Shown piece after piece: positions 1-64,000 of a DNA stretch of 64,000 nucleotides (its first letter is position 1; each line of letters opens with the position of its first letter). The stretch covers positions 1,208,501 to 1,272,500 of the forward strand of contig NZ_CP058350.1 of NCBI RefSeq assembly GCF_005860795.2. The letters run 5' to 3'. The notes under the pieces were generated by a model. It was not told the origin of the DNA. It worked only from the letters and a program-made list of their open reading frames with translations, and made no database searches. Source of the stretch: Peteryoungia desertarenae (lineage in GTDB: Bacteria; Pseudomonadota; Alphaproteobacteria; Rhizobiales; Rhizobiaceae). A program made the translations under genes and the position numbers.

Positions 1-114
1 CGCCGTTTCCATGACAAAGACCGGACCCGTCAGATCGACTGAACCAGTGATTGCCAGCGCGAATACGAGGCTACCGGCGAGGGGTCGAAGAAGTTTGCAT
101 TTCAGATGTTCCAC
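1..114 (-). CDS. cpaC: CpaC/RcpA-type pilus secretin, 5' end only
   Basis: Only the first 38 codons lie in the window. They run from a GTG at 114 to the window edge and encode a basic start (VEHLKCKLLRPL) followed by a hydrophobic signal-peptide-like stretch. A purine-rich GGGGGACGG lies just upstream of the GTG. The gene follows cpaB directly by 14 bases on the same strand, which is where the Flp/Tad outer-membrane secretin CpaC sits in rhizobia. The assignment rests on this position and the signal peptide, because no secretin domain is visible in the fragment. Confidence 0.6.
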   Translation of the reverse strand, partial: MEHLKCKLLRPLAGSLVFALAITGSVDLTGPVFVMETA

Positions 115-128
115 GTTCCGTCCCCCGC

Positions 129-950
129 TCACTCGCTGACCGCACCGGTGGTGACAGCGTCTGTCCGCACCACCTGACCTGACTTGATGACTTGAATTGC
201 CGGCTGACCCGAACCGCCGCTCAGCAGGTAACCGGCAGCACTTGTGTCCTCCTCCTGCGCATCGGCAACCGAACGCAGGGCAAGCGACAGGCGGTCTGCG
301 ACCTGCTGGGCAACGATGATGACCTTCGCCTGTTCCGGGGTCAGCTCAAGGGTCGCAGTCGTGCCCACGACTGCCGCAGAGCCGTCCGGCTGCTCCTGGA
401 TCTGCTGGTCGATGGCCAGCACCCGCACATTTGTCAGGATGTTCTCTGTCAGGAAGTTTTCGCCATCGCCACGGCGAACCATGATGACGTCGACACGGTC
501 ATTGGGCAGGATGAAACCGCCCGCGCCCGTTGCCACCGAAATCTGGGTGGACACAGCCCGCTTGCCCGAAGGCAGAAGCGAGGACAGGATGCGCGAGGAT
601 GAATCAGCGATCTTCTCGCGGCGGATCGGTTCGCCGTCGAACATCGGCAGACGCACCACCGAACCCGTGAGCTCCGTCAAGGCATCGGGTCGTGCCGTCT
701 CCGTAACGAAACCTTCGACAACGCTGCCTTCTGGCCATGCCATCCAGCGCATGGAATCGGGATCAAGCCTTGCGCCGACCGGCATGTTCTTTGAAGAAAC
801 AAGCACATTGACGGTCGGTTCTTTCTGGATCTGCGCCGCAGTCTGTTCGACGATGACTTTCGGATTGCCGCCGAGACGCATGGCGAGGAGACCTGCCATA
901 CCGGCTGCCACGACGGCAACGGCGAGAATGATGATACGCGCGGGTTTCAT
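129..950 (-). CDS. cpaB: Flp pilus assembly protein CpaB/RcpC
   Basis: 273 residues. A single N-terminal membrane anchor (residues 5-25, IIILAVAVVAAGMAGLLAM) is followed by a SAF-type domain (about residues 45-115, NMPVGARLDPDSMRW) and an RcpC-like domain containing the typical ILPNDRVDVIMVRR segment near residue 150. CpaB proteins are periplasmic parts of the Tad secretion system that work with the secretin. Length and domain order are normal for the family. The gene lies between cpaA and cpaC on the minus strand. The 114 bases between it and cpaA hold a short palindrome CTACATCTGTAG (1029-1040). Confidence 0.93.
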   Translation of the reverse strand: MKPARIIILAVAVVAAGMAGLLAMRLGGNPKVIVEQTAAQIQKEPTVNVLVSSKNMPVGARLDPDSMRWMAWPEGSVVEGFVTETARPDALTELTGSVVRLPMFDGEPIRREKIADSSSRILSSLLPSGKRAVSTQISVATGAGGFILPNDRVDVIMVRRGDGENFLTENILTNVRVLAIDQQIQEQPDGSAAVVGTTATLELTPEQAKVIIVAQQVADRLSLALRSVADAQEEDTSAAGYLLSGGSGQPAIQVIKSGQVVRTDAVTTGAVSE

Positions 951-1064
951 GATCGATCCTTGAGAGGCACGACAAACTGTGCCTCAGAGATTGATCAGGA
1001 ATTGGTGTACTTATGGTTAATAAGACATCTACATCTGTAGTTAACGGGCGGTTTAGTCGCGCGA

Positions 1065-1577
1065 CTACTGGATGCGGCTGATCGCTTCAAGAACCAGAGG
1101 AGATTGCGGATAGGTCAACAGACCCGCCGCGCCGATGGCGATCGCATAAGGAACCTTCTTTGCCATCATCAGCGTCTGCGGCAAGGGAATGCCCGCATAG
1201 GCCAATCGATCCCAGTTTGCGCGCAGAAGAATGACGGCAATCGTCAAGGCACCACCGAGCAATGCTGTAAAAGCAAGGAACTCAAAAAGAGACTGGTTGA
1301 AACCGAACCAGACGGCAGCAGCTGTCAGCAATTTGGCATCGCCACCGCCCATCACGCCCAGAGCAAACAGAGCAAAGCAGACGGAAAAGACGGCGGCGCC
1401 CGCCGCAACGTGCCAGCCAAATTCGATGAAGGAAAGACCCGAGAGAGGGGCAATGACAAAGAACCCCGCAATCAAAACAGCCGGGATGCGATTAGGGATC
1501 TTCATTTCCAGGAAATCAGTCAGCGCTGCCAGCACTAGGCTCATCGGCACCGCCAAGAACACAACTGCTTCGAACAT
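1065..1577 (-). CDS. cpaA: Type IV prepilin peptidase CpaA/TadV
   Basis: 170 residues, almost entirely membrane-spanning, of the A24 aspartic prepilin peptidase family. The two catalytic aspartates are visible: one in ALTDFLEMKIPNR near residue 20, and the second in the GGGD of GVMGGGDAKLLTAAAV. The N-terminal methylase domain of PilD is absent, as usual for CpaA. It would cleave and mature the Flp pilin encoded just upstream. I chose the ATG at 1577, which has AGGGGTGGG upstream. A GTG at 1601 would add eight residues with no better signal. Confidence 0.92.
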   Translation of the reverse strand: MFEAVVFLAVPMSLVLAALTDFLEMKIPNRIPAVLIAGFFVIAPLSGLSFIEFGWHVAAGAAVFSVCFALFALGVMGGGDAKLLTAAAVWFGFNQSLFEFLAFTALLGGALTIAVILLRANWDRLAYAGIPLPQTLMMAKKVPYAIAIGAAGLLTYPQSPLVLEAISRIQ

Positions 1578-1670
1578 GACAATAATCCCACCCCTGAACA
1601 CTGCATCTTGAGTTTTAACTGATGAAGATTTGGTGAAGCGGTAAAAACCAGCTTGGAGAAGCCGACCATA

Positions 1671-1697
1671 CAGAAAAGCCGCCCAAAGTTGGGCGGC
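1671..1697 (-). terminator. Intrinsic terminator after the Flp pilin gene
   Basis: Perfect 7-base stem GCCGCCC/GGGCGGC (1678-1684 and 1691-1697) with a 6-base loop. Read on the minus strand it is followed by TTTTCTG. It lies 35 bases past the pilin stop codon and would separate abundant pilin transcription from cpaA-cpaB-cpaC. Confidence 0.8.
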
Positions 1698-1732
1698 TGC
1701 TGAACGAGACGGTTACGCCGCGGTCAAAATCA

Positions 1733-1903
1733 TCAGTTGTCATTGAGCTTCGTTGCGAGATCGTTGAATTGGTCGTCCAACGCGTTGCCGAGCGTCGTGG
1801 CGCCGGTGATGAGGGCGACGGAGATCAGGGCAGCGATCAGGCCGTATTCGATGGCGGTCGCGCCGGATTCGTCTTTCATGAAACGTGCGAAAATCTTGGT
1901 CAT
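1733..1903 (-). CDS. pilA: Flp/Fap-type pilin (major pilin)
   Basis: A 56-residue gene. It reads MTKIFARFMKDESG, then ATAIEYGLIAALISVALIT, then GATTLGNALDDQFNDLATKLNDN. The short basic leader ending in Gly, the A-T-A-I-E-Y mature N-terminus with Glu at +5 and Tyr at +6, and the single hydrophobic helix are the Flp pilin signature. CpaA would cut after Gly14. It is the first gene of the minus-strand Tad cluster and has its own terminator (1671-1697). Agrobacterium ctpA occupies the same place. Confidence 0.95.
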   Translation of the reverse strand: MTKIFARFMKDESGATAIEYGLIAALISVALITGATTLGNALDDQFNDLATKLNDN

Positions 1904-2396
1904 GTTCTTTCCTACTCCACAAGGGTTTGATCAGCACTCCCGGCAACTTGTTCTCCGTTGCTCGGATGTCGTGAACCTAACCGTCAGCCCCTTGCTATCG
2001 CCTTAAGAAAGAAAGTTACCAAAAGCTGAACGTTCATTCCTCGAAGCTGTGGTAAACAATTCCCGATAATACTTGCGAAAATGCCGCATAAACCGCCAGA
2101 AATTCTTATTGATAGATCAACAAAGACAATGGGTTAGCGGTATGTTTTTGTCAAGCTGATTATCGCCTCCGTAAGGCGAGTGGGAGGCAGGACCGGGTAC
2201 TTGGGCGTATCTGACAATGCGTCCAGGGCCCTTGACGGGGGCAGTCCGGGCGAGAAACATCTTTTTGCGCGGCCTCCCGCGGCGATCGCTTGCTGCAGGA
2301 CAAAACCCAGGGGGTTGCACTGCTTAACGCTTCATTCACCAAGAGTGGGCATGTTTGCGGATGAGAAGGATATCCCATTCGAGGCAAGGCCCCAAA
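1904..2396. other. Divergent control region of the Flp pilus locus
   Basis: About 490 bases with no convincing gene, between the minus-strand pilin and the plus-strand secretin-N protein, so both promoters should be here. A possible minus-strand promoter has CTTGACA at 2155-2149 and a weak CATTGT 17 bases on (2131-2126). A perfect short palindrome TTGATAGATCAA lies at 2109-2120. The open frames here show no domain features. Confidence 0.5.
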
Positions 2397-2807
2397 ATGC
2401 TGATAGAAAAAGTCGCCAGGACACTGCTGCTCGTCACGCCATTGGTATTGGTCGGCGGCTTTGCTGCGCTTGAAGAAGCCAGGGCCGAGGACGATGTCTT
2501 GCGCGTCTATATGAATAGTGCACGCATCCTGAAGCTGGATCGACCGGTGAGCAAGGTAATCGTCGGAAACTCGGAGGTCGCCGACGCTACGGTAGCCGAC
2601 GCGAAAACCATTGTATTGACCGGTCGCGCTTTCGGAACAACCAACCTTGTCCTTCTGGACGCCGACGGAAACGCCATAGTGGATGAAAAAATCCTTGTTT
2701 CCATTGATGAATCCAGCACTGTCCGGGTCTTCAAATCGACGACCCGCACGGTCTTGTCCTGCACGCCCAACTGTGAAGAACACGCCGATACGAATTCAGG
2801 ACCTTGA
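2397..2807 (+). CDS. Pilus assembly protein with secretin N-terminal (RcpA/CpaC-N) domain
   Basis: 136 residues. A signal peptide (residues 1 to about 27, ending near ARAED) is followed by a domain resembling only the N-terminal part of CpaC-type secretins: an LRVYMNSARILKLDRPVSKVI start, then IVGNSEVADATV, then a strand pair with GTTNLVLLDADG. No secretin pore domain follows. Such stand-alone proteins recur beside tad loci in rhizobia and probably assist the secretin or pilin in the periplasm; this role is inferred. ATG at 2397 was chosen over an ATG at 2355 because it puts the signal peptide at the N-terminus. The C-terminal tail (CTPNCEEHAD) has two cysteines. Confidence 0.82.
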   Translation: MLIEKVARTLLLVTPLVLVGGFAALEEARAEDDVLRVYMNSARILKLDRPVSKVIVGNSEVADATVADAKTIVLTGRAFGTTNLVLLDADGNAIVDEKILVSIDESSTVRVFKSTTRTVLSCTPNCEEHADTNSGP

Positions 2808-2891
2808 TCAGGCTTTAAAACGGCTGTTTCCGTTCCGCGCAATTCTAAGATTGCCAGAAACGGAAAATCAATATTTGACACGTAGCGTCTG

Positions 2892-3542
2892 ATGGTCTTC
2901 AAAACCCGGGCGCGAATGATGACTATTGGGCAACAGAAGCTAGAGCGTAAGAAATCCAGTTTCCGTCTTCTCAGGAAGATGAGTCGCTCGCGTGATGGCG
3001 CTGCAGCAATCGAATTTGCAATTCTGGCCGTTCCCTACTTCCTGATCGTCTTTGCAATTATCGAGACGTTCGTTGCATTTGCAGCCGAGCAACTCATCAC
3101 CAATGCCGTAAACAATATGAGCCGGGAGCTTCGGACCGGCATGATTACGGCCAATATGAATCGTCCCACCGACAAGGACAGAACCGAGTTTCGCCGGGCC
3201 TTCTGCGATGAAATCAGCATTCTGATCCGCTGCTCGGAAGCGGAAATAGCCAATCCCGAGAAGCTCTATCTGGATGTTCGGTCTTTTCCCGAGTTCAAGG
3301 ACATTCCGAATGTGATTCCTCGGGCATCGAATGCTGCCTTCGCGGACATTGACCCTTCCTCCTTCGGTTACGCGCCTGGCGGGCCGCAGTCGATCAATAT
3401 CATGCGCGCCTATTACAGATGGCAGATCACGACGGATCTCGTGCGTCCGTTCATCACGACAATTCGTCCTCAGGACGGGTCCATGCCCACGGATTTCCTG
3501 ATCTTGGCAACAACCGCGTTCCGGAACGAGAACTATCCGTGA
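2892..3542 (+). CDS. TadE/TadG-family pilus assembly protein
   Basis: 216 residues. A basic N-terminus leads into RDGAAAIEFAILAVPYFLIVF (residues about 35-55), the TadE signature: a pseudopilin-like segment with conserved Glu inside a hydrophobic helix. The remaining 160 residues are periplasmic. TadE-like pseudopilins are processed by CpaA and help Flp pilus assembly. The start is uncertain: ATG 2892 gives the full frame, while ATG 2979 (AGGAAG just before it) would start immediately before the TadE motif. It is followed by a second TadE-type gene. Confidence 0.88.
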   Translation: MVFKTRARMMTIGQQKLERKKSSFRLLRKMSRSRDGAAAIEFAILAVPYFLIVFAIIETFVAFAAEQLITNAVNNMSRELRTGMITANMNRPTDKDRTEFRRAFCDEISILIRCSEAEIANPEKLYLDVRSFPEFKDIPNVIPRASNAAFADIDPSSFGYAPGGPQSINIMRAYYRWQITTDLVRPFITTIRPQDGSMPTDFLILATTAFRNENYP

Positions 3543-3610
3543 CTGACATTCGATCCACACCATACGATCATCTTTGTCCGGCCACTCGACAGGTTGGAGG
3601 AAAGCGTACC

Positions 3611-4159
3611 ATGTCTCGGCTCAAGGCTCTTCTTCACAACAGAGACGGCGTCGGTGGCGTCGAGTTCGCCCTGATCGCGCCGATGCTGCTTGTCCTTTAT
3701 CTCTCAGCGGTCGAGCTGACCGTCGGCTTGAGTATCGCCAAAAAGGCATCCCTTGCGGCCAGCACCATCACCGATCTCATCACGCGCACGGAAAAAATTA
3801 CGAAAGCTGATCTGACGGTCATGGAAGATGTAACAAAAAGCATCTTCGTCCCCTATCCATCGAGAGACCTGTCGATCAAGATCACGGGCGTGACCATCAA
3901 CAATGCGGGTGCCTCGACCGTTGCGTGGTCCTGGGCAAACAAGGGCGCAGCGCCCTATGTCGTCGGCAGCACGGTCGCGATCCCGGACGGCATGGACATA
4001 CCCAATACCTTCGTCGTGCGTACTGAACTCAGTGTTGACCATGACCTGATGATGTATCTGCCATCCTTCACAGGATCTAGCCTGAAAGAAATTACCATCG
4101 CACGTGAATTCTTCTTCCGTCAGCGCGTTGGTGACAGGATCGAGTGCCAAGATTGCTGA
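3611..4159 (+). CDS. TadE-family pseudopilin
   Basis: 182 residues starting MSRLKALLHNRDGVGGVEFALIAP. The GVEFALIAPMLLVLYL segment is the TadE hydrophobic helix with its conserved Glu, and the rest is a periplasmic domain with two cysteines at the extreme C-terminus (IECQDC). ATG 3611 has a strong GGAGG seven bases upstream. The longer open frame back to 3419 overlaps the preceding gene and is unlikely. It is the last gene of the plus-strand pilus group. Confidence 0.88.
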   Translation: MSRLKALLHNRDGVGGVEFALIAPMLLVLYLSAVELTVGLSIAKKASLAASTITDLITRTEKITKADLTVMEDVTKSIFVPYPSRDLSIKITGVTINNAGASTVAWSWANKGAAPYVVGSTVAIPDGMDIPNTFVVRTELSVDHDLMMYLPSFTGSSLKEITIAREFFFRQRVGDRIECQDC

Positions 4160-4252
4160 ACTGGAGATCATTCGACAGTTTGCAAAGCCCCACCTGTGAC
4201 GCTATTCATGCACCTCTGATTTCGGCGCTTGGGCGCAATCACAGGTGTTGTA

Positions 4253-5473
4253 ATGGCGCGAGCCTTTCTCTTCGTTCTTGATTCTTTTGGTATTGGTGGT
4301 GCGCCGGATGCGTTATCCTACGGCGACGATGGCTCGGATACCTTTGGTCATATCGCCGAGTTTTGCGCCGCTGGAGCCGGCGACCGCAAGGGACTTCGTT
4401 CCGGACCTCTGAACCTTCCCAATATGTCGGCGCTTGGCCTTGTTGCCATCTCGACACTGGCCACAGGTCGTCCGCCTGTCGGCATGGCTGCGCCAACCAG
4501 GGTTTTCGGTCTTCACGGTGTTGCGACAGAGGTCTCGCGCGGCAAGGACACCCCCTCCGGTCATTGGGAAATAGCCGGTACGCCGGTCAGTTTCGACTGG
4601 GGCTATTTTCCTCAAGGTGATGAGGCCTTTCCTGCGGATCTCATCGACGCGATCTGTCGCGACGCAGATTTGCCCGGCATCCTCGGCAACTGCCACGCCT
4701 CGGGCACGGAAGTCATTGCCCGCTTCGGCGAAGAGCATATCCAGACTGGAAAGCCGATCTGCTACACGTCGACGGATTCGGTCTTCCAGATCGCCGCCCA
4801 TGAACAGCATTTCGGCTTGCAGCGTCTGCTTGATCTTTGCCAGATCGTCCGCAAACACGTCGATCCGCTCAATATCGGGCGAGTGATTGCGCGGCCCTTC
4901 ATCGGGGACAATCCGTCCAACTTTGAACGCACCGGCAACCGGCGTGACTATTCCGTCCTGCCGCCGGAACCGACACTGCTGGATCGCCTCGTCAAGGCGG
5001 GGCGTCAGGTTCATGCCGTTGGCAAGATCGGCGACATTTTTGCCCAGCAGGGTGTCAGCCGCGTCATCAAGGCGAATGGCAACATGGCGCTCATGGATGC
5101 AACATTGAGGGTGATGGACGAGGCGCAGGATGGGGATCTGGTCTTCACCAATTTCGTTGATTTCGACATGCTCTTTGGCCACCGGCGCGACGTGCTGGGC
5201 TATGCGGCTGCACTCGAAGCCTTTGATCGTCGTCTGCCGGAGGTGCATCGCAAGCTGAAGCCAGGCGACATGGTGCTGCTGACAGCTGACCACGGCTGCG
5301 ATCCCACCTGGCGCGGCACGGATCACACCCGCGAGCGCGTGCCCATCATGTGCTTCGGTCCCGGCATAAAGTCGCGCATGGTCGGCATTCGCAGCACCTA
5401 TGCCGATATCGGCGAAACGATTGCGGCCCATCTTGGCATTGCGCCCGGTCGCCATGGACGGAGCTTCCTGTGA
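4253..5473 (+). CDS. deoB: Phosphopentomutase
   Basis: 406 residues, full length. It interconverts ribose- or deoxyribose-1-phosphate and the 5-phosphate in nucleoside breakdown. It belongs to the alkaline-phosphatase/iPGM superfamily and shows the metal-binding N-terminus [19 protein letters not shown], the [10 protein letters not shown] phosphorylation-loop motif near residue 97, and the C-terminal [18 protein letters not shown] metal site. ATG 4253 was preferred over an in-frame upstream start because [11 protein letters not shown] is the conserved beginning. The stop overlaps the GTG of add by four bases, indicating translational coupling. Its substrates are the products of DeoA and PNP encoded a few kb away. 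Confidence 0.97.
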
Positions 5474-6438
5474 CAAAACATCTGAAGAAAGCCGAACTGC
5501 ACGTTCACATTGAAGGTGCAGCGCCACCGGCACTCGCCTATCGCCAGGCCGAGAAATACGGAATAGACCCCGCCACCTTCATTCGGGATGGTGCCTATAT
5601 CTGGCATGACTTCACGAGCTTCATCACCGCCTATGATCACGTCGCCTCGGTCTTCAGAAGCTCGGAGGATTATGCCGCGCTTGCCGAGGTTTACCTGCTT
5701 GAGCTTGCCGCAGAAGATACCATCTATGCCGAACTTTTCGTCTCCCCTGACCATGGCGAAGCCGTTGGTCTGAGCCCTGATGAATACATCGGTGGCCTTG
5801 CAACCGGGATGGAGGCTGCCAAGGCGAAGACCGGTATTGAGTCCCGCATGATTATCATCGGTGAGCGACATCTCGGGCCGGAGAATGTCCTTAACCGGGC
5901 AAAATGGGCGGCACACTACAGCCATCCCCTGATCACCGGTTTCAACATGGCCGGCGAAGAGCGGATGAACCGTGTCGCCGATTACTCCGCAGCCTTCGAT
6001 ATCGTGCGTGAGGCGGGACTTGGCATCACCATCCATGCCGGTGAGCTTTGTGGTGCCTTTTCCGTCGCGGACGCCCTTGATCTCGTCAAGCCGTCACGCA
6101 TCGGCCACGGAGTTCGAGCGATCGAGGACGCAGACCTTGTTCGCCGTCTTGCCGATCTTGGTACGGTTCTGGAAGTCTGTCCAGGCTCGAACATTGCGTT
6201 GAAGGTCTTTCCGGACTTCAAGAGCCATCCCCTGCGCCAGTTCCGTGATGCCGGCGTCCGTGTATGCCTGAACTCGGACGACCCTCCCTTCTTCCATACC
6301 TCCCTCGCCAGGGAATATGAGATCGCCTCGCAAGAGTTCGGCTTCACGGATGACGAGATCAACGCCATGACACGGACTGCCCTTGAAGCAGCCTTCGTCG
6401 ACGAAGAGACCCGCGCGATCTTGCTTGCAAAGCTCTGA
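5470..6438 (+). CDS. add: Adenosine deaminase
   Basis: 322 residues with a GTG start inside the deoB stop (GTGA). It hydrolyses adenosine or deoxyadenosine to inosine and ammonia. Zinc ligands and catalytic residues are visible: [11 protein letters not shown] (His-x-His) at the N-terminus, HAGE near residue 188, GHGVRAIED, and LNSDDPPFF (Asp-Asp) near residue 275. Length is normal. It lies between deoB and upp, supplying the phosphorylase with inosine. Confidence 0.96.
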
Positions 6439-6537
6439 TGGGGGAATCGCTTGCAAAAGCAAAGCTTGCTCTTGCGAGCCCTTGCGGGATTGTGAAAATA
6501 GGATGGCACAAGAGAAAAAGAAGAGAAGGCTCAATCC

Positions 6538-7167
6538 ATGGACGGCGTAACAGTCATCAATCACCCTCTCGTCCAGCACAAGCTGACGATCATGCGCCGC
6601 AAGGAAACCTCCACGTCGAGTTTCCGCCGCCTTCTCCGCGAAATCTCGACGCTTCTCTGCTATGAGGTCACCCGCGATCTCGAACTCACCATGGAAACGA
6701 TCGAGACGCCGATGCAGGAAATGCAGGCTCCGATCCTGGAAGGCAAGAAGCTGGTCTTTGCCTCGATCCTGCGCGCCGGCAATGGCCTGCTGGAGGGCAT
6801 GCTGGAGCTTGTGCCGGCCGCCCGCGTGTCTCACATCGGGGTCTACCGCGATCACGATACGCTGCAGCCGGTCGAATATTATTTCAAGGCACCGGAAAAT
6901 CTCGCCGAGCGCCTGATCATTGTCGTCGATCCCATGCTCGCAACCGGCAACTCCTCCATTGCCGCCATCGACAAGCTGAAGGAGCGTGGAGCCAAGAACA
7001 TCCGCTTCCTCTGCCTTCTGGCGGCGCCGGAAGGCATCCGCAATTTCCGTGAGGCCCATCCGGATGTTCCCGTCTTCACGGCCTCGATTGACAGCCACCT
7101 GAATGAGAATGGCTATATCGTCCCAGGCCTGGGTGATGCTGGCGATCGGATGTACGGAACCAAGTAA
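6538..7167 (+). CDS. upp: Uracil phosphoribosyltransferase
   Basis: 209 residues, the standard Upp length. It makes UMP from uracil and PRPP. The PRPP-binding loop [17 protein letters not shown] (near residue 130) and the C-terminal uracil-recognition segment [18 protein letters not shown] are intact. GAGAAGG precedes the ATG. It completes the salvage set by capturing the uracil released by pyrimidine nucleoside phosphorolysis. A terminator follows at 7192-7225. Confidence 0.97.
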
Positions 7168-7191
7168 TTCCTTAACCAGATTGAAAGAAAG

Positions 7192-7225
7192 GCGGCCCGG
7201 AAACATGTCCCGGTGCCGCTTTTTT
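7192..7225 (+). terminator. Terminator after upp
   Basis: Stem GCGGC-CCGG / CCGG-T-GCCGC (7192-7200 and 7210-7219, one bulged T) closing a short loop and followed by six T residues. It ends the deoB-add-upp transcript. Confidence 0.75.
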
Positions 7226-7291
7226 GTTGCCGTGAATGATCGATCAATCTCACCTTGCTACGGAAGCGATAGGTCAAACTCGGAAACTGTC

Positions 7292-7834
7292 ATGCTTGCA
7301 AGAACACTGGTTTTCGCCTCTGTGGTCGCCGTCTCAGCCACGCAGCTGCCATCGGTGATGCAGATGGTGATCGCCAATCCGCCTGAACCCGAGGCATCCA
7401 TTGCTTCAGTAGAAGCACGGCCTCAGCAGAAGCCGAACTCGCCGACACCTGTGGCGTTCTCGCCGGGCTCCATCGTTCTCGCGGCAGATGCACGAGGACA
7501 CTTCACCGGCAATTTTCGTATGAATGGCAGGCCGGTCGACGGCTTGATTGATACCGGCGCATCAACAATTGCCATCAATGAAGATACCGCCCGCCGCCTT
7601 GGCTACAGCATTGCAGCACTCGATTTCCGATATCAGGTCAATACGGCCAATGGCGTCACAAAGGCCGCTCACGTCGTGCTTGACCATGTCGAAATCGGCT
7701 CGATCAGGGTGCAGAAAGTTGATGCCTTCGTTTTGCGTGACAAGGCCCTCTCAGGGACTTTGGTCGGCATGAGTTTTCTCAAGAAGCTCAGATCCTTCAG
7801 TGTCGAAAGCGGTCAGCTGCGCTTGGTGCAGTAG
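7292..7834 (+). CDS. TIGR02281-type retropepsin-like aspartic protease
   Basis: 180 residues. An N-terminal hydrophobic segment (residues 4-20) would anchor or export it. A linker rich in Pro/Gln/Ala follows, then a single-domain clan AA protease: GLIDTGASTIAI carries the catalytic D-T-G, with the flap region ANGVTKAAHVVLDHVEIG and the C-terminal ALSGTLVGMSFLKKL. These proteins are thought to act as dimers; substrates are unknown. ATG 7292 was chosen because it starts just before the hydrophobic segment. It converges on deoA and is probably unrelated to nucleoside metabolism. Confidence 0.88.
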   Translation: MLARTLVFASVVAVSATQLPSVMQMVIANPPEPEASIASVEARPQQKPNSPTPVAFSPGSIVLAADARGHFTGNFRMNGRPVDGLIDTGASTIAINEDTARRLGYSIAALDFRYQVNTANGVTKAAHVVLDHVEIGSIRVQKVDAFVLRDKALSGTLVGMSFLKKLRSFSVESGQLRLVQ

Positions 7835-7882
7835 TCTTCAGAAGGTAGCCGGCGATCGGAGCTCACTCCGACCTTTGCAGGT

Positions 7883-9196
7883 TCAGCTGGAAATTCGCTG
7901 CCCGATCGCGCTTGAAATGACCGGCTTTTTGTCACCGATGCCGTAGCAGCTCTTCACCTCGTCAGCAGCTCTCTTTGCAGCATCCGGATCATTGGCATGG
8001 ACATAAGCGATCGGCTCGCCCTTCGAGATCTTTGTGCCAAGCGGTTTGAAGCCGGACAGCCCAACCTTGTGGTCGATGGCGTCGCTTGGACGCTGTCTGC
8101 CACCGCCGAGTGATACGACGCAGAGGCCGAGATCCCGTGTCGCAGCACTTGCCAGATAGCCGTCGCGATCGGCCTCGACCGGGATGATAACCGGCGCCTG
8201 CGGCAGGTAGTGCTCAGCCTTCTCCATGAAGTCCGAGGGGCCGCCGAGAACATGCACCATACGCCCGAAGATTTCGGCAGCCTCGCCGGAGGAGAGTACG
8301 GCCTTGCAGCGATCAAGTGCGATTGAAGCATCGCTCTCGACACCTGCATTGATCAGCATCTCTGCGCCAAGCGCCAGTGTGACCTCTTCAAGCCTTGAGC
8401 CAGACTTCAAGCCCTTGAGGAAATCAACGGCATTCTGAACCTCGATCGCGTTGCCGGCGCAATCGGCCAGAGGCTCGTTCATGTCCGTCAGCAGTGCCGT
8501 CGTCCTGACGCCTGCGCCATTGGCCACCCGTACCAGCGAGCGGGCGAGGGCCTCGGCGTCTTCGGGCTTCGCCATGAAGGCGCCGTTGCCGAACTTCACG
8601 TCCAGCACCAGGCTTTCAAGCCCCGCCGCAAGCTTCTTCGAAAGGATTGATGCCGTAATCAGCGGTATGGATTCCACCGTCGCCGTGACGTCACGAATGG
8701 CGTAAAGCCGCTTGTCGGCGGGCGCGAGATCACCCGTCTGACCGATGATCGCGCACGCCGCCTCATCGACAGCACGTCGGAAGGTCGCATTGTCCGGCAT
8801 GACATCATAGCCGGGAATCGACTGCAGCTTGTCGAGCGTTCCGCCCGTATGACCAAGCCCGCGGCCGGAGATCATCGGAACCGCAAGGCCACAGGCTGCG
8901 ACGATCGGGGCCAGCATCAGGGACACATTGTCCCCCACGCCGCCCGTTGAATGCTTGTCGGCAATCGGCTTGCCCACCCCGTCCCAACGCAAGACCTCCC
9001 CGGAATCGCGCATCGCAAGGGTCAAGGCGACGATTTCGTCCGGCTCCATGCCCTGAAAGAAAACGGCCATGGCAAAGGCTGCCACCTGGCCCTCGGAGAT
9101 CGTCTCCGCACTCAGACCCTTGATGAAGCCAGAGATTTCATCAGCGCTCAACTGGGCGCCATCGCGTTTGCGGCGAATGATTTCCTGCGGCAGCAT
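7883..9196 (-). CDS. deoA: Thymidine phosphorylase
   Basis: 437 residues. It splits thymidine or deoxyuridine with phosphate into base and 2-deoxyribose-1-phosphate. The family signature is intact: [17 protein letters not shown] near residue 80 (phosphate site), [19 protein letters not shown] near residue 110, and [12 protein letters not shown]. It is the last gene of the minus-strand nucleoside operon and begins two bases after deoC ends. Confidence 0.97.
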
Positions 9197-9198
9197 GC

Positions 9199-9969
9199 TC
9201 AGTACCCCGTTCCCGTCGCACTGGAGTTCTTGCCGGCAAGCACGCCCAAAATATCGTCCAGCAAGCCGGAAGCGCCAAATCGGAAGGTCGAGGGCATCAC
9301 CCAGTCCTCACCCATGATCGTGTCGGCAAGCCGCAGATAAAGGCGCGCATCCATCACGTTGGAAATACCGCCAGCCGGCTTGAAGCCAACCTTGCGGCGG
9401 CTGTCGCGGATCGCCTGCAACATGATATCCGCTGCCTCAAGCGTCGCGTTGACCGGAACCTTGCCCGTCGATGTCTTGATGAAATCTGCACCGGCAGCAA
9501 TCGAGAGTTCCGATGCCTTGCGGATCAGAGCGATGTCCTTGATTTCACCTGTTTCCAGGATCGTTTTCAGGAGAGCGTCTCCACATGCCGCCTTTACGGC
9601 TTCGACCATCTCGGTGACGGCGCCCTCGTCGCCTGCCATCAGTTTGCGATAGGGGATCACCAGATCGATTTCGTCAGCACCATCGGCAACCGCGCCTTTG
9701 GTCTCTGCCACAACTGTTTCAATACTGCTATCCCCGCCCGGGAAGTTGACAACGGTCGCAATCTTGACCGCGTGTCCGCTGCCCAGGATACCACGCGCCT
9801 GTCTGACAAAACGCGGCCAGATGCAGATCGCAGCCGTATGACCACTGCTTGTCTGCGCCTTGGCGCAGAGCGCTTCAATTTGCTGAGGCGTGCAATCGTC
9901 CTTCAGGTTGGTGAGGTCGAGAAGGGAAAGGGCGCGCAAGGCAATGCTGCGCAATTCAGTCTGATCCAA
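9199..9969 (-). CDS. deoC: Deoxyribose-phosphate aldolase
   Basis: 256 residues. It cleaves 2-deoxyribose-5-phosphate to glyceraldehyde-3-phosphate and acetaldehyde. The Schiff-base lysine is in [17 protein letters not shown] (K of FIKTSTGK), and the proton-relay lysine is in [11 protein letters not shown]. The early NLKDDCT is also typical. Its start overlaps the end of the phosphorylase gene by 14 bases, so the two are probably translationally coupled. Confidence 0.97.
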
Positions 9970-10770
9970 TGTGTGATCCTCCGCCAGCGATCATCCGGGT
10001 CAGGATGGAGGCAAGGCGTTTGCCGCCAATCGGCGCCATGTCCTTGGTCTCCTCGTGGCTCTGTTCTGCCCCGGTCATTCCGGCGCCATAATTGGTGATA
10101 ACGGAAGCAGCCGCAACCCTCAGGCCGAAAAAGCGTGCGAGAATGACTTCGGGCACGGTTGACATGCCGACGGCGTCGGCGCCAAGCACGCGCGCCATCC
10201 GGATTTCCGCTGGCGTTTCAAAGCTTGGTCCTGAAAACCACATATACACGCCCTGATGAAGCGGCACATTCTCCGCAGCGGCGGCATGCCGCATGGCGGC
10301 GGCAAGGTCCTTGTCATAAGCCGTGGTCATGCCGACGAAGCGCCCATCGCTCTCTTCGCCGATCAGCGGGTTCTTGCCCGAAAAGTTGATATGGTCGGTA
10401 ATCTGCATCACCGAGCCTGGCGGCATGTCGTCATGCAGAGAGCCGGCGGAATTGGTCAGAATCAGGTTCTGAATGCCGATCCCCGCAGCACTTCGATCGG
10501 AACACGCATGGCTGTCGGGTCGCCATGCTCATAGTAATGCACTCGACCGGCCATCATCAACACCGGCTCGGCACCCAGATAGCCCGCCACGACCTGTCCG
10601 GCATGACCCGATACGGCGCTGACCGGAAAGCCTGGAAGTTCACCATAGGGAATGCGGATCGGGTCACGCACGCTTTCGACAAGCGATCCAAGGCCGGAAC
10701 CGAGCACCACGGCATAGCGCGGCATCAGGCCTGCAAGGCGCTCGACCAGCCGATCAACGGCGTCATTCAT
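9956..10770 (-). pseudogene. Purine nucleoside phosphorylase, single-base frameshift
   Basis: Two adjacent minus-strand frames together make one PNP. The N-terminal part (from ATG 10770) carries YAVVLGSGLGSLVE and VSGHAGQVVAG, and the C-terminal part carries GVYMWFSGPSFETPAEIRM and VITNYGAGM. The junction is at the C run 10481-10484, read as GGGG on the coding strand. Restoring a fifth G gives LRGIGIQNLILTNSAGSLHD and joins both halves into a protein of normal size. As written, the first frame stops at 10462 after 102 codons. It is either a real recent inactivation or a homopolymer sequencing error; the latter looks likely, as every other residue is well conserved. Confidence 0.85.
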
Positions 10771-11159
10771 CCCAGCACCTCGGTCTCGAAGCTGAACGGC
10801 AGAAGCTCGTTCATCGTCAGCGTTTTCTGGACGCCGACTTCGTCGCAAAGATAGATCTTCGTGTCAGCACTGGCGAATTCCGAAATCTTCTGGCGGCAAC
10901 CGCCACAAGGCGGGCAAAGCGCCAGCTTTTCGGCAATAACGGCCATTTCGACGATCTTTTTCCCCCCGCCCATGATCATGCAGCCGATCGCGGTCGGCTC
11001 GGCGCACCATCCCTGGGGGAAGGAGAGGTTCTCGATATTGGCACCGGTATAGATCTTGCCGTCATCGGCACGGATCGCCGCGCCGACCGGAAACTTGGAA
11101 TAGGGCGCATGCGCAAATTTCATCGCGCCGCGCGCCGCTTCGAACAGGTCGTGAGCCAT
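10767..11159 (-). CDS. cdd: Cytidine deaminase
   Basis: 130 residues, the short tetrameric type. It converts cytidine or deoxycytidine to uridine or deoxyuridine. Zinc-site residues are visible: WCAEPTA (Cys-Ala-Glu) near residue 52 and PPCGGCRQ near residue 87. The stop overlaps the ATG of the phosphorylase gene (ATGA), and the gene starts four bases after the permease gene ends, so it belongs to the transporter operon. Confidence 0.96.
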   Translation of the reverse strand: MAHDLFEAARGAMKFAHAPYSKFPVGAAIRADDGKIYTGANIENLSFPQGWCAEPTAIGCMIMGGGKKIVEMAVIAEKLALCPPCGGCRQKISEFASADTKIYLCDEVGVQKTLTMNELLPFSFETEVLG

Positions 11160-11162
11160 GGA

Positions 11163-12134
11163 TCAGCGCTCCTTGGTATAGGCAACACCACCGGCCTTCG
11201 GCGGATTGGCGGCACCAATGAAGCCTGCAAGCAGGATGCAGGTGAGGATGTAAGGCAGTGCCTGGAAGAGCTGCACCGGCACTTCGCCGATAACAGGGAT
11301 TTCCTTGCCCTGCATGAAATTCGCCAAAGCGTCGAGGAAGCCGAAGAGCAGGCAGGCGAACATGACCGGAACAGGCTTCCACTTGGCGAAGATGAGAGCC
11401 GCGAGCGCTATGAAGCCCTTGCCCGCGGACATGTCCTTGATGAAGGCAGCGGACTGGGCAATGGCAAGATAGGTACCTGCAATACCGCAGAGCAGACCCG
11501 CCATCAACACAGCGCGGTAGCGCAGGAAGGTCACTGAGATACCGGCTGTATCGACCGCTCCCGGATTTTCGCCCACAGCCCGCAGACGCAGGCCGAAACG
11601 CGTGCGGTAAAGCACCCACCAGGAAAGAGGCACGGCGAGGAAAGCGATATAGGTCAGGATGTTGTTGCCGGAGATAACATTGGCGTAAAGCGGGCCGATA
11701 AACGGCACGTCACGCATCATGTCGGCACCCGGCAGAATGATGGGCGAAAAGCGCGCCTCGCCAGAGACTTGTGGCGTCCGCCCCCCCTGGCTGAACCAGG
11801 CCTGCCCCAGAACTACAGTCAGCCCCGCTGCGACAAAGTTCAGCGCTACACCGGAAACGATCTGGTTGCCGCGATTGGTGATCGACGCAAAGCCGTGAAT
11901 GAGCGAAAACACCAGCGAGACGCCGATACCGGAGAGAAGGCCGAGCCAGGCTGATCCTGTCAGAAAGGCGGCAGCGGCGGCAGCAAAGGCTGCGGCCAGC
12001 ATTTTTCCCTCAAGCCCGATGTCGAAAACGCCGGCACGTTCGGAATAAAGCCCGGCAAGGGCTGCGAGGATCAGCGGGATCGACAGACGGATCGTCGAGC
12101 CGAGAATGCTGATGAGCATGTCAAAGGATTCCAT
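11163..12134 (-). CDS. Nucleoside ABC transporter permease (NupQ/YufQ type)
   Basis: 323 residues, about eight to nine hydrophobic segments, of the BPD_transp_2 (ribose/branched-chain amino acid) permease family. The ERAGVFDIGLEGKML motif near residue 30 and the later LRAVGENPGAVDTAGISV match the YufQ/BmpC-system permeases that pair with BMP binding proteins. It forms the membrane channel with the second permease and lies ten bases after it. Nucleosides are the inferred cargo because the rest of the operon catabolises them. Confidence 0.93.
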   Translation of the reverse strand: MESFDMLISILGSTIRLSIPLILAALAGLYSERAGVFDIGLEGKMLAAAFAAAAAAFLTGSAWLGLLSGIGVSLVFSLIHGFASITNRGNQIVSGVALNFVAAGLTVVLGQAWFSQGGRTPQVSGEARFSPIILPGADMMRDVPFIGPLYANVISGNNILTYIAFLAVPLSWWVLYRTRFGLRLRAVGENPGAVDTAGISVTFLRYRAVLMAGLLCGIAGTYLAIAQSAAFIKDMSAGKGFIALAALIFAKWKPVPVMFACLLFGFLDALANFMQGKEIPVIGEVPVQLFQALPYILTCILLAGFIGAANPPKAGGVAYTKER

Positions 12135-12144
12135 GGTCGCGTCC

Positions 12145-13248
12145 TCAGGCCTTTGTCAGTGACTGGTAGATCCGCACGATCATCGGACGGCACATGAATT
12201 CCAGTGCGCCGGCAAACAGGATCACGAGACCCTGGATGACCACGATCATCTCACGGGTGATGTTCGGCATGTCGAAGGATAACCAGGCACCGCCCTGGTA
12301 AAGGATACCAAACAGGATGGCAGCGAGTACGATGCCAACGGGGTGATTGCGCCCCATGAGCGAGACTGCAATGCCGACGAAGCCCGCACCGGCAACGAAT
12401 TCCACCTGCAGGCGGGCAGATGCGCCGAGCACCGGATTAAGGGCCATCATCCCGGCAAGACCGCCCGAGATCAGCATGGTGATCATGACGATCTTGACAT
12501 AGGGAATCCCGGCATAGGCAGCAGCCGAACGGCTGATGCCGAGCGTGCGCATTTCATAGCCAAGCTTGGTCCGCCAGATCAGCACCCAGACCAGCACGCA
12601 CATCACAAGCGCGATCAGGAAGGATACGTTGAACGGCGCAGGGCCGAGCCTGCCGCCGAACAGGGCGATCAGCCAGTCGAGCTTCGGCAATTGGCCGCCC
12701 TCAAGGAAGGTGCGGGTTTCCGGTGCCATCTTGCCCGGAACGATCAGCACGTTGACGAGCAAATAGACCATCAGCGCTGCGCCGATGAAATTGAACATGA
12801 TCGTGGTGATGACGATGTGGCTGCCGCGCTTGGCCTGTAGCCAGGCCGGGATAAATGCCCAGGCCGCACCGAAGAGGGCCGCGGCTGTAATCGCAAACGG
12901 CATGGTTACATACCACGGCACATAGTGATCGAGCGCAAGCGCTGCGAGTGCTGCACCCAGACCGCCCAGATAGGCCTGACCTTCCGAGCCGATGTTGAAC
13001 AGCCCGGCATGATAGGCGACGGCGACCGACAGACCCGTGAAGATGAAGTTGGTTGCGTAATACAGGGTAAAGCCGATGCCTTCGCCACTGCCGAGCGCGC
13101 CTTCCAGCATCAGCTTCAGCGCCTCCCATGGGCTCTCCCCTATGATCCAGACCACGAGGCCTGAAACCAGGAAGGCGAGCAGGAGATTGATCAGCGGCAG
13201 CAGCGCATAATTGATCCAGTTCGGCAGGGGTACGGATGCAGTGCTCAT
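12145..13248 (-). CDS. Nucleoside ABC transporter permease (NupP/YufP type)
   Basis: 367 residues with about nine membrane segments. It is the second permease of the pair, marked by HAGLFNIGSEGQAYLGGLG near residue 75 and LGISRSAAAYAGIPYVK. ATG 13248 has GAGG in the preceding bases. An in-frame ATG at 13266 lies inside the ATPase gene and is less likely. The spacing to the ATPase stop is seven bases. Confidence 0.93.
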   Translation of the reverse strand: MSTASVPLPNWINYALLPLINLLLAFLVSGLVVWIIGESPWEALKLMLEGALGSGEGIGFTLYYATNFIFTGLSVAVAYHAGLFNIGSEGQAYLGGLGAALAALALDHYVPWYVTMPFAITAAALFGAAWAFIPAWLQAKRGSHIVITTIMFNFIGAALMVYLLVNVLIVPGKMAPETRTFLEGGQLPKLDWLIALFGGRLGPAPFNVSFLIALVMCVLVWVLIWRTKLGYEMRTLGISRSAAAYAGIPYVKIVMITMLISGGLAGMMALNPVLGASARLQVEFVAGAGFVGIAVSLMGRNHPVGIVLAAILFGILYQGGAWLSFDMPNITREMIVVIQGLVILFAGALEFMCRPMIVRIYQSLTKA

Positions 13249-13255
13249 CAAAACC

Positions 13256-14776
13256 TCAAGCGGCAATGCCGGCCATCATCAGGCCGAGTGTCTGTTCGCC
13301 GGTGTCCGGCGTCTTTTCGCCGACCACCTTGCCGGCAAACATCACCAGAATGCGGTCGGAGAGCGAGCGGATTTCGTCGAGTTCGACGGAGACGAGCAGC
13401 ACGGCCTTGCCGGCGTCGCGCGTTTCCACGATCCGCTTGTGAATGAATTCGATGGCGCCGATATCGACACCACGCGTCGGCTGGCCGACAATCAACAGCG
13501 TCGGATCGCGCTCGATCTCGCGTGCCACGACGATTTTCTGCTGGTTGCCGCCAGAGAAGTTGGCGGTCTTCAGCCGTGGATTAGGCGGACGGATATCGTA
13601 TTTCTCGATCTCGTCGACCGCAGCCTTGCGGATGAGATCAGGGTTCAGGAACGGGCCTTTGCCATAGCGCTCGTCGCGGTGATAGCCGAGGATTGCGTTC
13701 TGGCTCTCCTCGAACGGAAGTACCAGGCCCATGTGATGGCGGTCCTCGGGGATGTGCGCGACGCCGATGCCACGCAGTTCCGCCGGATCAAGACCGGCAA
13801 CATTCTTGCCATTGATCCAGATCTCGCCTGATGTCGGCTTGCGGATCCCCGTGATGGCTTCGAGAAGCTCACTCTGGCCATTGCCCGCTACACCCGCAAT
13901 CCCGACGATCTCGCCGGAGCGTACCTCGAACGAGACGTTGTCAACCATGACAACGCCTCGGTTGTCCTTGACGGTCAGGTTGCGTACCGACAGGAACACA
14001 TCGCCCGGTCTGGCCGGCTGTTTTTCGACATGCAGGAGCACGCGCCGACCAACCATGAGTTCAGCCAGTTCCTCCACGGTCGTCTCGGCCGTCTTGCGTG
14101 TCGCAACAATCTCGCCACGCCGCATCACGGAGACAGTATCCGTGATCGCCATGATCTCGCGCAGCTTGTGCGTGATGAGGACAACGGTCTTGCCCTCGTC
14201 GCGAAGGACGCGCAGAATTTTGAAGAGATGGTCCGCCTCTGCGGGCGTCAGAACACCCGTCGGCTCGTCAAGGATCAGGATTTCCGCGCCACGATACATG
14301 GCCTTCAGGATTTCCACCCGCTGCTGAAGCCCGACCGGCAGTTCCTCGATCACCGCGTCCGGATCGACCTCCAGCTCGTAGTCGTCTTCCAGCTTCTGAA
14401 GTGCTGCGCGCGCGGCATCCGTACCCTTGCCGAGAAGCGCGCCGCCCTCGGCGCCGAGCATCAGGTTCTCTAGCACGGTAAAATTTTCGACCAGCATGAA
14501 GTGCTGGTGCACCATGCCAATGCCTGAGGCGATCGCTGTCTGGCTGTCCTTGATCGTGACGGGCTTGCCGTCGATCTGGATACTGCCGCTATCGGCCTGG
14601 TAAAACCCGTAGAGTATCGACATCAAGGTCGACTTCCCCGCGCCGTTTTCACCAATGATGCCGTGGATCGAGCCCTTGGCCACAGTCAGATTGATGTTCT
14701 TGTTTGCATGCACCGCACCGAATTTCTTGTCGATGCCGATCAGTTCGATCGCGGGCGCCTGGCTCTTTTCAGTCAT
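13256..14776 (-). CDS. Nucleoside ABC transporter ATP-binding protein (double ATPase)
   Basis: 506 residues with two ABC domains in tandem. The first has Walker [12 protein letters not shown], a signature region [15 protein letters not shown] and Walker [14 protein letters not shown]. The second has a degenerate Walker A ([13 protein letters not shown], lacking the usual GKS) and signature [15 protein letters not shown]. This asymmetry is normal for RbsA/YufO-type ATPases. It would power the two permeases. ATG 14776 is preceded by GGGGGA. A 13-base intercistronic hairpin lies between it and the BMP gene. Confidence 0.94.
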
Positions 14777-14798
14777 TCCGGTCCCCCAGACATAGTTA

Positions 14799-14829
14799 GG
14801 GCGCAAGGCGGGAAAACCGCCTTGCGCCC
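14799..14829 (-). other. Intercistronic stem-loop between binding protein and ATPase genes
   Basis: A perfect 13-base inverted repeat, GGGCGCAAGGCGG (14799-14811) with CCGCCTTGCGCCC (14817-14829), sits between the BMP stop and the ATPase start. There is no T tract on the minus strand that would make it a complete terminator. Hairpins here in ABC operons commonly stabilise the upstream mRNA or let only part of the transcripts through, giving excess binding protein; that role is inferred here. Confidence 0.75.
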
Positions 14830-14838
14830 AGGCTTAAA

Positions 14839-15831
14839 TCACTTGGGGCAGGAGTTGTCCGACATGTAGTCGTGAACAGTGACCGTGCCGGCGATGATAT
14901 CGGCCTTCGCCTTCTCGACGGCAGCCTTCATCTCTTCGGTGATCAGCTTCGCGTTGTTTTCGTCCATCGCGTAGCCAACGCCATCTTCAGCCACGCCGAG
15001 CGCCTGAACGCCGGCGGTAAACTGGCCATTCTTGGCGTCGTTATAGGCGTTGTAGACAGCGAGGTCGACGCGCTTGACCATCGAGGTCAGAACCGAACCC
15101 GGATGCAGGTGGTTCTGGTTGGAGTCGACGCCGATCGACAGCTTGCCGTTGTCGGTGGCCGTCTGGAGTACGCCGAGACCGGTCGCACCGGCTGCCGCGT
15201 AGATGACGTCCGCACCCTGGTCGATCTGGTTCTTGGTGAGCTCACCGCCGCGGACCGGGTCGTTCCAGGCAGCACCGGTCGTGCCGGTCATGTTCTGGAA
15301 GACTTCGATGTCGGCCTTGGCTGCGCGCGCGCCCTGCTCGTAGCCACAGGCGAACTTGCGGATCAGCGGGATGTCCATGCCGCCGATGAAGCCGACCTTG
15401 CCGGTCTGGGATGCCATGCCGGCAAGCAGGCCGACGAGATAGGAGCCTTCGTGCTCCTTGTAGACAACCGAACGGACGTTTGGCAGGTCAACGACGGAGT
15501 CTACCAGGACGAACTGGGTATCCGGGAATTCGGCAGCGACCTTCTCGATGGCCGACGTCCATGCGAAGGAAACGGCCACGACCGGGTTGAAGCCACGCGA
15601 TGCAAAGTTGCGGATCGCCTGTTCACCCTGTGTGTCGCCCGTCGGCTCGAAGTCGCGATATTCGATGCCGGTCTCTTGCTTGAACTTTTCTGCGCCTGCG
15701 AATGCAGCTTCGTTGAACGACTTGTCGAACTTGCCGCCCGTGCCGTAGACGAGCGCCGGCTTGATTTCGGCCGCGAGCGCGGTGGCCGACATCGCAGCCA
15801 GAGCGAAGAGACTGAGGAGGGTTTTTTTCAT
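14839..15831 (-). CDS. BMP-family nucleoside-binding lipoprotein/periplasmic protein
   Basis: 330 residues with a clear signal peptide (MKKTLLSLFALAAMSATALA). The body is a BMP (PnrA-like) substrate-binding protein: ALVYGTGGKFDKSFNEAAF near the N-terminus, FVLVDSVVDLPNVRSVVY, YLVGLLAGMAS and GFIGGMDIPLIRKFACGYEQG. PnrA-type proteins bind purine and other nucleosides, which fits the downstream catabolic genes. There is no lipobox Cys at the cleavage site, so a soluble periplasmic form is likely. It is the first gene of the operon. Confidence 0.94.
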   Translation of the reverse strand: MKKTLLSLFALAAMSATALAAEIKPALVYGTGGKFDKSFNEAAFAGAEKFKQETGIEYRDFEPTGDTQGEQAIRNFASRGFNPVVAVSFAWTSAIEKVAAEFPDTQFVLVDSVVDLPNVRSVVYKEHEGSYLVGLLAGMASQTGKVGFIGGMDIPLIRKFACGYEQGARAAKADIEVFQNMTGTTGAAWNDPVRGGELTKNQIDQGADVIYAAAGATGLGVLQTATDNGKLSIGVDSNQNHLHPGSVLTSMVKRVDLAVYNAYNDAKNGQFTAGVQALGVAEDGVGYAMDENNAKLITEEMKAAVEKAKADIIAGTVTVHDYMSDNSCPK

Positions 15832-16084
15832 CGTGCAGCCCTGTTGTTGCTATTGATCTTGTTGGGTCCTCCCGCAAACCCTCTGGTTAAAGGGTGTGTC
15901 TGCGGAACCGCCGCCCCGTTTTCCGGGGTCATGGCTGGGCAGCATCCTTGCATGGCTTTCGCAAAAATTCACCAGATTTTTTTCATCTGGTAAAGATTTC
16001 AGGCCTGCCGCAAATTTCAGCAGGCGCCGCTAAAAAATCAGTCAGATCAAAGGGCTCCGCATGGGGCCTTCGGTCCAAGCCCAA
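15832..16084 (-). promoter_or_regulatory. Leader and putative control region of the nucleoside operon
   Basis: The 253 bases upstream of the BMP gene contain two structured elements. A leader hairpin has CCGCA/TGCGG (15872-15876 with 15901-15905) enclosing ACCCT/AGGGT (15878-15882 with 15891-15895). A 7-base inverted repeat, ACCAGAT (15971-15977) and ATCTGGT (15985-15991), spaced by seven bases, looks like a repressor operator. A further GCCTGC/GCAGGC repeat lies near 16003-16025, closer to the msrA end. No known riboswitch class was recognised. Confidence 0.45.
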
Positions 16085-16744
16085 TCAGGCGGCCGGCCCG
16101 ATCGGGCAGGAAACGCCTGTTCCCCGCAAGCCGCAGTAACCATTTGGATTCTTTGCCAGATATTGCTGGTGATAGTCTTCGGCATAATAGAAGGGACCGG
16201 CGCTTGCGATCTCCGTCGTAATGCGGCTTGTGCGCCCCGCTGCAGTCAGGGCTGCCTGAAAACGGTCACGAACGCCTTCGGCCACCGCCAGATCCTTGTC
16301 GTCATCAAGATAGATCGCCGACCGATAGGTCGTTCCGATATCATTGCCCTGGCGCATGCCCTGGGTCGGGTCATGGGCCTCGAAGAAGATCTTGAGCAGC
16401 GCCTCGAGGCTGATAATGGAAGGGTCATAGACCACCTTCACCACTTCCGTATGGCCGGTCAGTCCGGTCACGGTTTCCTGATAGGTGGGATTGGGCGTGA
16501 TCCCGCCCTTATAACCGGCTGCAGTCACATAAACGCCAGGTGTCTGCCACAACAGCCGCTCGGCACCCCAGAAACACCCCATGCCGAGATAAGCCGTCTT
16601 CATCCCATCAGGGACGGGCCCTTTGAGCGGCCGACCGGAAACAAAGTGAGTGATTGCTGTCGGGATCGGTTCCGCCCGGCCCGGCAAGGCGGTTTCCGCG
16701 GTGGGCATGGATGTCTTCTTGTTGAACATGTCGATCAGGAACAT
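16085..16744 (-). CDS. msrA: Peptide methionine sulfoxide reductase MsrA
   Basis: 219 residues. It reduces methionine-S-sulfoxide in proteins and free methionine. The catalytic [11 protein letters not shown] is near residue 55, followed by the family hallmarks [13 protein letters not shown] and [11 protein letters not shown]. The C-terminal [16 protein letters not shown] region supplies recycling cysteines. The roughly 45-residue N-terminal extension ([22 protein letters not shown]) is typical of the longer rhizobial and E. coli forms and lacks a signal peptide, so the enzyme is cytoplasmic. It is monocistronic. Confidence 0.95.
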
Positions 16745-16880
16745 TTTGAACCTCCTGGGTCAGCCGGTCATGTCGGCCCTTGTTCGACAATATAGGATCA
16801 AGTGTCAGATCTGCGAAGGCAGCGGCTCGAATTCGGCGAAAAAACCATACCCTGCGTCGGGGGATGAAAAGTGCTGCCGC

Positions 16881-17201
16881 TCAGGCTGCAAAGCGGCCGG
16901 CAGGCGAGGGTTTCTTGTAACCCATCATCCAAAAGACGAGGGCAAGGCCGAAAAAGACGGCAAAGGCCGGCTGCGGTAAAATGACGGTCGAAAAAGCGGA
17001 CCACGTAGCTTGGCCCAGATACTGCTCGATCAGCGCTTGCAACGCCACGAGGCTATCCGGGCTGAAGTCGGAAATTGTTGCCGAAATTGGCGTGAGTGCC
17101 ACAGAGGAAATCGAAACAGATTGAATGGAATCGATCGTGGCGGCAATGACGCCCAGACATAGGGACAAAAGACTGCCCAATCGAAATATCAGCCGTACCA
17201 T
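16881..17201 (-). CDS. Conserved hypothetical small membrane protein
   Basis: 106 residues with an N-terminal hydrophobic segment (LIFRLGSLLSLCLGVIAATI) and a second near the C-terminus (AFAVFFGLALVFWMMGY), ending in a basic tail (KKPSPAGRFAA). The middle (about residues 25-75) is amphipathic and Ser/Leu-rich, probably periplasmic. ATG 17201 was chosen over an in-frame TTG at 17207. No function is recognised. It is adjacent to tRNA-Ser but points away from it. Confidence 0.7.
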   Translation of the reverse strand: MVRLIFRLGSLLSLCLGVIAATIDSIQSVSISSVALTPISATISDFSPDSLVALQALIEQYLGQATWSAFSTVILPQPAFAVFFGLALVFWMMGYKKPSPAGRFAA

Positions 17202-17382
17202 CAACAACCCTCGGCTTCCTCTGTGATCTCCTCTGCATGCGAGATCACTTATGTACGTCTCCTATACATGGCGAATTGGAAAATGAAGTCAAAAATCTGT
17301 CAGATTTCGGTTGATCCCGTCAGAATCCTCGGTATATATCGCGCCCGACCAACCGCGGTGGCTTTCCCCCGCGTTTCCCCCT

Positions 17383-17472
17383 GGACAGGTGGCCGAGTGG
17401 TTTAAGGCGCACGCCTGGAACGCGTGTGTGCGTGAAAGCGTACCGAGGGTTCGAATCCCTCCCTGTCCGCCA
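17383..17472 (+). tRNA. tRNA-Ser (anticodon GGA)
   Basis: Acceptor stem GGACAGG/CCTGTCC, a class-II long variable arm, anticodon stem CACGC/GCGTG around loop CTGGAAC (anticodon GGA, reading UCC/UCU), a T arm GAGGG-TTCGAAT-CCCTC and an encoded CCA at 17470-17472. Serine tRNAs are frequent integration sites. The accessory-looking block 17500-23100 starts directly downstream. Confidence 0.97.
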
Positions 17473-17498
17473 CTTGCCCGATTGTCCGGCCCGGACAC

Positions 17499-17533
17499 TT
17501 AGGTAACATCTTGTACCTAAGACATAGGTAACA
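17499..17533. repeat. Insertion-sequence-end-like repeat block
   Basis: Two direct copies of TAGGTAACA (17500-17508 and 17525-17533), 25 bases apart, plus an inverted pair TTAGGTA/TACCTAA (17499-17505 and 17514-17520). Read on the minus strand it begins TGTTACCTATGTCTTAGG, the style of multiple terminal repeats seen at ends of IS21/IS481-like elements. No transposase is present, so only a remnant end is suggested. Confidence 0.4.
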
Positions 17534-18084
17534 ACCTCGTGCGCGACGAGGCTTGTCGATGCTCTGCAAGTTTCTCTGATCGAGGTCGGTGTACCAAGTT
17601 TCCAATGCAAGAAACGGACACGCCGTTATTCTGCGTTCGAGATGAATCCTTGTCGCATCACAAGCACCAACGTGCGAGATGCGGGATGACCTGCCGGGCA
17701 TTGCGGGACATGCGTTATGACGGATTGCATGCGCCTGTTTTCAGTCGGAACGGGCAAAGTCGTTCTCGTAAGCTGCCGCCAGTTCGGCGATGACCGCCTT
17801 GTTCGGCGGCGAGGCGTGCAGGTGGAGCGAATTCATCGTAGATTGGGCCAGCAGGATCGCGAAAGCCTGCCGTTGTCCGCAGGAACTGCGCGAATTCATG
17901 CCCGAACATCCCGGAAACTGAAGCAACTCGACACCAGGCGGGTCTTCCACGGCAAAGCCATAAGGTTCTGATGGAGTGGCAGAGCCCTAGCCTCTCACGC
18001 ATGCGTCCCGTTCCAACCCAAACGCTGTGGGTGGCGCATGGCCGCAGGTCGCAATGTCGAATCTGATTATCATTGTTAAGTAGA

Positions 18085-18116
18085 TAGTTGACAGTGATAA
18101 CTACATCCATCAAATT
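18085..18116 (+). promoter_or_regulatory. Putative marR promoter and operator
   Basis: An imperfect palindrome TAGTT-N9-AACTA (18085-18103) overlaps a consensus -35 hexamer TTGACA (18088-18093). A weak -10 (CAAATT, 18111-18116) lies 17 bases on. An operator covering the -35 fits autorepression by the MarR protein encoded at 18147. Confidence 0.4.
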
Positions 18117-18146
18117 GCCCCGAAAACAGAAGAAGAAGGGCGCGCA

Positions 18147-18596
18147 ATGAAGGACTATCGGCTGCATCAGCGTCTGGGCTATCGGGTGTCTCGCTTGTCC
18201 CACCTTCTGCAGTCGAGCCTGGAGGCCATCCTTGCGAAGCACGCGCTTACCCGGCTCATGTGGTGCGTGCTGATTGGTGTCGGTGAGGAAGGCGTCACGA
18301 CACCCTCGGAGCTTGCCCATTATGTCGGTGTAACGAGACCTGCCATCTCGCGGCTCCTACGTGAATTGCAGAAAAAGGGATTGCTGGCGCGGGTTTCAGG
18401 GCAGGGTGCCGACGGCCGGTCGGTCGAGGTGGAACTGACAAATGCCGGACGTGCTGTGATTCAGTCCCTTCGTCCGCTGGTCGACGAACATCATGCCTAT
18501 TTTGCCGGCAAGCTGGAAGCTTCGGAGTACCAGGCCTTGATGCTCGCCTTGCAGCGGCTTCTCGATGGCGAGCGACAGGCTCTCGATCATTTTTGA
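18147..18596 (+). CDS. MarR-family transcriptional regulator of the dehalogenase locus
   Basis: 149 residues with the standard MarR winged-helix layout: N-terminal dimerisation helix (LGYRVSRLSHLLQSSLEAIL), HTH around residues 50-80 (TPSELAHYVGVTRPAISRLLRELQKKG) and wing GQGADGRSVEVELTNAG. MarR proteins bind palindromes and release DNA on binding small, often aromatic, ligands. It lies 66 bases upstream of the reductive dehalogenase in the same direction, so it probably senses the halogenated substrate or a product; this is inferred. Anaerobic rdh genes are also often accompanied by MarR regulators. Confidence 0.9.
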   Translation: MKDYRLHQRLGYRVSRLSHLLQSSLEAILAKHALTRLMWCVLIGVGEEGVTTPSELAHYVGVTRPAISRLLRELQKKGLLARVSGQGADGRSVEVELTNAGRAVIQSLRPLVDEHHAYFAGKLEASEYQALMLALQRLLDGERQALDHF

Positions 18597-18662
18597 TGCG
18601 CCGGATGGGCTCCAGCCCGGAAGGCCCAGGCTCTTGGTTGCTCAGGAGTGGGAGGAAGAAGA

Positions 18663-21600
18663 ATGCGTTTGTTTTCGACAAAGGATCGCCCTGTTCACCT
18701 AGGCGCCTTTCCCCTCGAACGGCTGAAAAGAACGCTGGCGCGACCGCCTGTAGAAAGCTTGGTGCTCCCCGAGCAACCCTTCGCGACACCTGCCGGTGAT
18801 TTGAGCCTTGGCCCTGCCATGGCCCGTTTCATGGGTATGTTCGATACGGTACGAGATGGTCCCGTTACCCATCAGGCTGCTGACATTCCTCCGTCGGAAG
18901 GGGAGCGTAGCCGCCATTTGAAAGCGGCGGCATATTTCTTCGATGCGGCCATGGTTGGAATCTGCGCATGTGAGCCGGCGCATTTTCTTCCAACGCCGCG
19001 TCGCAACCCGATGATTGACGAACTTCGTCTCGAACTGGAGGCTGGCCAACCGTCAAGTCATGCCGCCGGCATTGACCAGATCTATGCCGATGTTCTCGAT
19101 TCGGCGCGTACACCGCATGATCCCGTCAATCATCACGGCCATGCCATCGTCATCCTGGTCGATCACCTGCGCGAACCGCGTCTGGACGAACCGGGTTGCG
19201 ACTGGATCAGGAACCTGCAAGGTGAGCGGTCGGCTCTGCTGGCCGCAAACACCGCCGTTGTCCTGGCAAGCTATCTGAGGCTCTTGGGTTACGAGGCCCG
19301 TGCCCATAGCGAAACCACCACGGAGGTAGATCTCTGGCGTCTGTCGGTCAGCGCAGGCCTGACCGAGATCCGCAACGATCCCGCCGGTCAGACCTTTGCC
19401 GAGGCCCCGTTTGTCGGACGTAGCTTCGGACTTTCTGTCGTTACGACCACGATGCGACTGGAAACGGACCTGCCTCTGGCGCAAGGCGCGGCATCGGCGG
19501 CATCGGCGGCAAGGGGCTTGGGCAAGGGGACAGTGATTTCCCGCCCTGCCGACGCCTATCGCAGGCGCGACTTCTGCAAGGGCGCCTATCCGTTCGAACG
19601 GATCAAGCGTCGGGATTCACCAACCACATTCATCGACGAACCGCGTGTGCCCCGGTTCCCAAAGCGAGCCGATTTCTTCGCAAGAGCATTGTTCGGCGAC
19701 ATGGGCAAGAAGGTTCAGGATGCCGCCAAGGATGGTCACTATGTCATCAAGAGCCCCATTGGTGCCTGCGCGCGCCGGGCGCTCGGAGCCCTGCTGCTGC
19801 TGCAGTTTGGTGATGCCAAAGGGCCAGTTCATCCCTCCACCCGAGATCCGAAGCTGAATGCTGAAAACGTCAAGGCGGCGGGCTATTTCCTTTCTGCTGA
19901 TGCAATAGGCTTGTGTCGGGTGCCTGAATGGGCCTGGTATTCTCATGACAGCAGGGGGCAGCCGATTGCACCCTATCATGATCAGGCGATCAATCTGCTG
20001 ATCGACCAGGGGTTTGATACCATGGAGGGCGCAAGCGGCGACGACTGGATCTCCGTTGCCCAGTCAATGCGCGCCTATCTGCGCTTCTCGTTGCTTGGCG
20101 GGGTTCTGGCAGAGCATATGCGGCGTCTCGGCTACGGGGCGCGGGTGCATTCCGTCATCGATGGCGAGGTCCTTCAACCGCCGCTCCTGCTACTGTCCGG
20201 TCTGGGCGAAGTTAGCCGCATCGGCGAGGTCATCCTCAATCCCTATCTCGGGCCACGGCTGAAATCAGGAACGGTGACCACCTCCATGCCGCTCGATCAC
20301 GATAAGCCGATTGATTTCGGTCTTCAGCGCTTTTGTGAAGCCTGCAACAAATGCGCCCGTGAATGCCCTTCGGGTGCGATCACCGCCGGGCCGAAGCTGA
20401 TGTATAATGGCTATGAGATCTGGAAATCAGATGCCGAGAAATGCACCCGCTACCGTCTGACGAATGCGGCGGGCGGCATGTGTGGTCGTTGCATGAAGAC
20501 TTGCCCATGGAATCTTGAGGGACTGTTTGCCGACGACGCTTTCCGCAAGGTGGCCATGACCGCGCCATCGCTCGCCCCCGTATTGGCGGCCCTCGATGAC
20601 CGCCTGGGGCGAGGCAAGATTAACCCGGTCAAGACCTGGTGGTGGGACATCGAGCTGGATCGAAAGGCAAATCGTTATGTGAAGGCAGACGCCACCAACA
20701 GGCGTGGCATCAACCCGGATCTTGAACTGAGGGCGGAGGACCAGACACTGGCCGTCTATCCGGCAGATGTTATGCCAAAGCCCTTCCCCGTCACCCAGCC
20801 GCTTGATCGTCAGGAGGGGATCCGCCGGTACCGGCAGCTTCTGACGCCGACTGCCTATCGTGAGCGGCTCGATCGGGGTGAGACGGAAGGCCTTGCGCCC
20901 GGCCCCCAGCCGCATCAGGGTCCGCCGCCGGTGATGCCGGTGATCATTGCCCGGCGACAGGATCTTTCACCGGATATCATCCGCCTTGAACTGGTCGACC
21001 CGGAAGGAAACCCTCTGCCGGCCTTTGATCCCGGAGCCCATGTTGATGTGGTGATTGCCCCCGAATACCAGCGGCAATACTCCCTCGCGGGAAATTCCGC
21101 CGACAGGAGCCGGTATGTCATCGGCGTACAACGGGAAGCGTCGGGTCGCGGCGGCTCGCTTCTATTGCACCGGGTATTCCGGGAAGGCCGGCGCATTATG
21201 ATCTCTCCGCCGCGCAACCATTTCCCTCTCGCTGAACAGGCACCATTCACAGTGCTGATGGCCGGTGGCATCGGTGTCACGCCACTTCTGACGATGGCGC
21301 ACCGACTTCATGCGCTGGGCCGCGATTTCGCCCTGCATTACAGCGCATCGAACCGGGAAAAGGCAGCTTTCGCAAGCGAGATCGTGGCAGCACCTTGGGC
21401 CGGAAAGGCCAAGTTACACTTGAGTGAGGAGCGCGCGCGCGCGGACATGGCAACCCTGATCCCACCTTACGAGCAGGGTTTTCGACTCTATACCTGCGGT
21501 TCCGAGCGCTACATGACGGCCGTCTTTGCAGCAGCCACACAGAGAGACTGGCCTCCCGAGGCGCTGTCGCGGGAATTCTTCGAAATCCCCGAACCACCTG

Positions 21601-21881
21601 TTTATGAGAACCATCCATTTATACTCCATCTTGAGAAGTCAGGCATCTCTGTTCCAGTCGCCGCGGATGAGAGCGCAGTAGACGCGCTGGAACGTGTCGA
21701 TATCATCGTTCCCACCAAGTGCTCGGACGGCATTTGCGGGGTCTGCGCCGCAGGGCACGACGGTCGTCAGGCGATCGAGCATCGCGATCACGTTCTGTCG
21801 GAAGAAGAGCGCCGCAGCAGAATCATACTCTGCTGCTCTCGGGCAGCGGAAGCGGAAGGCAGCATCAGGGTCCAGCTTTGA
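18663..21881 (+). CDS. Reductive dehalogenase fused to FAD/NAD(P)H ferredoxin-type reductase
   Basis: 1072 residues. Residues 1 to about 300 resemble the cobalamin-binding part of RdhA but lack Fe-S cysteines (LGAFPLERLKR near residue 15). Residues about 300-650 are a complete RdhA module: a second copy of that motif (GAYPFERIKR), then CEACNKCARECP (C558, C561, C564, C568) for one 4Fe-4S cluster and C594 with CGRCMKTCP (C607, C610, C614) for the other. Residues about 745-960 form an FNR-like reductase (RQYSLAGNS near 804, GGIGVTPLL near 868). The end is a 2Fe-2S ferredoxin (C1020, C1025, C1028, C1057). No Tat signal is present, so it is cytoplasmic. The layout matches respiration-independent, NAD(P)H-driven BhbA-type enzymes that dehalogenate aromatics. 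ATG 18663 follows a strong GGGAGGAAG. Confidence 0.93.
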   Translation: MRLFSTKDRPVHLGAFPLERLKRTLARPPVESLVLPEQPFATPAGDLSLGPAMARFMGMFDTVRDGPVTHQAADIPPSEGERSRHLKAAAYFFDAAMVGICACEPAHFLPTPRRNPMIDELRLELEAGQPSSHAAGIDQIYADVLDSARTPHDPVNHHGHAIVILVDHLREPRLDEPGCDWIRNLQGERSALLAANTAVVLASYLRLLGYEARAHSETTTEVDLWRLSVSAGLTEIRNDPAGQTFAEAPFVGRSFGLSVVTTTMRLETDLPLAQGAASAASAARGLGKGTVISRPADAYRRRDFCKGAYPFERIKRRDSPTTFIDEPRVPRFPKRADFFARALFGDMGKKVQDAAKDGHYVIKSPIGACARRALGALLLLQFGDAKGPVHPSTRDPKLNAENVKAAGYFLSADAIGLCRVPEWAWYSHDSRGQPIAPYHDQAINLLIDQGFDTMEGASGDDWISVAQSMRAYLRFSLLGGVLAEHMRRLGYGARVHSVIDGEVLQPPLLLLSGLGEVSRIGEVILNPYLGPRLKSGTVTTSMPLDHDKPIDFGLQRFCEACNKCARECPSGAITAGPKLMYNGYEIWKSDAEKCTRYRLTNAAGGMCGRCMKTCPWNLEGLFADDAFRKVAMTAPSLAPVLAALDDRLGRGKINPVKTWWWDIELDRKANRYVKADATNRRGINPDLELRAEDQTLAVYPADVMPKPFPVTQPLDRQEGIRRYRQLLTPTAYRERLDRGETEGLAPGPQPHQGPPPVMPVIIARRQDLSPDIIRLELVDPEGNPLPAFDPGAHVDVVIAPEYQRQYSLAGNSADRSRYVIGVQREASGRGGSLLLHRVFREGRRIMISPPRNHFPLAEQAPFTVLMAGGIGVTPLLTMAHRLHALGRDFALHYSASNREKAAFASEIVAAPWAGKAKLHLSEERARADMATLIPPYEQGFRLYTCGSERYMTAVFAAATQRDWPPEALSREFFEIPEPPVYENHPFILHLEKSGISVPVAADESAVDALERVDIIVPTKCSDGICGVCAAGHDGRQAIEHRDHVLSEEERRSRIILCCSRAAEAEGSIRVQL

Positions 21882-22018
21882 CCGCTTCTTGCGCAGATCG
21901 GAAAAGGATCCTCTCCTTCGCTCGCCGATTTGTCTGGCTGGATTCCATCCGAACGCGCTCGCGCTGCTGTGCCGATCTTCCCAGCGAGACACTTTTGCCT
22001 GTCTTGCGGTCATAGCCC

Positions 22019-22741
22019 TCACGACAGCAGCCAGGACGCTGCCAGAGGGGCAATCGCCGATGTCGCAACGGCATTGAGCGCCATGGCGATCCCCGCAAAG
22101 AGGCCTGCGGTCGGATTGACCTCATAAGCACGCGCGGTGCCGATCCCATGCGCGGTTAGCCCCACGGCAAAGCCGCGCGCGGCATAGTCGGTAATCCGCA
22201 TCAGGTTCATGAAGGGGGTGACCATCAGTGCTCCGACGATCCCGGTCATGATCACGAGCACGGCTGTCAGCGAGGGGTCACCGCCGAGCGATTGCGAAAT
22301 GGCCATGGCCACGCCTGCGGTTGCCGATTTCGGCAGGAAGGAGAGCATGATCTCCCGCGGCAGGTCAAACACCAGCCCCAGTCCCACGACCGAAGTCACA
22401 GCCACCACCGATCCGATGAGAAGCGCAACCGAGATCGGCACCAGAAGTGCGCGAACCTCCTTCCATTGCCGGTAAAGCGGCAGTGCAATCGCAACGGTCG
22501 CCGGTCCAAGCAGGAAATGAATGAACTGCGCGCCGGCGAAATAGCGCTCATAAGGCACATCCGCGATGATCATCATCACTGACAGCACGAGGATCGAGAC
22601 GAGCACCGGATTGGCGAGCGGATGCCGTCCCAGTTTCTTCGAGAGTTCGGACGCCATGATCCAGACGACAAGGGTCAAAGTCAGCCATAGCAGGGGCGAA
22701 GCGGACAGGTAGACCCAGAGTTCGATTGGTGACCTGTTCAT
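22019..22741 (-). CDS. lrgB: LrgB/CidB-family membrane protein
   Basis: 240 residues, nearly all hydrophobic with about seven to eight segments. LrgB hallmarks are present: LPKSATAGVAMAISQSLGG near residue 130 and LTAHGIGTARAYEVNPTAG near 190. LrgAB/CidAB proteins are holin-like or act as small-metabolite transporters affecting murein hydrolase activity and export of glycolate/pyruvate in other organisms. It overlaps lrgA by four bases (ATGA) and converges on the dehalogenase gene. Confidence 0.93.
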   Translation of the reverse strand: MNRSPIELWVYLSASPLLWLTLTLVVWIMASELSKKLGRHPLANPVLVSILVLSVMMIIADVPYERYFAGAQFIHFLLGPATVAIALPLYRQWKEVRALLVPISVALLIGSVVAVTSVVGLGLVFDLPREIMLSFLPKSATAGVAMAISQSLGGDPSLTAVLVIMTGIVGALMVTPFMNLMRITDYAARGFAVGLTAHGIGTARAYEVNPTAGLFAGIAMALNAVATSAIAPLAASWLLS

Positions 22742-23106
22742 GGCGCGCGCCTTCCGGCAATCAACCGGCTGACCAGGATGAAGGTCCACACGGTCACGGC
22801 CAGCGTGATGATTGCGGACAGGACCAGAACGGCTCCAATTGCCCCTGCATGAGTGCCCACGATGCCGCCAAGCGCCACCACGCCGACACCCGCAGGGACG
22901 AAAAACAGTCCGAGATTGCCCAGCAGCGTCTGGGCGGCCTGATCCACATGAATCACCTCCTGGTGTCGAAACCGCTGCAGGACTGGCAAGGTGGCCGACA
23001 GCAGGATCAGGCCAACCACAGGCCCCGGGATCGCGAGGTCTGAGAGAAAGACAAGGCTTTCGCCAAGCAGTTGGAAAAGAAGCAGGACGGCAAGGCCTCG
23101 AAGCAT
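22738..23106 (-). CDS. lrgA: LrgA/CidA-family holin-like protein
   Basis: 122 residues, four hydrophobic segments. The family motif IPGPVVGLILL is near residue 27 and NLGLFFVPAGVGV near residue 65. It is the partner of LrgB, encoded immediately downstream with a four-base overlap. The pair would form a two-part membrane system. Confidence 0.93.
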   Translation of the reverse strand: MLRGLAVLLLFQLLGESLVFLSDLAIPGPVVGLILLSATLPVLQRFRHQEVIHVDQAAQTLLGNLGLFFVPAGVGVVALGGIVGTHAGAIGAVLVLSAIITLAVTVWTFILVSRLIAGRRAP

Positions 23107-23274
23107 CGGGCTCTCCTTGAAGGCGGCGCAGGATCGGACCGCGAGACTAGCCTCATCTGCTCGCGTCGGAAACAGAAAGCACGATGGGCAAACGCCAAGG
23201 TGGCAACGATTTCAGGACGTCTCTTTGCGGGCGGCGCGCTGATCGTTCACCGTATCGTTGAGCCGATTTCGGGA

Positions 23275-23751
23275 TCAGTTCTCGCGGTAGCGCGCAGCGG
23301 TGATGAATTCGCCGAAGGCCTCGCACCAGACGAGCACGGTCGAATAGTCATCGAGATTGACGTCGCTCGGCAGCTCCAGCACGAAACCGTCAAAGCTTCG
23401 GACATCGCCGATAAGCCTGGCCTTTGGCTTGAGCGCCAGAAACTGCTCCTCGTCTTCGGCAAAATCCGCCATCAGATAGAGCTTGAAGTCGGGCCCGGGC
23501 GACAGTCGTCCCTCATGCACCACATGGGTTGCCGTGAGCGTCATCCGGCCTTCCCCCCAATGAAGAAAGTCACTGCCTTTCAGCTCGCGTGTCAGTTCAG
23601 CCTGGTAAAGCGCACCACTCGTTCGTTCGGCCAGAACCTCCGCCGAGGGGCCACTCGGTGCCACGAGAATGGGCAGCATATAGATGCCAGCGGCAAACCC
23701 GATGCCAAGGGCGACGCCATGCGTTGCAAGGCCCAAAATCAAACGGCGCAT
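23275..23751 (-). CDS. DM13-domain protein, membrane-anchored
   Basis: 158 residues. The N-terminal hydrophobic segment (LILGLATHGVALGIGFAAGIYML) is an anchor or signal. The DM13 domain follows (GEGRMTLTATHVVHEGRLSPGPDFKLYL through LDDYSTVLVWCEAFGEFITAARY). DM13 domains are suggested to carry a redox-active cysteine; here it is the VWCEAF Cys. The function is unknown. ATG 23751 has the GGGGGA purine run at proper distance, unlike ATG 23760. Confidence 0.82.
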   Translation of the reverse strand: MRRLILGLATHGVALGIGFAAGIYMLPILVAPSGPSAEVLAERTSGALYQAELTRELKGSDFLHWGEGRMTLTATHVVHEGRLSPGPDFKLYLMADFAEDEEQFLALKPKARLIGDVRSFDGFVLELPSDVNLDDYSTVLVWCEAFGEFITAARYREN

Positions 23752-23845
23752 GTCACCCATCCCCCAAGGAGTTCAAGCCTTAAATCGAAGAATGTCGATT
23801 GGACGCAGATATTCCTGACGAAGTCAACAAACGGGCCAACGGCGC

Positions 23846-24343
23846 TTAGCTTCCCTCGGCCATATCCCGTGCCGCCTTGAAACGTTCCTCGAATTCAAGT
23901 CTGAGGCTGCGGCGAATGTCAGCGGCTTTCTGACGGCGCAGTTTCATCTCGGACGTCGGGTTATAAGGCGGCACGGCGGTCGGCTTGCCCTCGGCATCCA
24001 CGGCCACCATGGTGAAATAGCAGGAATTGGTATGCCGCCTCTCGCCGGTACGGATATTCTCCGCCTCAACGCGGATCCCGACTTCCATCGAAGTCCGTCC
24101 TGCCTGGTTGATGGAAGCCCGGAAGGTCACCAGTTCGCCGACATGGATCGGCTGGCGAAACACCACCTGATCGACCGAAAGCGTTACGGCATATTGCTGC
24201 GAATAGCGAGACGCACAGGAAAAGGCGACGCGGTCAAGCAGGTTCAGCAAGGCGCCGCCATGCACCTTGCCGGAAAAATTCGCCATGTCCGGCGTCATCA
24301 GCACCACCATTTCCAACTCGCCGCTGTCGTGCTCGCGATACAT
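23846..24343 (-). CDS. Acyl-CoA thioesterase (hotdog fold)
   Basis: 165 residues from ATG 24343. A single hotdog domain of the YciA/BFIT type shows MTPDMANFSGKVHGGALLNLLDRVAF (central helix with the catalytic acid region) and VDQVVFRQPIHVGELVTF. It hydrolyses acyl-CoAs in the cytoplasm; chain-length preference cannot be told. The frame is open upstream to an ATG at 24457, which would add 38 residues of unremarkable sequence, so the start is uncertain. MYREHDSGELEMVVLM is the usual family beginning. Confidence 0.88.
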   Translation of the reverse strand: MYREHDSGELEMVVLMTPDMANFSGKVHGGALLNLLDRVAFSCASRYSQQYAVTLSVDQVVFRQPIHVGELVTFRASINQAGRTSMEVGIRVEAENIRTGERRHTNSCYFTMVAVDAEGKPTAVPPYNPTSEMKLRRQKAADIRRSLRLEFEERFKAARDMAEGS

Positions 24344-24578
24344 GCCTTTGCCCTTTTCGTCTTTACAGAATTCTCCAGTGAAGAGAGCATGTTGCAACCG
24401 CTCTGTCACGGCGCAGTCTGTTGAGTGTCTCAATCCCGAAGACTCCATCCCCGACAAAGATCACCGATCATCAATTTGAGTTTGCCGCCTGATACAGTAG
24501 ACAGCTGGCTGCGGTGAGGCGAGGGGACATGGAAACTGCCCGCCGTACCCCCGACCCCGTCAGCCCTTCTGGAAATTC

Positions 24579-24941
24579 ATGCCAAAGAAGCAGAAAACCA
24601 CCGCCCTGGAAAAGCTCGACAAGGCGTGGAAGAAGGCCTCGCCGCTGGAACGCGCCGCCTTTCTTGAAGGTCTTGAGCGGCCTGATCTGATGTCTGCAGC
24701 GATCGGATCGCAAGCCCCTGCATCCAGGATCGCCGATGGCCGCTATCTGCTGCCGGACACAGTCAAGCGCATCACGAAGGTCATGCGCCAAAGGGGCCTG
24801 TCGCCGGATATGGTCATGCAGGAAATCGGCTTCGGCATGAATGGCCGTCCGCTGTTGCGCGCTCTGGCTAAGGGATCAAGCCTCAGGCTTTCGGTAATTT
24901 CTGCCCTTGCCGCTTGGCTCAAGGAGACTGATCCGGACTGA
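24579..24941 (+). CDS. Conserved hypothetical protein
   Basis: 120 residues, basic, no signal or membrane segment. The N-terminal half is Lys-rich and helical (PKKQKTTALEKLDKAWKKASPLERAAFLEGL). The C-terminal half (RYLLPDTVKRITKVMRQRGLSPDMVMQEIG) looks like a helical, possibly nucleic-acid-binding, segment. No domain is recognised. Codon-position composition fits a real gene. It converges with the anti-sigma gene. Confidence 0.65.
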   Translation: MPKKQKTTALEKLDKAWKKASPLERAAFLEGLERPDLMSAAIGSQAPASRIADGRYLLPDTVKRITKVMRQRGLSPDMVMQEIGFGMNGRPLLRALAKGSSLRLSVISALAAWLKETDPD

Positions 24942-24965
24942 TGGTCGACCGATCCGCCCGGCACA

Positions 24966-25172
24966 TCAGCTGTCGCGGTCATCCCCGATGTCGTCCGGTT
25001 GGCGGGCATAGGCCTTGCTCACCTGTCGAAGCATGGACATCTGCCGGGTGAAACGGTTGCAGCCGTCACAGATCATCAGATGCAGGCGCATCTTCAGCCA
25101 TTCTCCCCGGCCAAGCTTGCGGTCGAGTGATTCCGACGCCAGTCGGCTCACCTCTTCACATTTCAGCATCAT
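24966..25172 (-). CDS. Anti-sigma factor, zinc-finger (zf-HC2-like)
   Basis: 68 residues. The segment MRLHLMICDGCNRFTRQM contains the H-x3-C-x2-C arrangement typical of zinc-binding anti-sigma domains, preceded by CEEVSRLASESLDRKL. No membrane segment follows, so it is a short cytoplasmic form. Its start overlaps the ECF sigma gene stop by one base, so both are made together, and it should hold that sigma factor inactive. Zinc-cysteine anti-sigma factors often respond to oxidants; this is inferred. Confidence 0.85.
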   Translation of the reverse strand: MMLKCEEVSRLASESLDRKLGRGEWLKMRLHLMICDGCNRFTRQMSMLRQVSKAYARQPDDIGDDRDS

Positions 25173-25798
25173 CAGGCAACTCCCGGGGCAAACCAGTGCT
25201 TGTCGAGGCAGCCGCGCAGCTTGAGCCGCGCTCTGTGCAAAAGCACATGAAGGTTCGATACCGTGATGCCCACTTCGCGGCAGATATCCGGCGTCTCCAT
25301 TTCAACGAATTCTCGCATCATGAAAACGCGCCCCTGGTCCGGCGGCAAATGGTCGACGCAGGCCTCGAACACCCGCCAGAAATCCTTGCCCAGAAGGTCT
25401 GCTTCAGGATTGCCCCAGTCTGCCGGCTTGTGTTCCGCCTTCCATCCACCCGTCCGGTCGAAGGGATAGGAATCTTCGTCTCCGTCCGTATCGGGAGGCA
25501 TAAGGTCTACCGTCAGCGCCTGGCGTTTGCGCTGCCGCAGGATGTCGATGATCTTGTTTTTTAAAATGGCAAAGACCCAGGTCTGGAAGGCGGAGCGCCC
25601 CGAGAAGGACCCGGCATTGCGCATCGCGCCGGCCAGCGCCTCCTGTACGGCATCCTCGGCCAGATGGTGATCGCCAAGCTGCAGGCTCGCGAATTTCAGC
25701 ATCTTGCGGCGCAGTTCGTCGAGGAAAGCCGCGTCCCGGAATGGAGAGCTCCGATGATCACCTGCGTGTCCATTCTGCTCTGCCTGTGTGCCCATCAT
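25172..25798 (-). CDS. ECF RNA polymerase sigma factor
   Basis: 208 residues. Region 2 shows LGDHHLAEDAVQEALAGAMRN and FQTWVFAILKNKIIDILRQRKR. Region 4 shows LPPDQGRVFMMREFVEMETPDICREVGITVSNLHVLLHRARLKLRGCL. The acidic linker between them (MPPDTDGDEDSYPFDRTGG) is long for an ECF sigma. It forms an operon with the zinc anti-sigma gene, to which it is translationally coupled. Confidence 0.94.
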   Translation of the reverse strand: MMGTQAEQNGHAGDHRSSPFRDAAFLDELRRKMLKFASLQLGDHHLAEDAVQEALAGAMRNAGSFSGRSAFQTWVFAILKNKIIDILRQRKRQALTVDLMPPDTDGDEDSYPFDRTGGWKAEHKPADWGNPEADLLGKDFWRVFEACVDHLPPDQGRVFMMREFVEMETPDICREVGITVSNLHVLLHRARLKLRGCLDKHWFAPGVA

Positions 25799-25947
25799 CC
25801 TGGTCTATCCTCCGGCTCTGACGGCCCCCGCCGCGATCACGCCCCGAGGTTCTGGTCCGCTGACAAGTCGGGCGCAACACAATTTTCCGTGCATCCGTCA
25901 AGGATGCAAGAGCGCCTCGCCCTTTATCAGGTCGTCAAACCGGTGTT

Positions 25948-26568
25948 ATGACGTGGCCCATGTTCCAAACCCTCGCCGGCCCCGCAACCCTTCTTCAGGA
26001 AATCAAGAAAAGCCGCTTTCTCGCCTGCGCAGCCCCGATTACAGGCGAGGATGAGGCGCGCGAATTTCTGGACACGCATCGCGATCCGAGCGCCAATCAC
26101 AATTGCTGGGCCTATCGCCTTGGGCAGGCATACCGTTTCAGCGATGACGGCGAGCCTTCCGGCACAGCCGGCAAGCCCATGCTGCAGGCGATCGACGGCC
26201 AGGGTCTCGACGGTGTCGTCGTGCTCGTCACCCGCTGGTTCGGCGGCATATTGCTGGGGTCCGGAGGTCTGATGCGCGCCTATGGCGGCACGGCAGCGGA
26301 ATGTCTGCGGCAAGCGGAAAAGCTGGAGATCATCGCGAAGGTCGAGGCCACCGCCGACATCGCCTTTTCCGATCTCGCCCGCGTCAAGGCAAAGCTTGCA
26401 GCCTTTCGCGACCTGGCTTTCGTCGAGGAATTTACGGGCACCGGCGCCGTTCTCGCCGTGTCGATGCGTCAGGAAGATAGAGCCGCCGTCTCGGCCCTGA
26501 TTACGGACCTGACCAGTGGTCGCGCCCGCCTGCGCTTCCCCGATGATGAGCCGGAAGACCGGGGCTAG
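25948..26568 (+). CDS. YigZ/IMPACT-family protein
   Basis: 206 residues. The UPF0029 N-terminal domain shows KKSRFLACAAPI, NCWAYRLG, SDDGEPSGTAGKPMLQAI and VTRWFGGILLGSGGLMRAYG, all family signatures, followed by the smaller C-terminal DUF1949-like domain. IMPACT proteins are linked to translation control, and YigZ's exact activity is unsettled. ATG 25960 is a possible alternative start. Its stop overlaps by four bases the convergent TPR lipoprotein gene. Confidence 0.92.
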   Translation: MTWPMFQTLAGPATLLQEIKKSRFLACAAPITGEDEAREFLDTHRDPSANHNCWAYRLGQAYRFSDDGEPSGTAGKPMLQAIDGQGLDGVVVLVTRWFGGILLGSGGLMRAYGGTAAECLRQAEKLEIIAKVEATADIAFSDLARVKAKLAAFRDLAFVEEFTGTGAVLAVSMRQEDRAAVSALITDLTSGRARLRFPDDEPEDRG

Positions 26569-27395
26569 TTGGTCTTTTTGGTCTTGTCGTCTTTCGCCGC
26601 AAGCTTCTTCCAGGAATTCTGCTGGCTCAACATGCTGCGCAGATAGTCAAGATTGGCCTCGGCCTGCTGCGGATTGAGTTCTTGGCGGGCAATCTGCTCC
26701 GCTTCCTGGAACCGACCCTGCAGACCGACCACGAGTGCCAGGTTCTGACGCACCCGGCTGTCGGCGCCAGGCTGCTGCGAGGCTGTGCGCAGGAAGGTCT
26801 CGGCAGTCTTCAGGTCACCGCTTAGCACATGCGACATGCCGAGGTTTGACAAGACGCTTGGATCATTCGGCTGCATGTCGAGGGCCATCCGATAGCGGGC
26901 GCGCGCTTCGGCTGATCGGCCAAGCTGGTCGAGCACCGCGCCTTCCGCCGAATAGAGCTTCCAGTCGGGACGATCAGGTGTCTGGGCGCGGCGGATGGTC
27001 GAGAGTGCCTGCTCAAGCTGGCCGGCTGCCGCCTGGGTCTTGCCGAGGGAAGCCAGAACTTCCCGATCGGTCGGATGGGCAATCGCCACCTGCTGCATCA
27101 CCGCATGGGCCTGCGTATTGCGACCGGTCATCATCAAGACCCTCGCATAGCTCAGTCCGACATCGCGATCCTTCGGGTTCCGCTCATAGGCCTGACCGAT
27201 GCTGTCTGCCGCGCGGGCCAGCTCCGGTGCGCTCATGCTCTCCAGATTGGTCGCCGCGCGCGGGATCGAGCCGGTCGTGAGCGGCTTGTTGCTGCGCGAG
27301 GTCGAGCAACCGCTGACAACAAGAGCCGCGCTGATGAGGCAAATGCCGACCGTAAGCCTTGAAAGGCGGGCGGGAGCAATGTTGCGAATGACCAT
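26565..27395 (-). CDS. TadD-like TPR lipoprotein
   Basis: 276 residues. A signal peptide with lipobox LVVSGC (Cys near residue 29) indicates a lipoprotein. Five or so tetratricopeptide repeats follow (e.g. AYERNPKDRDVGLSYARVLMM, then MALDMQPNDPSVLSNLGMSH). The sequence type matches TadD, the TPR pilotin-like lipoprotein of Flp pilus systems, though it lies 23 kb from the pilus genes here. ATG 27395 has GAGG upstream; the longer start at 27416 does not. The tail is Lys-rich (KDDKTKKTN). Confidence 0.85.
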   Translation of the reverse strand: MVIRNIAPARLSRLTVGICLISAALVVSGCSTSRSNKPLTTGSIPRAATNLESMSAPELARAADSIGQAYERNPKDRDVGLSYARVLMMTGRNTQAHAVMQQVAIAHPTDREVLASLGKTQAAAGQLEQALSTIRRAQTPDRPDWKLYSAEGAVLDQLGRSAEARARYRMALDMQPNDPSVLSNLGMSHVLSGDLKTAETFLRTASQQPGADSRVRQNLALVVGLQGRFQEAEQIARQELNPQQAEANLDYLRSMLSQQNSWKKLAAKDDKTKKTN

Positions 27396-27537
27396 GGTGG
27401 CAACCTCGAAAATCATCTCATTGGGTCGAAGGCCTCAAGCCCCGAAAAAGCGACACAATCTCCGCACCAGCAATAGTCTGTTAACCCTAATAGAATGTTA
27501 ATCGCGCCCAGCGAGTCGTATCCCGAGGAAAGCCCCC

Positions 27538-28926
27538 ATGGTTCCGTATCAGTACATCGAGCGCCCTTCTCCGTTCAGCACGAAGGGAGGCAAGACGCTG
27601 CCCGTCTTTGCCGTCACTCCGGCCCATGTGGAGACAGGCACACTGGACCCGCTGGCCCTTGATTGGGCCAGGAAGGCGGGCTTCAAGGCTGAAGCAGGCG
27701 CCGTTCTGTTGGTCCCGGGAGACGATGGACATCTCGCCGGTGCACTCTTCGGATTGGGTGCCAACCCTTCGGAAAACCCGTTCATCACCGGAAAGCTCGC
27801 CCGCAGCCTTCCCGCTGGCGACTGGCACATCGAAACCGCCCCGTTGACCGCCAATCGCCTGCTTCTGGGCTATGGACTTGGCTCTTACAGCTTTGATTTC
27901 TATCGCAAGGCCCGGGTTACAGAACCACATTTGCTTATTCCCCAGGATGCCGATGCCGCAGACATAAAGCGGCAGCTTGCAGGCGTCTTCCTCGCCCGCG
28001 ATCTGATCAACATGCCCGCAAATGACATGACTCCGGCTGATATCGAAGCCGCAGCCCGTGCACTTGCCGGTCATTACAAGGCTGATATTCAGGTGATCTC
28101 CGGCGATGAACTGCTGGAGAGTAACTTTCCTTTGATCCATGCCGTTGGACGCGCCAGTGCGGTTGCACCCCGGCTTGTCGACATGCGCTGGGGCAAGAAA
28201 GGACATCCCAAGCTGACACTCGTCGGTAAGGGCGTGAGCTTCGACACCGGCGGCCTCGACATCAAGCCCTCTTCATCCATGCTGCTGATGAAGAAGGACA
28301 TGGGCGGGGCTGCCAATGTTCTTGGCCTTGCCCTGATGATCATGGACGCGAAGCTGAAAGTGGATCTGCGCGTTCTCATTCCGGCAGTTGAGAACGCAAT
28401 TTCCGGAAATGCCTTCCGACCTGGTGACGTCTATCGAAGCCGAAAAGGGCTAACCGTCCAGATCGATAACACCGACGCCGAAGGTCGGTTGGTTCTCGCA
28501 GACGCGCTCACTTTCGCCGATGAGGAACAACCCGACCTGTTGATCGATATGGCAACACTGACCGGTGCTGCCCGCGTTGCGCTCGGTCCGGATGTGCCGC
28601 CATTCTTTACGGATGACGAGGAACTGGCCCATCAGCTATTCGACGCCAGCCTTGAGACGGATGATCCCTTATGGCGCCTGCCCCTGCACAAGGGATATGA
28701 GCGGCTGCTGAAAACACTGATCGCCGATCTGACCAATGCGCCATCCGGCGGCATGGCAGGCTCCATCACAGCAGCCCTGTTCCTCAAGCGCTTCGTTTCG
28801 ACGGGTCGGCGCTGGGTTCATCTGGATGTGTTTGGCTGGAGCCAGAGCGAGAGGCCTCATGCTCCTGTTGGCGGCGAGGCCCAGGGGATCCGTGCCTTGT
28901 ATCGATACCTGCGCCAGACCTATTGA
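27538..28926 (+). CDS. M17 leucyl aminopeptidase family protein
   Basis: 462 residues. It removes N-terminal residues from peptides using two metals. The metal and catalytic motifs are present: VGKGVSFDTGGLDIKPSS, KKDMGGAANVLG, and the signature NTDAEGRLVLADAL near residue 315. The N-terminal domain (about 130 residues) is short, as in PepB-like and alphaproteobacterial forms. GAGGAAAG precedes the ATG. It appears monocistronic. Confidence 0.94.
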   Translation: MVPYQYIERPSPFSTKGGKTLPVFAVTPAHVETGTLDPLALDWARKAGFKAEAGAVLLVPGDDGHLAGALFGLGANPSENPFITGKLARSLPAGDWHIETAPLTANRLLLGYGLGSYSFDFYRKARVTEPHLLIPQDADAADIKRQLAGVFLARDLINMPANDMTPADIEAAARALAGHYKADIQVISGDELLESNFPLIHAVGRASAVAPRLVDMRWGKKGHPKLTLVGKGVSFDTGGLDIKPSSSMLLMKKDMGGAANVLGLALMIMDAKLKVDLRVLIPAVENAISGNAFRPGDVYRSRKGLTVQIDNTDAEGRLVLADALTFADEEQPDLLIDMATLTGAARVALGPDVPPFFTDDEELAHQLFDASLETDDPLWRLPLHKGYERLLKTLIADLTNAPSGGMAGSITAALFLKRFVSTGRRWVHLDVFGWSQSERPHAPVGGEAQGIRALYRYLRQTY

Positions 28927-29021
28927 TGTATCTGCCTTGAGGTGAACGTCTGCAGGGAGGACTTGCAATAAGGTCCTCCTTGCTCGACAACGGTCAGGGT
29001 AAACCGACATGGGGCCCGGGC

Positions 29022-29372
29022 ATGAGCCTTGAACTGACAGCAAGCCAGGCACTAGGCCTGTGGCATGACGTGACGTTGGAGCAGGTCAGGCGTCAGGGGC
29101 CTGATCTCAGCATGCGACAGTTTGCCATTCTCCTGCACATCTATCTTGTGCCGCCCCCGCACACTGTCCGCGGCCTTGCCGCAGCCCTCAATGTCACGAA
29201 GCCGGTCGTCACGCGTGCGCTGGATACCATGGGTGCGTTTGGACTGGTGGACCGTGTCCGTGATGATCTCGATCGACGCAGCGTGATCGTCAAACGCACC
29301 GTTGCTGGCGCCCAGTTTCTGTCGGATTTTGGCGATCTGATCATCGAAAAGGGCCGCAGGCCGGGTCATTGA
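29022..29372 (+). CDS. MarR-family winged-helix regulator (short)
   Basis: 116 residues. The HTH is TVRGLAAALNVTKPVVTRALDTMGAFGLV and the wing DDLDRRSVIVKRT. It is shorter than typical MarR proteins at both ends. ATG 29022 was chosen over the upstream TTG at 28980. It lies 21 bases before the NlpC/P60 gene in the same direction, an arrangement that suggests the two are co-transcribed. Confidence 0.85.
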   Translation: MSLELTASQALGLWHDVTLEQVRRQGPDLSMRQFAILLHIYLVPPPHTVRGLAAALNVTKPVVTRALDTMGAFGLVDRVRDDLDRRSVIVKRTVAGAQFLSDFGDLIIEKGRRPGH

Positions 29373-29393
29373 CCGCAAGCATCGAGGATGGGA

Positions 29394-30266
29394 ATGCCGA
29401 CCGACCACAAGCTTGATGCCCGCCTTCATGCGGCGCGCGCCGATCTCGCCGACATTCGGTTGAAGGGCAGGGTAGAGGCAGACCGCTTTGTCGCTGGCGA
29501 GCCTGCCCACGTTTGCGTGTCGCTGGTTGATCTGAGGCCTGCGCCGGCTCTGTCACGTGGCATCGACACGCAATTGCTGTTCGGTGAGCCTGTCAGCGTC
29601 TTCGACCGGGCCAATGGGTTCGCCTGGGTGCAGTCCGGCCTGGATGGCTATGTCGGCTATGTGCCGGAGGAGACGATCAGCACGACGGAACCATCGCCAA
29701 CTCATCTCATCGCAGTGCCGCGCAGCTTCGTCTATTCGGGTCCGGACCTTCGTCTTCCCCGTCGGCATGCCCTCTCGCTTGGCAGCCGGCTTGCAGTCAC
29801 TGGAGAGGCTGAGACCCGTGGTACACGCTATCTCCTCCTTGCCGATGGTTCGGCCGTAGTCGCTGCCCACTGCCGCTCCGTCCATGACGCGATGGAAAGC
29901 GATTATGTGGCGATTGCCGCCCGCCTGCTGGAAACGCCTTATCTCTGGGGCGGTCGCTCCGCATTCGGCATCGATTGCTCCGGGCTCGTCCAGCTGTCTT
30001 TACAGATGGTCGGCGAGCGGGCTCCCCGCGATAGTGACATGCAGGCCACCGGACTCGGTCAGCCGATCCTTCAATCTGAACTGGTACGCGGCGATCTTGT
30101 TTTCTGGAAGGGCCATGTCGGCATCATGGAGGATGAAAACACCTTGCTGCACGCCAATGGTCACACCATGAGTGTCGCACGCGAGGATCTCGATGGTGCA
30201 ATTGCCCGCATCGCATGGCTCTACCAGCAACCGACCGGCTTCCGCCGTCCGCTCGTCAAAACGTGA
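29394..30266 (+). CDS. NlpC/P60-family cysteine peptidase with SH3-like domains
   Basis: 290 residues. The N-terminal half holds SH3b-like segments (GEPVSVFDRANGFAWVQSGLDGYVGYV). The C-terminal NlpC/P60 domain has the catalytic Cys in FGIDCSGLVQLSLQ and His in KGHVGIM, with a further His in LLHANGH. Such enzymes cut murein peptides, usually gamma-D-Glu-diaminopimelate bonds. No signal peptide is visible, so export or cytoplasmic peptide recycling is open; the YkfC group is cytoplasmic. ATG 29394 is better placed after GAGG than ATG 29388. Confidence 0.9.
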   Translation: MPTDHKLDARLHAARADLADIRLKGRVEADRFVAGEPAHVCVSLVDLRPAPALSRGIDTQLLFGEPVSVFDRANGFAWVQSGLDGYVGYVPEETISTTEPSPTHLIAVPRSFVYSGPDLRLPRRHALSLGSRLAVTGEAETRGTRYLLLADGSAVVAAHCRSVHDAMESDYVAIAARLLETPYLWGGRSAFGIDCSGLVQLSLQMVGERAPRDSDMQATGLGQPILQSELVRGDLVFWKGHVGIMEDENTLLHANGHTMSVAREDLDGAIARIAWLYQQPTGFRRPLVKT

Positions 30267-30339
30267 AACATCAGCTCTTGGTTGTCGCTAGGGCAGCGCT
30301 TATATCAAGACAATGATATGCAGCACGAGGTTACCCGCC

Positions 30340-30741
30340 ATGAAATCTCTGCCATGGCCCTTGAAGAAGGAAGACAGTGGCACAGAGGCTGTCGCCCGCA
30401 GGATACGAGCCGCCTTCGTCCCTGCGGCTTTTCTGATGCTGAGTTTTTCTGTTGCCGTTCCTGCATTTGCCGCCCAGCCAGACATTGACTGGGGTCAGGC
30501 GGGGTCCGCTCAACCCTTCAAGGATCTGCCCGGCGTCAAGGCGCAGGACCCGATGGTTTTCGAGGAGGGCTACAACTGCCAGACGGTGACTGTCGCTCCG
30601 CGCCTCAATCGACGAGAAACGATAGAGGATGTCATGCCGCGCATCATCTACCGCTGCGAAAAGGACGGTATCGTTTATCAGGGCACCACGCCGCCTACCA
30701 GTGGTTGGTATCCGGGGGTCAATCCGCGGATCATCGACTGA
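30340..30741 (+). CDS. Secreted hypothetical protein
   Basis: 133 residues. After a basic 20-residue lead, a hydrophobic signal sequence (AAFVPAAFLMLSFSVAVPAFA) is followed by a mature part starting near AQPDIDWGQ. The mature part has two cysteines (NCQTV and YRCEKD) that could form a disulphide. No domain is recognised. GAGG lies about ten bases before the ATG. Confidence 0.65.
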   Translation: MKSLPWPLKKEDSGTEAVARRIRAAFVPAAFLMLSFSVAVPAFAAQPDIDWGQAGSAQPFKDLPGVKAQDPMVFEEGYNCQTVTVAPRLNRRETIEDVMPRIIYRCEKDGIVYQGTTPPTSGWYPGVNPRIID

Positions 30742-30784
30742 CTTTGCCCGCAGGTCTCTCTCGAAGATGCAGGACCGAGACCGT

Positions 30785-31000
30785 TTAACCCTCGTCTGTG
30801 CCAAGCAACCCGTCAAACACTTCGAGCAGCGCCTCGCTGATCGCGCTCCCGAGTGCCTGACCGGCTTCCCGGATCGCATCCTCGTCCATATCGCGGGAGG
30901 CAATAGCAAGGTCCGACCCTTGCTGTGCGACAATCTCTTTGGCCCGTTCGATGGCCCAAAGGGCAAAGTCGCTGCGGGTCTCGATGGCGACGGTTTCCAT
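30785..31000 (-). CDS. Small acidic hypothetical protein
   Basis: 71 residues, helical and acidic (ETRSDFALWAIERAKEIVAQQGSDLAIA), no signal or membrane segment. It lies just downstream of tRNA-Leu and its terminator on the same strand. The amino-acid composition is protein-like, but no family is recognised. Confidence 0.5.
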   Translation of the reverse strand: METVAIETRSDFALWAIERAKEIVAQQGSDLAIASRDMDEDAIREAGQALGSAISEALLEVFDGLLGTDEG

Positions 31001-31081
31001 GCTGTGTCCTTGTCTTGGCAGGTTGAAGGCGCAGCGGCCAAATCCAGAGACAACTGTGCCGCCTCATTTGCGTCAGGGCAA

Positions 31082-31110
31082 CAAAAAAGCCCGCTTGCGC
31101 GGGCTCTTTT
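31082..31110 (-). terminator. Terminator after tRNA-Leu (bidirectional form)
   Basis: Perfect stem AGCCCGC/GCGGGCT (31088-31094 and 31099-31105) with a TTGC loop. It is flanked by T-rich tracts on both strands, six T residues on the minus strand. It lies 45 bases past the tRNA-Leu 3' end. Confidence 0.85.
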
Positions 31111-31154
31111 GTCAGGTCTCTCAGTCCAGCAAATGCTTGGTCTGAAATGAGAAT

Positions 31155-31241
31155 TGGTGCCCAGAAGAGGACTCGAACCTCCACACCCTTTCGAGTACCA
31201 GCACCTGAAGCTGGCGCGTCTACCAATTCCGCCATCTGGGC
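31155..31241 (-). tRNA. tRNA-Leu (anticodon CAG)
   Basis: Read on the minus strand: acceptor stem GCCCAGA/TCTGGGC, a D arm with GAATTGGTAGAC, anticodon stem CCAGC/GCTGG around TTCAGGT (anticodon CAG), a class-II variable arm, the T arm with GGTTCGAGTCC, discriminator A and encoded CCA (31157-31155). Confidence 0.96.
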
Positions 31242-31330
31242 GACGAGGAGCCGTGTAATCGGCCTGCCATGACCTGTCAACACGCTTTTTGAAGTTTTCA
31301 TGTCGGTCCCGCCGATAATGGCGGAAAGCG

Positions 31331-31645
31331 TCAGTTCCCCCCGTCAGCGGATTCCTTCCTGGTCCGGTCCACATGACCAAGATCCCGATCCGGGTCAATG
31401 ACATCACGAACCAGTTGCTTCAGTTCCTTCGGCCCCGGAAAGCCGCCATCCCGCTTTCTTTCCCAGACCAGGGTGTCATCGACCCGAATTTCGAAATTGC
31501 CTCCGGTGCCGGGGATGAGCGCAACTTCCTTCAGCCCATCACCGAAGGTCTGCAACAATTCCTGTGCCATCCATCCGGCGCGCAGGAGCCAGTTGCACTG
31601 GCTGCAATAGACTATGCTGATGCGTGGTTTGTATCTGTCGCTCAC
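31331..31645 (-). CDS. SelT/SelW/SelH-family thioredoxin-like protein
   Basis: 104 residues from a GTG at 31645, which has GAGG five bases upstream. The Rdx family core is present: RISIVYCSQCNWLLRAGW, with the C-x2-C redox pair at residues 14 and 17 (Cys replaces the selenocysteine of SelW), then ELLQTFGDGL, ALIPGTGGNFEI and KRDGGFPGPKELKQ. A role in thiol redox is inferred from the fold. The much longer open frame upstream (to 32356) overlaps the DoxX gene and is not protein-like. Confidence 0.88.
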   Translation of the reverse strand: MSDRYKPRISIVYCSQCNWLLRAGWMAQELLQTFGDGLKEVALIPGTGGNFEIRVDDTLVWERKRDGGFPGPKELKQLVRDVIDPDRDLGHVDRTRKESADGGN

Positions 31646-31804
31646 AGCCACCTCATAAGAAAGCTCACTGGAATAGTCATGTTCTTGCGCATTCGCTCTT
31701 GCAAGGCCTTTCGCACCGCAGCCTGACCTGTTGCGTGAAGGTCGTTCCAGCCGATTGGTATTCAAGATCCAATTGCTATTGCAGAAGAGCGCAAATGTCC
31801 CAGA

Positions 31805-32238
31805 TTGAACGCGAGAAGCCGGATTGACCCGGCTGTTGCCCCAATTTGCGCCAGCACCCACGAAATCGTTGAAACCCTTTTGCGCGTCGTTGCCGGTGCT
31901 TTCTTCGTGATTCACGGCTTTGGCAAGATCACCGATCCCTTCGGCTCGGTCCAGATGGTCGAGGGGCTGGGCTTCTATCCCGGTGTCTTCTGGTCCCCGC
32001 TTCTCGCCGCAACCGAGTTTTCTGGCGGCATCCTTTTTCCAATCGGCCTCTTTGCCCGCCCGGTCGCAATTGCCGCCACGATCGTTCTGCTCGTTGCCTC
32101 CTATTTCCATTGGGTCACGCTTGATCAGGGCTTTTCCGGTGCGGAAAAGGCGCTTCTCTGGGCTGCTGTCACAGTCTACTTCGCCAGCCGCAGCGGCAAT
32201 GCCCATTCGGTTGATGCGCGGCTGAAAAAACCTTTTGA
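31805..32238 (+). CDS. DoxX-family membrane protein, stop codon apparently lost
   Basis: About 143 residues with four hydrophobic segments: LLRVVAGAFFVIHGFGKI, FYPGVFWSPLLAATEFSGGILFPIGLFA, VAIAATIVLLVASYFHW and EKALLWAAVTVYFA. These are the DoxX fold. Where relatives would stop after LKKPF the frame continues, as D-K-R-R, through non-protein-like, Arg/Pro-rich sequence into the glutamine amidotransferase. A TGA exists one frame away at 32236-32238 beside an A6 run and a T4 run. One missing base would explain the read-through. The start is uncertain (TTG 31805 is the only in-frame choice nearby). Confidence 0.75.
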
Positions 32239-32276
32239 CAAGCGGCGGGGTATAAACCTCCCACCGCCGTGCAGGC

Positions 32277-32304
32277 GACGGCGCGGTTACTCCCCCGCGC
32301 CGTC
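32277..32304 (+). terminator. Hairpin between DoxX and amidotransferase coding parts
   Basis: Perfect 10-base stem GACGGCGCGG/CCGCGCCGTC (32277-32286 and 32295-32304) with an 8-base loop, followed by TTGTTCTTG. It looks like an intergenic terminator although it lies inside the single open frame joining DoxX and the amidotransferase, which argues against a real fusion protein. Confidence 0.6.
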
Positions 32305-32368
32305 TTGTTCTTGCACTTGCGCCGTGCTCTTTTTGGCCTTCCTGCCTGTCTTCCATTCAGAGCCTCAG

Positions 32369-33070
32369 ATGCGCGTCGCCATAATCGAAAATTCCAGGAT
32401 CACTCATGCCGGCCAGGTTGGCGTCGCCCTCACGGAGGCGAGGGCAGAGGTAACTGTTATCCGGGCCTATTCCGGTGAGGCTCTGCCCGGTCCTGGAGAC
32501 CATGATGCGCTTGTGGTCTTCGGCGGTGAACAAAACGCGCTAGACGACGACAGGCATCCCTATCTGCCCTGTCTTGCCAATCTGATGCACACCTATGGCG
32601 AGGCGGGAAAACCCGTCCTCGGCATTTGTCTCGGCAGTCAGTTGCTGGCCCGCGCCTATGGCGCGCAAAACCGAATCGGCATCGCACCTGAGTTTGGCTG
32701 GCGAGCAATTGAACGGACGAAAGCTGCGGAGAGTGACCCTGTGCTTTCAGCCGTGCCGGAGCAATTCTGGTCCTTCCAGTGGCATGACGACACCTTCGAT
32801 CTGCCGGCTTCTGCCGTCCATCTCGCCGAAAATGCCGATGTCCGCCACCAGGCCTTCCGCGTGGGCCGCGCCGCCTATGGCTTCCAGTTCCATTTCGAGG
32901 CCAGCCGCGCCGTGGTGGCCAACTGGTCGCGGGAGTTTCCTGACATGATCGAGCGAAAGGAACCGGGCTGGCTTACCCGTCATCCCGAGCTTGCCGAACG
33001 CCATGGAGCCTTGTCGGATGAGGCGGGACTGGCGCTGGCCCGCGCCTGGGTCCGGCTGATCAATCCCTGA
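32369..33070 (+). CDS. Type 1 (class I) glutamine amidotransferase
   Basis: 233 residues starting MRVAIIENSRITHAGQVG. The nucleophile elbow PVLGICLGSQLLARAYG holds the catalytic Cys, and the partner His-x-Glu is in YGFQFHFEAS. The family resembles stand-alone GMP-synthase-like amidotransferases (GuaA N-domain or gamma-glutamyl hydrolase type). The acceptor reaction is unknown. It is in one open frame with the upstream DoxX gene, but a hairpin and low-complexity sequence separate them. ATG 32369 lacks a strong ribosome site. Confidence 0.88.
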   Translation: MRVAIIENSRITHAGQVGVALTEARAEVTVIRAYSGEALPGPGDHDALVVFGGEQNALDDDRHPYLPCLANLMHTYGEAGKPVLGICLGSQLLARAYGAQNRIGIAPEFGWRAIERTKAAESDPVLSAVPEQFWSFQWHDDTFDLPASAVHLAENADVRHQAFRVGRAAYGFQFHFEASRAVVANWSREFPDMIERKEPGWLTRHPELAERHGALSDEAGLALARAWVRLINP

Positions 33071-33200
33071 GAGCCTGTCCTTCTGACGATGGCCGTCGCC
33101 CTGCTTTGTTGCCACCGGTCTTGCATCGGACCTTGGCGCCATGCTTTATCGGTGTTCAATCGATTAAGACAGAGCTTTGGCAACCTGTGGGAGGAGGCAT

Positions 33201-34517
33201 ATGAAAGCGGTGGCAAGACGGTTGCCGGCCATGTGGCTGGTCATTTTTTCACTTCTGGCGATGCCGGCGGCTGCCTCCGAGCGCCTGACCACTGCAATGG
33301 TGATCGATGACTGGTACAAGCTGGTGCTCAATCTCGTGCGCCACACGCCGACCTATTCACCGCCCGTGGCAAGCCGTGCCTTTGCCTATCTCGGCATCAC
33401 CGCCTATGAAGCCAATGCCTCCGGCAATCCTGCGCTCAAAAGCCTTGCCGGTCAGCTCAACGGCCTGACGCCTCTGCCATCCCGCAATCCCGCGGTCACC
33501 TATGACGATGTCGTTGTGCTCAATGCAGCGCTTGCCTCGGCCGCTGGCTATTTCTTCGACAATACCGGTCCGACCGGGCAGCGCACGATGAAACGCGTCA
33601 CCGAACGCATGGCGGCGAGGGTGTCTGAAGGGGTCGATCCGCAAGTGCTGGCCGCCAGCGAGGCCCATGGTCGGGCAATCTTCGAGCATGTCCGTGCCTG
33701 GGCGGATCAGGATGGCGGCGCGAAAGTCCAAAACATGGGCTTCCCGCTCGACTATGCGGTTTCGACGGAGCCCGGTCGCTGGGTGCCGACCAGCACGATC
33801 GGCCAGCAGCAGACGCCGCTCCTGCCGCAATGGGCGAGCAACCGCACCTTCGCCATGCCAAAGCCCGAGACCTGCAACCTGCCACCGCCGCCCGAATACA
33901 GCGAGGCCGAAGGATCGGAATTTCGCAAGGAAGCCGAGGAAGTCTACCTGGCGGTCAAGAACCTCACGCCTGAGCAGGAGATTATCGCCCGCTTCTGGTC
34001 GGATGATCCGATGCTGTCGCCGACCCCGCCCGGTCACTGGATCGCAATCGCGCTCGATGCCCTCGATATGGTCGATGCCGATGGTGCCAAGAGTGCCGAT
34101 CTTCTCGCCCGTCTTGGTGTCGGTCTGGCCGATGCCTTTATCGGCTGCTGGTATTCGAAGTTCGACTTCGACCTGATCCGGCCTGTCACCTATATCCGCA
34201 AGGTTATGGATCCGACCTGGGAGCCGATCCTGATCACGCCGCCCTTCCCGGAATATCCAAGCGGCCATTCGACCCAGTCGGGTGCAGCCGCTACGGTGCT
34301 GACCGCCTTCTTCGGCGAGAACTTCGCCTTTATCGACGACACCCATGTCGATGACGGGTTGGCGGCACGGTCCTTCCCCAGCTTCTGGGCCGCAGCCGAG
34401 GAGGCGGGTATTTCGCGCCTTTACGGCGGCATCCATTTCCGCGCAGCAATCGATCGTGGCCTTGATCAGGGCCGCTGTATCGGTGAATACACGGTCCAGC
34501 TGGTGACGGCGCAATGA
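33201..34517 (+). CDS. Vanadium-dependent haloperoxidase family protein, secreted
   Basis: 438 residues with an N-terminal signal (AMWLVIFSLLAMPAAASE). The C-terminal half is a PAP2/vanadium-haloperoxidase fold with the vanadate-binding motifs: KFDFDLIRPVTYIR near residue 318, YPSGHSTQSG near residue 353, and ISRLYGGIHFRAAID near residue 410. These proteins oxidise halides with H2O2 or act as phosphatases; halide choice cannot be read from sequence. GGGAGGAGG precedes ATG 33201. The stop overlaps the next gene (ATGA). The pair with a CRTAC1-type beta-propeller gene is a recurring arrangement. Confidence 0.88.
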   Translation: MKAVARRLPAMWLVIFSLLAMPAAASERLTTAMVIDDWYKLVLNLVRHTPTYSPPVASRAFAYLGITAYEANASGNPALKSLAGQLNGLTPLPSRNPAVTYDDVVVLNAALASAAGYFFDNTGPTGQRTMKRVTERMAARVSEGVDPQVLAASEAHGRAIFEHVRAWADQDGGAKVQNMGFPLDYAVSTEPGRWVPTSTIGQQQTPLLPQWASNRTFAMPKPETCNLPPPPEYSEAEGSEFRKEAEEVYLAVKNLTPEQEIIARFWSDDPMLSPTPPGHWIAIALDALDMVDADGAKSADLLARLGVGLADAFIGCWYSKFDFDLIRPVTYIRKVMDPTWEPILITPPFPEYPSGHSTQSGAAATVLTAFFGENFAFIDDTHVDDGLAARSFPSFWAAAEEAGISRLYGGIHFRAAIDRGLDQGRCIGEYTVQLVTAQ

Positions 34518-36124
34518 GGCCCGTTTTCTCTCTCTCGGCGCTGTTTGTCCTCGGCCTCGCGACCGGTCCGGCCATGGCGAACGGGTCTCCCGTCACGCCG
34601 CGCTTCGTCGACGAAACCGCCACAAGCGGTATCGAAAGCACCTATCGCGGCGGCTATGAATTCATGGTCGGTGGCGGGGCCGCAAGCTTCGACTGCAATG
34701 AAGACGGCTTTCCCGATCTCTATCTCGCCGGCGGCGAGGGCAAAGCCAAATTCTACCGCAATACCAGCAAGGTTGGCGGCAACCTGGCCTTCGAGGAAAT
34801 GGCGTCCGGCCTCGAACTGGACCTCGTCATCGGCGCCTATCCGCTCGATGTCGATGGCGACGGGATCAAGGACCTGATCGTTCTGCGCTCCGGCGAAAAT
34901 GTCGCCATGCGCGGCCTTGGCGAATGCCGCTTCGAGCGCGCCAATGAGGCCTGGGGCTTTGACGGCGGCGATGCCTGGTCAACCGCTTTCTCGGCCACCT
35001 TCGAGAAAGGCGCCGTCTGGCCGACAATCGCAATCGGTAATTACATTGACCGCTTCGAGGATTTTGAACCTTGGGGCTCCTGCACCGCCAACTGGCTGCA
35101 TCGTCCGGTGTCGAATTCCGAGCGCCGCTTTGGCGAACCGCTGCCGCTCGATCCCTCCTATTGCCCGCTTTCCATCCTCTTCACCGACTGGGATCGCTCC
35201 GGCACGCCCTCGCTGCGCGTCTCCAATGACCGCGAATATTACAAGGGCGGTCAGGAGCAGATGTGGCAGATCCGGCCCGGTGAGACGCCGCGCCTCTTCA
35301 CGGAGGAGGATGGCTGGAAATATCTGCGCATCTGGGGCATGGGCATTGCGAGCTACGACGTCAATTTTGACGGCTATCCCGACTATTTCCTGACCAGCAT
35401 GGCCGACAACAAGCTGCAGGTGCTGGATCAGGCACCGGAAAACGGGCAGGCCCGCCCGAGCTACAAGGACATTGCCTTTGCCCGGGGTGTAACGGCGCAT
35501 CGCCCCTATACCGGTGGTGAAATCCGCCCCTCGACCGCCTGGCATACCGAATTCGAGGACGTCAACAATGATGGCCTTGTCGACCTCTTCATCGCCAAGG
35601 GCAATGTTGCCGAGATGCCGGATTTTGCCGCCCGCGATCCGAACAATCTGCTGGTGCAGGGCGAGGATGGCCGCTTCATCGAGATGGGCGAAGAGGCCGG
35701 CATTGCCAGCATGGCGACAGGCCGAGGCGGCGCACTAGCCGATTTCAATCTCGATGGTCTGGTCGATCTCGTTGTCGTCAATCAGGGCTCGTCGGTCGAG
35801 ATCTGGCGCAACGAAACGCCGGATGCCGGACGCTTTCTGGCTCTGGCCCTGTCCGACACGGGTCCCAATCGCGACGCCATCGGCGCTTTCATCGAGGTCC
35901 GCCATCAGGGCCGTCTGCTGACCCGCGAAGTCACCTCCGGCGGCGGCCATGTCGGCGGCAAGATCGGCTGGATCCATTTCGGTCTGGGAGCCGACAGTGA
36001 GGCGGAATTCCGCGTGCTCTGGCCGGAAGGCGAAGCAGGCGACTGGCAGCGGGTGGCGACCAACGGGTTTTACGTGGTGGAGCGCGGGGCAGAGCCAAAA
36101 GCCTGGGTGCCAGGCGCGCGATGA
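34514..36124 (+). CDS. CRTAC1-family FG-GAP/VCBS repeat protein with ASPIC/UnbV domain
   Basis: 536 residues with a signal peptide (LSALFVLGLATGPAMA). Several Asp-rich FG-GAP/VCBS calcium-binding repeats predict a beta-propeller: FDCNEDGFPDLYL, LDVDGDGIKDLIVL, YDVNFDGYPDYFL, DVNNDGLVDLFIA and DFNLDGLVDLVVV. The C-terminal 90 residues (GPNRDAIGAFIEVRHQGRLLTREVTSGGGH) are the ASPIC/UnbV domain. It is secreted or periplasmic with unknown ligand. The four-base overlap implies coupled synthesis with the haloperoxidase, and it may be its partner or scaffold. Confidence 0.9.
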   Translation: MRPVFSLSALFVLGLATGPAMANGSPVTPRFVDETATSGIESTYRGGYEFMVGGGAASFDCNEDGFPDLYLAGGEGKAKFYRNTSKVGGNLAFEEMASGLELDLVIGAYPLDVDGDGIKDLIVLRSGENVAMRGLGECRFERANEAWGFDGGDAWSTAFSATFEKGAVWPTIAIGNYIDRFEDFEPWGSCTANWLHRPVSNSERRFGEPLPLDPSYCPLSILFTDWDRSGTPSLRVSNDREYYKGGQEQMWQIRPGETPRLFTEEDGWKYLRIWGMGIASYDVNFDGYPDYFLTSMADNKLQVLDQAPENGQARPSYKDIAFARGVTAHRPYTGGEIRPSTAWHTEFEDVNNDGLVDLFIAKGNVAEMPDFAARDPNNLLVQGEDGRFIEMGEEAGIASMATGRGGALADFNLDGLVDLVVVNQGSSVEIWRNETPDAGRFLALALSDTGPNRDAIGAFIEVRHQGRLLTREVTSGGGHVGGKIGWIHFGLGADSEAEFRVLWPEGEAGDWQRVATNGFYVVERGAEPKAWVPGAR

Positions 36125-36418
36125 GGAGCCTCTTCTCTCCCCTGGAGGCAGAGAATGGAATTTCAGCATCTTAGCCTTCGGCTAGGTGCTAGAAGTTCCA
36201 AGTGAGGGGGAGATTCCTGCCCGCCTCACCGAGCCCCTCACCAACAAAATCAGAAGTTTAGCCCTGATCGGGCTAACTCTTCTCATCGCCTTCGCGCGGC
36301 GTCGCGCTCAGGCCTCCGTTCGCTGAAATCGATTCACAGGATCGATTTCCGGCCTTCGGCCAACGCTCCGAAGCCTCTCCCGCAAGGGGAGAGGGAAGGC
36401 GGCGCCAATCTCCAATTG

Positions 36419-36925
36419 TCAAAAAACCATGGCCAATGTCCGGTCGGGTTTGGCCCTCCGGTTGCGGCCATGTCGGCCTTTGTCTTCAGTCTCGGACAGG
36501 GCGCCAGAAGCAACCTATCTAAGTAGTTTATGTGGCTCCTTCCGGCGCCCTGTTCGGTGTCTTTTCCATCGCAGTGTCTCGCTGCAGAGGCGGCGGTGAC
36601 GGGTAGATCATTGGCGATCCACCGTCGTCCGGGCTTGAGGGTCGGGTCTCGCCTGTCCTTGTGAGACAGGCCAAGAGCCTGGCCGGTTGGCCCGCGAGGT
36701 TCCCGCCGGATGGTACCGTCCGGCCGGACCCTCAGTCCCGGGGATGTCCCTTCGATCCTTTTTGGATCTTCAGAGCTCCCCGCCGTCTTGTCATCCGGCA
36801 TTTGCGCCGGACGCCTCCTTGTGTGCCTCCCAGGCACGCCCCTTCTGATCAGGCAGGAAGATCAGGAACCGGCCATCCGGGCCGGTTGTCCCTTCTTCCT
36901 GGCGAAGGGAGTGAGACCGTTGCGA
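36419..36925 (-). ncRNA. Candidate structured non-coding RNA ending in a terminator
   Basis: On the minus strand consecutive stems can be drawn: AACCGGCC/GGCCGGTT (about 36867-36887), GTGCCT/AGGCAC, CCGGC/GCCGG, GATCC/GGATC with an A5 loop, GAGGGTC pairing with GACCCTC across about 100 bases, GCCTGTC/GACAGGC, and a 12-base stem GGACAGGGCGCC (36494-36505) with 36544-36555. The run ends with CATGGCC/GGCCATG followed by GTTTTTT at 36426-36420, a plausible intrinsic terminator. It matches no RNA class known to me (not RNase P, tmRNA, 6S or SRP). Coordinates are approximate; a cluster of palindromic repeats is the alternative. Confidence 0.35.
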
Positions 36926-37237
36926 CGCCGTTATCTTGGACCTGCGACAGCCCTCCACCCCGGCACCGGCCCCGCCTCGCCGGACTTCGCAATGTCCGGT
37001 GTATCCGAGGGCGGAACGGGGACAGGATAGAACGAGAAAAACGGAGGGGGATGAAAATGGGGTATGGTGATTGGAATGATTGGGGAATTTGGAATGATCA
37101 TCCCCCAAAAGACACGCAATGGAGCCGCCGGACCCGTGGAAATAGAGGGTATTCGCGAGGGACTGGAAAATTGATCACGAAAGTGTGATCGCAGGCCTTT
37201 TCTCTCCCCTGGAGGGAGAGGAAAGGCCGCGCGCTAG

Positions 37238-37323
37238 GCCCCTCTCCGGGAAAATCTGAAGTTTAGGCGGCTTCCGCGGACCTCAAGCCTTCGATTTTCC
37301 GTCCTCCCCCGCAAGGGGGGAGG
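37238..37323. repeat. Intergenic repeat module, copy 1
   Basis: Bases 37238-37273 (from GCCCCTCTCC through GTTTAGGCGGCTT) match 37979-38014 with only one substitution visible. Both copies continue into CGTCCTC-CCCCGCAAGGGG palindromes. The more diverged segment at 36239-36390 seems related. The style is that of rhizobial short intergenic mosaic repeats. Confidence 0.7.
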
Positions 37324-37670
37324 TGGTGTTGGCGCAGATCTGACGCCCCATTGCCTTCAGCCAACGCGCCGAAGCCTTTCCCTCTAAGGGAGAGGTATGG
37401 TCGCGCATGATAGCCACCTGGTCATTCTCCGCGTTCGCAGGGAGAAGGCGCCGGCGACCGGATAAGGGCCAAGGTCGAAAGCATGCCCCCCTGTCCCCCG
37501 CATGGGGGAGGGGAGGAGTTGAAGTCGGGATATTGATGAGAACGAGCACTTTGGGTTTCATCCACAGAAGTGGAGGCTATCTGACGGGCGGGCGGTCGCT
37601 TCCCACCAGTTGTTCAAAACTGCAGCAGGGACGCTGGCGTTTCGGGCGCAAACCGGCCAGACTGGATCCC

Positions 37671-37949
37671 ATGGTGGACCATATTATCGATCACTTCGAT
37701 AGCTATGCAGCGATCTATGTGTTGGCGCAGCTCACGGCGCTCTGGTGGATGCGTGGCTGGTGGCGAGCGGCGGCGCTCGTGCCGCTTGTACCCATGGTGG
37801 CCGTTGTTGCGCTGGTCATCGCTGCTTCCGGCAGCGGCGGCAATGTGACGCCTGTTCTGCTCTTTTTCCTACTGCCACCGGCGCTGATCTATATCCTCGT
37901 CCTGCATATGGTGGTTTTCATTGTGCGCTGGCGGTCAAGGCCAGGGTAA
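37671..37949 (+). CDS. Small hypothetical membrane protein
   Basis: 92 residues with three hydrophobic segments (IYVLAQLTALWWMRGWW, ALVPLVPMVAVVALVIAA and PVLLFFLLPPALIYILVLHMVVFIV) and a basic tail RWRSRPG. No family is recognised. Its membrane-protein character is distinct from the surrounding repeat DNA, which supports a real gene. ATG 37671 was chosen because upstream translation is repeat-derived. Confidence 0.65.
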   Translation: MVDHIIDHFDSYAAIYVLAQLTALWWMRGWWRAAALVPLVPMVAVVALVIAASGSGGNVTPVLLFFLLPPALIYILVLHMVVFIVRWRSRPG

Positions 37950-37978
37950 AGGGGTGAGGTGAGTGCCAGCATAACCGC

Positions 37979-38070
37979 GCCCCTCTCCTGGAAAATCTGA
38001 AGTTTAGGCGGCTTGCGCGCGCCCAAGCCGTCGATGTTTCGTCCTCTCCCCCGCAAGGGGAGGAGCAGGA
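37979..38070. repeat. Intergenic repeat module, copy 2, next to lepA 3' end
   Basis: Second copy of the module at 37238-37323, ending with CCCCCGCAAGGGG (38048-38063 region). It begins immediately after the lepA stop on the minus strand, so its palindrome may serve as lepA's transcription end. Confidence 0.65.
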
Positions 38071-38075
38071 CGGTG

Positions 38076-39899
<1,824 letters not shown>

Positions 39900-40023
39900 G
39901 GCTCGCGCATATAGCAGCGAGCCCTTGTATCGCAAAGCGGAAAGATCGGGTTTTCCGGGCGATCACGGCGGTTTTGACGTCGCAGGCGACGGAGTGCGAA
40001 GCGCAATTCAAAGCCGGGGTCGC

Positions 40024-40338
40024 TCATGAGCTTTGAGGCCAATCCCCTTTCGGCCAGTTGCGGGCGGTATGGATGACCCTGAGAATGAGGATGCGTTGTT
40101 CGTCGAAGCTGTCCTCGATGGCATAGCAAAGGATCCAGGGCAGCGGAGCGAGCGATTTCTCGAATGTGCCCCGGACGCGTCCGGGGCGGCCCGTGGGGAC
40201 CTCGCCAAGCCGGTAGCCTGCGACCTCGATGAGATCGACGATGCGCTCGGCCACATCCGGGTCGTCTTCCGCGATATGCCGGAGGATCTCGAGCGTGTCG
40301 CGCATGGCATCGGCCGCCCAGACGACCGGCCGCGTCAT
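40024..40338 (-). CDS. RelE/ParE-family toxin
   Basis: 104 residues. It has the ParE fold pattern: VVWAADAMRDTLEILRHIAEDDPDVAERIVDLIE, then LGEVPTGRPGRVRGTFEKSL, then ILCYAIEDSFDEQRILILRVIHTARNW. ParE toxins inhibit gyrase. The gene overlaps the antitoxin stop by four bases (ATGA), and the antitoxin comes first, as usual. Confidence 0.88.
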   Translation of the reverse strand: MTRPVVWAADAMRDTLEILRHIAEDDPDVAERIVDLIEVAGYRLGEVPTGRPGRVRGTFEKSLAPLPWILCYAIEDSFDEQRILILRVIHTARNWPKGDWPQSS

Positions 40339-40604
40339 CCCCGCGCTGCCCGTTTGCCACGCACTGCGGCAATCACGGCGCGCATCTCGACGATTGCGTC
40401 TGAATGGGCAACGGTGTCGCCCGCCCGACCTTGCTCAAGGTTTCTCTCAATAGATTGCCGCAAGGCAAGTTCCTGCTCGACAAAGGCGGTGACCGCGTCT
40501 TCGGCGAGGCGCTGGCTGCTTTGGTCGGCGCCGGATGCCAGCGCATCAAGCTGGTCCTTCACGTCCTGGCGGATCTCGATTGTCATGGTGGTGCGGGACG
40601 ACAT
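40335..40604 (-). CDS. Ribbon-helix-helix antitoxin (ParD/CopG-like)
   Basis: 89 residues. The N-terminal TMTIEIRQDVKDQLDALASGADQS is a ribbon-helix-helix DNA-binding segment, and the C-terminal helix (ELALRQSIERNLEQGRAGDTV) would wrap the toxin. It is expected to repress its own promoter and neutralise the overlapping ParE-like toxin. Confidence 0.87.
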   Translation of the reverse strand: MSSRTTMTIEIRQDVKDQLDALASGADQSSQRLAEDAVTAFVEQELALRQSIERNLEQGRAGDTVAHSDAIVEMRAVIAAVRGKRAARG

Positions 40605-40675
40605 GGCGCTTTTCCACTGGTTAGGTAGTGATTATAGCCTGTCTGCAGGTCCTTCGCCAGAACCGCCTAGATCCC

Positions 40676-41551
40676 TCAAACCCCAAACTGTTCCGGCCAG
40701 TCGCGGCGGGTGGCGACCTGGCCTTCGGTTCTGAGGCGCCGCACGGTGTCGAGGTCGATCTCGGTGATCAGCCAATGGCTTTCCTCGACCGCGTCGCTCT
40801 CGCTTTCCGCATAGATGCCACTGGGCGGCATACCGTAGTCGGAAGGGACGTAAAGGGCAGCGCGGCCGCGGTTTTCGTCCATCGCCGGCGACCAGGGAGC
40901 GGTGCCTGCGGTGGGTGAGGATAGGACGGCGATCTGGTTTTCCAGCGCCCGGGCCTGGGCGCCGATGCGCACGCGATAGGCGCCGGCCAGCGTGTCGGTG
41001 CAGGAAGGCGCCAGGATCAGGTCGACGCCTTGCTCGGCAAGATTGCGGGCGAGCATCGGGAATTCATTGTCGTAGCAGATCAGGATGCCGAGCTTGCCAA
41101 GCGGCGTGTCGAGGGCGGTGAGGCCGTGCTTTCCGGCGGCAATCCCCCATTGCTCGCGCTCGAAGCGTGTCATGATGATCTTGTCCTGATGGCCGATCAG
41201 GCCGTCGGGACCGAAGAGGAAGGCGCGGTTCCGGTATTGACCGTCAGGATCGAGCACCGGTGCGGAGCCGGGCTGGAAGACGATGGCATGGGTGCGGGCG
41301 AGTGCTTCGCAGAGTTCGACCCAGGCCGGGATCAGCGGCTGGATGCCGGCAATCGAACCGTGGAGGTCAGAGCGGGTGTCAGACTCAAGCTGGCCGGCGA
41401 GCACGAGGCCGGCATATTCCGGCAGCAGCACGAGTTCCGCACCGCGCTCGACGGCCTGATGCACGAGCTGCGTCAGGTGGAGGACGTAAGACTCCCAGGT
41501 CTCGATGAGCTCGATCTTGTACTGGCAGGCGGCAAGGGTGAGGGATGTCAT
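40676..41551 (-). CDS. Carbon-nitrogen hydrolase (nitrilase superfamily)
   Basis: 291 residues. The Glu-Lys-Cys catalytic set is visible: VLLPEYAGL (Glu), GHQDKIIMTRFE (Lys) and GILICYDNEFPML (Cys near residue 147). These enzymes hydrolyse amides or nitriles; the substrate is unknown. It overlaps the GNAT gene by four bases and is second in the pair. The nitrilase, GNAT and nearby SnoaL-like genes recur together in rhizobia, suggesting a small uncharacterised pathway. Confidence 0.92.
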   Translation of the reverse strand: MTSLTLAACQYKIELIETWESYVLHLTQLVHQAVERGAELVLLPEYAGLVLAGQLESDTRSDLHGSIAGIQPLIPAWVELCEALARTHAIVFQPGSAPVLDPDGQYRNRAFLFGPDGLIGHQDKIIMTRFEREQWGIAAGKHGLTALDTPLGKLGILICYDNEFPMLARNLAEQGVDLILAPSCTDTLAGAYRVRIGAQARALENQIAVLSSPTAGTAPWSPAMDENRGRAALYVPSDYGMPPSGIYAESESDAVEESHWLITEIDLDTVRRLRTEGQVATRRDWPEQFGV

Positions 41552-42141
41552 GGGTTCAGATCCCGGATCCAGAAGGAAAGCGGCTTCGGGCTTTCCACGT
41601 TTTCATCAAGGTCGCGCCAGGTGAAGGTGGTCCGAAGCGCAGGGTAATGGGTGTAGCCGCGTTTTTGCCAGAAGGTGTCGAGCGGCTGATAGTCGGCAGG
41701 CCGGCGCGGATGGTCGGCAGGGCGCTCGACGGAGCAGAAGGTGGCATAGCGCAGGCCGAGCGTCCTTGCCTGCGCCTCGCGACCTTCGAAGAATTTCACG
41801 CCGATTCCCTGGCCGCGATACTGCGGCAAAAGCACGCTTTCGCCGAAATAGAAGAACTGATCTGGATCGAGCCCTGCCGCAAGGAAGGGGCGTTTGACCT
41901 CCTCGGTCTCGCCCGCCATCGGCGTTCCCGTGGCAACCCCAACCACCTGGTCACCATCGCGGGCAATGACGAAGACTGAGCCCTCGGATTTCGCATAGGT
42001 AGAGAGATAGGTCTGTTCGTAGGCCGGATTTCCCTCGTAGAGATAGGGAAAATCGCGGAACACGGTGGTTCTGAGCCGCGCAAGGTCGTCGAAGAAGGGG
42101 GCGGCGTCGCTGCCGGAAAAGGATTGGATGGTAAGCGCCAT
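41548..42141 (-). CDS. GNAT-family N-acetyltransferase
   Basis: 197 residues. Acetyl-CoA loop LLPQYRGQGIGVKFFEGREAQARTLG near residue 107 (Q/R-x2-G-x-G/A), preceded by GDQVVGVATGTPM. The extended C-terminus (DYQPLDTFWQKRGYTHYPALRTTFTWRDLDE) is longer than a minimal GNAT. The next gene, a nitrilase, overlaps its stop by four bases, so the two products probably act on related metabolites. Confidence 0.9.
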   Translation of the reverse strand: MALTIQSFSGSDAAPFFDDLARLRTTVFRDFPYLYEGNPAYEQTYLSTYAKSEGSVFVIARDGDQVVGVATGTPMAGETEEVKRPFLAAGLDPDQFFYFGESVLLPQYRGQGIGVKFFEGREAQARTLGLRYATFCSVERPADHPRRPADYQPLDTFWQKRGYTHYPALRTTFTWRDLDENVESPKPLSFWIRDLNP

Positions 42142-42222
42142 AGAGTGTTTTCAGTCCGTTGCTGAGCGTTTATACCCATCTGCAACGACCCGAGAAAGCA
42201 ATTCCACGACGAGGAGTGATCG

Positions 42223-42624
42223 ATGACCGCCGCCGCCACCATCCGCGCCTATTACGATGCCTTCAATGCCGGTGACATGGACCGTTTCCTCGCGCTCCTG
42301 ACCGATGACGTGGCGCATGACATCAACCAGGGTGCCCGCCAGACAGGCAGGCAAGCCTTCGCGACGTTCATGGACCACATGAACCGCTGCTATAAGGAGG
42401 AACTCACCGACATGGTGATCATGGTGAGCGAGGACGGCACGCGCGGGGCGGCGGAGTTCATCGTCAACGGCACTTATCTGGCGACCGACGAGGGCCTGCC
42501 GGAAGCCAATGGCCAGACCTACCGCCTGCCTGCCGGCGCCTTCTTCGAGATCCGCGACGGCAAGGTCGCCCGCATTTCCAATTATTACAGCCTGCCGGAC
42601 TGGATTGCCCAGGTCAGTGGTTGA
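42223..42624 (+). CDS. SnoaL-like/ketosteroid-isomerase-related protein
   Basis: 133 residues, one NTF2-like cone domain: AATIRAYYDAFNAGDMDRFLALLTDDVAHDINQG at the N-terminus and LPAGAFFEIRDGKVARISNYYSLPDWIAQV at the end. Such proteins bind or isomerise small hydrophobic molecules, or simply bind ligands. It is divergent from the GNAT-nitrilase pair, sharing an 81-base control region. Confidence 0.88.
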   Translation: MTAAATIRAYYDAFNAGDMDRFLALLTDDVAHDINQGARQTGRQAFATFMDHMNRCYKEELTDMVIMVSEDGTRGAAEFIVNGTYLATDEGLPEANGQTYRLPAGAFFEIRDGKVARISNYYSLPDWIAQVSG

Positions 42625-43093
42625 CAGGGCCTCGTTTTGACCAGCCCGGCCTGACCAAACCGATCGGGCGAAACGTCACGTCCAGAGGAATTGCAAACCC
42701 GTCGCATCGAGAATGAGGCGGCGGGTTGATCTGCGCCATGAAAGACCCGCAAGGGCTGCAAGCAGACTGTGTGCCGTTGAAGAATATTCGGCGCAAATGA
42801 TCTTATCAAAGCACGATAATTCTGCTCGATACTTTGCGGCAAAATGCAACCAGCGTGAGAATATGCTCAATTTTAAGGCAATTGCCGCCGGATTTTCCTG
42901 AATTCCGTCAATTTTTGCTGGGTGTCGGCCTTAACGTTTACAATCTTTAAACGCCTCCACCCCTAAATCTTGCATGTGAAATATGTGGGTGATGGCGGCA
43001 GCGTGCCGGAGGTGCAAGCGTTGCTGATTATGCAAGGACCCAAGACCATCACGACATATGAGCGATTAGTGAAACGTTCAGTGGAGCCGAGCT
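42625..43093. other. Intergenic region before the double-PAS chemoreceptor
   Basis: About 470 bases with no gene or clear repeat. AT-rich stretches near 42880-42960 probably hold the chemoreceptor promoter. I see no convincing sigma-70 or motility-type consensus. Confidence 0.4.
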
Positions 43094-44890
43094 GTGGACC
43101 GGAAATTCTCAAGTTGGGGTAATGATGCAAGCGCAATCATGGAGGCGATGAACCAGTCGCAGGCCATCATCGAGTTCAAGCCCGATGGCACTATTCTGTG
43201 GGCCAACGAGAACTTCTGCGGCGCTGTCGGTTATGCCTTGAGCGAGATTGTCGGCAAGCACCATCGCATTTTCGTCGACCCACAGGAGGCCGCCTCGCAG
43301 GACTATCGGGATTTCTGGGCCAATCTGGCAGCCGGCAATTTCGACCGGCGCCAATACCGCCGCTTCAACAAGGCCGGCCAGGAATTCTGGATCGAGGCCT
43401 CCTACAATCCGGTGAAGAAAAGCGGCAGGACCTACAAGATCATCAAGTTTGCCTCCGACATTACGGCGGTAAAGCTGAAGGCCGCCGATGATGCGGGCAA
43501 GCTGGCCGCGATTTCACGCGCCCAAGCCATGATCGAATTCACGCCTGATGGCACGATCCTTAACGCCAACGAGAACTTCTGTGGCGCGATCGGCTATGCG
43601 CTGTCCGAGATCCAGGGCAAGCATCACTCGATGTTCTGCGATCCCGAATACGCAAGAAGCGAAGACTATCGCCAGTTCTGGGCACGCCTTGCACGCGGTG
43701 AGTTCTTCTCCGCCGAATATGAACGGATCGCCAAGGGTGGCAGGCGCATTCACATCTCGGCCTCCTATAACCCGATTTTCGACATGAACGGCAAGGTGTT
43801 CAAGATCGTCAAATTTGCAAGCGACGTCTCCGAACGCGTCGCTAATGTTGACCTTCTGGCCAATGCCCTGAAGGGGCTCGCGGATGGCGATCTGACCCAA
43901 CAGCTGGACAAGCCGTTTCAGCCGGCACTCGAAAGGCTGCGGCTTGACTACAACGAGGCGGTCGAGAAGCTTAAGTTGGCGCTATGCTCTGTGTCGCAAA
44001 ATGCCAGCGCTATCTCGGCGGCAGCCCAGGAGATCCGTTCCGCCTCCGAAGACCTTTCAAGACGCACCGAGCAGCAGGCGTCCTCTGTTGAGGAGACCGC
44101 CGCGGCGCTTGAACAGATTACCACCACGGTTGCCGATTCCAGTTCGCGAGCCCAGGAGGCGGGTCAGTTGGTGCAGCAGACCAAGGAAAGCGCCGAGCGC
44201 TCCGGCAAGGTCGTCCACAGCGCGGTTGAAGCCATGGGCAAGATCGAGGCCTCTGCCTCGGAAATCGGCAACATTATCGGCGTGATCGACGAAATCGCCT
44301 TCCAGACCAATCTCCTGGCACTCAATGCGGGCGTCGAGGCTGCTCGCGCTGGCGAAGCGGGCAAAGGATTTGCAGTTGTGGCCCAGGAAGTGCGTGAGCT
44401 TGCCCAGCGTTCCGCCAAGGCGGCCAAGGAAATCAAGGACCTGATCAGCGCCTCCAATGGCCATGTGCAAAACGGCGTGGCACTGGTCGGTGAAACCGGC
44501 AAGGCGCTCGAAACGATCGTGACCCAGGTGCTCCAGGTCAACACCAATGTTGCCGCGATCGTCGAGGCCTCCCGCGAACAGGCGACCGGCCTGAAGGAGA
44601 TCAATACCGCGGTCAATACCATGGATCAGGGAACGCAGAAGAATACCGCCATGGTCGAGGAAACCAATGGGACGGCTCAGAGGCTGGCCCATGAAGCCGA
44701 AGAACTGTTCCGGCTGCTCGCCCAGTTCAAGCTCGGTCAATCCTCGGCGCCGCAGCGACGGAGCCGGCCCATGGCGGCCAATCATGACATGAGCCTTGTC
44801 CCGTCTCCGGCACGCGAGATGCAGACAAGAGCCAGAGCAGCCTTTAGCGGCAATGCCGCGCTCAAGAATGATGGATGGCAGGACTTCTGA
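43094..44890 (+). CDS. Cytoplasmic double-PAS methyl-accepting chemotaxis protein
   Basis: 598 residues with no membrane segment. Two closely similar PAS domains (residues about 25-125 and 147-245) share MNQSQAIIEFKPDGTILWANENFC / RAQAMIEFTPDGTILNANENFC and SEIxGKHH. A HAMP-like stretch (LANALKGLADGDLTQQL) leads to the signalling domain whose tip is [34 protein letters not shown] pairs of this Aer-like type can bind flavin or heme and sense redox or oxygen. Start GTG 43094; no C-terminal CheR-tethering pentapeptide is seen. A terminator follows at 44928. Confidence 0.93.
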   Translation: MDRKFSSWGNDASAIMEAMNQSQAIIEFKPDGTILWANENFCGAVGYALSEIVGKHHRIFVDPQEAASQDYRDFWANLAAGNFDRRQYRRFNKAGQEFWIEASYNPVKKSGRTYKIIKFASDITAVKLKAADDAGKLAAISRAQAMIEFTPDGTILNANENFCGAIGYALSEIQGKHHSMFCDPEYARSEDYRQFWARLARGEFFSAEYERIAKGGRRIHISASYNPIFDMNGKVFKIVKFASDVSERVANVDLLANALKGLADGDLTQQLDKPFQPALERLRLDYNEAVEKLKLALCSVSQNASAISAAAQEIRSASEDLSRRTEQQASSVEETAAALEQITTTVADSSSRAQEAGQLVQQTKESAERSGKVVHSAVEAMGKIEASASEIGNIIGVIDEIAFQTNLLALNAGVEAARAGEAGKGFAVVAQEVRELAQRSAKAAKEIKDLISASNGHVQNGVALVGETGKALETIVTQVLQVNTNVAAIVEASREQATGLKEINTAVNTMDQGTQKNTAMVEETNGTAQRLAHEAEELFRLLAQFKLGQSSAPQRRSRPMAANHDMSLVPSPAREMQTRARAAFSGNAALKNDGWQDF

Positions 44891-45193
44891 CCGGTAGAGC
44901 GTCCTTGGACCCGGTTCTCCATCTCGGACCCCGATGCCATGCATCGGGGTTTTTCACATTTCCACGGTCAATGTTTCAAGACCTGATTGCCCGCAAGCCC
45001 GAAGGTCGATGAAGTAAATAAAAGGTTAACATAGGCGCGCAAAAAATTGTAAGAAATCGCTCTCCTAAACCTTATTGTTAACGAAATTCGAAGAATATCC
45101 CCTCAAATTTAGGTGGTCAAAGCTCGCAGGAGATGGGGTTCGCAGACAACCACCAAACCCAGGCCCCTGCCACAACCAGCATGTGAGGGGACC
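44891..45193. other. Intergenic region between the two chemoreceptor genes
   Basis: About 300 bases. It holds the terminator at 44928-44954 and then an AT-rich stretch (45010-45090) with two GTTAAC sites, which probably carries the promoter of the globin-coupled receptor. Confidence 0.45.
44928..44954 (+). terminator. Terminator after the double-PAS chemoreceptor gene
   Basis: Perfect 10-base stem ACCCCGATGC/GCATCGGGGT (44928-44937 and 44941-44950) with a 3-base loop and a run of T residues directly after. Confidence 0.85.
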
Positions 45194-46768
45194 ATGTCGC
45201 ATCGAGTGTCGTATGAAAAGAGTACCGAGACTGCACAGACCGGCGAATTGAACATCAGCCGCCGTCTCGATTTCATGGAGATGACGGAGGAGCGCCGCGC
45301 CGGGATCCGCAGTTTGAAGAGCCTTATCGAGCAGGAACTGCCGAAAGGTCTCGACAAGTTCTATGCACAGCTGCGTCATGCGCCCGAGGTCAGCCGCTTC
45401 TTCTCCTCCGAAGACCACATCAAGCATGCCAAGGGCGCGCAGCTCGGCCATTGGGCCAACATCGCCGATGGCAATTTCGGCGATGACTATGTGCGCAAGG
45501 TATGCACCATCGGCAAGGTCCATGCCCGCATCGGTCTGGAACCACAATGGTATATCGGCGGCTATGCCTTGATCCTCGAGCATCTGATCGAGACCGCAAT
45601 CAAGGACACGTTCCCGCAGAAAGGACTTTTCTCCTCCCGGAAGGCAAACCCTGAGACATTCGGAAGATCGCTGGCAAGTCTCGTCAAGGCCGTGTTGCTT
45701 GACATGGATCTTGCCATTTCCGTCTATCTCGATGAAGCGGAAGCCGCCAAACAGAAGGCACAGGCTGAAGCCATCGACGCAGAACGGGCGATGGTTTGCG
45801 ACATCTTTGGCAAGGCGATGGCCGCCATCGCCGCCAAGGACATGCGTCACCGCATCCATGCCGACCTGCCAGAGGCCTATCATGCCCTCCGGGACAACTT
45901 CAACGACTGTCTGGAGGAACTTTCGGGCACCATTGGCGCAATCAGTGGTGCATCGGCCCAGATCCATGCCGCAACCACGGAAATTCGCACGGCAGCGGAT
46001 GATCTCGCCCGCCGAACGGAGCAGCAGGCAGCGTCCGTCGAACAGACGGCGGCAGCCCTGGAACAGATCACGACAACCATCGCCGATTCCAGCCATCGGG
46101 CCGACGAGGCCGGCAAGCTGGTGCGCAACACGCGGCAAAAGGCTGAGAAATCCGGCGAGGTTGTCGGCAATGCCGTGGAGGCCATGAGCAAGATCGAAGC
46201 CTCTTCGACCCAGATCTCAAACATCATCGGCGTCATCGACGAAATCGCGTTTCAGACCAATCTTCTGGCGCTGAATGCCGGTGTCGAGGCGGCACGGGCC
46301 GGTGAAGCCGGCAAGGGCTTTGCCGTGGTTGCCCAGGAGGTGCGGGAACTGGCCCAGCGTTCTGCCCAGGCAGCCAAGGAAATCAAGAGCCTGATCAACA
46401 CCTCCAACGAACAGGTCAAGAATGGTGTGTCGCTGGTCGGGCAGACCGGTGAGGCGCTCAAGGAAATCGTGGCCGAGGTCCAGAGCATCAATGCCAATGT
46501 CGAGGCGATTGTCACGGCTGCGCGCGAACAGGCAACCGGCATCAAGGAAATCAATCACGCGGTCAATCAGATGGACCAGGGCACCCAGCAAAATGCCGCC
46601 ATGGTCGAGGAAAGCAATGCGGCAGCCCATGGTCTGATGCAGGAAGTGACCCGCATCGCCCAGATGCTCAGTGAATTCCAGGTATCACGTATGGCAGAGA
46701 CAGGCACACCGCAAACGGGTGCTTCGCGCGCCAAAGAGATCGCGGGCCGCACGTCCCGGGCTGCCTGA
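45194..46768 (+). CDS. Globin-coupled chemoreceptor (HemAT-like)
   Basis: 524 residues, no membrane segment. Residues about 15-185 are a sensor-globin domain. The likely proximal heme His is H110 in [18 protein letters not shown], and [21 protein letters not shown] precedes it. A linker helix follows, then an MCP domain with the [31 protein letters not shown] tip. HemAT-type proteins bind oxygen at the heme and steer aerotaxis through CheA/CheW. ATG 45194 has GAGGGG at good distance. The MCP part is very similar to that of the preceding receptor. Confidence 0.94.
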
Positions 46769-46877
46769 CACATCGGAGCGTCGCTCGCCCTGATTGGAGC
46801 AGTTCTGGTGGTCCAGACTGGCCGCCCACTTTGTCGAAGGCTTAAGAGACAACAGCTTGATCAGCACGAAATGCCCT

Positions 46878-46913
46878 GAGCCTCCGGCCTTCTCGGTCGA
46901 GGCTCTTTTTTTT
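46878..46913 (+). terminator. Terminator after the globin-coupled receptor gene
   Basis: Stem GAGCCTC/GAGGCTC (46878-46884 and 46899-46905) with a 14-base loop followed by eight T residues. Confidence 0.85.
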
Positions 46914-46967
46914 GTCCGTTCTGTCAGGGGTATTGACTCCATCAAAATATGCTTGAATTCTCCTATA

Positions 46968-47555
46968 ATGGAAAATTCAGTCGAGCAATTTGAAGATCTG
47001 GTGGGCGAAAAGGTCCGGCGATTGCGGCTCGGCCAGCGGTTGACCCTGGATCAGCTGGCTGCGCTCTCCGGCGTCAGTCGTGCGATGATCTCCAAGGTCG
47101 AGCGGGCGGAAGCCAGTCCGACGGCGGCGACCCTGGCAAGGCTCTGTTCGGCCCTCGGCGTGTCGCTCTCGGTGTTTTTCGCCGACGGGACCGGCGGCGA
47201 AGGGCCTCTGCGTCGCCGAAAGGACCAGCCGGAATGGCGCGATCCGGAAAGCGGTTATCTGCGACGGGCAGTCTCGGCAACCGGCACCGGCAGCAACACC
47301 GAGATCATTGAGGTCGAGTTTCCGCCGGGGCGGGAGGTGCGCTTTGAAGGGCAACTTGCCAGTCGCAGCCAGACCCAGCATCTGTGGGTTCTGGCCGGAG
47401 CAATCGAAGTGACGGTCAGAGACAAACCCATTCGACTGCACACCGGCGACTGCCTGTTCATGAACGTGGCCGATATCAGTGCCTATCGCAATCCGGGTGA
47501 CCAGCCCTGTCGCTATGCGGTGATCCTGTCCTTCGGGGCGGGGCAACTGCCATGA
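46968..47555 (+). CDS. XRE-family regulator with cupin sensor domain
   Basis: 195 residues. HTH residues about 12-70: GEKVRRLRLGQRLTLDQLAALSGVSRAMISKVERAEASPTAATLARLC. The C-terminal cupin_2 domain (about 115-190) has a small-molecule pocket: QTQHLWVLAGAIEVTVRDKPIRLHTGDCLFM. Such regulators control nearby metabolic or resistance genes. The GNAT gene 62 bases downstream on the same strand is the likely target or partner. ATG 46968 was chosen because the upstream frame runs through the terminator. Confidence 0.92.
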   Translation: MENSVEQFEDLVGEKVRRLRLGQRLTLDQLAALSGVSRAMISKVERAEASPTAATLARLCSALGVSLSVFFADGTGGEGPLRRRKDQPEWRDPESGYLRRAVSATGTGSNTEIIEVEFPPGREVRFEGQLASRSQTQHLWVLAGAIEVTVRDKPIRLHTGDCLFMNVADISAYRNPGDQPCRYAVILSFGAGQLP

Positions 47556-47617
47556 TTGTCTCTTCGATCCGCCAGAGATGAAACCCCGCCACCGCCAAGA
47601 GAAGGAAAGTCAGTGCC

Positions 47618-48139
47618 GTGCCCATGATCAAACAGCTTGATGAAGACGAAGCCCGGGAAGCTCTTGATGACCTGTGCGGCGTGCTGGTGGATTGCGTTGA
47701 GGGTGGCGCCTCCGTCGGCTTCATGGACGGCTTCAGCCTCGCGGAGGCGCGCCTCTTCTGGGAGCCTGTCATTGCCTCGGTGGGGCGCAAGGAAACGCTG
47801 CTCTATGCGGCCGTGGATGAGGAAGGCCATGTCGTGGGCACGGTTCAGGTCGGCTTTGCCTCCCAGCCCAACCAGCCCCATCGGGCCGACCTGAAGAAGA
47901 TGCTGGTGCATCGGCGTGCAAGGGGGCAGGGTCTTGCCCGTCTGTTGATGGAAGCCGCCGAGAAGGGCGCAATCAGTGCCGGACGCAGCCTTCTTGTCCT
48001 CGATACCGCAACGGGTGAACCGGCGGAAAGGATCTATGAAAGGTTGGGCTGGCTCCGCTGTGGCCTGATTCCCGGCTACGCCCTCTTTCCGGACGGACGC
48101 CTTTGCGACACGACCCTGTTTTACAAGCGCTTGGCGTGA
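47618..48139 (+). CDS. GNAT-family N-acetyltransferase
   Basis: 173 residues. Acetyl-CoA site KKMLVHRRARGQGLARLLMEAAE (R-x2-G-x-A variant), with VVGTVQVGF before and LLVLDTATGEPAERIYERLGWLRCGLIPGYAL after it. The substrate is unknown. Start GTG 47618 or ATG 47624; AGAAGGAAAG suits the GTG better. It probably shares a transcript with the XRE-cupin regulator. Confidence 0.9.
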   Translation: MPMIKQLDEDEAREALDDLCGVLVDCVEGGASVGFMDGFSLAEARLFWEPVIASVGRKETLLYAAVDEEGHVVGTVQVGFASQPNQPHRADLKKMLVHRRARGQGLARLLMEAAEKGAISAGRSLLVLDTATGEPAERIYERLGWLRCGLIPGYALFPDGRLCDTTLFYKRLA

Positions 48140-48235
48140 CGCCTAGACCAAAAAAAGCGCAGCCCGGCCCCATCTCATGCTGCGGAAGTCGTGCTAAGGA
48201 GACGGGAGTTTTGGATGGTCTTCCAAGGGGGAAAC

Positions 48236-48610
48236 ATGGCCTATCTGTCCCGGTTGCGCGCTGCTGGCGCTGCGGTTCTTCTGGTTTCGTTCGCGGCCTC
48301 TTCGGCTTTCGCAGCGGACGTGACCTTCGTTATGCAAAATGATCATCCGAATGCCGTCGAGGTCGAGCTCTACAGCCAGGATCGCAACCATGTCTGGCCG
48401 GGCAATGGCGAGGTCTTCTATCTCGATGATGGCGAGGTCAAGGAAATTCCGCTCTCTTGCATTGAGGGCGAGAAGATCTGCTACGGGGCCTGGGTTTCCG
48501 GCGACCAGGGAACCTATTGGGGCACCGGTCCTGACAATGCCGAAAATTGCTCCGACTGCTGCTATACCTGCACCGGCGGTCAGACCGAGCAGATCACGCT
48601 CGTCGAATAA
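48236..48610 (+). CDS. Small secreted cysteine-rich protein, unknown function
   Basis: 124 residues. A signal peptide (LRAAGAAVLLVSFAASSAFAAD) is followed by a beta-rich mature part (VTFVMQNDHPNAVEVELYSQDRNHVW) with six cysteines clustered at the end (SCIEGEKICYGAW, then NCSDCCYTC), likely disulphide-bonded or metal-binding. No family with known function is recognised. GGGGGAAAC precedes ATG 48236. A strong terminator follows. Confidence 0.8.
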   Translation: MAYLSRLRAAGAAVLLVSFAASSAFAADVTFVMQNDHPNAVEVELYSQDRNHVWPGNGEVFYLDDGEVKEIPLSCIEGEKICYGAWVSGDQGTYWGTGPDNAENCSDCCYTCTGGQTEQITLVE

Positions 48611-48647
48611 GGATTACCTGATCGGCTGGGGGCCGAGGGGGTAAGGG

Positions 48648-48686
48648 GGCGGATATCCGGTCGCAACGCCGGTTATCCGCCTTTTT
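48648..48686 (+). terminator. Terminator after the secreted Cys-rich protein gene
   Basis: Long stem GGCGGATATCCGG / CCGGTTATCCGCC (48648-48660 and 48669-48681, one mismatch) with an 8-base loop and five T residues. Confidence 0.85.
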
Positions 48687-48819
48687 CAGTTGGGGCCTTA
48701 TCGACCCATCGTCGACACCTGGTATAAGGCGTTGTTTTGACGCCGATATTCAGGGAAAGACCTCTACCCTTTTTGCCGAAATCCACTAGTGTCGCCCTCA
48801 TCAATGGCATGAAACGAGG

Positions 48820-49854
48820 ATGAGGATGCGCGTTTTCTATTCGGAAAAACACAAGTTGCGGGATGCCAGGACCGAGCTGCATGGCGGCTTGCTGGTCAAG
48901 CCGTTTGAGGGGCCTTTTCGTGCCGAATGGGTGCTTCAGGGCGTCAGGGACGCAGGCTTCACCGATGTGCATGCGCCTGCCGAACATGGATTGGAGACGG
49001 CACTCAAGGTCCATGATGCCGGTTATCTGGAGTTTCTGCGCACCTGCTGGGACCGTTGGGAGGCCCATGGCTTCGAAGGCGAGGCGATCGCTACCTCTTT
49101 TCCCTGCCGCCGCAGCCAGACGGCCCGGGTGCCCAAGAATATCGACGGTGCGGTGGGTTACTATACCAACTCCGCCGAGACCGCGATCTCGAAGGGCACC
49201 TATGAGGCGGCAATCTCGTCCATGGACGTGGCACTTTCCGGCGCCGACTGGCTGAACGAGGGCAACCGCTTTGCCTTCTCGCTCTGCCGTCCGCCAGGCC
49301 ACCATGCCGGCATCGATCTCTTCGGCGGCTATTGCTTCATCAACAATGCCGCCGTCGCAGCCCAGCGCCTCATCGATCAGGGTGCAAAGAGGGTGGCGAT
49401 TCTCGATGTCGACTTCCACCACGGCAATGGCACGCAGGACATCACCTATCGCCGTGGCGACATCTTCTTTGCTTCGCTGCATGGCGAACCGCAGGATGCG
49501 TTCCCCTATTTCCTCGGCTATGCCGACGAGACAGGCGAGGGCGAAGGGGAGGGGCTAAATGCCAATTACCCGATGCCTTCCGGCACACCCTGGAATGTCT
49601 GGTCTGAAGCGCTTGAAGACAGCTTGAAGCGGATCAAAACCTATGGTGCCGAGGCGATTATCGTTTCGCTCGGCGTCGATACCTTCGAGCAGGACCCGAT
49701 CAGCTTCTTCAAGCTGAAGAGCCCCGACTATATCAAAATGGGCGAGATGATAGCACAAAGCGGCGTGCCGGTCCTGACCCTGATGGAAGGCGGCTATGGC
49801 GTGCCGGAAATCGGGCTGAATGTCGCCAATTTCCTGAAGGGACTGGAGGCCTGA
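48820..49854 (+). CDS. aphA: Acetylpolyamine amidohydrolase (HDAC-like)
   Basis: 344 residues, matching the Mycoplana ramosa AphA type in length and throughout the sequence. It deacetylates acetylputrescine, acetylcadaverine and related polyamines. Zinc and catalytic features: CRPPGHHAG (His-His pair), LDVDFHHGNGTQ (Asp and His zinc ligands), VSLGVDTFEQDP (second Asp) and MEGGYGVPEIG (Tyr). The enzyme is cytoplasmic and probably dimeric. ATG 48820 or 48826 may be used. It appears monocistronic. Confidence 0.95.
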   Translation: MRMRVFYSEKHKLRDARTELHGGLLVKPFEGPFRAEWVLQGVRDAGFTDVHAPAEHGLETALKVHDAGYLEFLRTCWDRWEAHGFEGEAIATSFPCRRSQTARVPKNIDGAVGYYTNSAETAISKGTYEAAISSMDVALSGADWLNEGNRFAFSLCRPPGHHAGIDLFGGYCFINNAAVAAQRLIDQGAKRVAILDVDFHHGNGTQDITYRRGDIFFASLHGEPQDAFPYFLGYADETGEGEGEGLNANYPMPSGTPWNVWSEALEDSLKRIKTYGAEAIIVSLGVDTFEQDPISFFKLKSPDYIKMGEMIAQSGVPVLTLMEGGYGVPEIGLNVANFLKGLEA

Positions 49855-49893
49855 CAGGGGCCGGAAGCGCTTTGTCCAGCCCGTGAGAGCCCT

Positions 49894-51549
49894 TCAGGGG
49901 GTTCTCATGGTGCCGGCGAAATGCTGCTTCAGGCGCTCGACGGTTTCCGGATCGACATCCAGCCCGGTTACCGCAATCCACGGCTCGATATGGTGCTCGG
50001 GCGCATACATGTGTCCATGGCCAAGCGGGCTGTTGGTCGCGATCATCATGTCGAACAGCAATTGCAGCATGGTCAGTACCGGATACCAGCGCAGGACCGG
50101 CGAAACATCCGGCCCGCGATCACCGTTCAGCCATTCGGGCGGGCGGTACAGCGACCAGAGATCGAAGAAGACGACGGGGTCGCTGGCATATTGCAGATAG
50201 ACGATGCGCAGCGGTCCCCAGGGGGCTGTAGCTTCTCCCAGATGGTTTTCCTGGCTGGTAAAGCGGATGACCGAGCCATCCTGATAGCGGGGCAGCCAGG
50301 CGGGCGAGCCCGGTTCGCGGTTTGCGGTAATGTCCCGCCACATTGCGCTCTGGAAGGGTGGCCCGGCCCAGAGGGCTCCGTGAAACGGATCGGCGACAAT
50401 ATCGAGCAGATCGGCCGAGTTCTGGGAATTCAGCGCGCCAAGGCTGAGGCCATAAAGGACGAGTTTGGGGCGCTCTGTTTCGGGCAGGTTCTTCCAGTGG
50501 TCGTAGACGGCGCGAAACAGGCTGCGGGCCGAATCAAGCCCGTATTCCGGCTCCACCAGCAAGGAAAGCCAGCTTGTGAGATAGGAATATTGCAAGGCGA
50601 CACTCGCGACATCACCGCGATGCAGATATTCGAGCGTATCCATGGCAGCGGGATCGACCCAGCCGGTTCCCGTCGGTGTCACGATCACCAGTGTCGAGCG
50701 CTCGAAACCGCCCTGCCGGATCAATTCGTCAAGCGCAAGCTGGACACGTTCCGCAATCGTCTCCGCACTGTTGAGGCCGGCATAGACGCGGATCGGCTCG
50801 AGCGCAGGCCTGTCCCAGAAGGCGGAAATTTCGGAAGCGTCAGGGCCGGAGGCGATGAAATTGCGTCCTTCCCGTCCAAGCCCGTGCCATGCGAGAAGCG
50901 AGCCCGGTCCCCCGGTGCGCAAGGGCGAAGACGGAGCGGCAATCTGGTCTTCCAACAGATTGTCGAGTTGCTTGAACGAGGAATCGGCAAGCCTGAGCGC
51001 ACCGCGCAGGAGAAGGTTCTCCCCGACCGACCAGAAGATCAGGATTGCCGCAGCAAGTCCGCCCAAAAGCGCGATCCGGCGCGGCAGGACCACGGCCATA
51101 TGGGCGGCGAGCATCTGGAACAGGACTTGAAAGAGCCGACCGACCAGCACCAGGGCGGTAAAGACTGCCCCCGCCACCAGGACGACCTGGAAAGGATGGA
51201 CCGTATCGAGCGGCGGCTGTTGCCAGAGCGCAAGCGTGGAATTCTGCCAGACATCGGCGTGGCGAAGCGAGGCGCCCACCGCAATCAGACCCAGAAGGGC
51301 AACGACGAGCAGCGTCTGACGGCGGTCGGTCTCCAGTTTGGGAATTTCGAGAAAGCCCCACAGGGCCGAAAGCATGGCGCCAAGCAGATAGCCAAGGGCG
51401 GCAGCCACGCCGCAAAGCGCACCCTGCACAACGGCCTCTCGCGGCATCAGGCTCGGCGTCAGCGCTGCACAGAAGAATGCCAGCGCAAACACGACACCAG
51501 TGATCGACAGCCTGCCAAACACAACCCTGATCAGACCGGACAGTGGCAT
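49894..51549 (-). CDS. Membrane-anchored alpha/beta hydrolase (Abhydrolase_9 type)
   Basis: 551 residues. The N-terminal 180 residues hold about five membrane segments (ITGVVFALAFFCAALTPSLMP, ALCGVAAALGYLLGAML, LLVVALLGLIAVGA, VVLVAGAVFTALVLVGRLFQVLF and ALLGGLAAAILIFW). The C-terminal 370 residues are a hydrolase with nucleophile elbow LVLYGLSLGALNSQ (Ser) and a His-rich end (GHGHMYAPEHHIEPW). This two-part layout is typical of a family with unknown substrate. Confidence 0.88.
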   Translation of the reverse strand: MPLSGLIRVVFGRLSITGVVFALAFFCAALTPSLMPREAVVQGALCGVAAALGYLLGAMLSALWGFLEIPKLETDRRQTLLVVALLGLIAVGASLRHADVWQNSTLALWQQPPLDTVHPFQVVLVAGAVFTALVLVGRLFQVLFQMLAAHMAVVLPRRIALLGGLAAAILIFWSVGENLLLRGALRLADSSFKQLDNLLEDQIAAPSSPLRTGGPGSLLAWHGLGREGRNFIASGPDASEISAFWDRPALEPIRVYAGLNSAETIAERVQLALDELIRQGGFERSTLVIVTPTGTGWVDPAAMDTLEYLHRGDVASVALQYSYLTSWLSLLVEPEYGLDSARSLFRAVYDHWKNLPETERPKLVLYGLSLGALNSQNSADLLDIVADPFHGALWAGPPFQSAMWRDITANREPGSPAWLPRYQDGSVIRFTSQENHLGEATAPWGPLRIVYLQYASDPVVFFDLWSLYRPPEWLNGDRGPDVSPVLRWYPVLTMLQLLFDMMIATNSPLGHGHMYAPEHHIEPWIAVTGLDVDPETVERLKQHFAGTMRTP

Positions 51550-51666
51550 GTCTCCTGTTCTTGCAATGGAAACGACCTGCCGGTTCAGGTTCCATGTTCG
51601 GCAAACAGTCTAACGCAGATGTCCGCCCTTTCAAGCATCACCGATAGTCGGAGCGCAAGAACGAAC

Positions 51667-51690
51667 AGGCCCGGCGCGAAGGCCGGGCCT
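51667..51690 (-). terminator. Putative terminator after the TRAP binding protein gene
   Basis: Perfect 9-base stem AGGCCCGGC/GCCGGGCCT (51667-51675 and 51682-51690) with a 6-base loop, 29 bases past the stop. The T tract is weak (GTTCGTTC), so it may need help or act as an mRNA-stabilising hairpin. Confidence 0.65.
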
Positions 51691-51718
51691 GATGAGCCCA
51701 ATGATGATCAGGAGGAGA

Positions 51719-52825
51719 TCAGAGCGTACCCTGACGTTGCTGGATCATCTGATAGGTGTCGAAGGTGTATTCGGCGATCTGTGTCCAGAGATAGGCATCT
51801 TCCTTGAAGGCCTGCTGATGGTCGAAGATCTTCTTGAAAGCCTTATTGCTGGCCGAGAGCTCCGCATAGGTTTCCTTCGCTGCCTTGTGGCAGACATCAA
51901 GGATATCCGAGGAGAAGGCGCGAAGCTGGGTGCCATTGGCCACGAGCTGGCGCAGGGCTTCCGCATTGGACGCATCGTAGCGTGCCAGCATGCGGGCATT
52001 GGCGGCGGCGCAGGCATCGGTCAGGATGCGCTTGTAATTGTCCGGCAGCTCGTTGAAGCGCTCCAGATTGAAGAAGGCGTGTACGGCAGGACCACCTTCC
52101 CACCAGGCCGGATAGTAGTAGTAGGGCGCGACCTTGTAGAAGCTGAGACGCAGATCGTCATAGGGACCGACGAATTCGGTTGCATCGAGCGCGCCCTTTT
52201 CGAGCGCCGGATAGACATCCGAGCCAGCGATCTGCTGGGGCGTGACGCCAACCTTGCTCATGATCTGGCCCGCAAGTCCCGCAACCCGCATCTTGAGACC
52301 CTTGAGGTCCTCGATCGTCTTGATTTCCTTGCGATACCAGCCACCCATCTGGGCGCCTGTATTGCCGGCTGGCAGGGCATGGAGATTGTAGCCGGCGAAG
52401 AACTCGTTCATCAGCTCATTGCCGCCGCCGGCCGTGAACCAGGCATTGGTCATGCGAGCATTGAGGCCGAAGGGGATCGCAGTACCGAGCGCAAAGGTCG
52501 GATCCTTACCGATATAGTAGTATGAGCAGCTATGGGCCATCTCGACGGTGCCGGCGGCGACCGCATCGGCAGCTTCAAGGGCCGGGATGATTTCACCGGC
52601 GGCAAAGACCTGAATCTGGAAGGCACCATCGGTTGCCTCCGAGACGGAGCGGGCGATGTCTTCTGCGGCGCCGTAGATGATGTCGAGGCTTTTCGGGAAG
52701 GACGATGTCATGCGCCAGGAGAGCTTCGGGTTTTCCTGGGCAAGAGCCGGGGCGGCAAGCGCTGCGGACGAGGCGGCACCCATGCCGGCAAGGCCGGCCT
52801 GCTTGAAGAATTGACGGCGGTTCAT
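51719..52825 (-). CDS. TRAP transporter substrate-binding protein, TakP-like
   Basis: 368 residues. The N-terminus MNRRQFFKQAGLAG is a twin-arginine-type signal ending near APALAQ. The mature protein closely follows Rhodobacter TakP (2-oxo-acid binding): SWRMTSSFPKSLDIIYG, VFAAGEIIPALEAADAV, GNTGAQMGGWYRKEI, MRVAGLAGQIM, ATEFVGPYDD and YYYPAWWEGGP. The conserved Arg and Glu/Trp binding residues appear intact. ATG 52825 starts at the Tat motif. No TRAP membrane subunits are in the window, so its permease must be elsewhere. Confidence 0.93.
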   Translation of the reverse strand: MNRRQFFKQAGLAGMGAASSAALAAPALAQENPKLSWRMTSSFPKSLDIIYGAAEDIARSVSEATDGAFQIQVFAAGEIIPALEAADAVAAGTVEMAHSCSYYYIGKDPTFALGTAIPFGLNARMTNAWFTAGGGNELMNEFFAGYNLHALPAGNTGAQMGGWYRKEIKTIEDLKGLKMRVAGLAGQIMSKVGVTPQQIAGSDVYPALEKGALDATEFVGPYDDLRLSFYKVAPYYYYPAWWEGGPAVHAFFNLERFNELPDNYKRILTDACAAANARMLARYDASNAEALRQLVANGTQLRAFSSDILDVCHKAAKETYAELSASNKAFKKIFDHQQAFKEDAYLWTQIAEYTFDTYQMIQQRQGTL

Positions 52826-52989
52826 GGATAGATTTTGCCTTGCATTATTGTCATGTCCCCCGCCCAGACGCGGGTCTAAACCCGGCGGAGAAGCCATGCA
52901 AGCATCGAAATCAGAAAGTTTCGCGAAAGACCAAAACCGGTCATTTCTTATTGCGCCACATCGCCAGAAGGCGTTCGAATCTGTCGCGA

Positions 52990-53481
52990 TCAGCCCTGTC
53001 GCCGGCGTGGATCGTCGAAGGCGGGATTATAGAAAAGCGACAGGATCAGGCTCTTTGCTATGCGCTCTGCACTCGCCAGGAACCAGGCCTCTGCCTTGGG
53101 CGAGGCTTCCAATTCCTGAAGGGTTGCCGCAAAGAGCTTGAGCCAATCGGCAAACAGCGCCTCGCTCATGCCGTCGACGCCCTGATGCGCCATCACCGGC
53201 TTGCCGCCATAGGCTCCGGTCTTGAAGGCGACGGACGACCAGAAGGCCTTCATCTTTACCATATGCTCGGGCCAGCGCCCCGACAGTCTTTGATCAAAGA
53301 CCGGCCCGAGTGTCGGATGGGCGCGAACATGGCTGTAGAAAGTCTCGACCAGCCGGTCGATGAAGAGGGCATCAACTCCCATCTCGGCCATTTCTGACCG
53401 GGCACGCTCCACGATTTCCGCCTTATGGGCAGCGCGGGCCTGGAGATCGGCGCGGTCGGGTCTGTCTGTCGGTTGTGTCAT
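52990..53481 (-). CDS. Group III truncated hemoglobin
   Basis: 163 residues. The globin core includes LVETFYSHVRAHPTLGPVFDQRL, then MKAFWSSVAFKTGAYGG and KPVMAHQGVDG, where the heme-ligand His is expected, and LFAATLQELE. The N-terminal 30 residues (MTQPTDRPDRADLQARAAHKAE) are a polar extension. Group III trHbs are associated with nitric oxide, oxygen or redox handling, but roles vary. It is divergent from mbfA, sharing a 141-base region with an Irr-type box close to mbfA. Confidence 0.9.
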   Translation of the reverse strand: MTQPTDRPDRADLQARAAHKAEIVERARSEMAEMGVDALFIDRLVETFYSHVRAHPTLGPVFDQRLSGRWPEHMVKMKAFWSSVAFKTGAYGGKPVMAHQGVDGMSEALFADWLKLFAATLQELEASPKAEAWFLASAERIAKSLILSLFYNPAFDDPRRRQG

Positions 53482-53593
53482 GGGAAAGGGGGTAACCTTT
53501 CGTGAGACCGGGGTCAAATCGAAGCTTTGTGCTGCGTCAGGATGAACCATCAGCCGGACATGGGGTTGAAGCATGGATGCTGGAGGCATAAAC

Positions 53594-53606
53594 TAGAATA
53601 ATTCTA
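53594..53606 (+). promoter_or_regulatory. Irr-type iron control element (ICE box) before mbfA
   Basis: Perfect palindrome TAGAAT-A-ATTCTA, 17 bases upstream of the mbfA ATG, embedded in ACTAGAATAATTCTAAC. It fits the rhizobial Irr-binding ICE motif (TTAGAA-N-TTCTAA style). Agrobacterium and Bradyrhizobium mbfA are repressed by Irr under low iron, so the same control is expected here and may reach the divergent hemoglobin gene. Confidence 0.75.
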
Positions 53607-53622
53607 ACATAGGTCAATTCTC

Positions 53623-54606
53623 ATGCTTTTAAATCCGTTCTCCGGCGCCAAGCGCAGTTTCGACAGTCTCTCCGAACAGGAAATCCTGGCGCTCGCCATT
53701 TCCGCCGAGGAGGACGACTCCCGCATCTACCTCGCCTATGCCGACAAGCTCAGGCCTGACTATCCCCAATCGGCCAAGGTCTTCGAGGACATGGCCGAGG
53801 TTGAGCATGCCCATCGCAACATGCTGATCGACATGCACAGCCGACTTTTTGGCGAGCGGATTCCCCTCATCCGCCGCGAACATGTGCGGGGCTTTTATGA
53901 ACGCAAGCCCGATTGGCTGCGCGACACGCTCAGCCTCGAACAGATCCGCGATGAAGCGGGTCGCATGGAAGAGAGCGCCCATCGCTTTTATCACGAGGCC
54001 GCTCAGCGCAGCGGCCATGCCGAGGTGCGCAAACTCTTGGGCGATCTGGCTGTGGCAGAACAGGGTCACGGCGAAATCGCCGCCATGCTCAGTGAAAAGC
54101 ATCTGACTGATGAGGCACGCGACGATGAGGACCAGACCAAGAAGCGGCAATTCATCCTGACCTATGTCCAGCCTGGTCTGGCCGGGCTGATGGATGGCTC
54201 GGTCTCCACACTGGCACCGATCTTTGCCGCCGCCTTTGCAACAGGCGATACCTGGTCCACCTTCCTGATCGGTCTCTCGGCGTCGGTCGGGGCCGGGATC
54301 TCCATGGGCTTCACCGAAGCGGCCCATGACGACGGCAAGCTCTCGGGCCGGGGCTCGCCCGCGAAGCGTGGTCTGGCTTCGGGCATCATGACGACGATCG
54401 GGGGGCTGGGTCACGCACTGCCCTATCTCATCCCGCATTTCTGGACTGCGACGATCATTGCGATCATCGTGGTGTTCGTTGAGCTTTGGGCGATTGCCTT
54501 CATCCAGAACCGCTTCATGGAAACGCCCTTCTGGCGGGCGACGATGCAGGTCGTGCTGGGAGGATCGCTGGTGCTGGCCGCCGGGGTCATTATCGGACAG
54601 GGTTGA
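53623..54606 (+). CDS. mbfA: Membrane-bound ferritin/iron exporter MbfA
   Basis: 327 residues. The N-terminal half (about 10-165) is a ferritin-like/rubrerythrin di-iron domain with Glu/His ligands in ISAEEDDSRIY, AEVEHAHRNM, EEAGRMEESAHRF-type and VAEQGHGEI helices. The C-terminal half is a VIT1/CCC1-like transporter with about five membrane segments (PGLAGLMDGSVSTLAPIFAAAF first). MbfA exports iron and protects against iron and peroxide stress. The fusion order matches Bradyrhizobium and Agrobacterium MbfA. Its promoter carries an Irr box. Confidence 0.95.
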   Translation: MLLNPFSGAKRSFDSLSEQEILALAISAEEDDSRIYLAYADKLRPDYPQSAKVFEDMAEVEHAHRNMLIDMHSRLFGERIPLIRREHVRGFYERKPDWLRDTLSLEQIRDEAGRMEESAHRFYHEAAQRSGHAEVRKLLGDLAVAEQGHGEIAAMLSEKHLTDEARDDEDQTKKRQFILTYVQPGLAGLMDGSVSTLAPIFAAAFATGDTWSTFLIGLSASVGAGISMGFTEAAHDDGKLSGRGSPAKRGLASGIMTTIGGLGHALPYLIPHFWTATIIAIIVVFVELWAIAFIQNRFMETPFWRATMQVVLGGSLVLAAGVIIGQG

Positions 54607-54666
54607 TTTTGCGGCGCGGCTGGAGTGTCATCCGGCTGCCACGCAAATCATCTACCCAGCGGCCCC

Positions 54667-55872
54667 ATGAAAGTCTCTCCCTCGACCCTTGGTCTGGGCG
54701 TCACCATGACCATCGGTTACGGGACGCTCTATTACTCATTCTCGGTTCTTGCGCCCGAAATCGCCCGCGAATTCGGCTGGGACGAGAGTTTTGTCTTCGC
54801 CATCTTCTCGATCGGTCTTCTGGCCGGTGCGGTCTCTGCACCGATCATCGGGCGAATGATTGACCGCTACGGTGCGCGCTCGGTGATGAGCTTTGGTTCG
54901 CTCTTTGCTGCGGCAACACTCGGCCTGATCGCTTTCATGGAAAACGCCTGGCAATTCGTCATCATTGCCCTGATGGCGGAATTCTTTGCGATCGCCGTTC
55001 AGTATGATGCAGGCTTTGCAGCCCTTGCCCAGCGTTATGGTCGCAATGCCCGCTCCGAAATCACGCTGGTGACGCTGATCGCCGGCTTTGCCTCGACCAT
55101 CTTTTGGCCATTGCTGCAATGGCTGCTGACGTTGATGACCTGGCGCGACATCTATCTGGTTCTGGCCGCCATGAACCTCCTGATCGCGCTCCCCATCCAT
55201 CTGACCATGCCGAAGGGCAGGCTGGTCCCGCAGGAGTCGTCCAACGAAGACGCCGTGGCTCCGTCAACACCTTCGCCCGCCTTGCAACCATCGGACCACC
55301 GACCCATGGTGCTGATGGCGATCAGCCTGGCGAGTGGCGGCTTTGTGCTATCGGCAACGGGCGCATCACTGCTCGTCTTGCTGGATGATATCGGGTTTGC
55401 AACGGCGATCGGGACGATTGCGGCCAGCTGCATAGGTCCGTCGCAAGTGGCTGCAAGGCTGTTTGAATATGTCCGGCGGAACCTCTTCTCGCCCCCGATG
55501 ACGGCCATCATTGCCGCCTGTGCCATGACACTCGGGCTGATGCTTCTCGGTCTGACGCTGCTGGCGCCTCTTCCGGCACTTCTGTTCGCCTTTGCGATCA
55601 CCTATGGCGTCGGGCAGGGACTGACCTCGATCGTGAGGGGCATGCTGCCACTGCATTATTTCGGCCCCGAAGGCTATGGACGACGCACCGGCACGCTGTC
55701 GGGAATCCGGATGGTGCTTTCGGCGGCTGCGCCTTTTACCGTGATCTTTCTCAACGAGAGACTGGGAACGGAAGCCGCAATTGGCAGCCTCGTCACAGCG
55801 GCGCTCGTCTCGACGATCTCGATGCTTGCGCTTGTGCGTCTCATGGCCGGACCAAGAGTGCAAGCTGCTTGA
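54667..55872 (+). CDS. Major facilitator superfamily transporter
   Basis: 401 residues with about twelve hydrophobic segments in two halves joined by a polar loop (about 185-210, PKGRLVPQESSNEDAVAPST). The MFS motif A is seen as GRMIDRYGARSVM near residue 65. The overall sequence (TIGYGTLYYSFSVLAPEIAREFGW start) suggests the monocarboxylate/oxalate-formate-like branch, but the substrate cannot be assigned. ATG 54667 starts the first helix correctly. Confidence 0.9.
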   Translation: MKVSPSTLGLGVTMTIGYGTLYYSFSVLAPEIAREFGWDESFVFAIFSIGLLAGAVSAPIIGRMIDRYGARSVMSFGSLFAAATLGLIAFMENAWQFVIIALMAEFFAIAVQYDAGFAALAQRYGRNARSEITLVTLIAGFASTIFWPLLQWLLTLMTWRDIYLVLAAMNLLIALPIHLTMPKGRLVPQESSNEDAVAPSTPSPALQPSDHRPMVLMAISLASGGFVLSATGASLLVLLDDIGFATAIGTIAASCIGPSQVAARLFEYVRRNLFSPPMTAIIAACAMTLGLMLLGLTLLAPLPALLFAFAITYGVGQGLTSIVRGMLPLHYFGPEGYGRRTGTLSGIRMVLSAAAPFTVIFLNERLGTEAAIGSLVTAALVSTISMLALVRLMAGPRVQAA

Positions 55873-55903
55873 TGTGACAGCAGGGGCGAATGGTAGGCGC
55901 TGA

Positions 55904-56521
55904 TCAGTTCAGCGCGCCAACCAGGACCTCGGCATTGCCGTTTTCGATTGTGACCCACCGGCCCGTATCATTCGACGCCTGACGCTTGAGGAAGCTGTAG
56001 GGCGTCTCGCTCCAGAGCATGACTTCGTCAACGAGATTGTCGAGGATATAGTCGCCGGCAGCCGTGCGGACTGTCAGGACAGCATGGCCCTCGCCATCAG
56101 GCTTGCGCACAACGGTTATCAGCAGGTCGGCAGGCGAAAAGCCCTGTTCCATGAGCTTCTTTCGCTTCAGCAGAACGAAGTCTTCACAATCGCCAACGGA
56201 GCCGGGATAGGTCCAAACCTCTTCTCGGCCATAGATTTCCATGTCGGTCAGCGGAGTAATCTCGCCGTTGACGCTGGCATTGATCTCGCGGATGAGCTTC
56301 CAGCCGTAGTCCGTAACGCGCGGCAGGGCGCCGGCCTTCGTCCGCACAGTGCATTCGTCAGGATTGGCCTGACAGAACTCGTAATGACCAATCGGTTGTG
56401 AGGTGAGGCTCCCTGTAATCATGGAGAGAGCGCCTTTGGGGGCGGTATAGCCGAGATTGGCCGGTGCCGTTACACCAAACACCATGGCGAGTGCCATAAT
56501 GGCACGCGAACTGTTCATCAT
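55904..56521 (-). CDS. Transglutaminase-like cysteine protease (BTLCP/LapG-like)
   Basis: 205 residues with a signal sequence (AIMALAMVFGVTAPANLG). The catalytic triad is visible: Cys in GSVGDCEDFVLLKRKKL, His in GEGHAVLTVRTA and Asp in YILDNLVDEV. PF06035 proteins include LapG, a periplasmic protease that releases adhesins under LapD/c-di-GMP control. No lapD or adhesin gene is nearby, so the substrate is unknown. Confidence 0.92.
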   Translation of the reverse strand: MMNSSRAIMALAMVFGVTAPANLGYTAPKGALSMITGSLTSQPIGHYEFCQANPDECTVRTKAGALPRVTDYGWKLIREINASVNGEITPLTDMEIYGREEVWTYPGSVGDCEDFVLLKRKKLMEQGFSPADLLITVVRKPDGEGHAVLTVRTAAGDYILDNLVDEVMLWSETPYSFLKRQASNDTGRWVTIENGNAEVLVGALN

Positions 56522-56654
56522 GAACCCGTCCCCTTTATCCTTAACAAAAGGTTAAGAGGCGAAGGGGGCGCAAGTCAATTGGAAGCCGATCTCGTCCACG
56601 ACGATTCGTCCACTATGGTTAAAATGCGACAGATCATTTTTGGCCTGGAGGACC

Positions 56655-57467
56655 TCAGAGGTTTTGGTCGTCCAGCATCCCAAGGATCGCCGCTTTCATC
56701 CGCGCAATATCCTCCGCTCGCGACAACCGGTGATCGCCATCGCGGATCAGGGTCAGGACGACATCGTCGGCGGGCAGGAATTCCATCAGTTTGAGGGCAT
56801 GCTGATAGGGGACATCAGGATCCTGCATGCCCTGCAAGATGTGGACGGGGCAGCCTGTCTCGATGATCCCGGTCAGAACGCGATTGGCCCGACCATCTTC
56901 CATGAGGGCGCTCGTGAAGATGTTGGGTTCGGGACTGTATTCGGAGGGTTCTTCGAAATACCCCTTCTCTGCCAGTGATTGCTTTTCCGCTTCGCTGAGG
57001 TTCGGCTCGATGAGTTCCTGCGTAAAGTCGGGAGCGGGAGCAATGAGAACCATGCCGCCGACCACCGGGCCGCGTCCCCGCTTTTTCAATTCCTGCAAAA
57101 CCCGAAGCGCAATCCAACCACCCATCGAAGAGCCGATAAGGATGACATGGCTGTGGCCGACATGATCGAGCACGGCGATCGCCTCCTGCGTCCAGCGTGA
57201 GATCGTGCCGTCGCGGAACTCGCCGCCGGAGGCGCCATGACCGGAATAGTCGAAGCGGATGGCGGCAAGGCCGGATTCGCCGGCGAGCGCATCCATTTCC
57301 AACGCCTTGGTGCCGGTCATGTCGGAGCGATAGCCCCCGAGCCAGACGAGAGCTGGACGCGTTGGGCTGGCCTCGCCTGCGCGCAGCAGCATGGCGATCT
57401 CGCGGCGGTCGGCCTCTGAACCGAGGGTGAGATTGGCGGAAACGGCTGAGGCAAAACTCTGAGGCAT
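56655..57467 (-). CDS. Alpha/beta hydrolase (serine esterase type)
   Basis: 270 residues. Nucleophile elbow VILIGSSMGGWIALRVLQ (Ser near residue 110), oxyanion region VWLGGYRSDMTGTKALEMDALA, the FDYSGHGASGG loop, and the catalytic His in LIRDGDHRLSRAEDI. It resembles palmitoyl-thioesterase ABHD10-like hydrolases of alphaproteobacteria; the actual substrate is unproven. ATG 57467 has GGAG upstream. Confidence 0.9.
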   Translation of the reverse strand: MPQSFASAVSANLTLGSEADRREIAMLLRAGEASPTRPALVWLGGYRSDMTGTKALEMDALAGESGLAAIRFDYSGHGASGGEFRDGTISRWTQEAIAVLDHVGHSHVILIGSSMGGWIALRVLQELKKRGRGPVVGGMVLIAPAPDFTQELIEPNLSEAEKQSLAEKGYFEEPSEYSPEPNIFTSALMEDGRANRVLTGIIETGCPVHILQGMQDPDVPYQHALKLMEFLPADDVVLTLIRDGDHRLSRAEDIARMKAAILGMLDDQNL

Positions 57468-57649
57468 AAGGGGCTCCACTTTTTACAGAAAATCTCTTAA
57501 ACATGGAGGCAAGCGCCGCGACAACAGGTGATTTTGCGCGTCAACCGTGCTATTGACTCCCGCGTCGCAATTGCCACATAGCCTCGGCACAGTCCCGGCG
57601 GCGGCAAACCCCGCGCAAAAATCTTTAATTATTCGAGGAGAATACGACC

Positions 57650-58186
57650 ATTCGCAGACCGTTCAAAGCCGATGCCCCCGTCAAGGATGGGCCGCGCTCC
57701 AATCGCGAAATCAGAGTACCCCGCGTCCAGTTGATCAATGAAGAAGGCCAGAATCTCGGAACCGTTCCGACCGATGAGGCCTTGAGATTGGCGGAAGAGG
57801 CTGGATTGGATCTGGTCGAGATTTCGCCGAATGCCGAGCCTCCGGTCTGCAAGATCCTCGATCTCGGCAAGCTGAAATACGCCAACCAGAAGAAGGCGGC
57901 TGAAGCGCGCAAGAAGCAGAAGATCGTCGAGGTCAAGGAAATCAAGATGCGCCCGAACATCGACACCCACGACTATGAGGTGAAGATGAAGGCCATGAAC
58001 CGCTTCTTTGAAGATGGCGACAAGGTCAAGGTGACGCTCAAGTTCCGCGGCCGTGAAATGGCGCACCAGGAACTTGGCATGAAGCTTCTGATGCAGGTCA
58101 AGGAAGACACCGTCGAGGTGGCCAAGGTCGAGGCCGAGCCCAAGCTCGAAGGCCGGCAGATGATGATGGTGCTCGCTCCCAAGTAA
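57650..58186 (+). CDS. infC: Translation initiation factor IF-3 (AUU start)
   Basis: 178 residues when started at ATT 57650, which has GAGGAG about ten bases upstream (57635-57640). The residues before the first conventional start ([20 protein letters not shown], then [16 protein letters not shown]) are the expected IF-3 N-terminus, so the TTG at 57731 is internal. IF-3 checks the start codon and keeps 30S subunits free. An AUU start lets IF-3 repress its own translation, as in E. coli. A terminator follows at 58211-58234. Confidence 0.96.
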
Positions 58187-58210
58187 GCGCATCACAATTC
58201 CATTAGGACA

Positions 58211-58234
58211 AAGCCGCCTCCAAGGCGGCTTTTT
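58211..58234 (+). terminator. Terminator/attenuator between infC and rpmI
   Basis: Stem AAGCCGCC/GGCGGCTT (58211-58218 and 58224-58231) with a TCCAA loop and a T run. It separates infC from the rpmI-rplT genes, so those may also have their own promoter in 58235-58426. Confidence 0.88.
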
Positions 58235-58426
58235 CGTATGCGGCGGAATTCTCGCCAGGAGCGCTTGCTCTCCAGAAGATTCCTACCGCGCCCCGTTGCG
58301 CTTTTTCAGGTCTGCGGTTATAAGCGCGCGTCCGAACGGTCCGGCAGGGCATGCCGTGGCCGTTCTTTATGCTTGAAAACGGGCATTCGTCAGCCTGTTT
58401 CGATACAAGAACAATGGAGTAGCAAA

Positions 58427-58630
58427 ATGCCCAAGATGAAGACGAAATCCTCCGCCAAGAAGCGGTTCAAGATCACAGCTACCGGCAAGGTTCTGGCAGC
58501 TGGCGCTGGCAAGCGTCACGGCATGATCAAGCGGTCCAACAAGTTCATTCGCGATGCCCGCGGCACGATGGTTCTGGCTGAACCGGATGGCAAGAAGGTC
58601 ATCAAGAACTATCTGCCGAACGGTCTCTGA
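58427..58630 (+). CDS. rpmI: 50S ribosomal protein L35
   Basis: 67 residues, [20 protein letters not shown] to IKNYLPNGL, normal length for L35. It binds 23S rRNA in the large subunit. ATG 58427 is the conserved start; the open frame extends upstream only by chance. It is followed after 39 bases by rplT. Confidence 0.98.
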
Positions 58631-58669
58631 GACCCTTTCGCTTTTTGGATCATTTAAGGAGATCATGAC

Positions 58670-59074
58670 ATGGCACGCGTAAAACGGGGCGTCACTTCCC
58701 GCGCCAAGCACAACAAGGTATTCAAGCAGGCCAAGGGTTTCTATGGCCGCCGCAAGAACACGATCCGCGCCGCAAAGGCAGCCGTTGATCGTTCCAAGCA
58801 GTACGCCTACCGCGACCGCAAGGTGAACAAGCGCAACTTCCGCGCTCTGTGGATCCAGCGTATCAACGCTGCTGTCCGCGAATTCGGCCTGACCTATGGC
58901 CGTTTCATCGACGGCCTGAACAAGGCTGGCATCGAAGTTGACCGCAAGGTTCTGTCCGACATGGCAATCCATGAGCCGGCGGCATTCGCGAAGCTCGTAG
59001 AGGCTTCGAAGAAGGCTCTGGAATACCTCAAGGACGCCGGTACGGCCAACGAGTTTGAAAGCGCGGTCAAGTAA
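58670..59074 (+). CDS. rplT: 50S ribosomal protein L20
   Basis: 134 residues, [29 protein letters not shown] at the N-terminus, slightly longer than the E. coli protein at the C-terminus (SAVK). It binds 23S rRNA early in assembly and in other bacteria represses the rpmI-rplT mRNA. AAGGAG precedes the ATG. Confidence 0.98.
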
Positions 59075-59112
59075 GCCAGCGCTTCCCAAGCTTTTGTAAA
59101 ATTCAGTTGGGA

Positions 59113-59145
59113 AACCCGCGCTGGCAGGGCTGGCGCGGGTTTTTT
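59113..59145 (+). terminator. Terminator after rplT
   Basis: Stem AACCCGCGC/GCGCGGGTT (59113-59121 and 59133-59141) with an 11-base loop and six T residues. Confidence 0.88.
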
Positions 59146-59204
59146 CATGTGATCTTCATGCCGCCGGGAAATGGTGGCGAGACAATGGGGCAGGAAACGG
59201 AAAC

Positions 59205-60290
59205 ATGTCCGATCTCGACAGTTTGAAGACGACGCTTCTCGCTGACATCGCCGCAGCCAGCGACGAGGCTCAGATCGAGGCGGTGCGCGTGGCGGCCCTC
59301 GGCAAGAAGGGCTCGGTCTCGGAGCTCCTGAAGACGCTCGGCACGATGACGCCGGAAGAGCGCCAGACGCGGGGTGCCGCGATCAACGCGCTGAAGAACG
59401 AGATCACCGAGGAAATCGGAACCCGCAAGACGGCGCTGAAGGATGCGGCGATCAATGCGCGTCTCAAGGCGGAGACGCTGGATGTGTCGCTGCCCGTACG
59501 CTCCTCGCCGGCCGAACGCGGCCGCATCCACCCGATCAGCCAGATCGTCGACGAGATCACCGCGATCTTCGCCGACATGGGCTTCTCGATTGCCGAAGGT
59601 CCTGACATCGAGACCGACTACTACAACTTCACGGCGCTGAACTTCCCCGAGGGTCATCCGGCCCGCGAGATGCACGACACCTTCTTCCTCCAGCCGGACG
59701 AAAATGGTGAGCGCAAGGTGCTGCGCACGCACACCTCGCCGGTACAGGTGCGCACCATGGAAGCCCAGAAGCCGCCGATCCGCATCGTCATTCCCGGCAA
59801 GACCTATCGTCAGGACTCGGATGCGACCCATTCGCCGATGTTCCATCAGGTCGAAGGTCTGGTCATCGACAAGACGGCGAATGTCGCTCACATGCGCTGG
59901 ATCCTCGAGGAGTTCTGCAAGGCCTTCTTCGAAGTCGACAGCGTCACCATGCGCTTCCGCCCGTCCTTCTTCCCCTTCACCGAGCCAAGCTTCGAAGTCG
60001 ATATCCAGTGCGACCGTTCCTCGGGTCCGATCGTCAAGTTCGGCGAAGGCAAGGATTGGATGGAAATCCTCGGCTGCGGCATGGTTCATCCGAATGTGCT
60101 GCGCGCCGGTGGCCTCGATCCGGACGAGTATCAGGGCTTCGCCTGGGGCATGGGGCTGGACCGCATCGCCATGCTGAAATACGGCATGCCGGACCTGCGC
60201 GACTTCTTCAACGCCGATGTCCGCTGGATGAGCCATTACGGCTTCCGCCCGCTCGACGTACCGACGCTGTTTGGTGGGTTGAGCCAGTAA
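59205..60290 (+). CDS. pheS: Phenylalanine--tRNA ligase alpha subunit
   Basis: 361 residues. The N-terminal coiled-coil ([26 protein letters not shown]) binds tRNA. The class II catalytic core carries motif 1 ([19 protein letters not shown]), the DTFFL region, motif 2 ([16 protein letters not shown]) and motif 3 ([18 protein letters not shown]). It forms an alpha2-beta2 enzyme with PheT, whose gene starts 13 bases later. Confidence 0.98.
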
Positions 60291-60303
60291 GGAGGATAGA
60301 AAG

Positions 60304-62730
60304 ATGAAATTCACACTCTCCTGGCTGAAGGATCACCTGGAAACCGAGGCCTCGCTTGAAGAAATCTGCGAGCGGCTCACGGCCATCGGGCTCGAGGTCG
60401 AAGACGTCGACGACAAGGCGGCTTACAAGCCCTTCGTTATCGCCAAGGTTCTGACCGCGGAAAAGCACCCCGAGGCCGATCGCCTGAAGGTCCTCACCGT
60501 CGATGCCGGTGACGGTTCTTCGCCGATCCAGATCGTCTGCGGCGCGCCGAATGCCCGCGCCGGCATGATCGGAGCGCTCGCGCGTCCGGGCACCTATGTG
60601 CCGGGCATCGATGTGACGCTCTCCGTCGGCAAGATCCGCGGTGTCGAAAGCCATGGCATGATGTGCTCCGAAAAGGAGCTCAACATCTCCGAAGACCACA
60701 ATGGCATCATCGACCTGCCCGAGGATGCGCCCGTTGGTACGTCGTTCGCCTCTTACGCTGGCCTCGACGATCCGGTCATCGAGATCAACCTGACGCCGAA
60801 CCGCCCGGACTGCACATCGGTCTTCGGCATCGCCCGTGATCTCGCAGCCTCCGGCCTTGGTACGCTCAAGGCTCCGAAGGCTCCGAGCTTCAAGGTAGAA
60901 GGTGAAACGCCGCATCAGGTCAAGCTCGAGCTCGAAGATCATCTCTGCCCCGGCTTCGCCTATCGCCTCGTACGCGGCGTGAAGAACGGCCCAAGCCCGA
61001 AGTGGATGCAGCAGCGCCTGCTGTCGATCGGCCTGCGTCCGATTTCGGCGCTCGTCGACGTCACCAACTACATGACCTTCGACCAGGGCCGTCCGATGCA
61101 TGTCTTCGACGCCGACAAGGTCAAGGGCGCGCTGGTGGTTCGCCGGGCGAAGGAGGGCGAGGAGATCCTCGCGCTCGACACCCGCACCTACAGACTGAAC
61201 CCGAACAACGTCGTCATCGCTGATGATAACGGCCCCGAATCCATCGGCGGCATCATGGGCGGCGAGCATTCGGGCTGCGACGAAAACACCGTCAACGTGC
61301 TGATCGAATCCGCGCTCTGGGATCCGATCAACATCGCCAAATCAGGTCGCGCCCATGGCATCATCACCGATGCGCGCTATCGCTTCGAGCGTGGCGTCGA
61401 TCCGGAATATATGGTCCCGGGTCTGGAGCGCACGACCGAACTGGTGCTCGAGATGTGTGGTGGCACGGCAGCAGCAGCGAAGGTCGAGGGCTACAAGGGC
61501 CATCAGAAGAAACTCGTCGATTTCCCCTATGCGGAAGTCAAGCGCCTGACGGGTCTGACAGTCTCCAACGACGAGTCCCGCCGGATCCTGACAGCCCTCG
61601 GTTTCGAGATCCTGTCGGGCGACGAGACCTCAGCCAAAGTCTCGGTTCCCTCCTGGCGTCCTGATGTCGACGGCAAGGCCGACCTCGTCGAAGAAGTCAT
61701 GCGCATGTTTGGTGTCGACAAGATCAAGCCGGAACCGTTGCCGCCGACCGGTTCGGTCAATGGCAAGATCCTGACGACACTGCAGATCCGCACGCGGTCG
61801 GCCCGCCGGGCGCTCGCCTCGCGCGGCATGCTGGAAGCCGTGACCTGGTCCTTTATTTCGGCCGAGCATGCCAAGCTCTTCGGCGGCGGCAGCGAGGCCC
61901 TGAAGCTGGTCAACCCGATTGCGGCTGACATGTCCGACATGCGGCCCTCGCTGCTGCCGGGCCTCTTGACCGCTGCCCAGCGCAATGCCGACCGTGGCTT
62001 TGGCGATGTGGCGATCTTCGAGGTTTCCGGCACCTATGAAGGCGACACGCCCGACACGCAGCGCCGCGTAGCCGGTGGCGTGCGCCGTGGCACGGCCTCG
62101 ATTGCCGGTGCCGGCCGCATGTGGTCCAACCAGGCCAAGGGCGGCGGCAAGCCGGTCGATGTCTTCGACGCCAAGGCCGATGCGCTCGCCGTGCTCGAAG
62201 CCTGCGGCATTCCGATGAGCAATGTGCAGATCGAGCAGGGTGGCCCGGAATGGTATCACCCCGGCCGGTCCGGTACGATCAAGGCCGGCCCCAAGGTCAT
62301 CCTGGGCACCTTCGGTGAATTCCATCCGAAGACGCTGGAAGCGCTCGACGTTTCCGGTGCGCTCTGCGGCTTCGAAATCTATCTCGATGCCCTGCCCGAG
62401 CCGAAGAAGAAGGCGACCCGCACCAAGGCAGCACTTGAGCTGTCGTCCTTCCAGATGGTGAAGCGTGACTTCGCCTTTGTCGTTGAAAAGGCGGTGGAAG
62501 CCGGCGCAATCATCAAGGCGGCGACGAGTGCGGATCGCAAGCTGATTTCGGGCGTCAATGTCTTCGATATCTTCGAGGGTGCATCCGTCGGCGAGGGCAA
62601 GAAGTCGGTGGCGATCGAGGTTCTGATCCAGCCGACCGACAAGACGCTGACCGACGAGGATTTCGATGCGCTGACGAAGAAGATCGTCGGCAATGTCGAA
62701 AAGTCCACGGGCGGCACGCTGCGCGCCTGA
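60304..62730 (+). CDS. pheT: Phenylalanine--tRNA ligase beta subunit
   Basis: 808 residues, normal for a bacterial PheT. The N-terminal tRNA-binding OB domain has [22 protein letters not shown] near residue 40. The B3/B4 editing domain follows (about 210-390), then B5 (about 400-475), the catalytic-like core, and the C-terminal anticodon-binding FDX-ACB domain (about 710-806, [14 protein letters not shown]). AAGGAGG precedes the ATG. A terminator follows. Confidence 0.98.
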
Positions 62731-62757
62731 TCCATCCCATTGCCTGAAGATTGAATG

Positions 62758-62788
62758 AGGGGCTGCTATCGAAAGGCAGCCCCTTTTT
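62758..62788 (+). terminator. Terminator after pheT
   Basis: Perfect 9-base stem AGGGGCTGC/GCAGCCCCT (62758-62766 and 62776-62784) with a 9-base loop and five T residues. It abuts the 3' end of the convergent aldo/keto reductase gene. Confidence 0.9.
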
Positions 62789-62791
62789 CTG

Positions 62792-63789
<998 letters not shown>

Positions 63790-63793
<4 letters not shown>

Positions 63794-64000
63794 TCTCCAG
63801 CTTCGGTCAATAGATCCATCTGTGATTTGGTAAGCTCAAGCTGACCCGCCGCAATCAGGCTATCAAGCTGCCCGAGGCTCGTTGCCGAGGCAATCGGTGC
63901 CGTGATGCCGGGCCGGGCTGCGACCCAGGCAATGGCAACCGTGGCGGGGCTTGTCCGGGTCTCGGCAGCGATCTGGTCGAGGGCGGCAAGGATGCGCTGC
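63790..64000 (-). CDS. Aldo/keto reductase, C-terminal part only
   Basis: The last 69 codons of a gene entering from beyond the window. The translation [30 protein letters not shown], then [21 protein letters not shown], is the C-terminal NADPH-binding end of an aldo/keto reductase. Its TGA (63792-63790) overlaps the ATG of the next aldo/keto reductase (ATGA), so the two form an operon. Confidence 0.85.

Follow-up and report, generated by a model that had tools for sequence, protein, structure and literature searches.

What does a one-piece vitamin-B12 enzyme do beside a MarR-type regulator in Peteryoungia desertarenae, and how might the regulator govern it? The two genes, marR and rdhA, form a unit within the window analyzed here, a stretch of 64,000 nucleotides (Table 1). 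By its sequence the enzyme is of a known kind, a self-sufficient catabolic reductive dehalogenase (RdhA) like BhbA and JtRdhA, and what is new is a conserved, predicted regulator-binding site ahead of the fused gene. Self-sufficient catabolic RdhAs are oxygen-tolerant, NAD(P)H-driven and the most usable dehalogenases for bromophenol clean-up. We hold it quite probable that the locus is a self-regulated catabolic dehalogenation unit, probably acquired laterally.

Table 1. Features of the marR-rdhA locus, in window coordinates
Feature	Position	Strand	Remarks
tRNA-Ser(GGA)	17383..17472	+	ARAGORN; left border of variable region
Predicted operator O2, TGATTATCATTGTTAAGTA	18064..18082	.	second copy, 21 bp from O1
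Predicted operator O1, TAGTTGACAGTGATAACTA	18085..18103	.	overlaps TTGACA -35-like box 18088-18093
marR, MarR-family regulator, 149 aa	18147..18596	+	directly upstream of rdhA
rdhA-reductase fusion, 1072 aa	18663..21881	+	ATG 18663, stop 21881
Putative vestigial (cobalamin-free) RdhA-like N-terminal module	18663..19559	+	residues ~1-299, border by eye
Active RdhA module	19560..20882	+	residues ~300-740; F339, S468, M469, Y472, K534, R598
First 4Fe-4S motif, CEACNKCARECP	20334..20369	+	residues 558-569
Second 4Fe-4S motif, CGRCMKTCP	20481..20507	+	residues 607-615
Phthalate-dioxygenase-reductase-type module (flavin, NAD(P)H, 2Fe-2S)	20931..21878	+	residues ~757-1072

A predicted self-sufficient reductive dehalogenase

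The original prediction described one 1072-residue protein with a degenerate N-terminal module and a full RdhA module carrying two 4Fe-4S motifs, and the open reading frame, the alignment with NpRdhA and the motifs agree with it. GGGAGGAAG lies just 5' of the rdhA ATG; an alternative in-frame start, GTG 18648, would give 1077 residues. A search of solved structures matched the product to NpRdhA (E 8e-163), with residues 1-105 and 157-737 aligning to 4ras. In the N-module, residues 1-105 correspond to NpRdhA 1-102 (51 bits) and those from 157 on to NpRdhA 112 on, so that residues ~1-299 appear to be a vestigial RdhA-like module; a vestigial duplication of RdhA has been described for catabolic RdhAs (PMC10463259). 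By our own reading, C594 is the putative fourth ligand of the second 4Fe-4S cluster. The flavin/NAD(P)H module and 2Fe-2S ferredoxin that had been claimed are also present, but their kind is that of phthalate dioxygenase reductase and not simply FNR-like: residues 761-1065 align with 2pia (E 9.6e-56), Pfam places a Fer2 domain at residues 989-1060, and a CX4CX2C 2Fe-2S motif occupies residues 1020-1028.

The layout had been likened to both BhbA and NpRdhA. The first comparison holds. BhbA (Comamonas sp. 7D-2, plasmid pBHB, WP_015585978) has the same domain order, a similar length and 50% identity to the window protein. JtRdhA (Jhaorihella thermophila, WP_104007082), likened here by its description, shares the vestigial and active RdhA modules, the Y426/K488/R552 equivalents, the fused PDR-type reductase and the lack of a Tat signal; it is reported to debrominate and deiodinate phenolic compounds with NADPH, also aerobically (PMC10463259). 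NpRdhA (Nitratireductor pacificus, PDB 4RAS, 6ZXU), 46% identical over the mapped positions (231/500), has both RdhA modules and the same six active-site residues, but it is described as having no fused reductase and needing separate redox partners (PMC10463259).

Those six residues, F291, S422, M423, Y426, K488 and R552 in NpRdhA, correspond to F339, S468, M469, Y472, K534 and R598 in the rdhA product, and neither an alignment of 28 sequences nor one of 30 shows any variation in these columns. The catalytic Tyr, Lys and Arg, whose loss had been named as grounds for abandoning a dehalogenase role, are thus kept (Y472, K534, R598). Closer kinship to epoxyqueuosine reductase had been named as another such ground, and QueG and RdhA are described as sharing the class III cobalamin superfamily (PMC10463259). 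A cobalamin/4Fe-4S reductase, QueG-like or otherwise, that lacks dehalogenase activity would also fit the absence of a dehalogenase domain from the Pfam matches at E 0.001, which are DmmA-like_N, Fer4_7, Fer4_16 and Fer2 only. However, the product passes the NCBIfam reductive dehalogenase model TIGR02486 (186.2 bits, cut-off 160.35) and falls far below the QueG model TIGR00276 (27.3 bits, cut-off 200). Together with the conserved active site and the vestigial module and reductase fusion seen in BhbA/JtRdhA, this makes a QueG-like enzyme extremely unlikely.

Respiratory RdhAs carry a Tat signal and have an adjacent gene for the membrane anchor RdhB. As originally stated, neither is found here: the first 80 residues contain no twin-arginine pattern or hydrophobic stretch, and the small open reading frames at 17000-24500 with at least two membrane stretches are the lrgB and lrgA frames only, with no rdhB candidate.

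Conserved predicted operators ahead of marR

The gene directly upstream of rdhA encodes, as claimed, a MarR-family protein (PF12802, 36.6 bits, cut-off 27; PF01047, 30.1 bits, cut-off 24.6), and a same-strand marR precedes rdhA directly in 10 of 85 relatives. The palindrome said to cover a TTGACA box is found exactly where it was placed, at 18085-18103 (O1). At up to five mismatches it recurs in 11 of 13 marR-linked upstream regions of relatives and in none of 69 control upstreams; 12 of the 13 carry a site at a level reached by 0 of 300 shuffles. Two regions stand out: L089 has no site, and L107, with six mismatches, does no better than the best three of the 69 controls. Mean pairwise identity is 0.79 inside the site and 0.24-0.32, near random, in the flanks. 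All 11 same-strand marR-rdhA loci, the window included, have the operator, most with a second copy nearby, and a degenerate operator pattern allowing two mismatches matches once in the whole genome. MarR control, which had been proposed, gains support from the conservation of these predicted sites.

The original prediction missed the second operator copy, at 18064-18082 (O2). Under a matrix built without O2 or O1 it scores 20.3-20.4 bits, the next best other site in a scan of the whole window reaching 8.5. The two sites lie 21 bp apart in the window; in four relatives the distance is 28 or 13 bp, and others have a single site. A fixed two-dimer geometry is therefore not conserved. We considered a phased pair as a fixed feature, as 21 bp is two helical turns, and rejected it, as 13 and 28 bp are not.

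As a firm claim, we likewise discarded the idea that O2 is left over from a divergent transporter since lost. Of the 10 same-strand relatives, only three (L023, L029, L104) have divergent TRAP transporter genes beside marR, and the ten genes scanned near marR in the other seven are all unrelated or unnamed (a tetrapyrrole methylase, two MTTB methyltransferases, a short-chain dehydrogenase, a 2-hydroxyacid dehydrogenase, CreA, MFS, a HAD hydrolase and two without a Pfam match). When the window's intergenic stretch was compared in translation with these loci, only short matches (E 0.003) emerged and no transporter remnant. In the genome that contains the window, the protein closest to the Pannonibacter TRAP binding protein is only 29% identical to it.

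Direction of control

The marR product is a probable autoregulated repressor of its operon, judging from the position of its predicted sites. MarR proteins are described as mostly repressors (PMC12016517), and the MarR regulators reported from Dehalococcoides, which serve respiratory rdh genes, act negatively (PMC6299228, PMC7755780). By their descriptions, Rdh2R and BhbR2 belong to the same family. BhbR2 differs in being an activator, in controlling hydroxylase genes, those of a 3-bromo-4-hydroxybenzoate operon, and in its site, the palindrome TTGATT-N5-AATCAA; it binds 3-bromo-4-hydroxybenzoate, and the inducer does not release it (PMC12016517). Since BhbR2 activates, repression by the window MarR is not certain. 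As proposed for BhbR2 of Pigmentiphaga, the protein could sit on its operator throughout and aid the polymerase once a halogenated acid binds, the role of the enzyme being unchanged; the -10 box 3' of TTGACA, poor by eye, would suit such an arrangement. We nevertheless regard activation as rather unlikely, because O1 covers TTGACA and lies immediately ahead of marR, an arrangement typical of autorepressors, and most of the family represses.

A search of the openly available literature by title and abstract turned up no regulator of a catabolic fused RdhA and no MarR operator for one, which is not proof of absence. The accessible description of JtRdhA mentions no regulator (PMC10463259), and the stretch scanned around bhbA contains no MarR match. 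The conserved operator points to a specific regulator that can be put to the test, and it might be turned into a biosensor for halogenated phenolic acids.

Substrate and working model

The enzyme is predicted to remove bromine or iodine from phenolic acids with NAD(P)H. Bromo-4-hydroxybenzoate is a likely substrate because the genome encodes PobA, PcaH and CobN, whose profiles match at 674, 372 and 1727 bits, all over cut-off. A Pfam scan of the neighbors of rdhA gave lrgAB, a thioesterase-family protein and a BMP-type ABC transporter, with no recognized catabolic gene, and the PobA gene lies on another contig, so that the link to this pathway is circumstantial. The homoprotocatechuate (Hpa) pathway was suggested as a sink by the weak similarity of the MarR product to HpaR (50.9 bits, cut-off 121) but is not supported, HpaD having no match over cut-off in the genome.

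The main job of the enzyme could instead be to detoxify natural or man-made bromophenols, iodophenols or halogenated signals, rather than to support growth on bromo-4-hydroxybenzoate. The lack of recognized catabolic genes nearby and the small share of relatives with TRAP genes (3/10) point this way, as does the report that JtRdhA also accepts simple bromo- and iodophenols and TBBPA (PMC10463259). However, the relatives BhbA and Nitratireductor OM-1 adjoin 4-hydroxybenzoate and protocatechuate genes and this genome carries PobA and PcaH, and we find detoxification a possible but less favored role.

Our preferred reading remains catabolic, and we infer the activity of the enzyme, its electron path and substrate, the effector and the direction of control as follows. 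Low-level MarR would occupy the neighboring O2 and O1, covering the -35-like box, and repress its own operon until an incoming halogenated phenolic acid binds and releases it. The 1072-residue enzyme would then be produced and remain cytoplasmic, its N-terminal vestigial module taking the place of the dimer partner of respiratory RdhAs. Within the C-terminal reductase module NAD(P)H would reduce the flavin; the electrons would then travel by way of its 2Fe-2S center and the pair of 4Fe-4S clusters to cobalamin bound base-off in the RdhA module. Tyr472, aided by Lys534 and Arg598, would give a proton as the ortho halogen leaves. Likely substrates would be ortho-bromo or ortho-iodo 4-hydroxybenzoates. 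Their product, 4-hydroxybenzoate, could be passed on to PobA and protocatechuate 3,4-dioxygenase, whose genes lie elsewhere in the genome.

Distribution and acquisition

The RdhA module is absent from the 35 other same-genus genomes examined, and same-genus synteny ends at the 3' end of the tRNA-Ser (17472-17479); the unit was therefore probably acquired laterally. The stretch 16800-18200 contained no direct repeats, and a classical integrated island bounded by such repeats is not shown. In seven same-genus relatives, the 12 kb 3' of the tRNA has no nucleotide match to the window beyond the tRNA, and a translated search gave scattered weak pieces. For one relative, parts of this post-tRNA stretch match the genome of the window at other places, the two longest of them at a distance of 180-200 kb, so the synteny break may reflect rearrangement.

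Restriction to this species among 36 same-genus genomes, its own included, and a position adjoining the break might also suggest a copy that was recently acquired yet is silent or decaying. This is very unlikely, given that both open reading frames are intact, the catalytic residues and operators are conserved, and dN is far below dS in a comparison with Pannonibacter (0.19 versus 1.6 for rdhA, 0.34 versus 2.8 for marR, with synonymous sites near saturation).

In the tree, the rdhA product falls in a well-supported clade of 14 rows, apart from the branch that holds BhbA together with Nitratireductor OM-1. No characterized enzyme was identified within the clade, and the window RdhA could therefore test how general the bromo/iodo-only range is; the JtRdhA authors describe one self-sufficient catabolic RdhA alone as studied in detail (PMC10463259). 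It is tempting to speculate, at what we judge to be even chances, that marR and rdhA make up a mobile and self-contained 'sense-and-dehalogenate' module, in which one kind of MarR has moved with fused RdhAs from one alphaproteobacterial family to another. If so, aerobic self-sufficient RdhAs may here have their first recognized control circuit dedicated to sensing halophenols, one that could be used as a ready-made bromophenol biosensor. The plasmid of BhbA is typed as conjugative, with bhbA among protocatechuate-pathway genes; of 72,556 plasmid records, 8 contain a relative that matches 80% or more of the query length.

To call such enzymes rare, as had been done, overstates the case. The full RdhA part stands in an open frame of at least 1065 residues in 9 of 385 genomes of the class, this one included, and among the best 120 matches to the rdhA product, 118 of the other 119 proteins are 1025-1126 residues long: the fusion is uncommon but not very rare.

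The enzyme and its gene

Judged from the sequence, the added value of this finding lies in the conserved operator predicted upstream of marR, and the enzyme is a sound but ordinary new member of its family. It belongs to the RdhA-PDR subfamily that PMC10463259 describes. Compared with solved structures, the protein aligns with the catabolic dehalogenase NpRdhA over residues 1-105 and 157-737 (4ras, E 8.3e-163) and with phthalate dioxygenase reductase, PDR, over residues 761-1065 (2pia, E 9.6e-56); two 4Fe-4S motifs and a 2Fe-2S motif are present. The original prediction called the protein a dehalogenase, and its kinship is indeed closer to RdhA than to epoxyqueuosine reductase (QueG): it scores 186.2 bits with NCBIfam TIGR02486 (reductive dehalogenase; cut-off 160.35) and 27.3 bits with the QueG model (cut-off 200). 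Pfam at E 0.001 gives Fer4_7, Fer4_16, Fer2 and DmmA-like_N, with no dehalogenase domain match, and is thus of no help to the dehalogenase claim.

NpRdhA residues F291, S422, M423, Y426, K488 and R552, given as conserved in the related JtRdhA in PMC10463259, align with F339, S468, M469, Y472, K534 and R598, within an alignment in which 231 of 500 mapped positions are identical. All six columns are invariant across 28 sequences including BhbA, and likewise across a 30-sequence alignment, so the expected active-site Tyr, Lys and Arg are kept. The predicted lack of a Tat signal and of rdhB also stands: residues 1-80 contain neither a twin-arginine pattern nor a hydrophobic stretch, and among small ORFs in 17000-24500 membrane stretches occur only in those of lrgB and lrgA, on the opposite strand. 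The rdhA ATG is preceded by GGGAGGAAG, and a GTG 15 bases further upstream is a possible alternative start. Since the marR-rdhA gap is only 66 bases, the two genes are consistent with one operon.

Features of the marR-rdhA region (window coordinates)
Feature	Position	Strand	Remark
tRNA-Ser(GGA)	17383-17472		left edge, where same-genus synteny ends
O2, second predicted operator copy	18064-18082		21 bp from O1
O1, predicted operator	18085-18103		palindrome of the original prediction
marR	18147-18596	+	149 aa ORF
rdhA	18663 (ATG) to 21881 (stop)	+	1072 aa ORF
lrgB/lrgA pair	22019-23106	-	

A conserved predicted operator

Fifteen loci were chosen for the operator scan, and in the 13 where tblastn placed the MarR start, the 200 bases upstream were compared with the 19-mer O1, with 300 dinucleotide shuffles each. 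In twelve of these upstreams the best site has 2-6 mismatches, a match never equalled in the 300 shuffles, L107 being marginal (6 mismatches); the L089 upstream has no operator site (best 9 mismatches; 299 of 300 shuffles). As a control we took up to 300 bases upstream of rdhA at the 69 of 72 other loci with enough sequence; three of the 69 reach 6 mismatches. This control set takes in L051, L099 and a few loci whose MarR gene lies at a greater distance. At 5 mismatches or fewer, the comparison is 11/13 marR-linked upstreams against 0/69 controls. Over the 11 same-strand loci (the window being one), pairwise identity averages 0.79 within the site and 0.24-0.32 in the 20-base flanks, although sites were chosen as best matches, which makes the shuffles a fairer test.

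The symmetrised consensus is TAATTGACAATGTCAATTA, and the TTGACA inside it looks like a -35 box. With up to 2 mismatches allowed, a genome-wide search (4.34 Mb) for TARTTGACANTGWTAAYTA gives a single hit; the marR-rdhA operon may therefore be the regulator's only target. When the window's own site is left out of the matrix, O1 scores 24.6 bits, O2 20.4 bits and the next site in the 200-base stretch -6.1; the full matrix gives no other site above 8.5 anywhere in the 64 kb window. The 21 bp spacing recurs in L023, L029 and L024 (second site weak in L024, 5.5 bits), spacings of 28 and 13 are found in L025 and L026 and in L027 and L040, respectively, and L044, L093, L104, L095 and L107 have a single clear site. 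Because 21 bp makes two helical turns but 13 and 28 do not, the spacings lend no support to a two-dimer geometry common to all.

Searching with an iterated MarR profile placed a MarR gene no more than 400 bases from rdhA in at least 15 of the 85 loci: it is upstream and co-oriented in 10, upstream and divergent in 3 and downstream in 2. This is a lower bound because some loci end close to rdhA; L107, with an adjacent annotated marR, and L051 received other labels under the stop-to-stop ORF rule. Divergent TRAP transporter genes adjoin marR-rdhA in L023 (2440-5398), L029 (2563-5452) and L104 (4546-7372), possibly an uptake system for the halogenated acid. None were found beside the window's marR; window 52178-52783 on the minus strand has weak similarity to a TRAP binding protein (25% identity, E 8.4e-6). 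An MTTB-family methyltransferase gene is divergent from marR-rdhA in L025 (3527-5143) and L026 (3794-5329), with candidate operator sites between, and may be a second target of the regulator.

PMC6299228 and PMC7755780 describe negative MarR-type control of dehalogenase genes in respiratory Dehalococcoides. That control serves respiratory enzymes, whereas the marR studied here adjoins a catabolic fused rdhA. Rdh2R is named in the reference lists of these papers. According to PMC12016517, BhbR2 is of the MarR type and activates a 3-bromo-4-hydroxybenzoate operon. Judged by title and abstract, none of the papers listed in our literature search deals with a MarR operator for a fused catabolic RdhA.

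Likely substrate

In PMC10463259, JtRdhA is NADPH-driven, works aerobically too, acts on brominated and iodinated ortho-phenols, with 3,5-dibromo-4-hydroxybenzoate as best substrate, and is inhibited by chlorinated ortho-phenols. The BhbA and Nitratireductor OM-1 loci carry rdhA alongside 4-hydroxybenzoate or protocatechuate genes. In the Peteryoungia genome PobA, PcaH and CobN, one marker of aerobic corrinoid synthesis, are over cut-off, and HpaD is not. On these grounds our best guess at the substrate is 3-bromo- or 3,5-dibromo-4-hydroxybenzoate, or iodo forms, which RdhA would convert to 4-hydroxybenzoate for the protocatechuate route.

Genomic setting and relatives

The marR-rdhA unit sits in a variable region adjoining a tRNA gene: synteny stops there, the RdhA module is absent from the 35 other same-genus genomes examined and lrgAB is patchy. 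The left flank has some match in each of the 60 same-genus genomes searched (this one counted) and one of more than 600 bases in 49 of the 59 others; the matches listed for the tRNA stretch end at the tRNA 3' end (17472) or at most ~8 bases further (17479). In seven same-genus relatives, the 12 kb past the tRNA shows no nucleotide-level match to the window beyond the tRNA. One of them, L124, has a putative tyrosine-integrase-like gene after the tRNA, judged by eye. None of 35 other same-genus genomes matches the RdhA module beyond weak QueG-like matches, the rest being reductases. The lrgB/lrgA pair is likewise accessory in the genus, being common to only 5 of 59 other genomes over ~1.06 kb (short pieces in two more). 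Lateral gain of marR-rdhA is the simplest reading; GC content is unremarkable, and 16800-18200, the range searched, holds neither direct repeats nor an integrase marking an island.

The self-sufficient fused kind is uncommon yet well represented, as database, plasmid and class-genome counts indicate. With residues 1-740 as query, 4666 of 8000 scored candidates reached E 0.001, other families counted in. The best 120 matches include the window protein; the 119 others are 64-77% identical to it over the queried part, 118 of them being 1025-1126 aa long and the remaining one 969 aa, and about 10 have no precomputed Fer2 domain. A relative is encoded in 117 of 154 genome_contigs stretches (best 80 loci retained); among 72,556 plasmid records, 8 have one that covers 80% or more of the query. 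The RdhA part (residues 1-736) is matched at E 1e-60 in 31 of 385 class genomes, own included. In nine of these genomes, this one counted, the match starts at residue 1 or 2, runs to 734-736 and falls in an open frame of at least 1065 aa, the criterion used here for a fusion. The remaining matches are shorter or incomplete, except one at 159-724 that lies in a 1259-aa frame.

A quick tree, built on 87 rows (85 loci, the window and one unfused outgroup), places the enzyme as sister to that of Pannonibacter carbonis (99% SH-aLRT, 75% identity) within a 14-row clade (100%) whose named members are Rhizobiaceae, Phyllobacteriaceae, Stappiaceae and Paracoccaceae; marR lies directly upstream in 9 members, window included. 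BhbA groups with Nitratireductor OM-1 on another branch, in a tree whose root is unsure because the outgroup branch is long. Compared with Pannonibacter, dN is far below dS for both rdhA (0.19 and 1.6) and marR (0.34 and 2.8); synonymous sites are close to saturation in this comparison.
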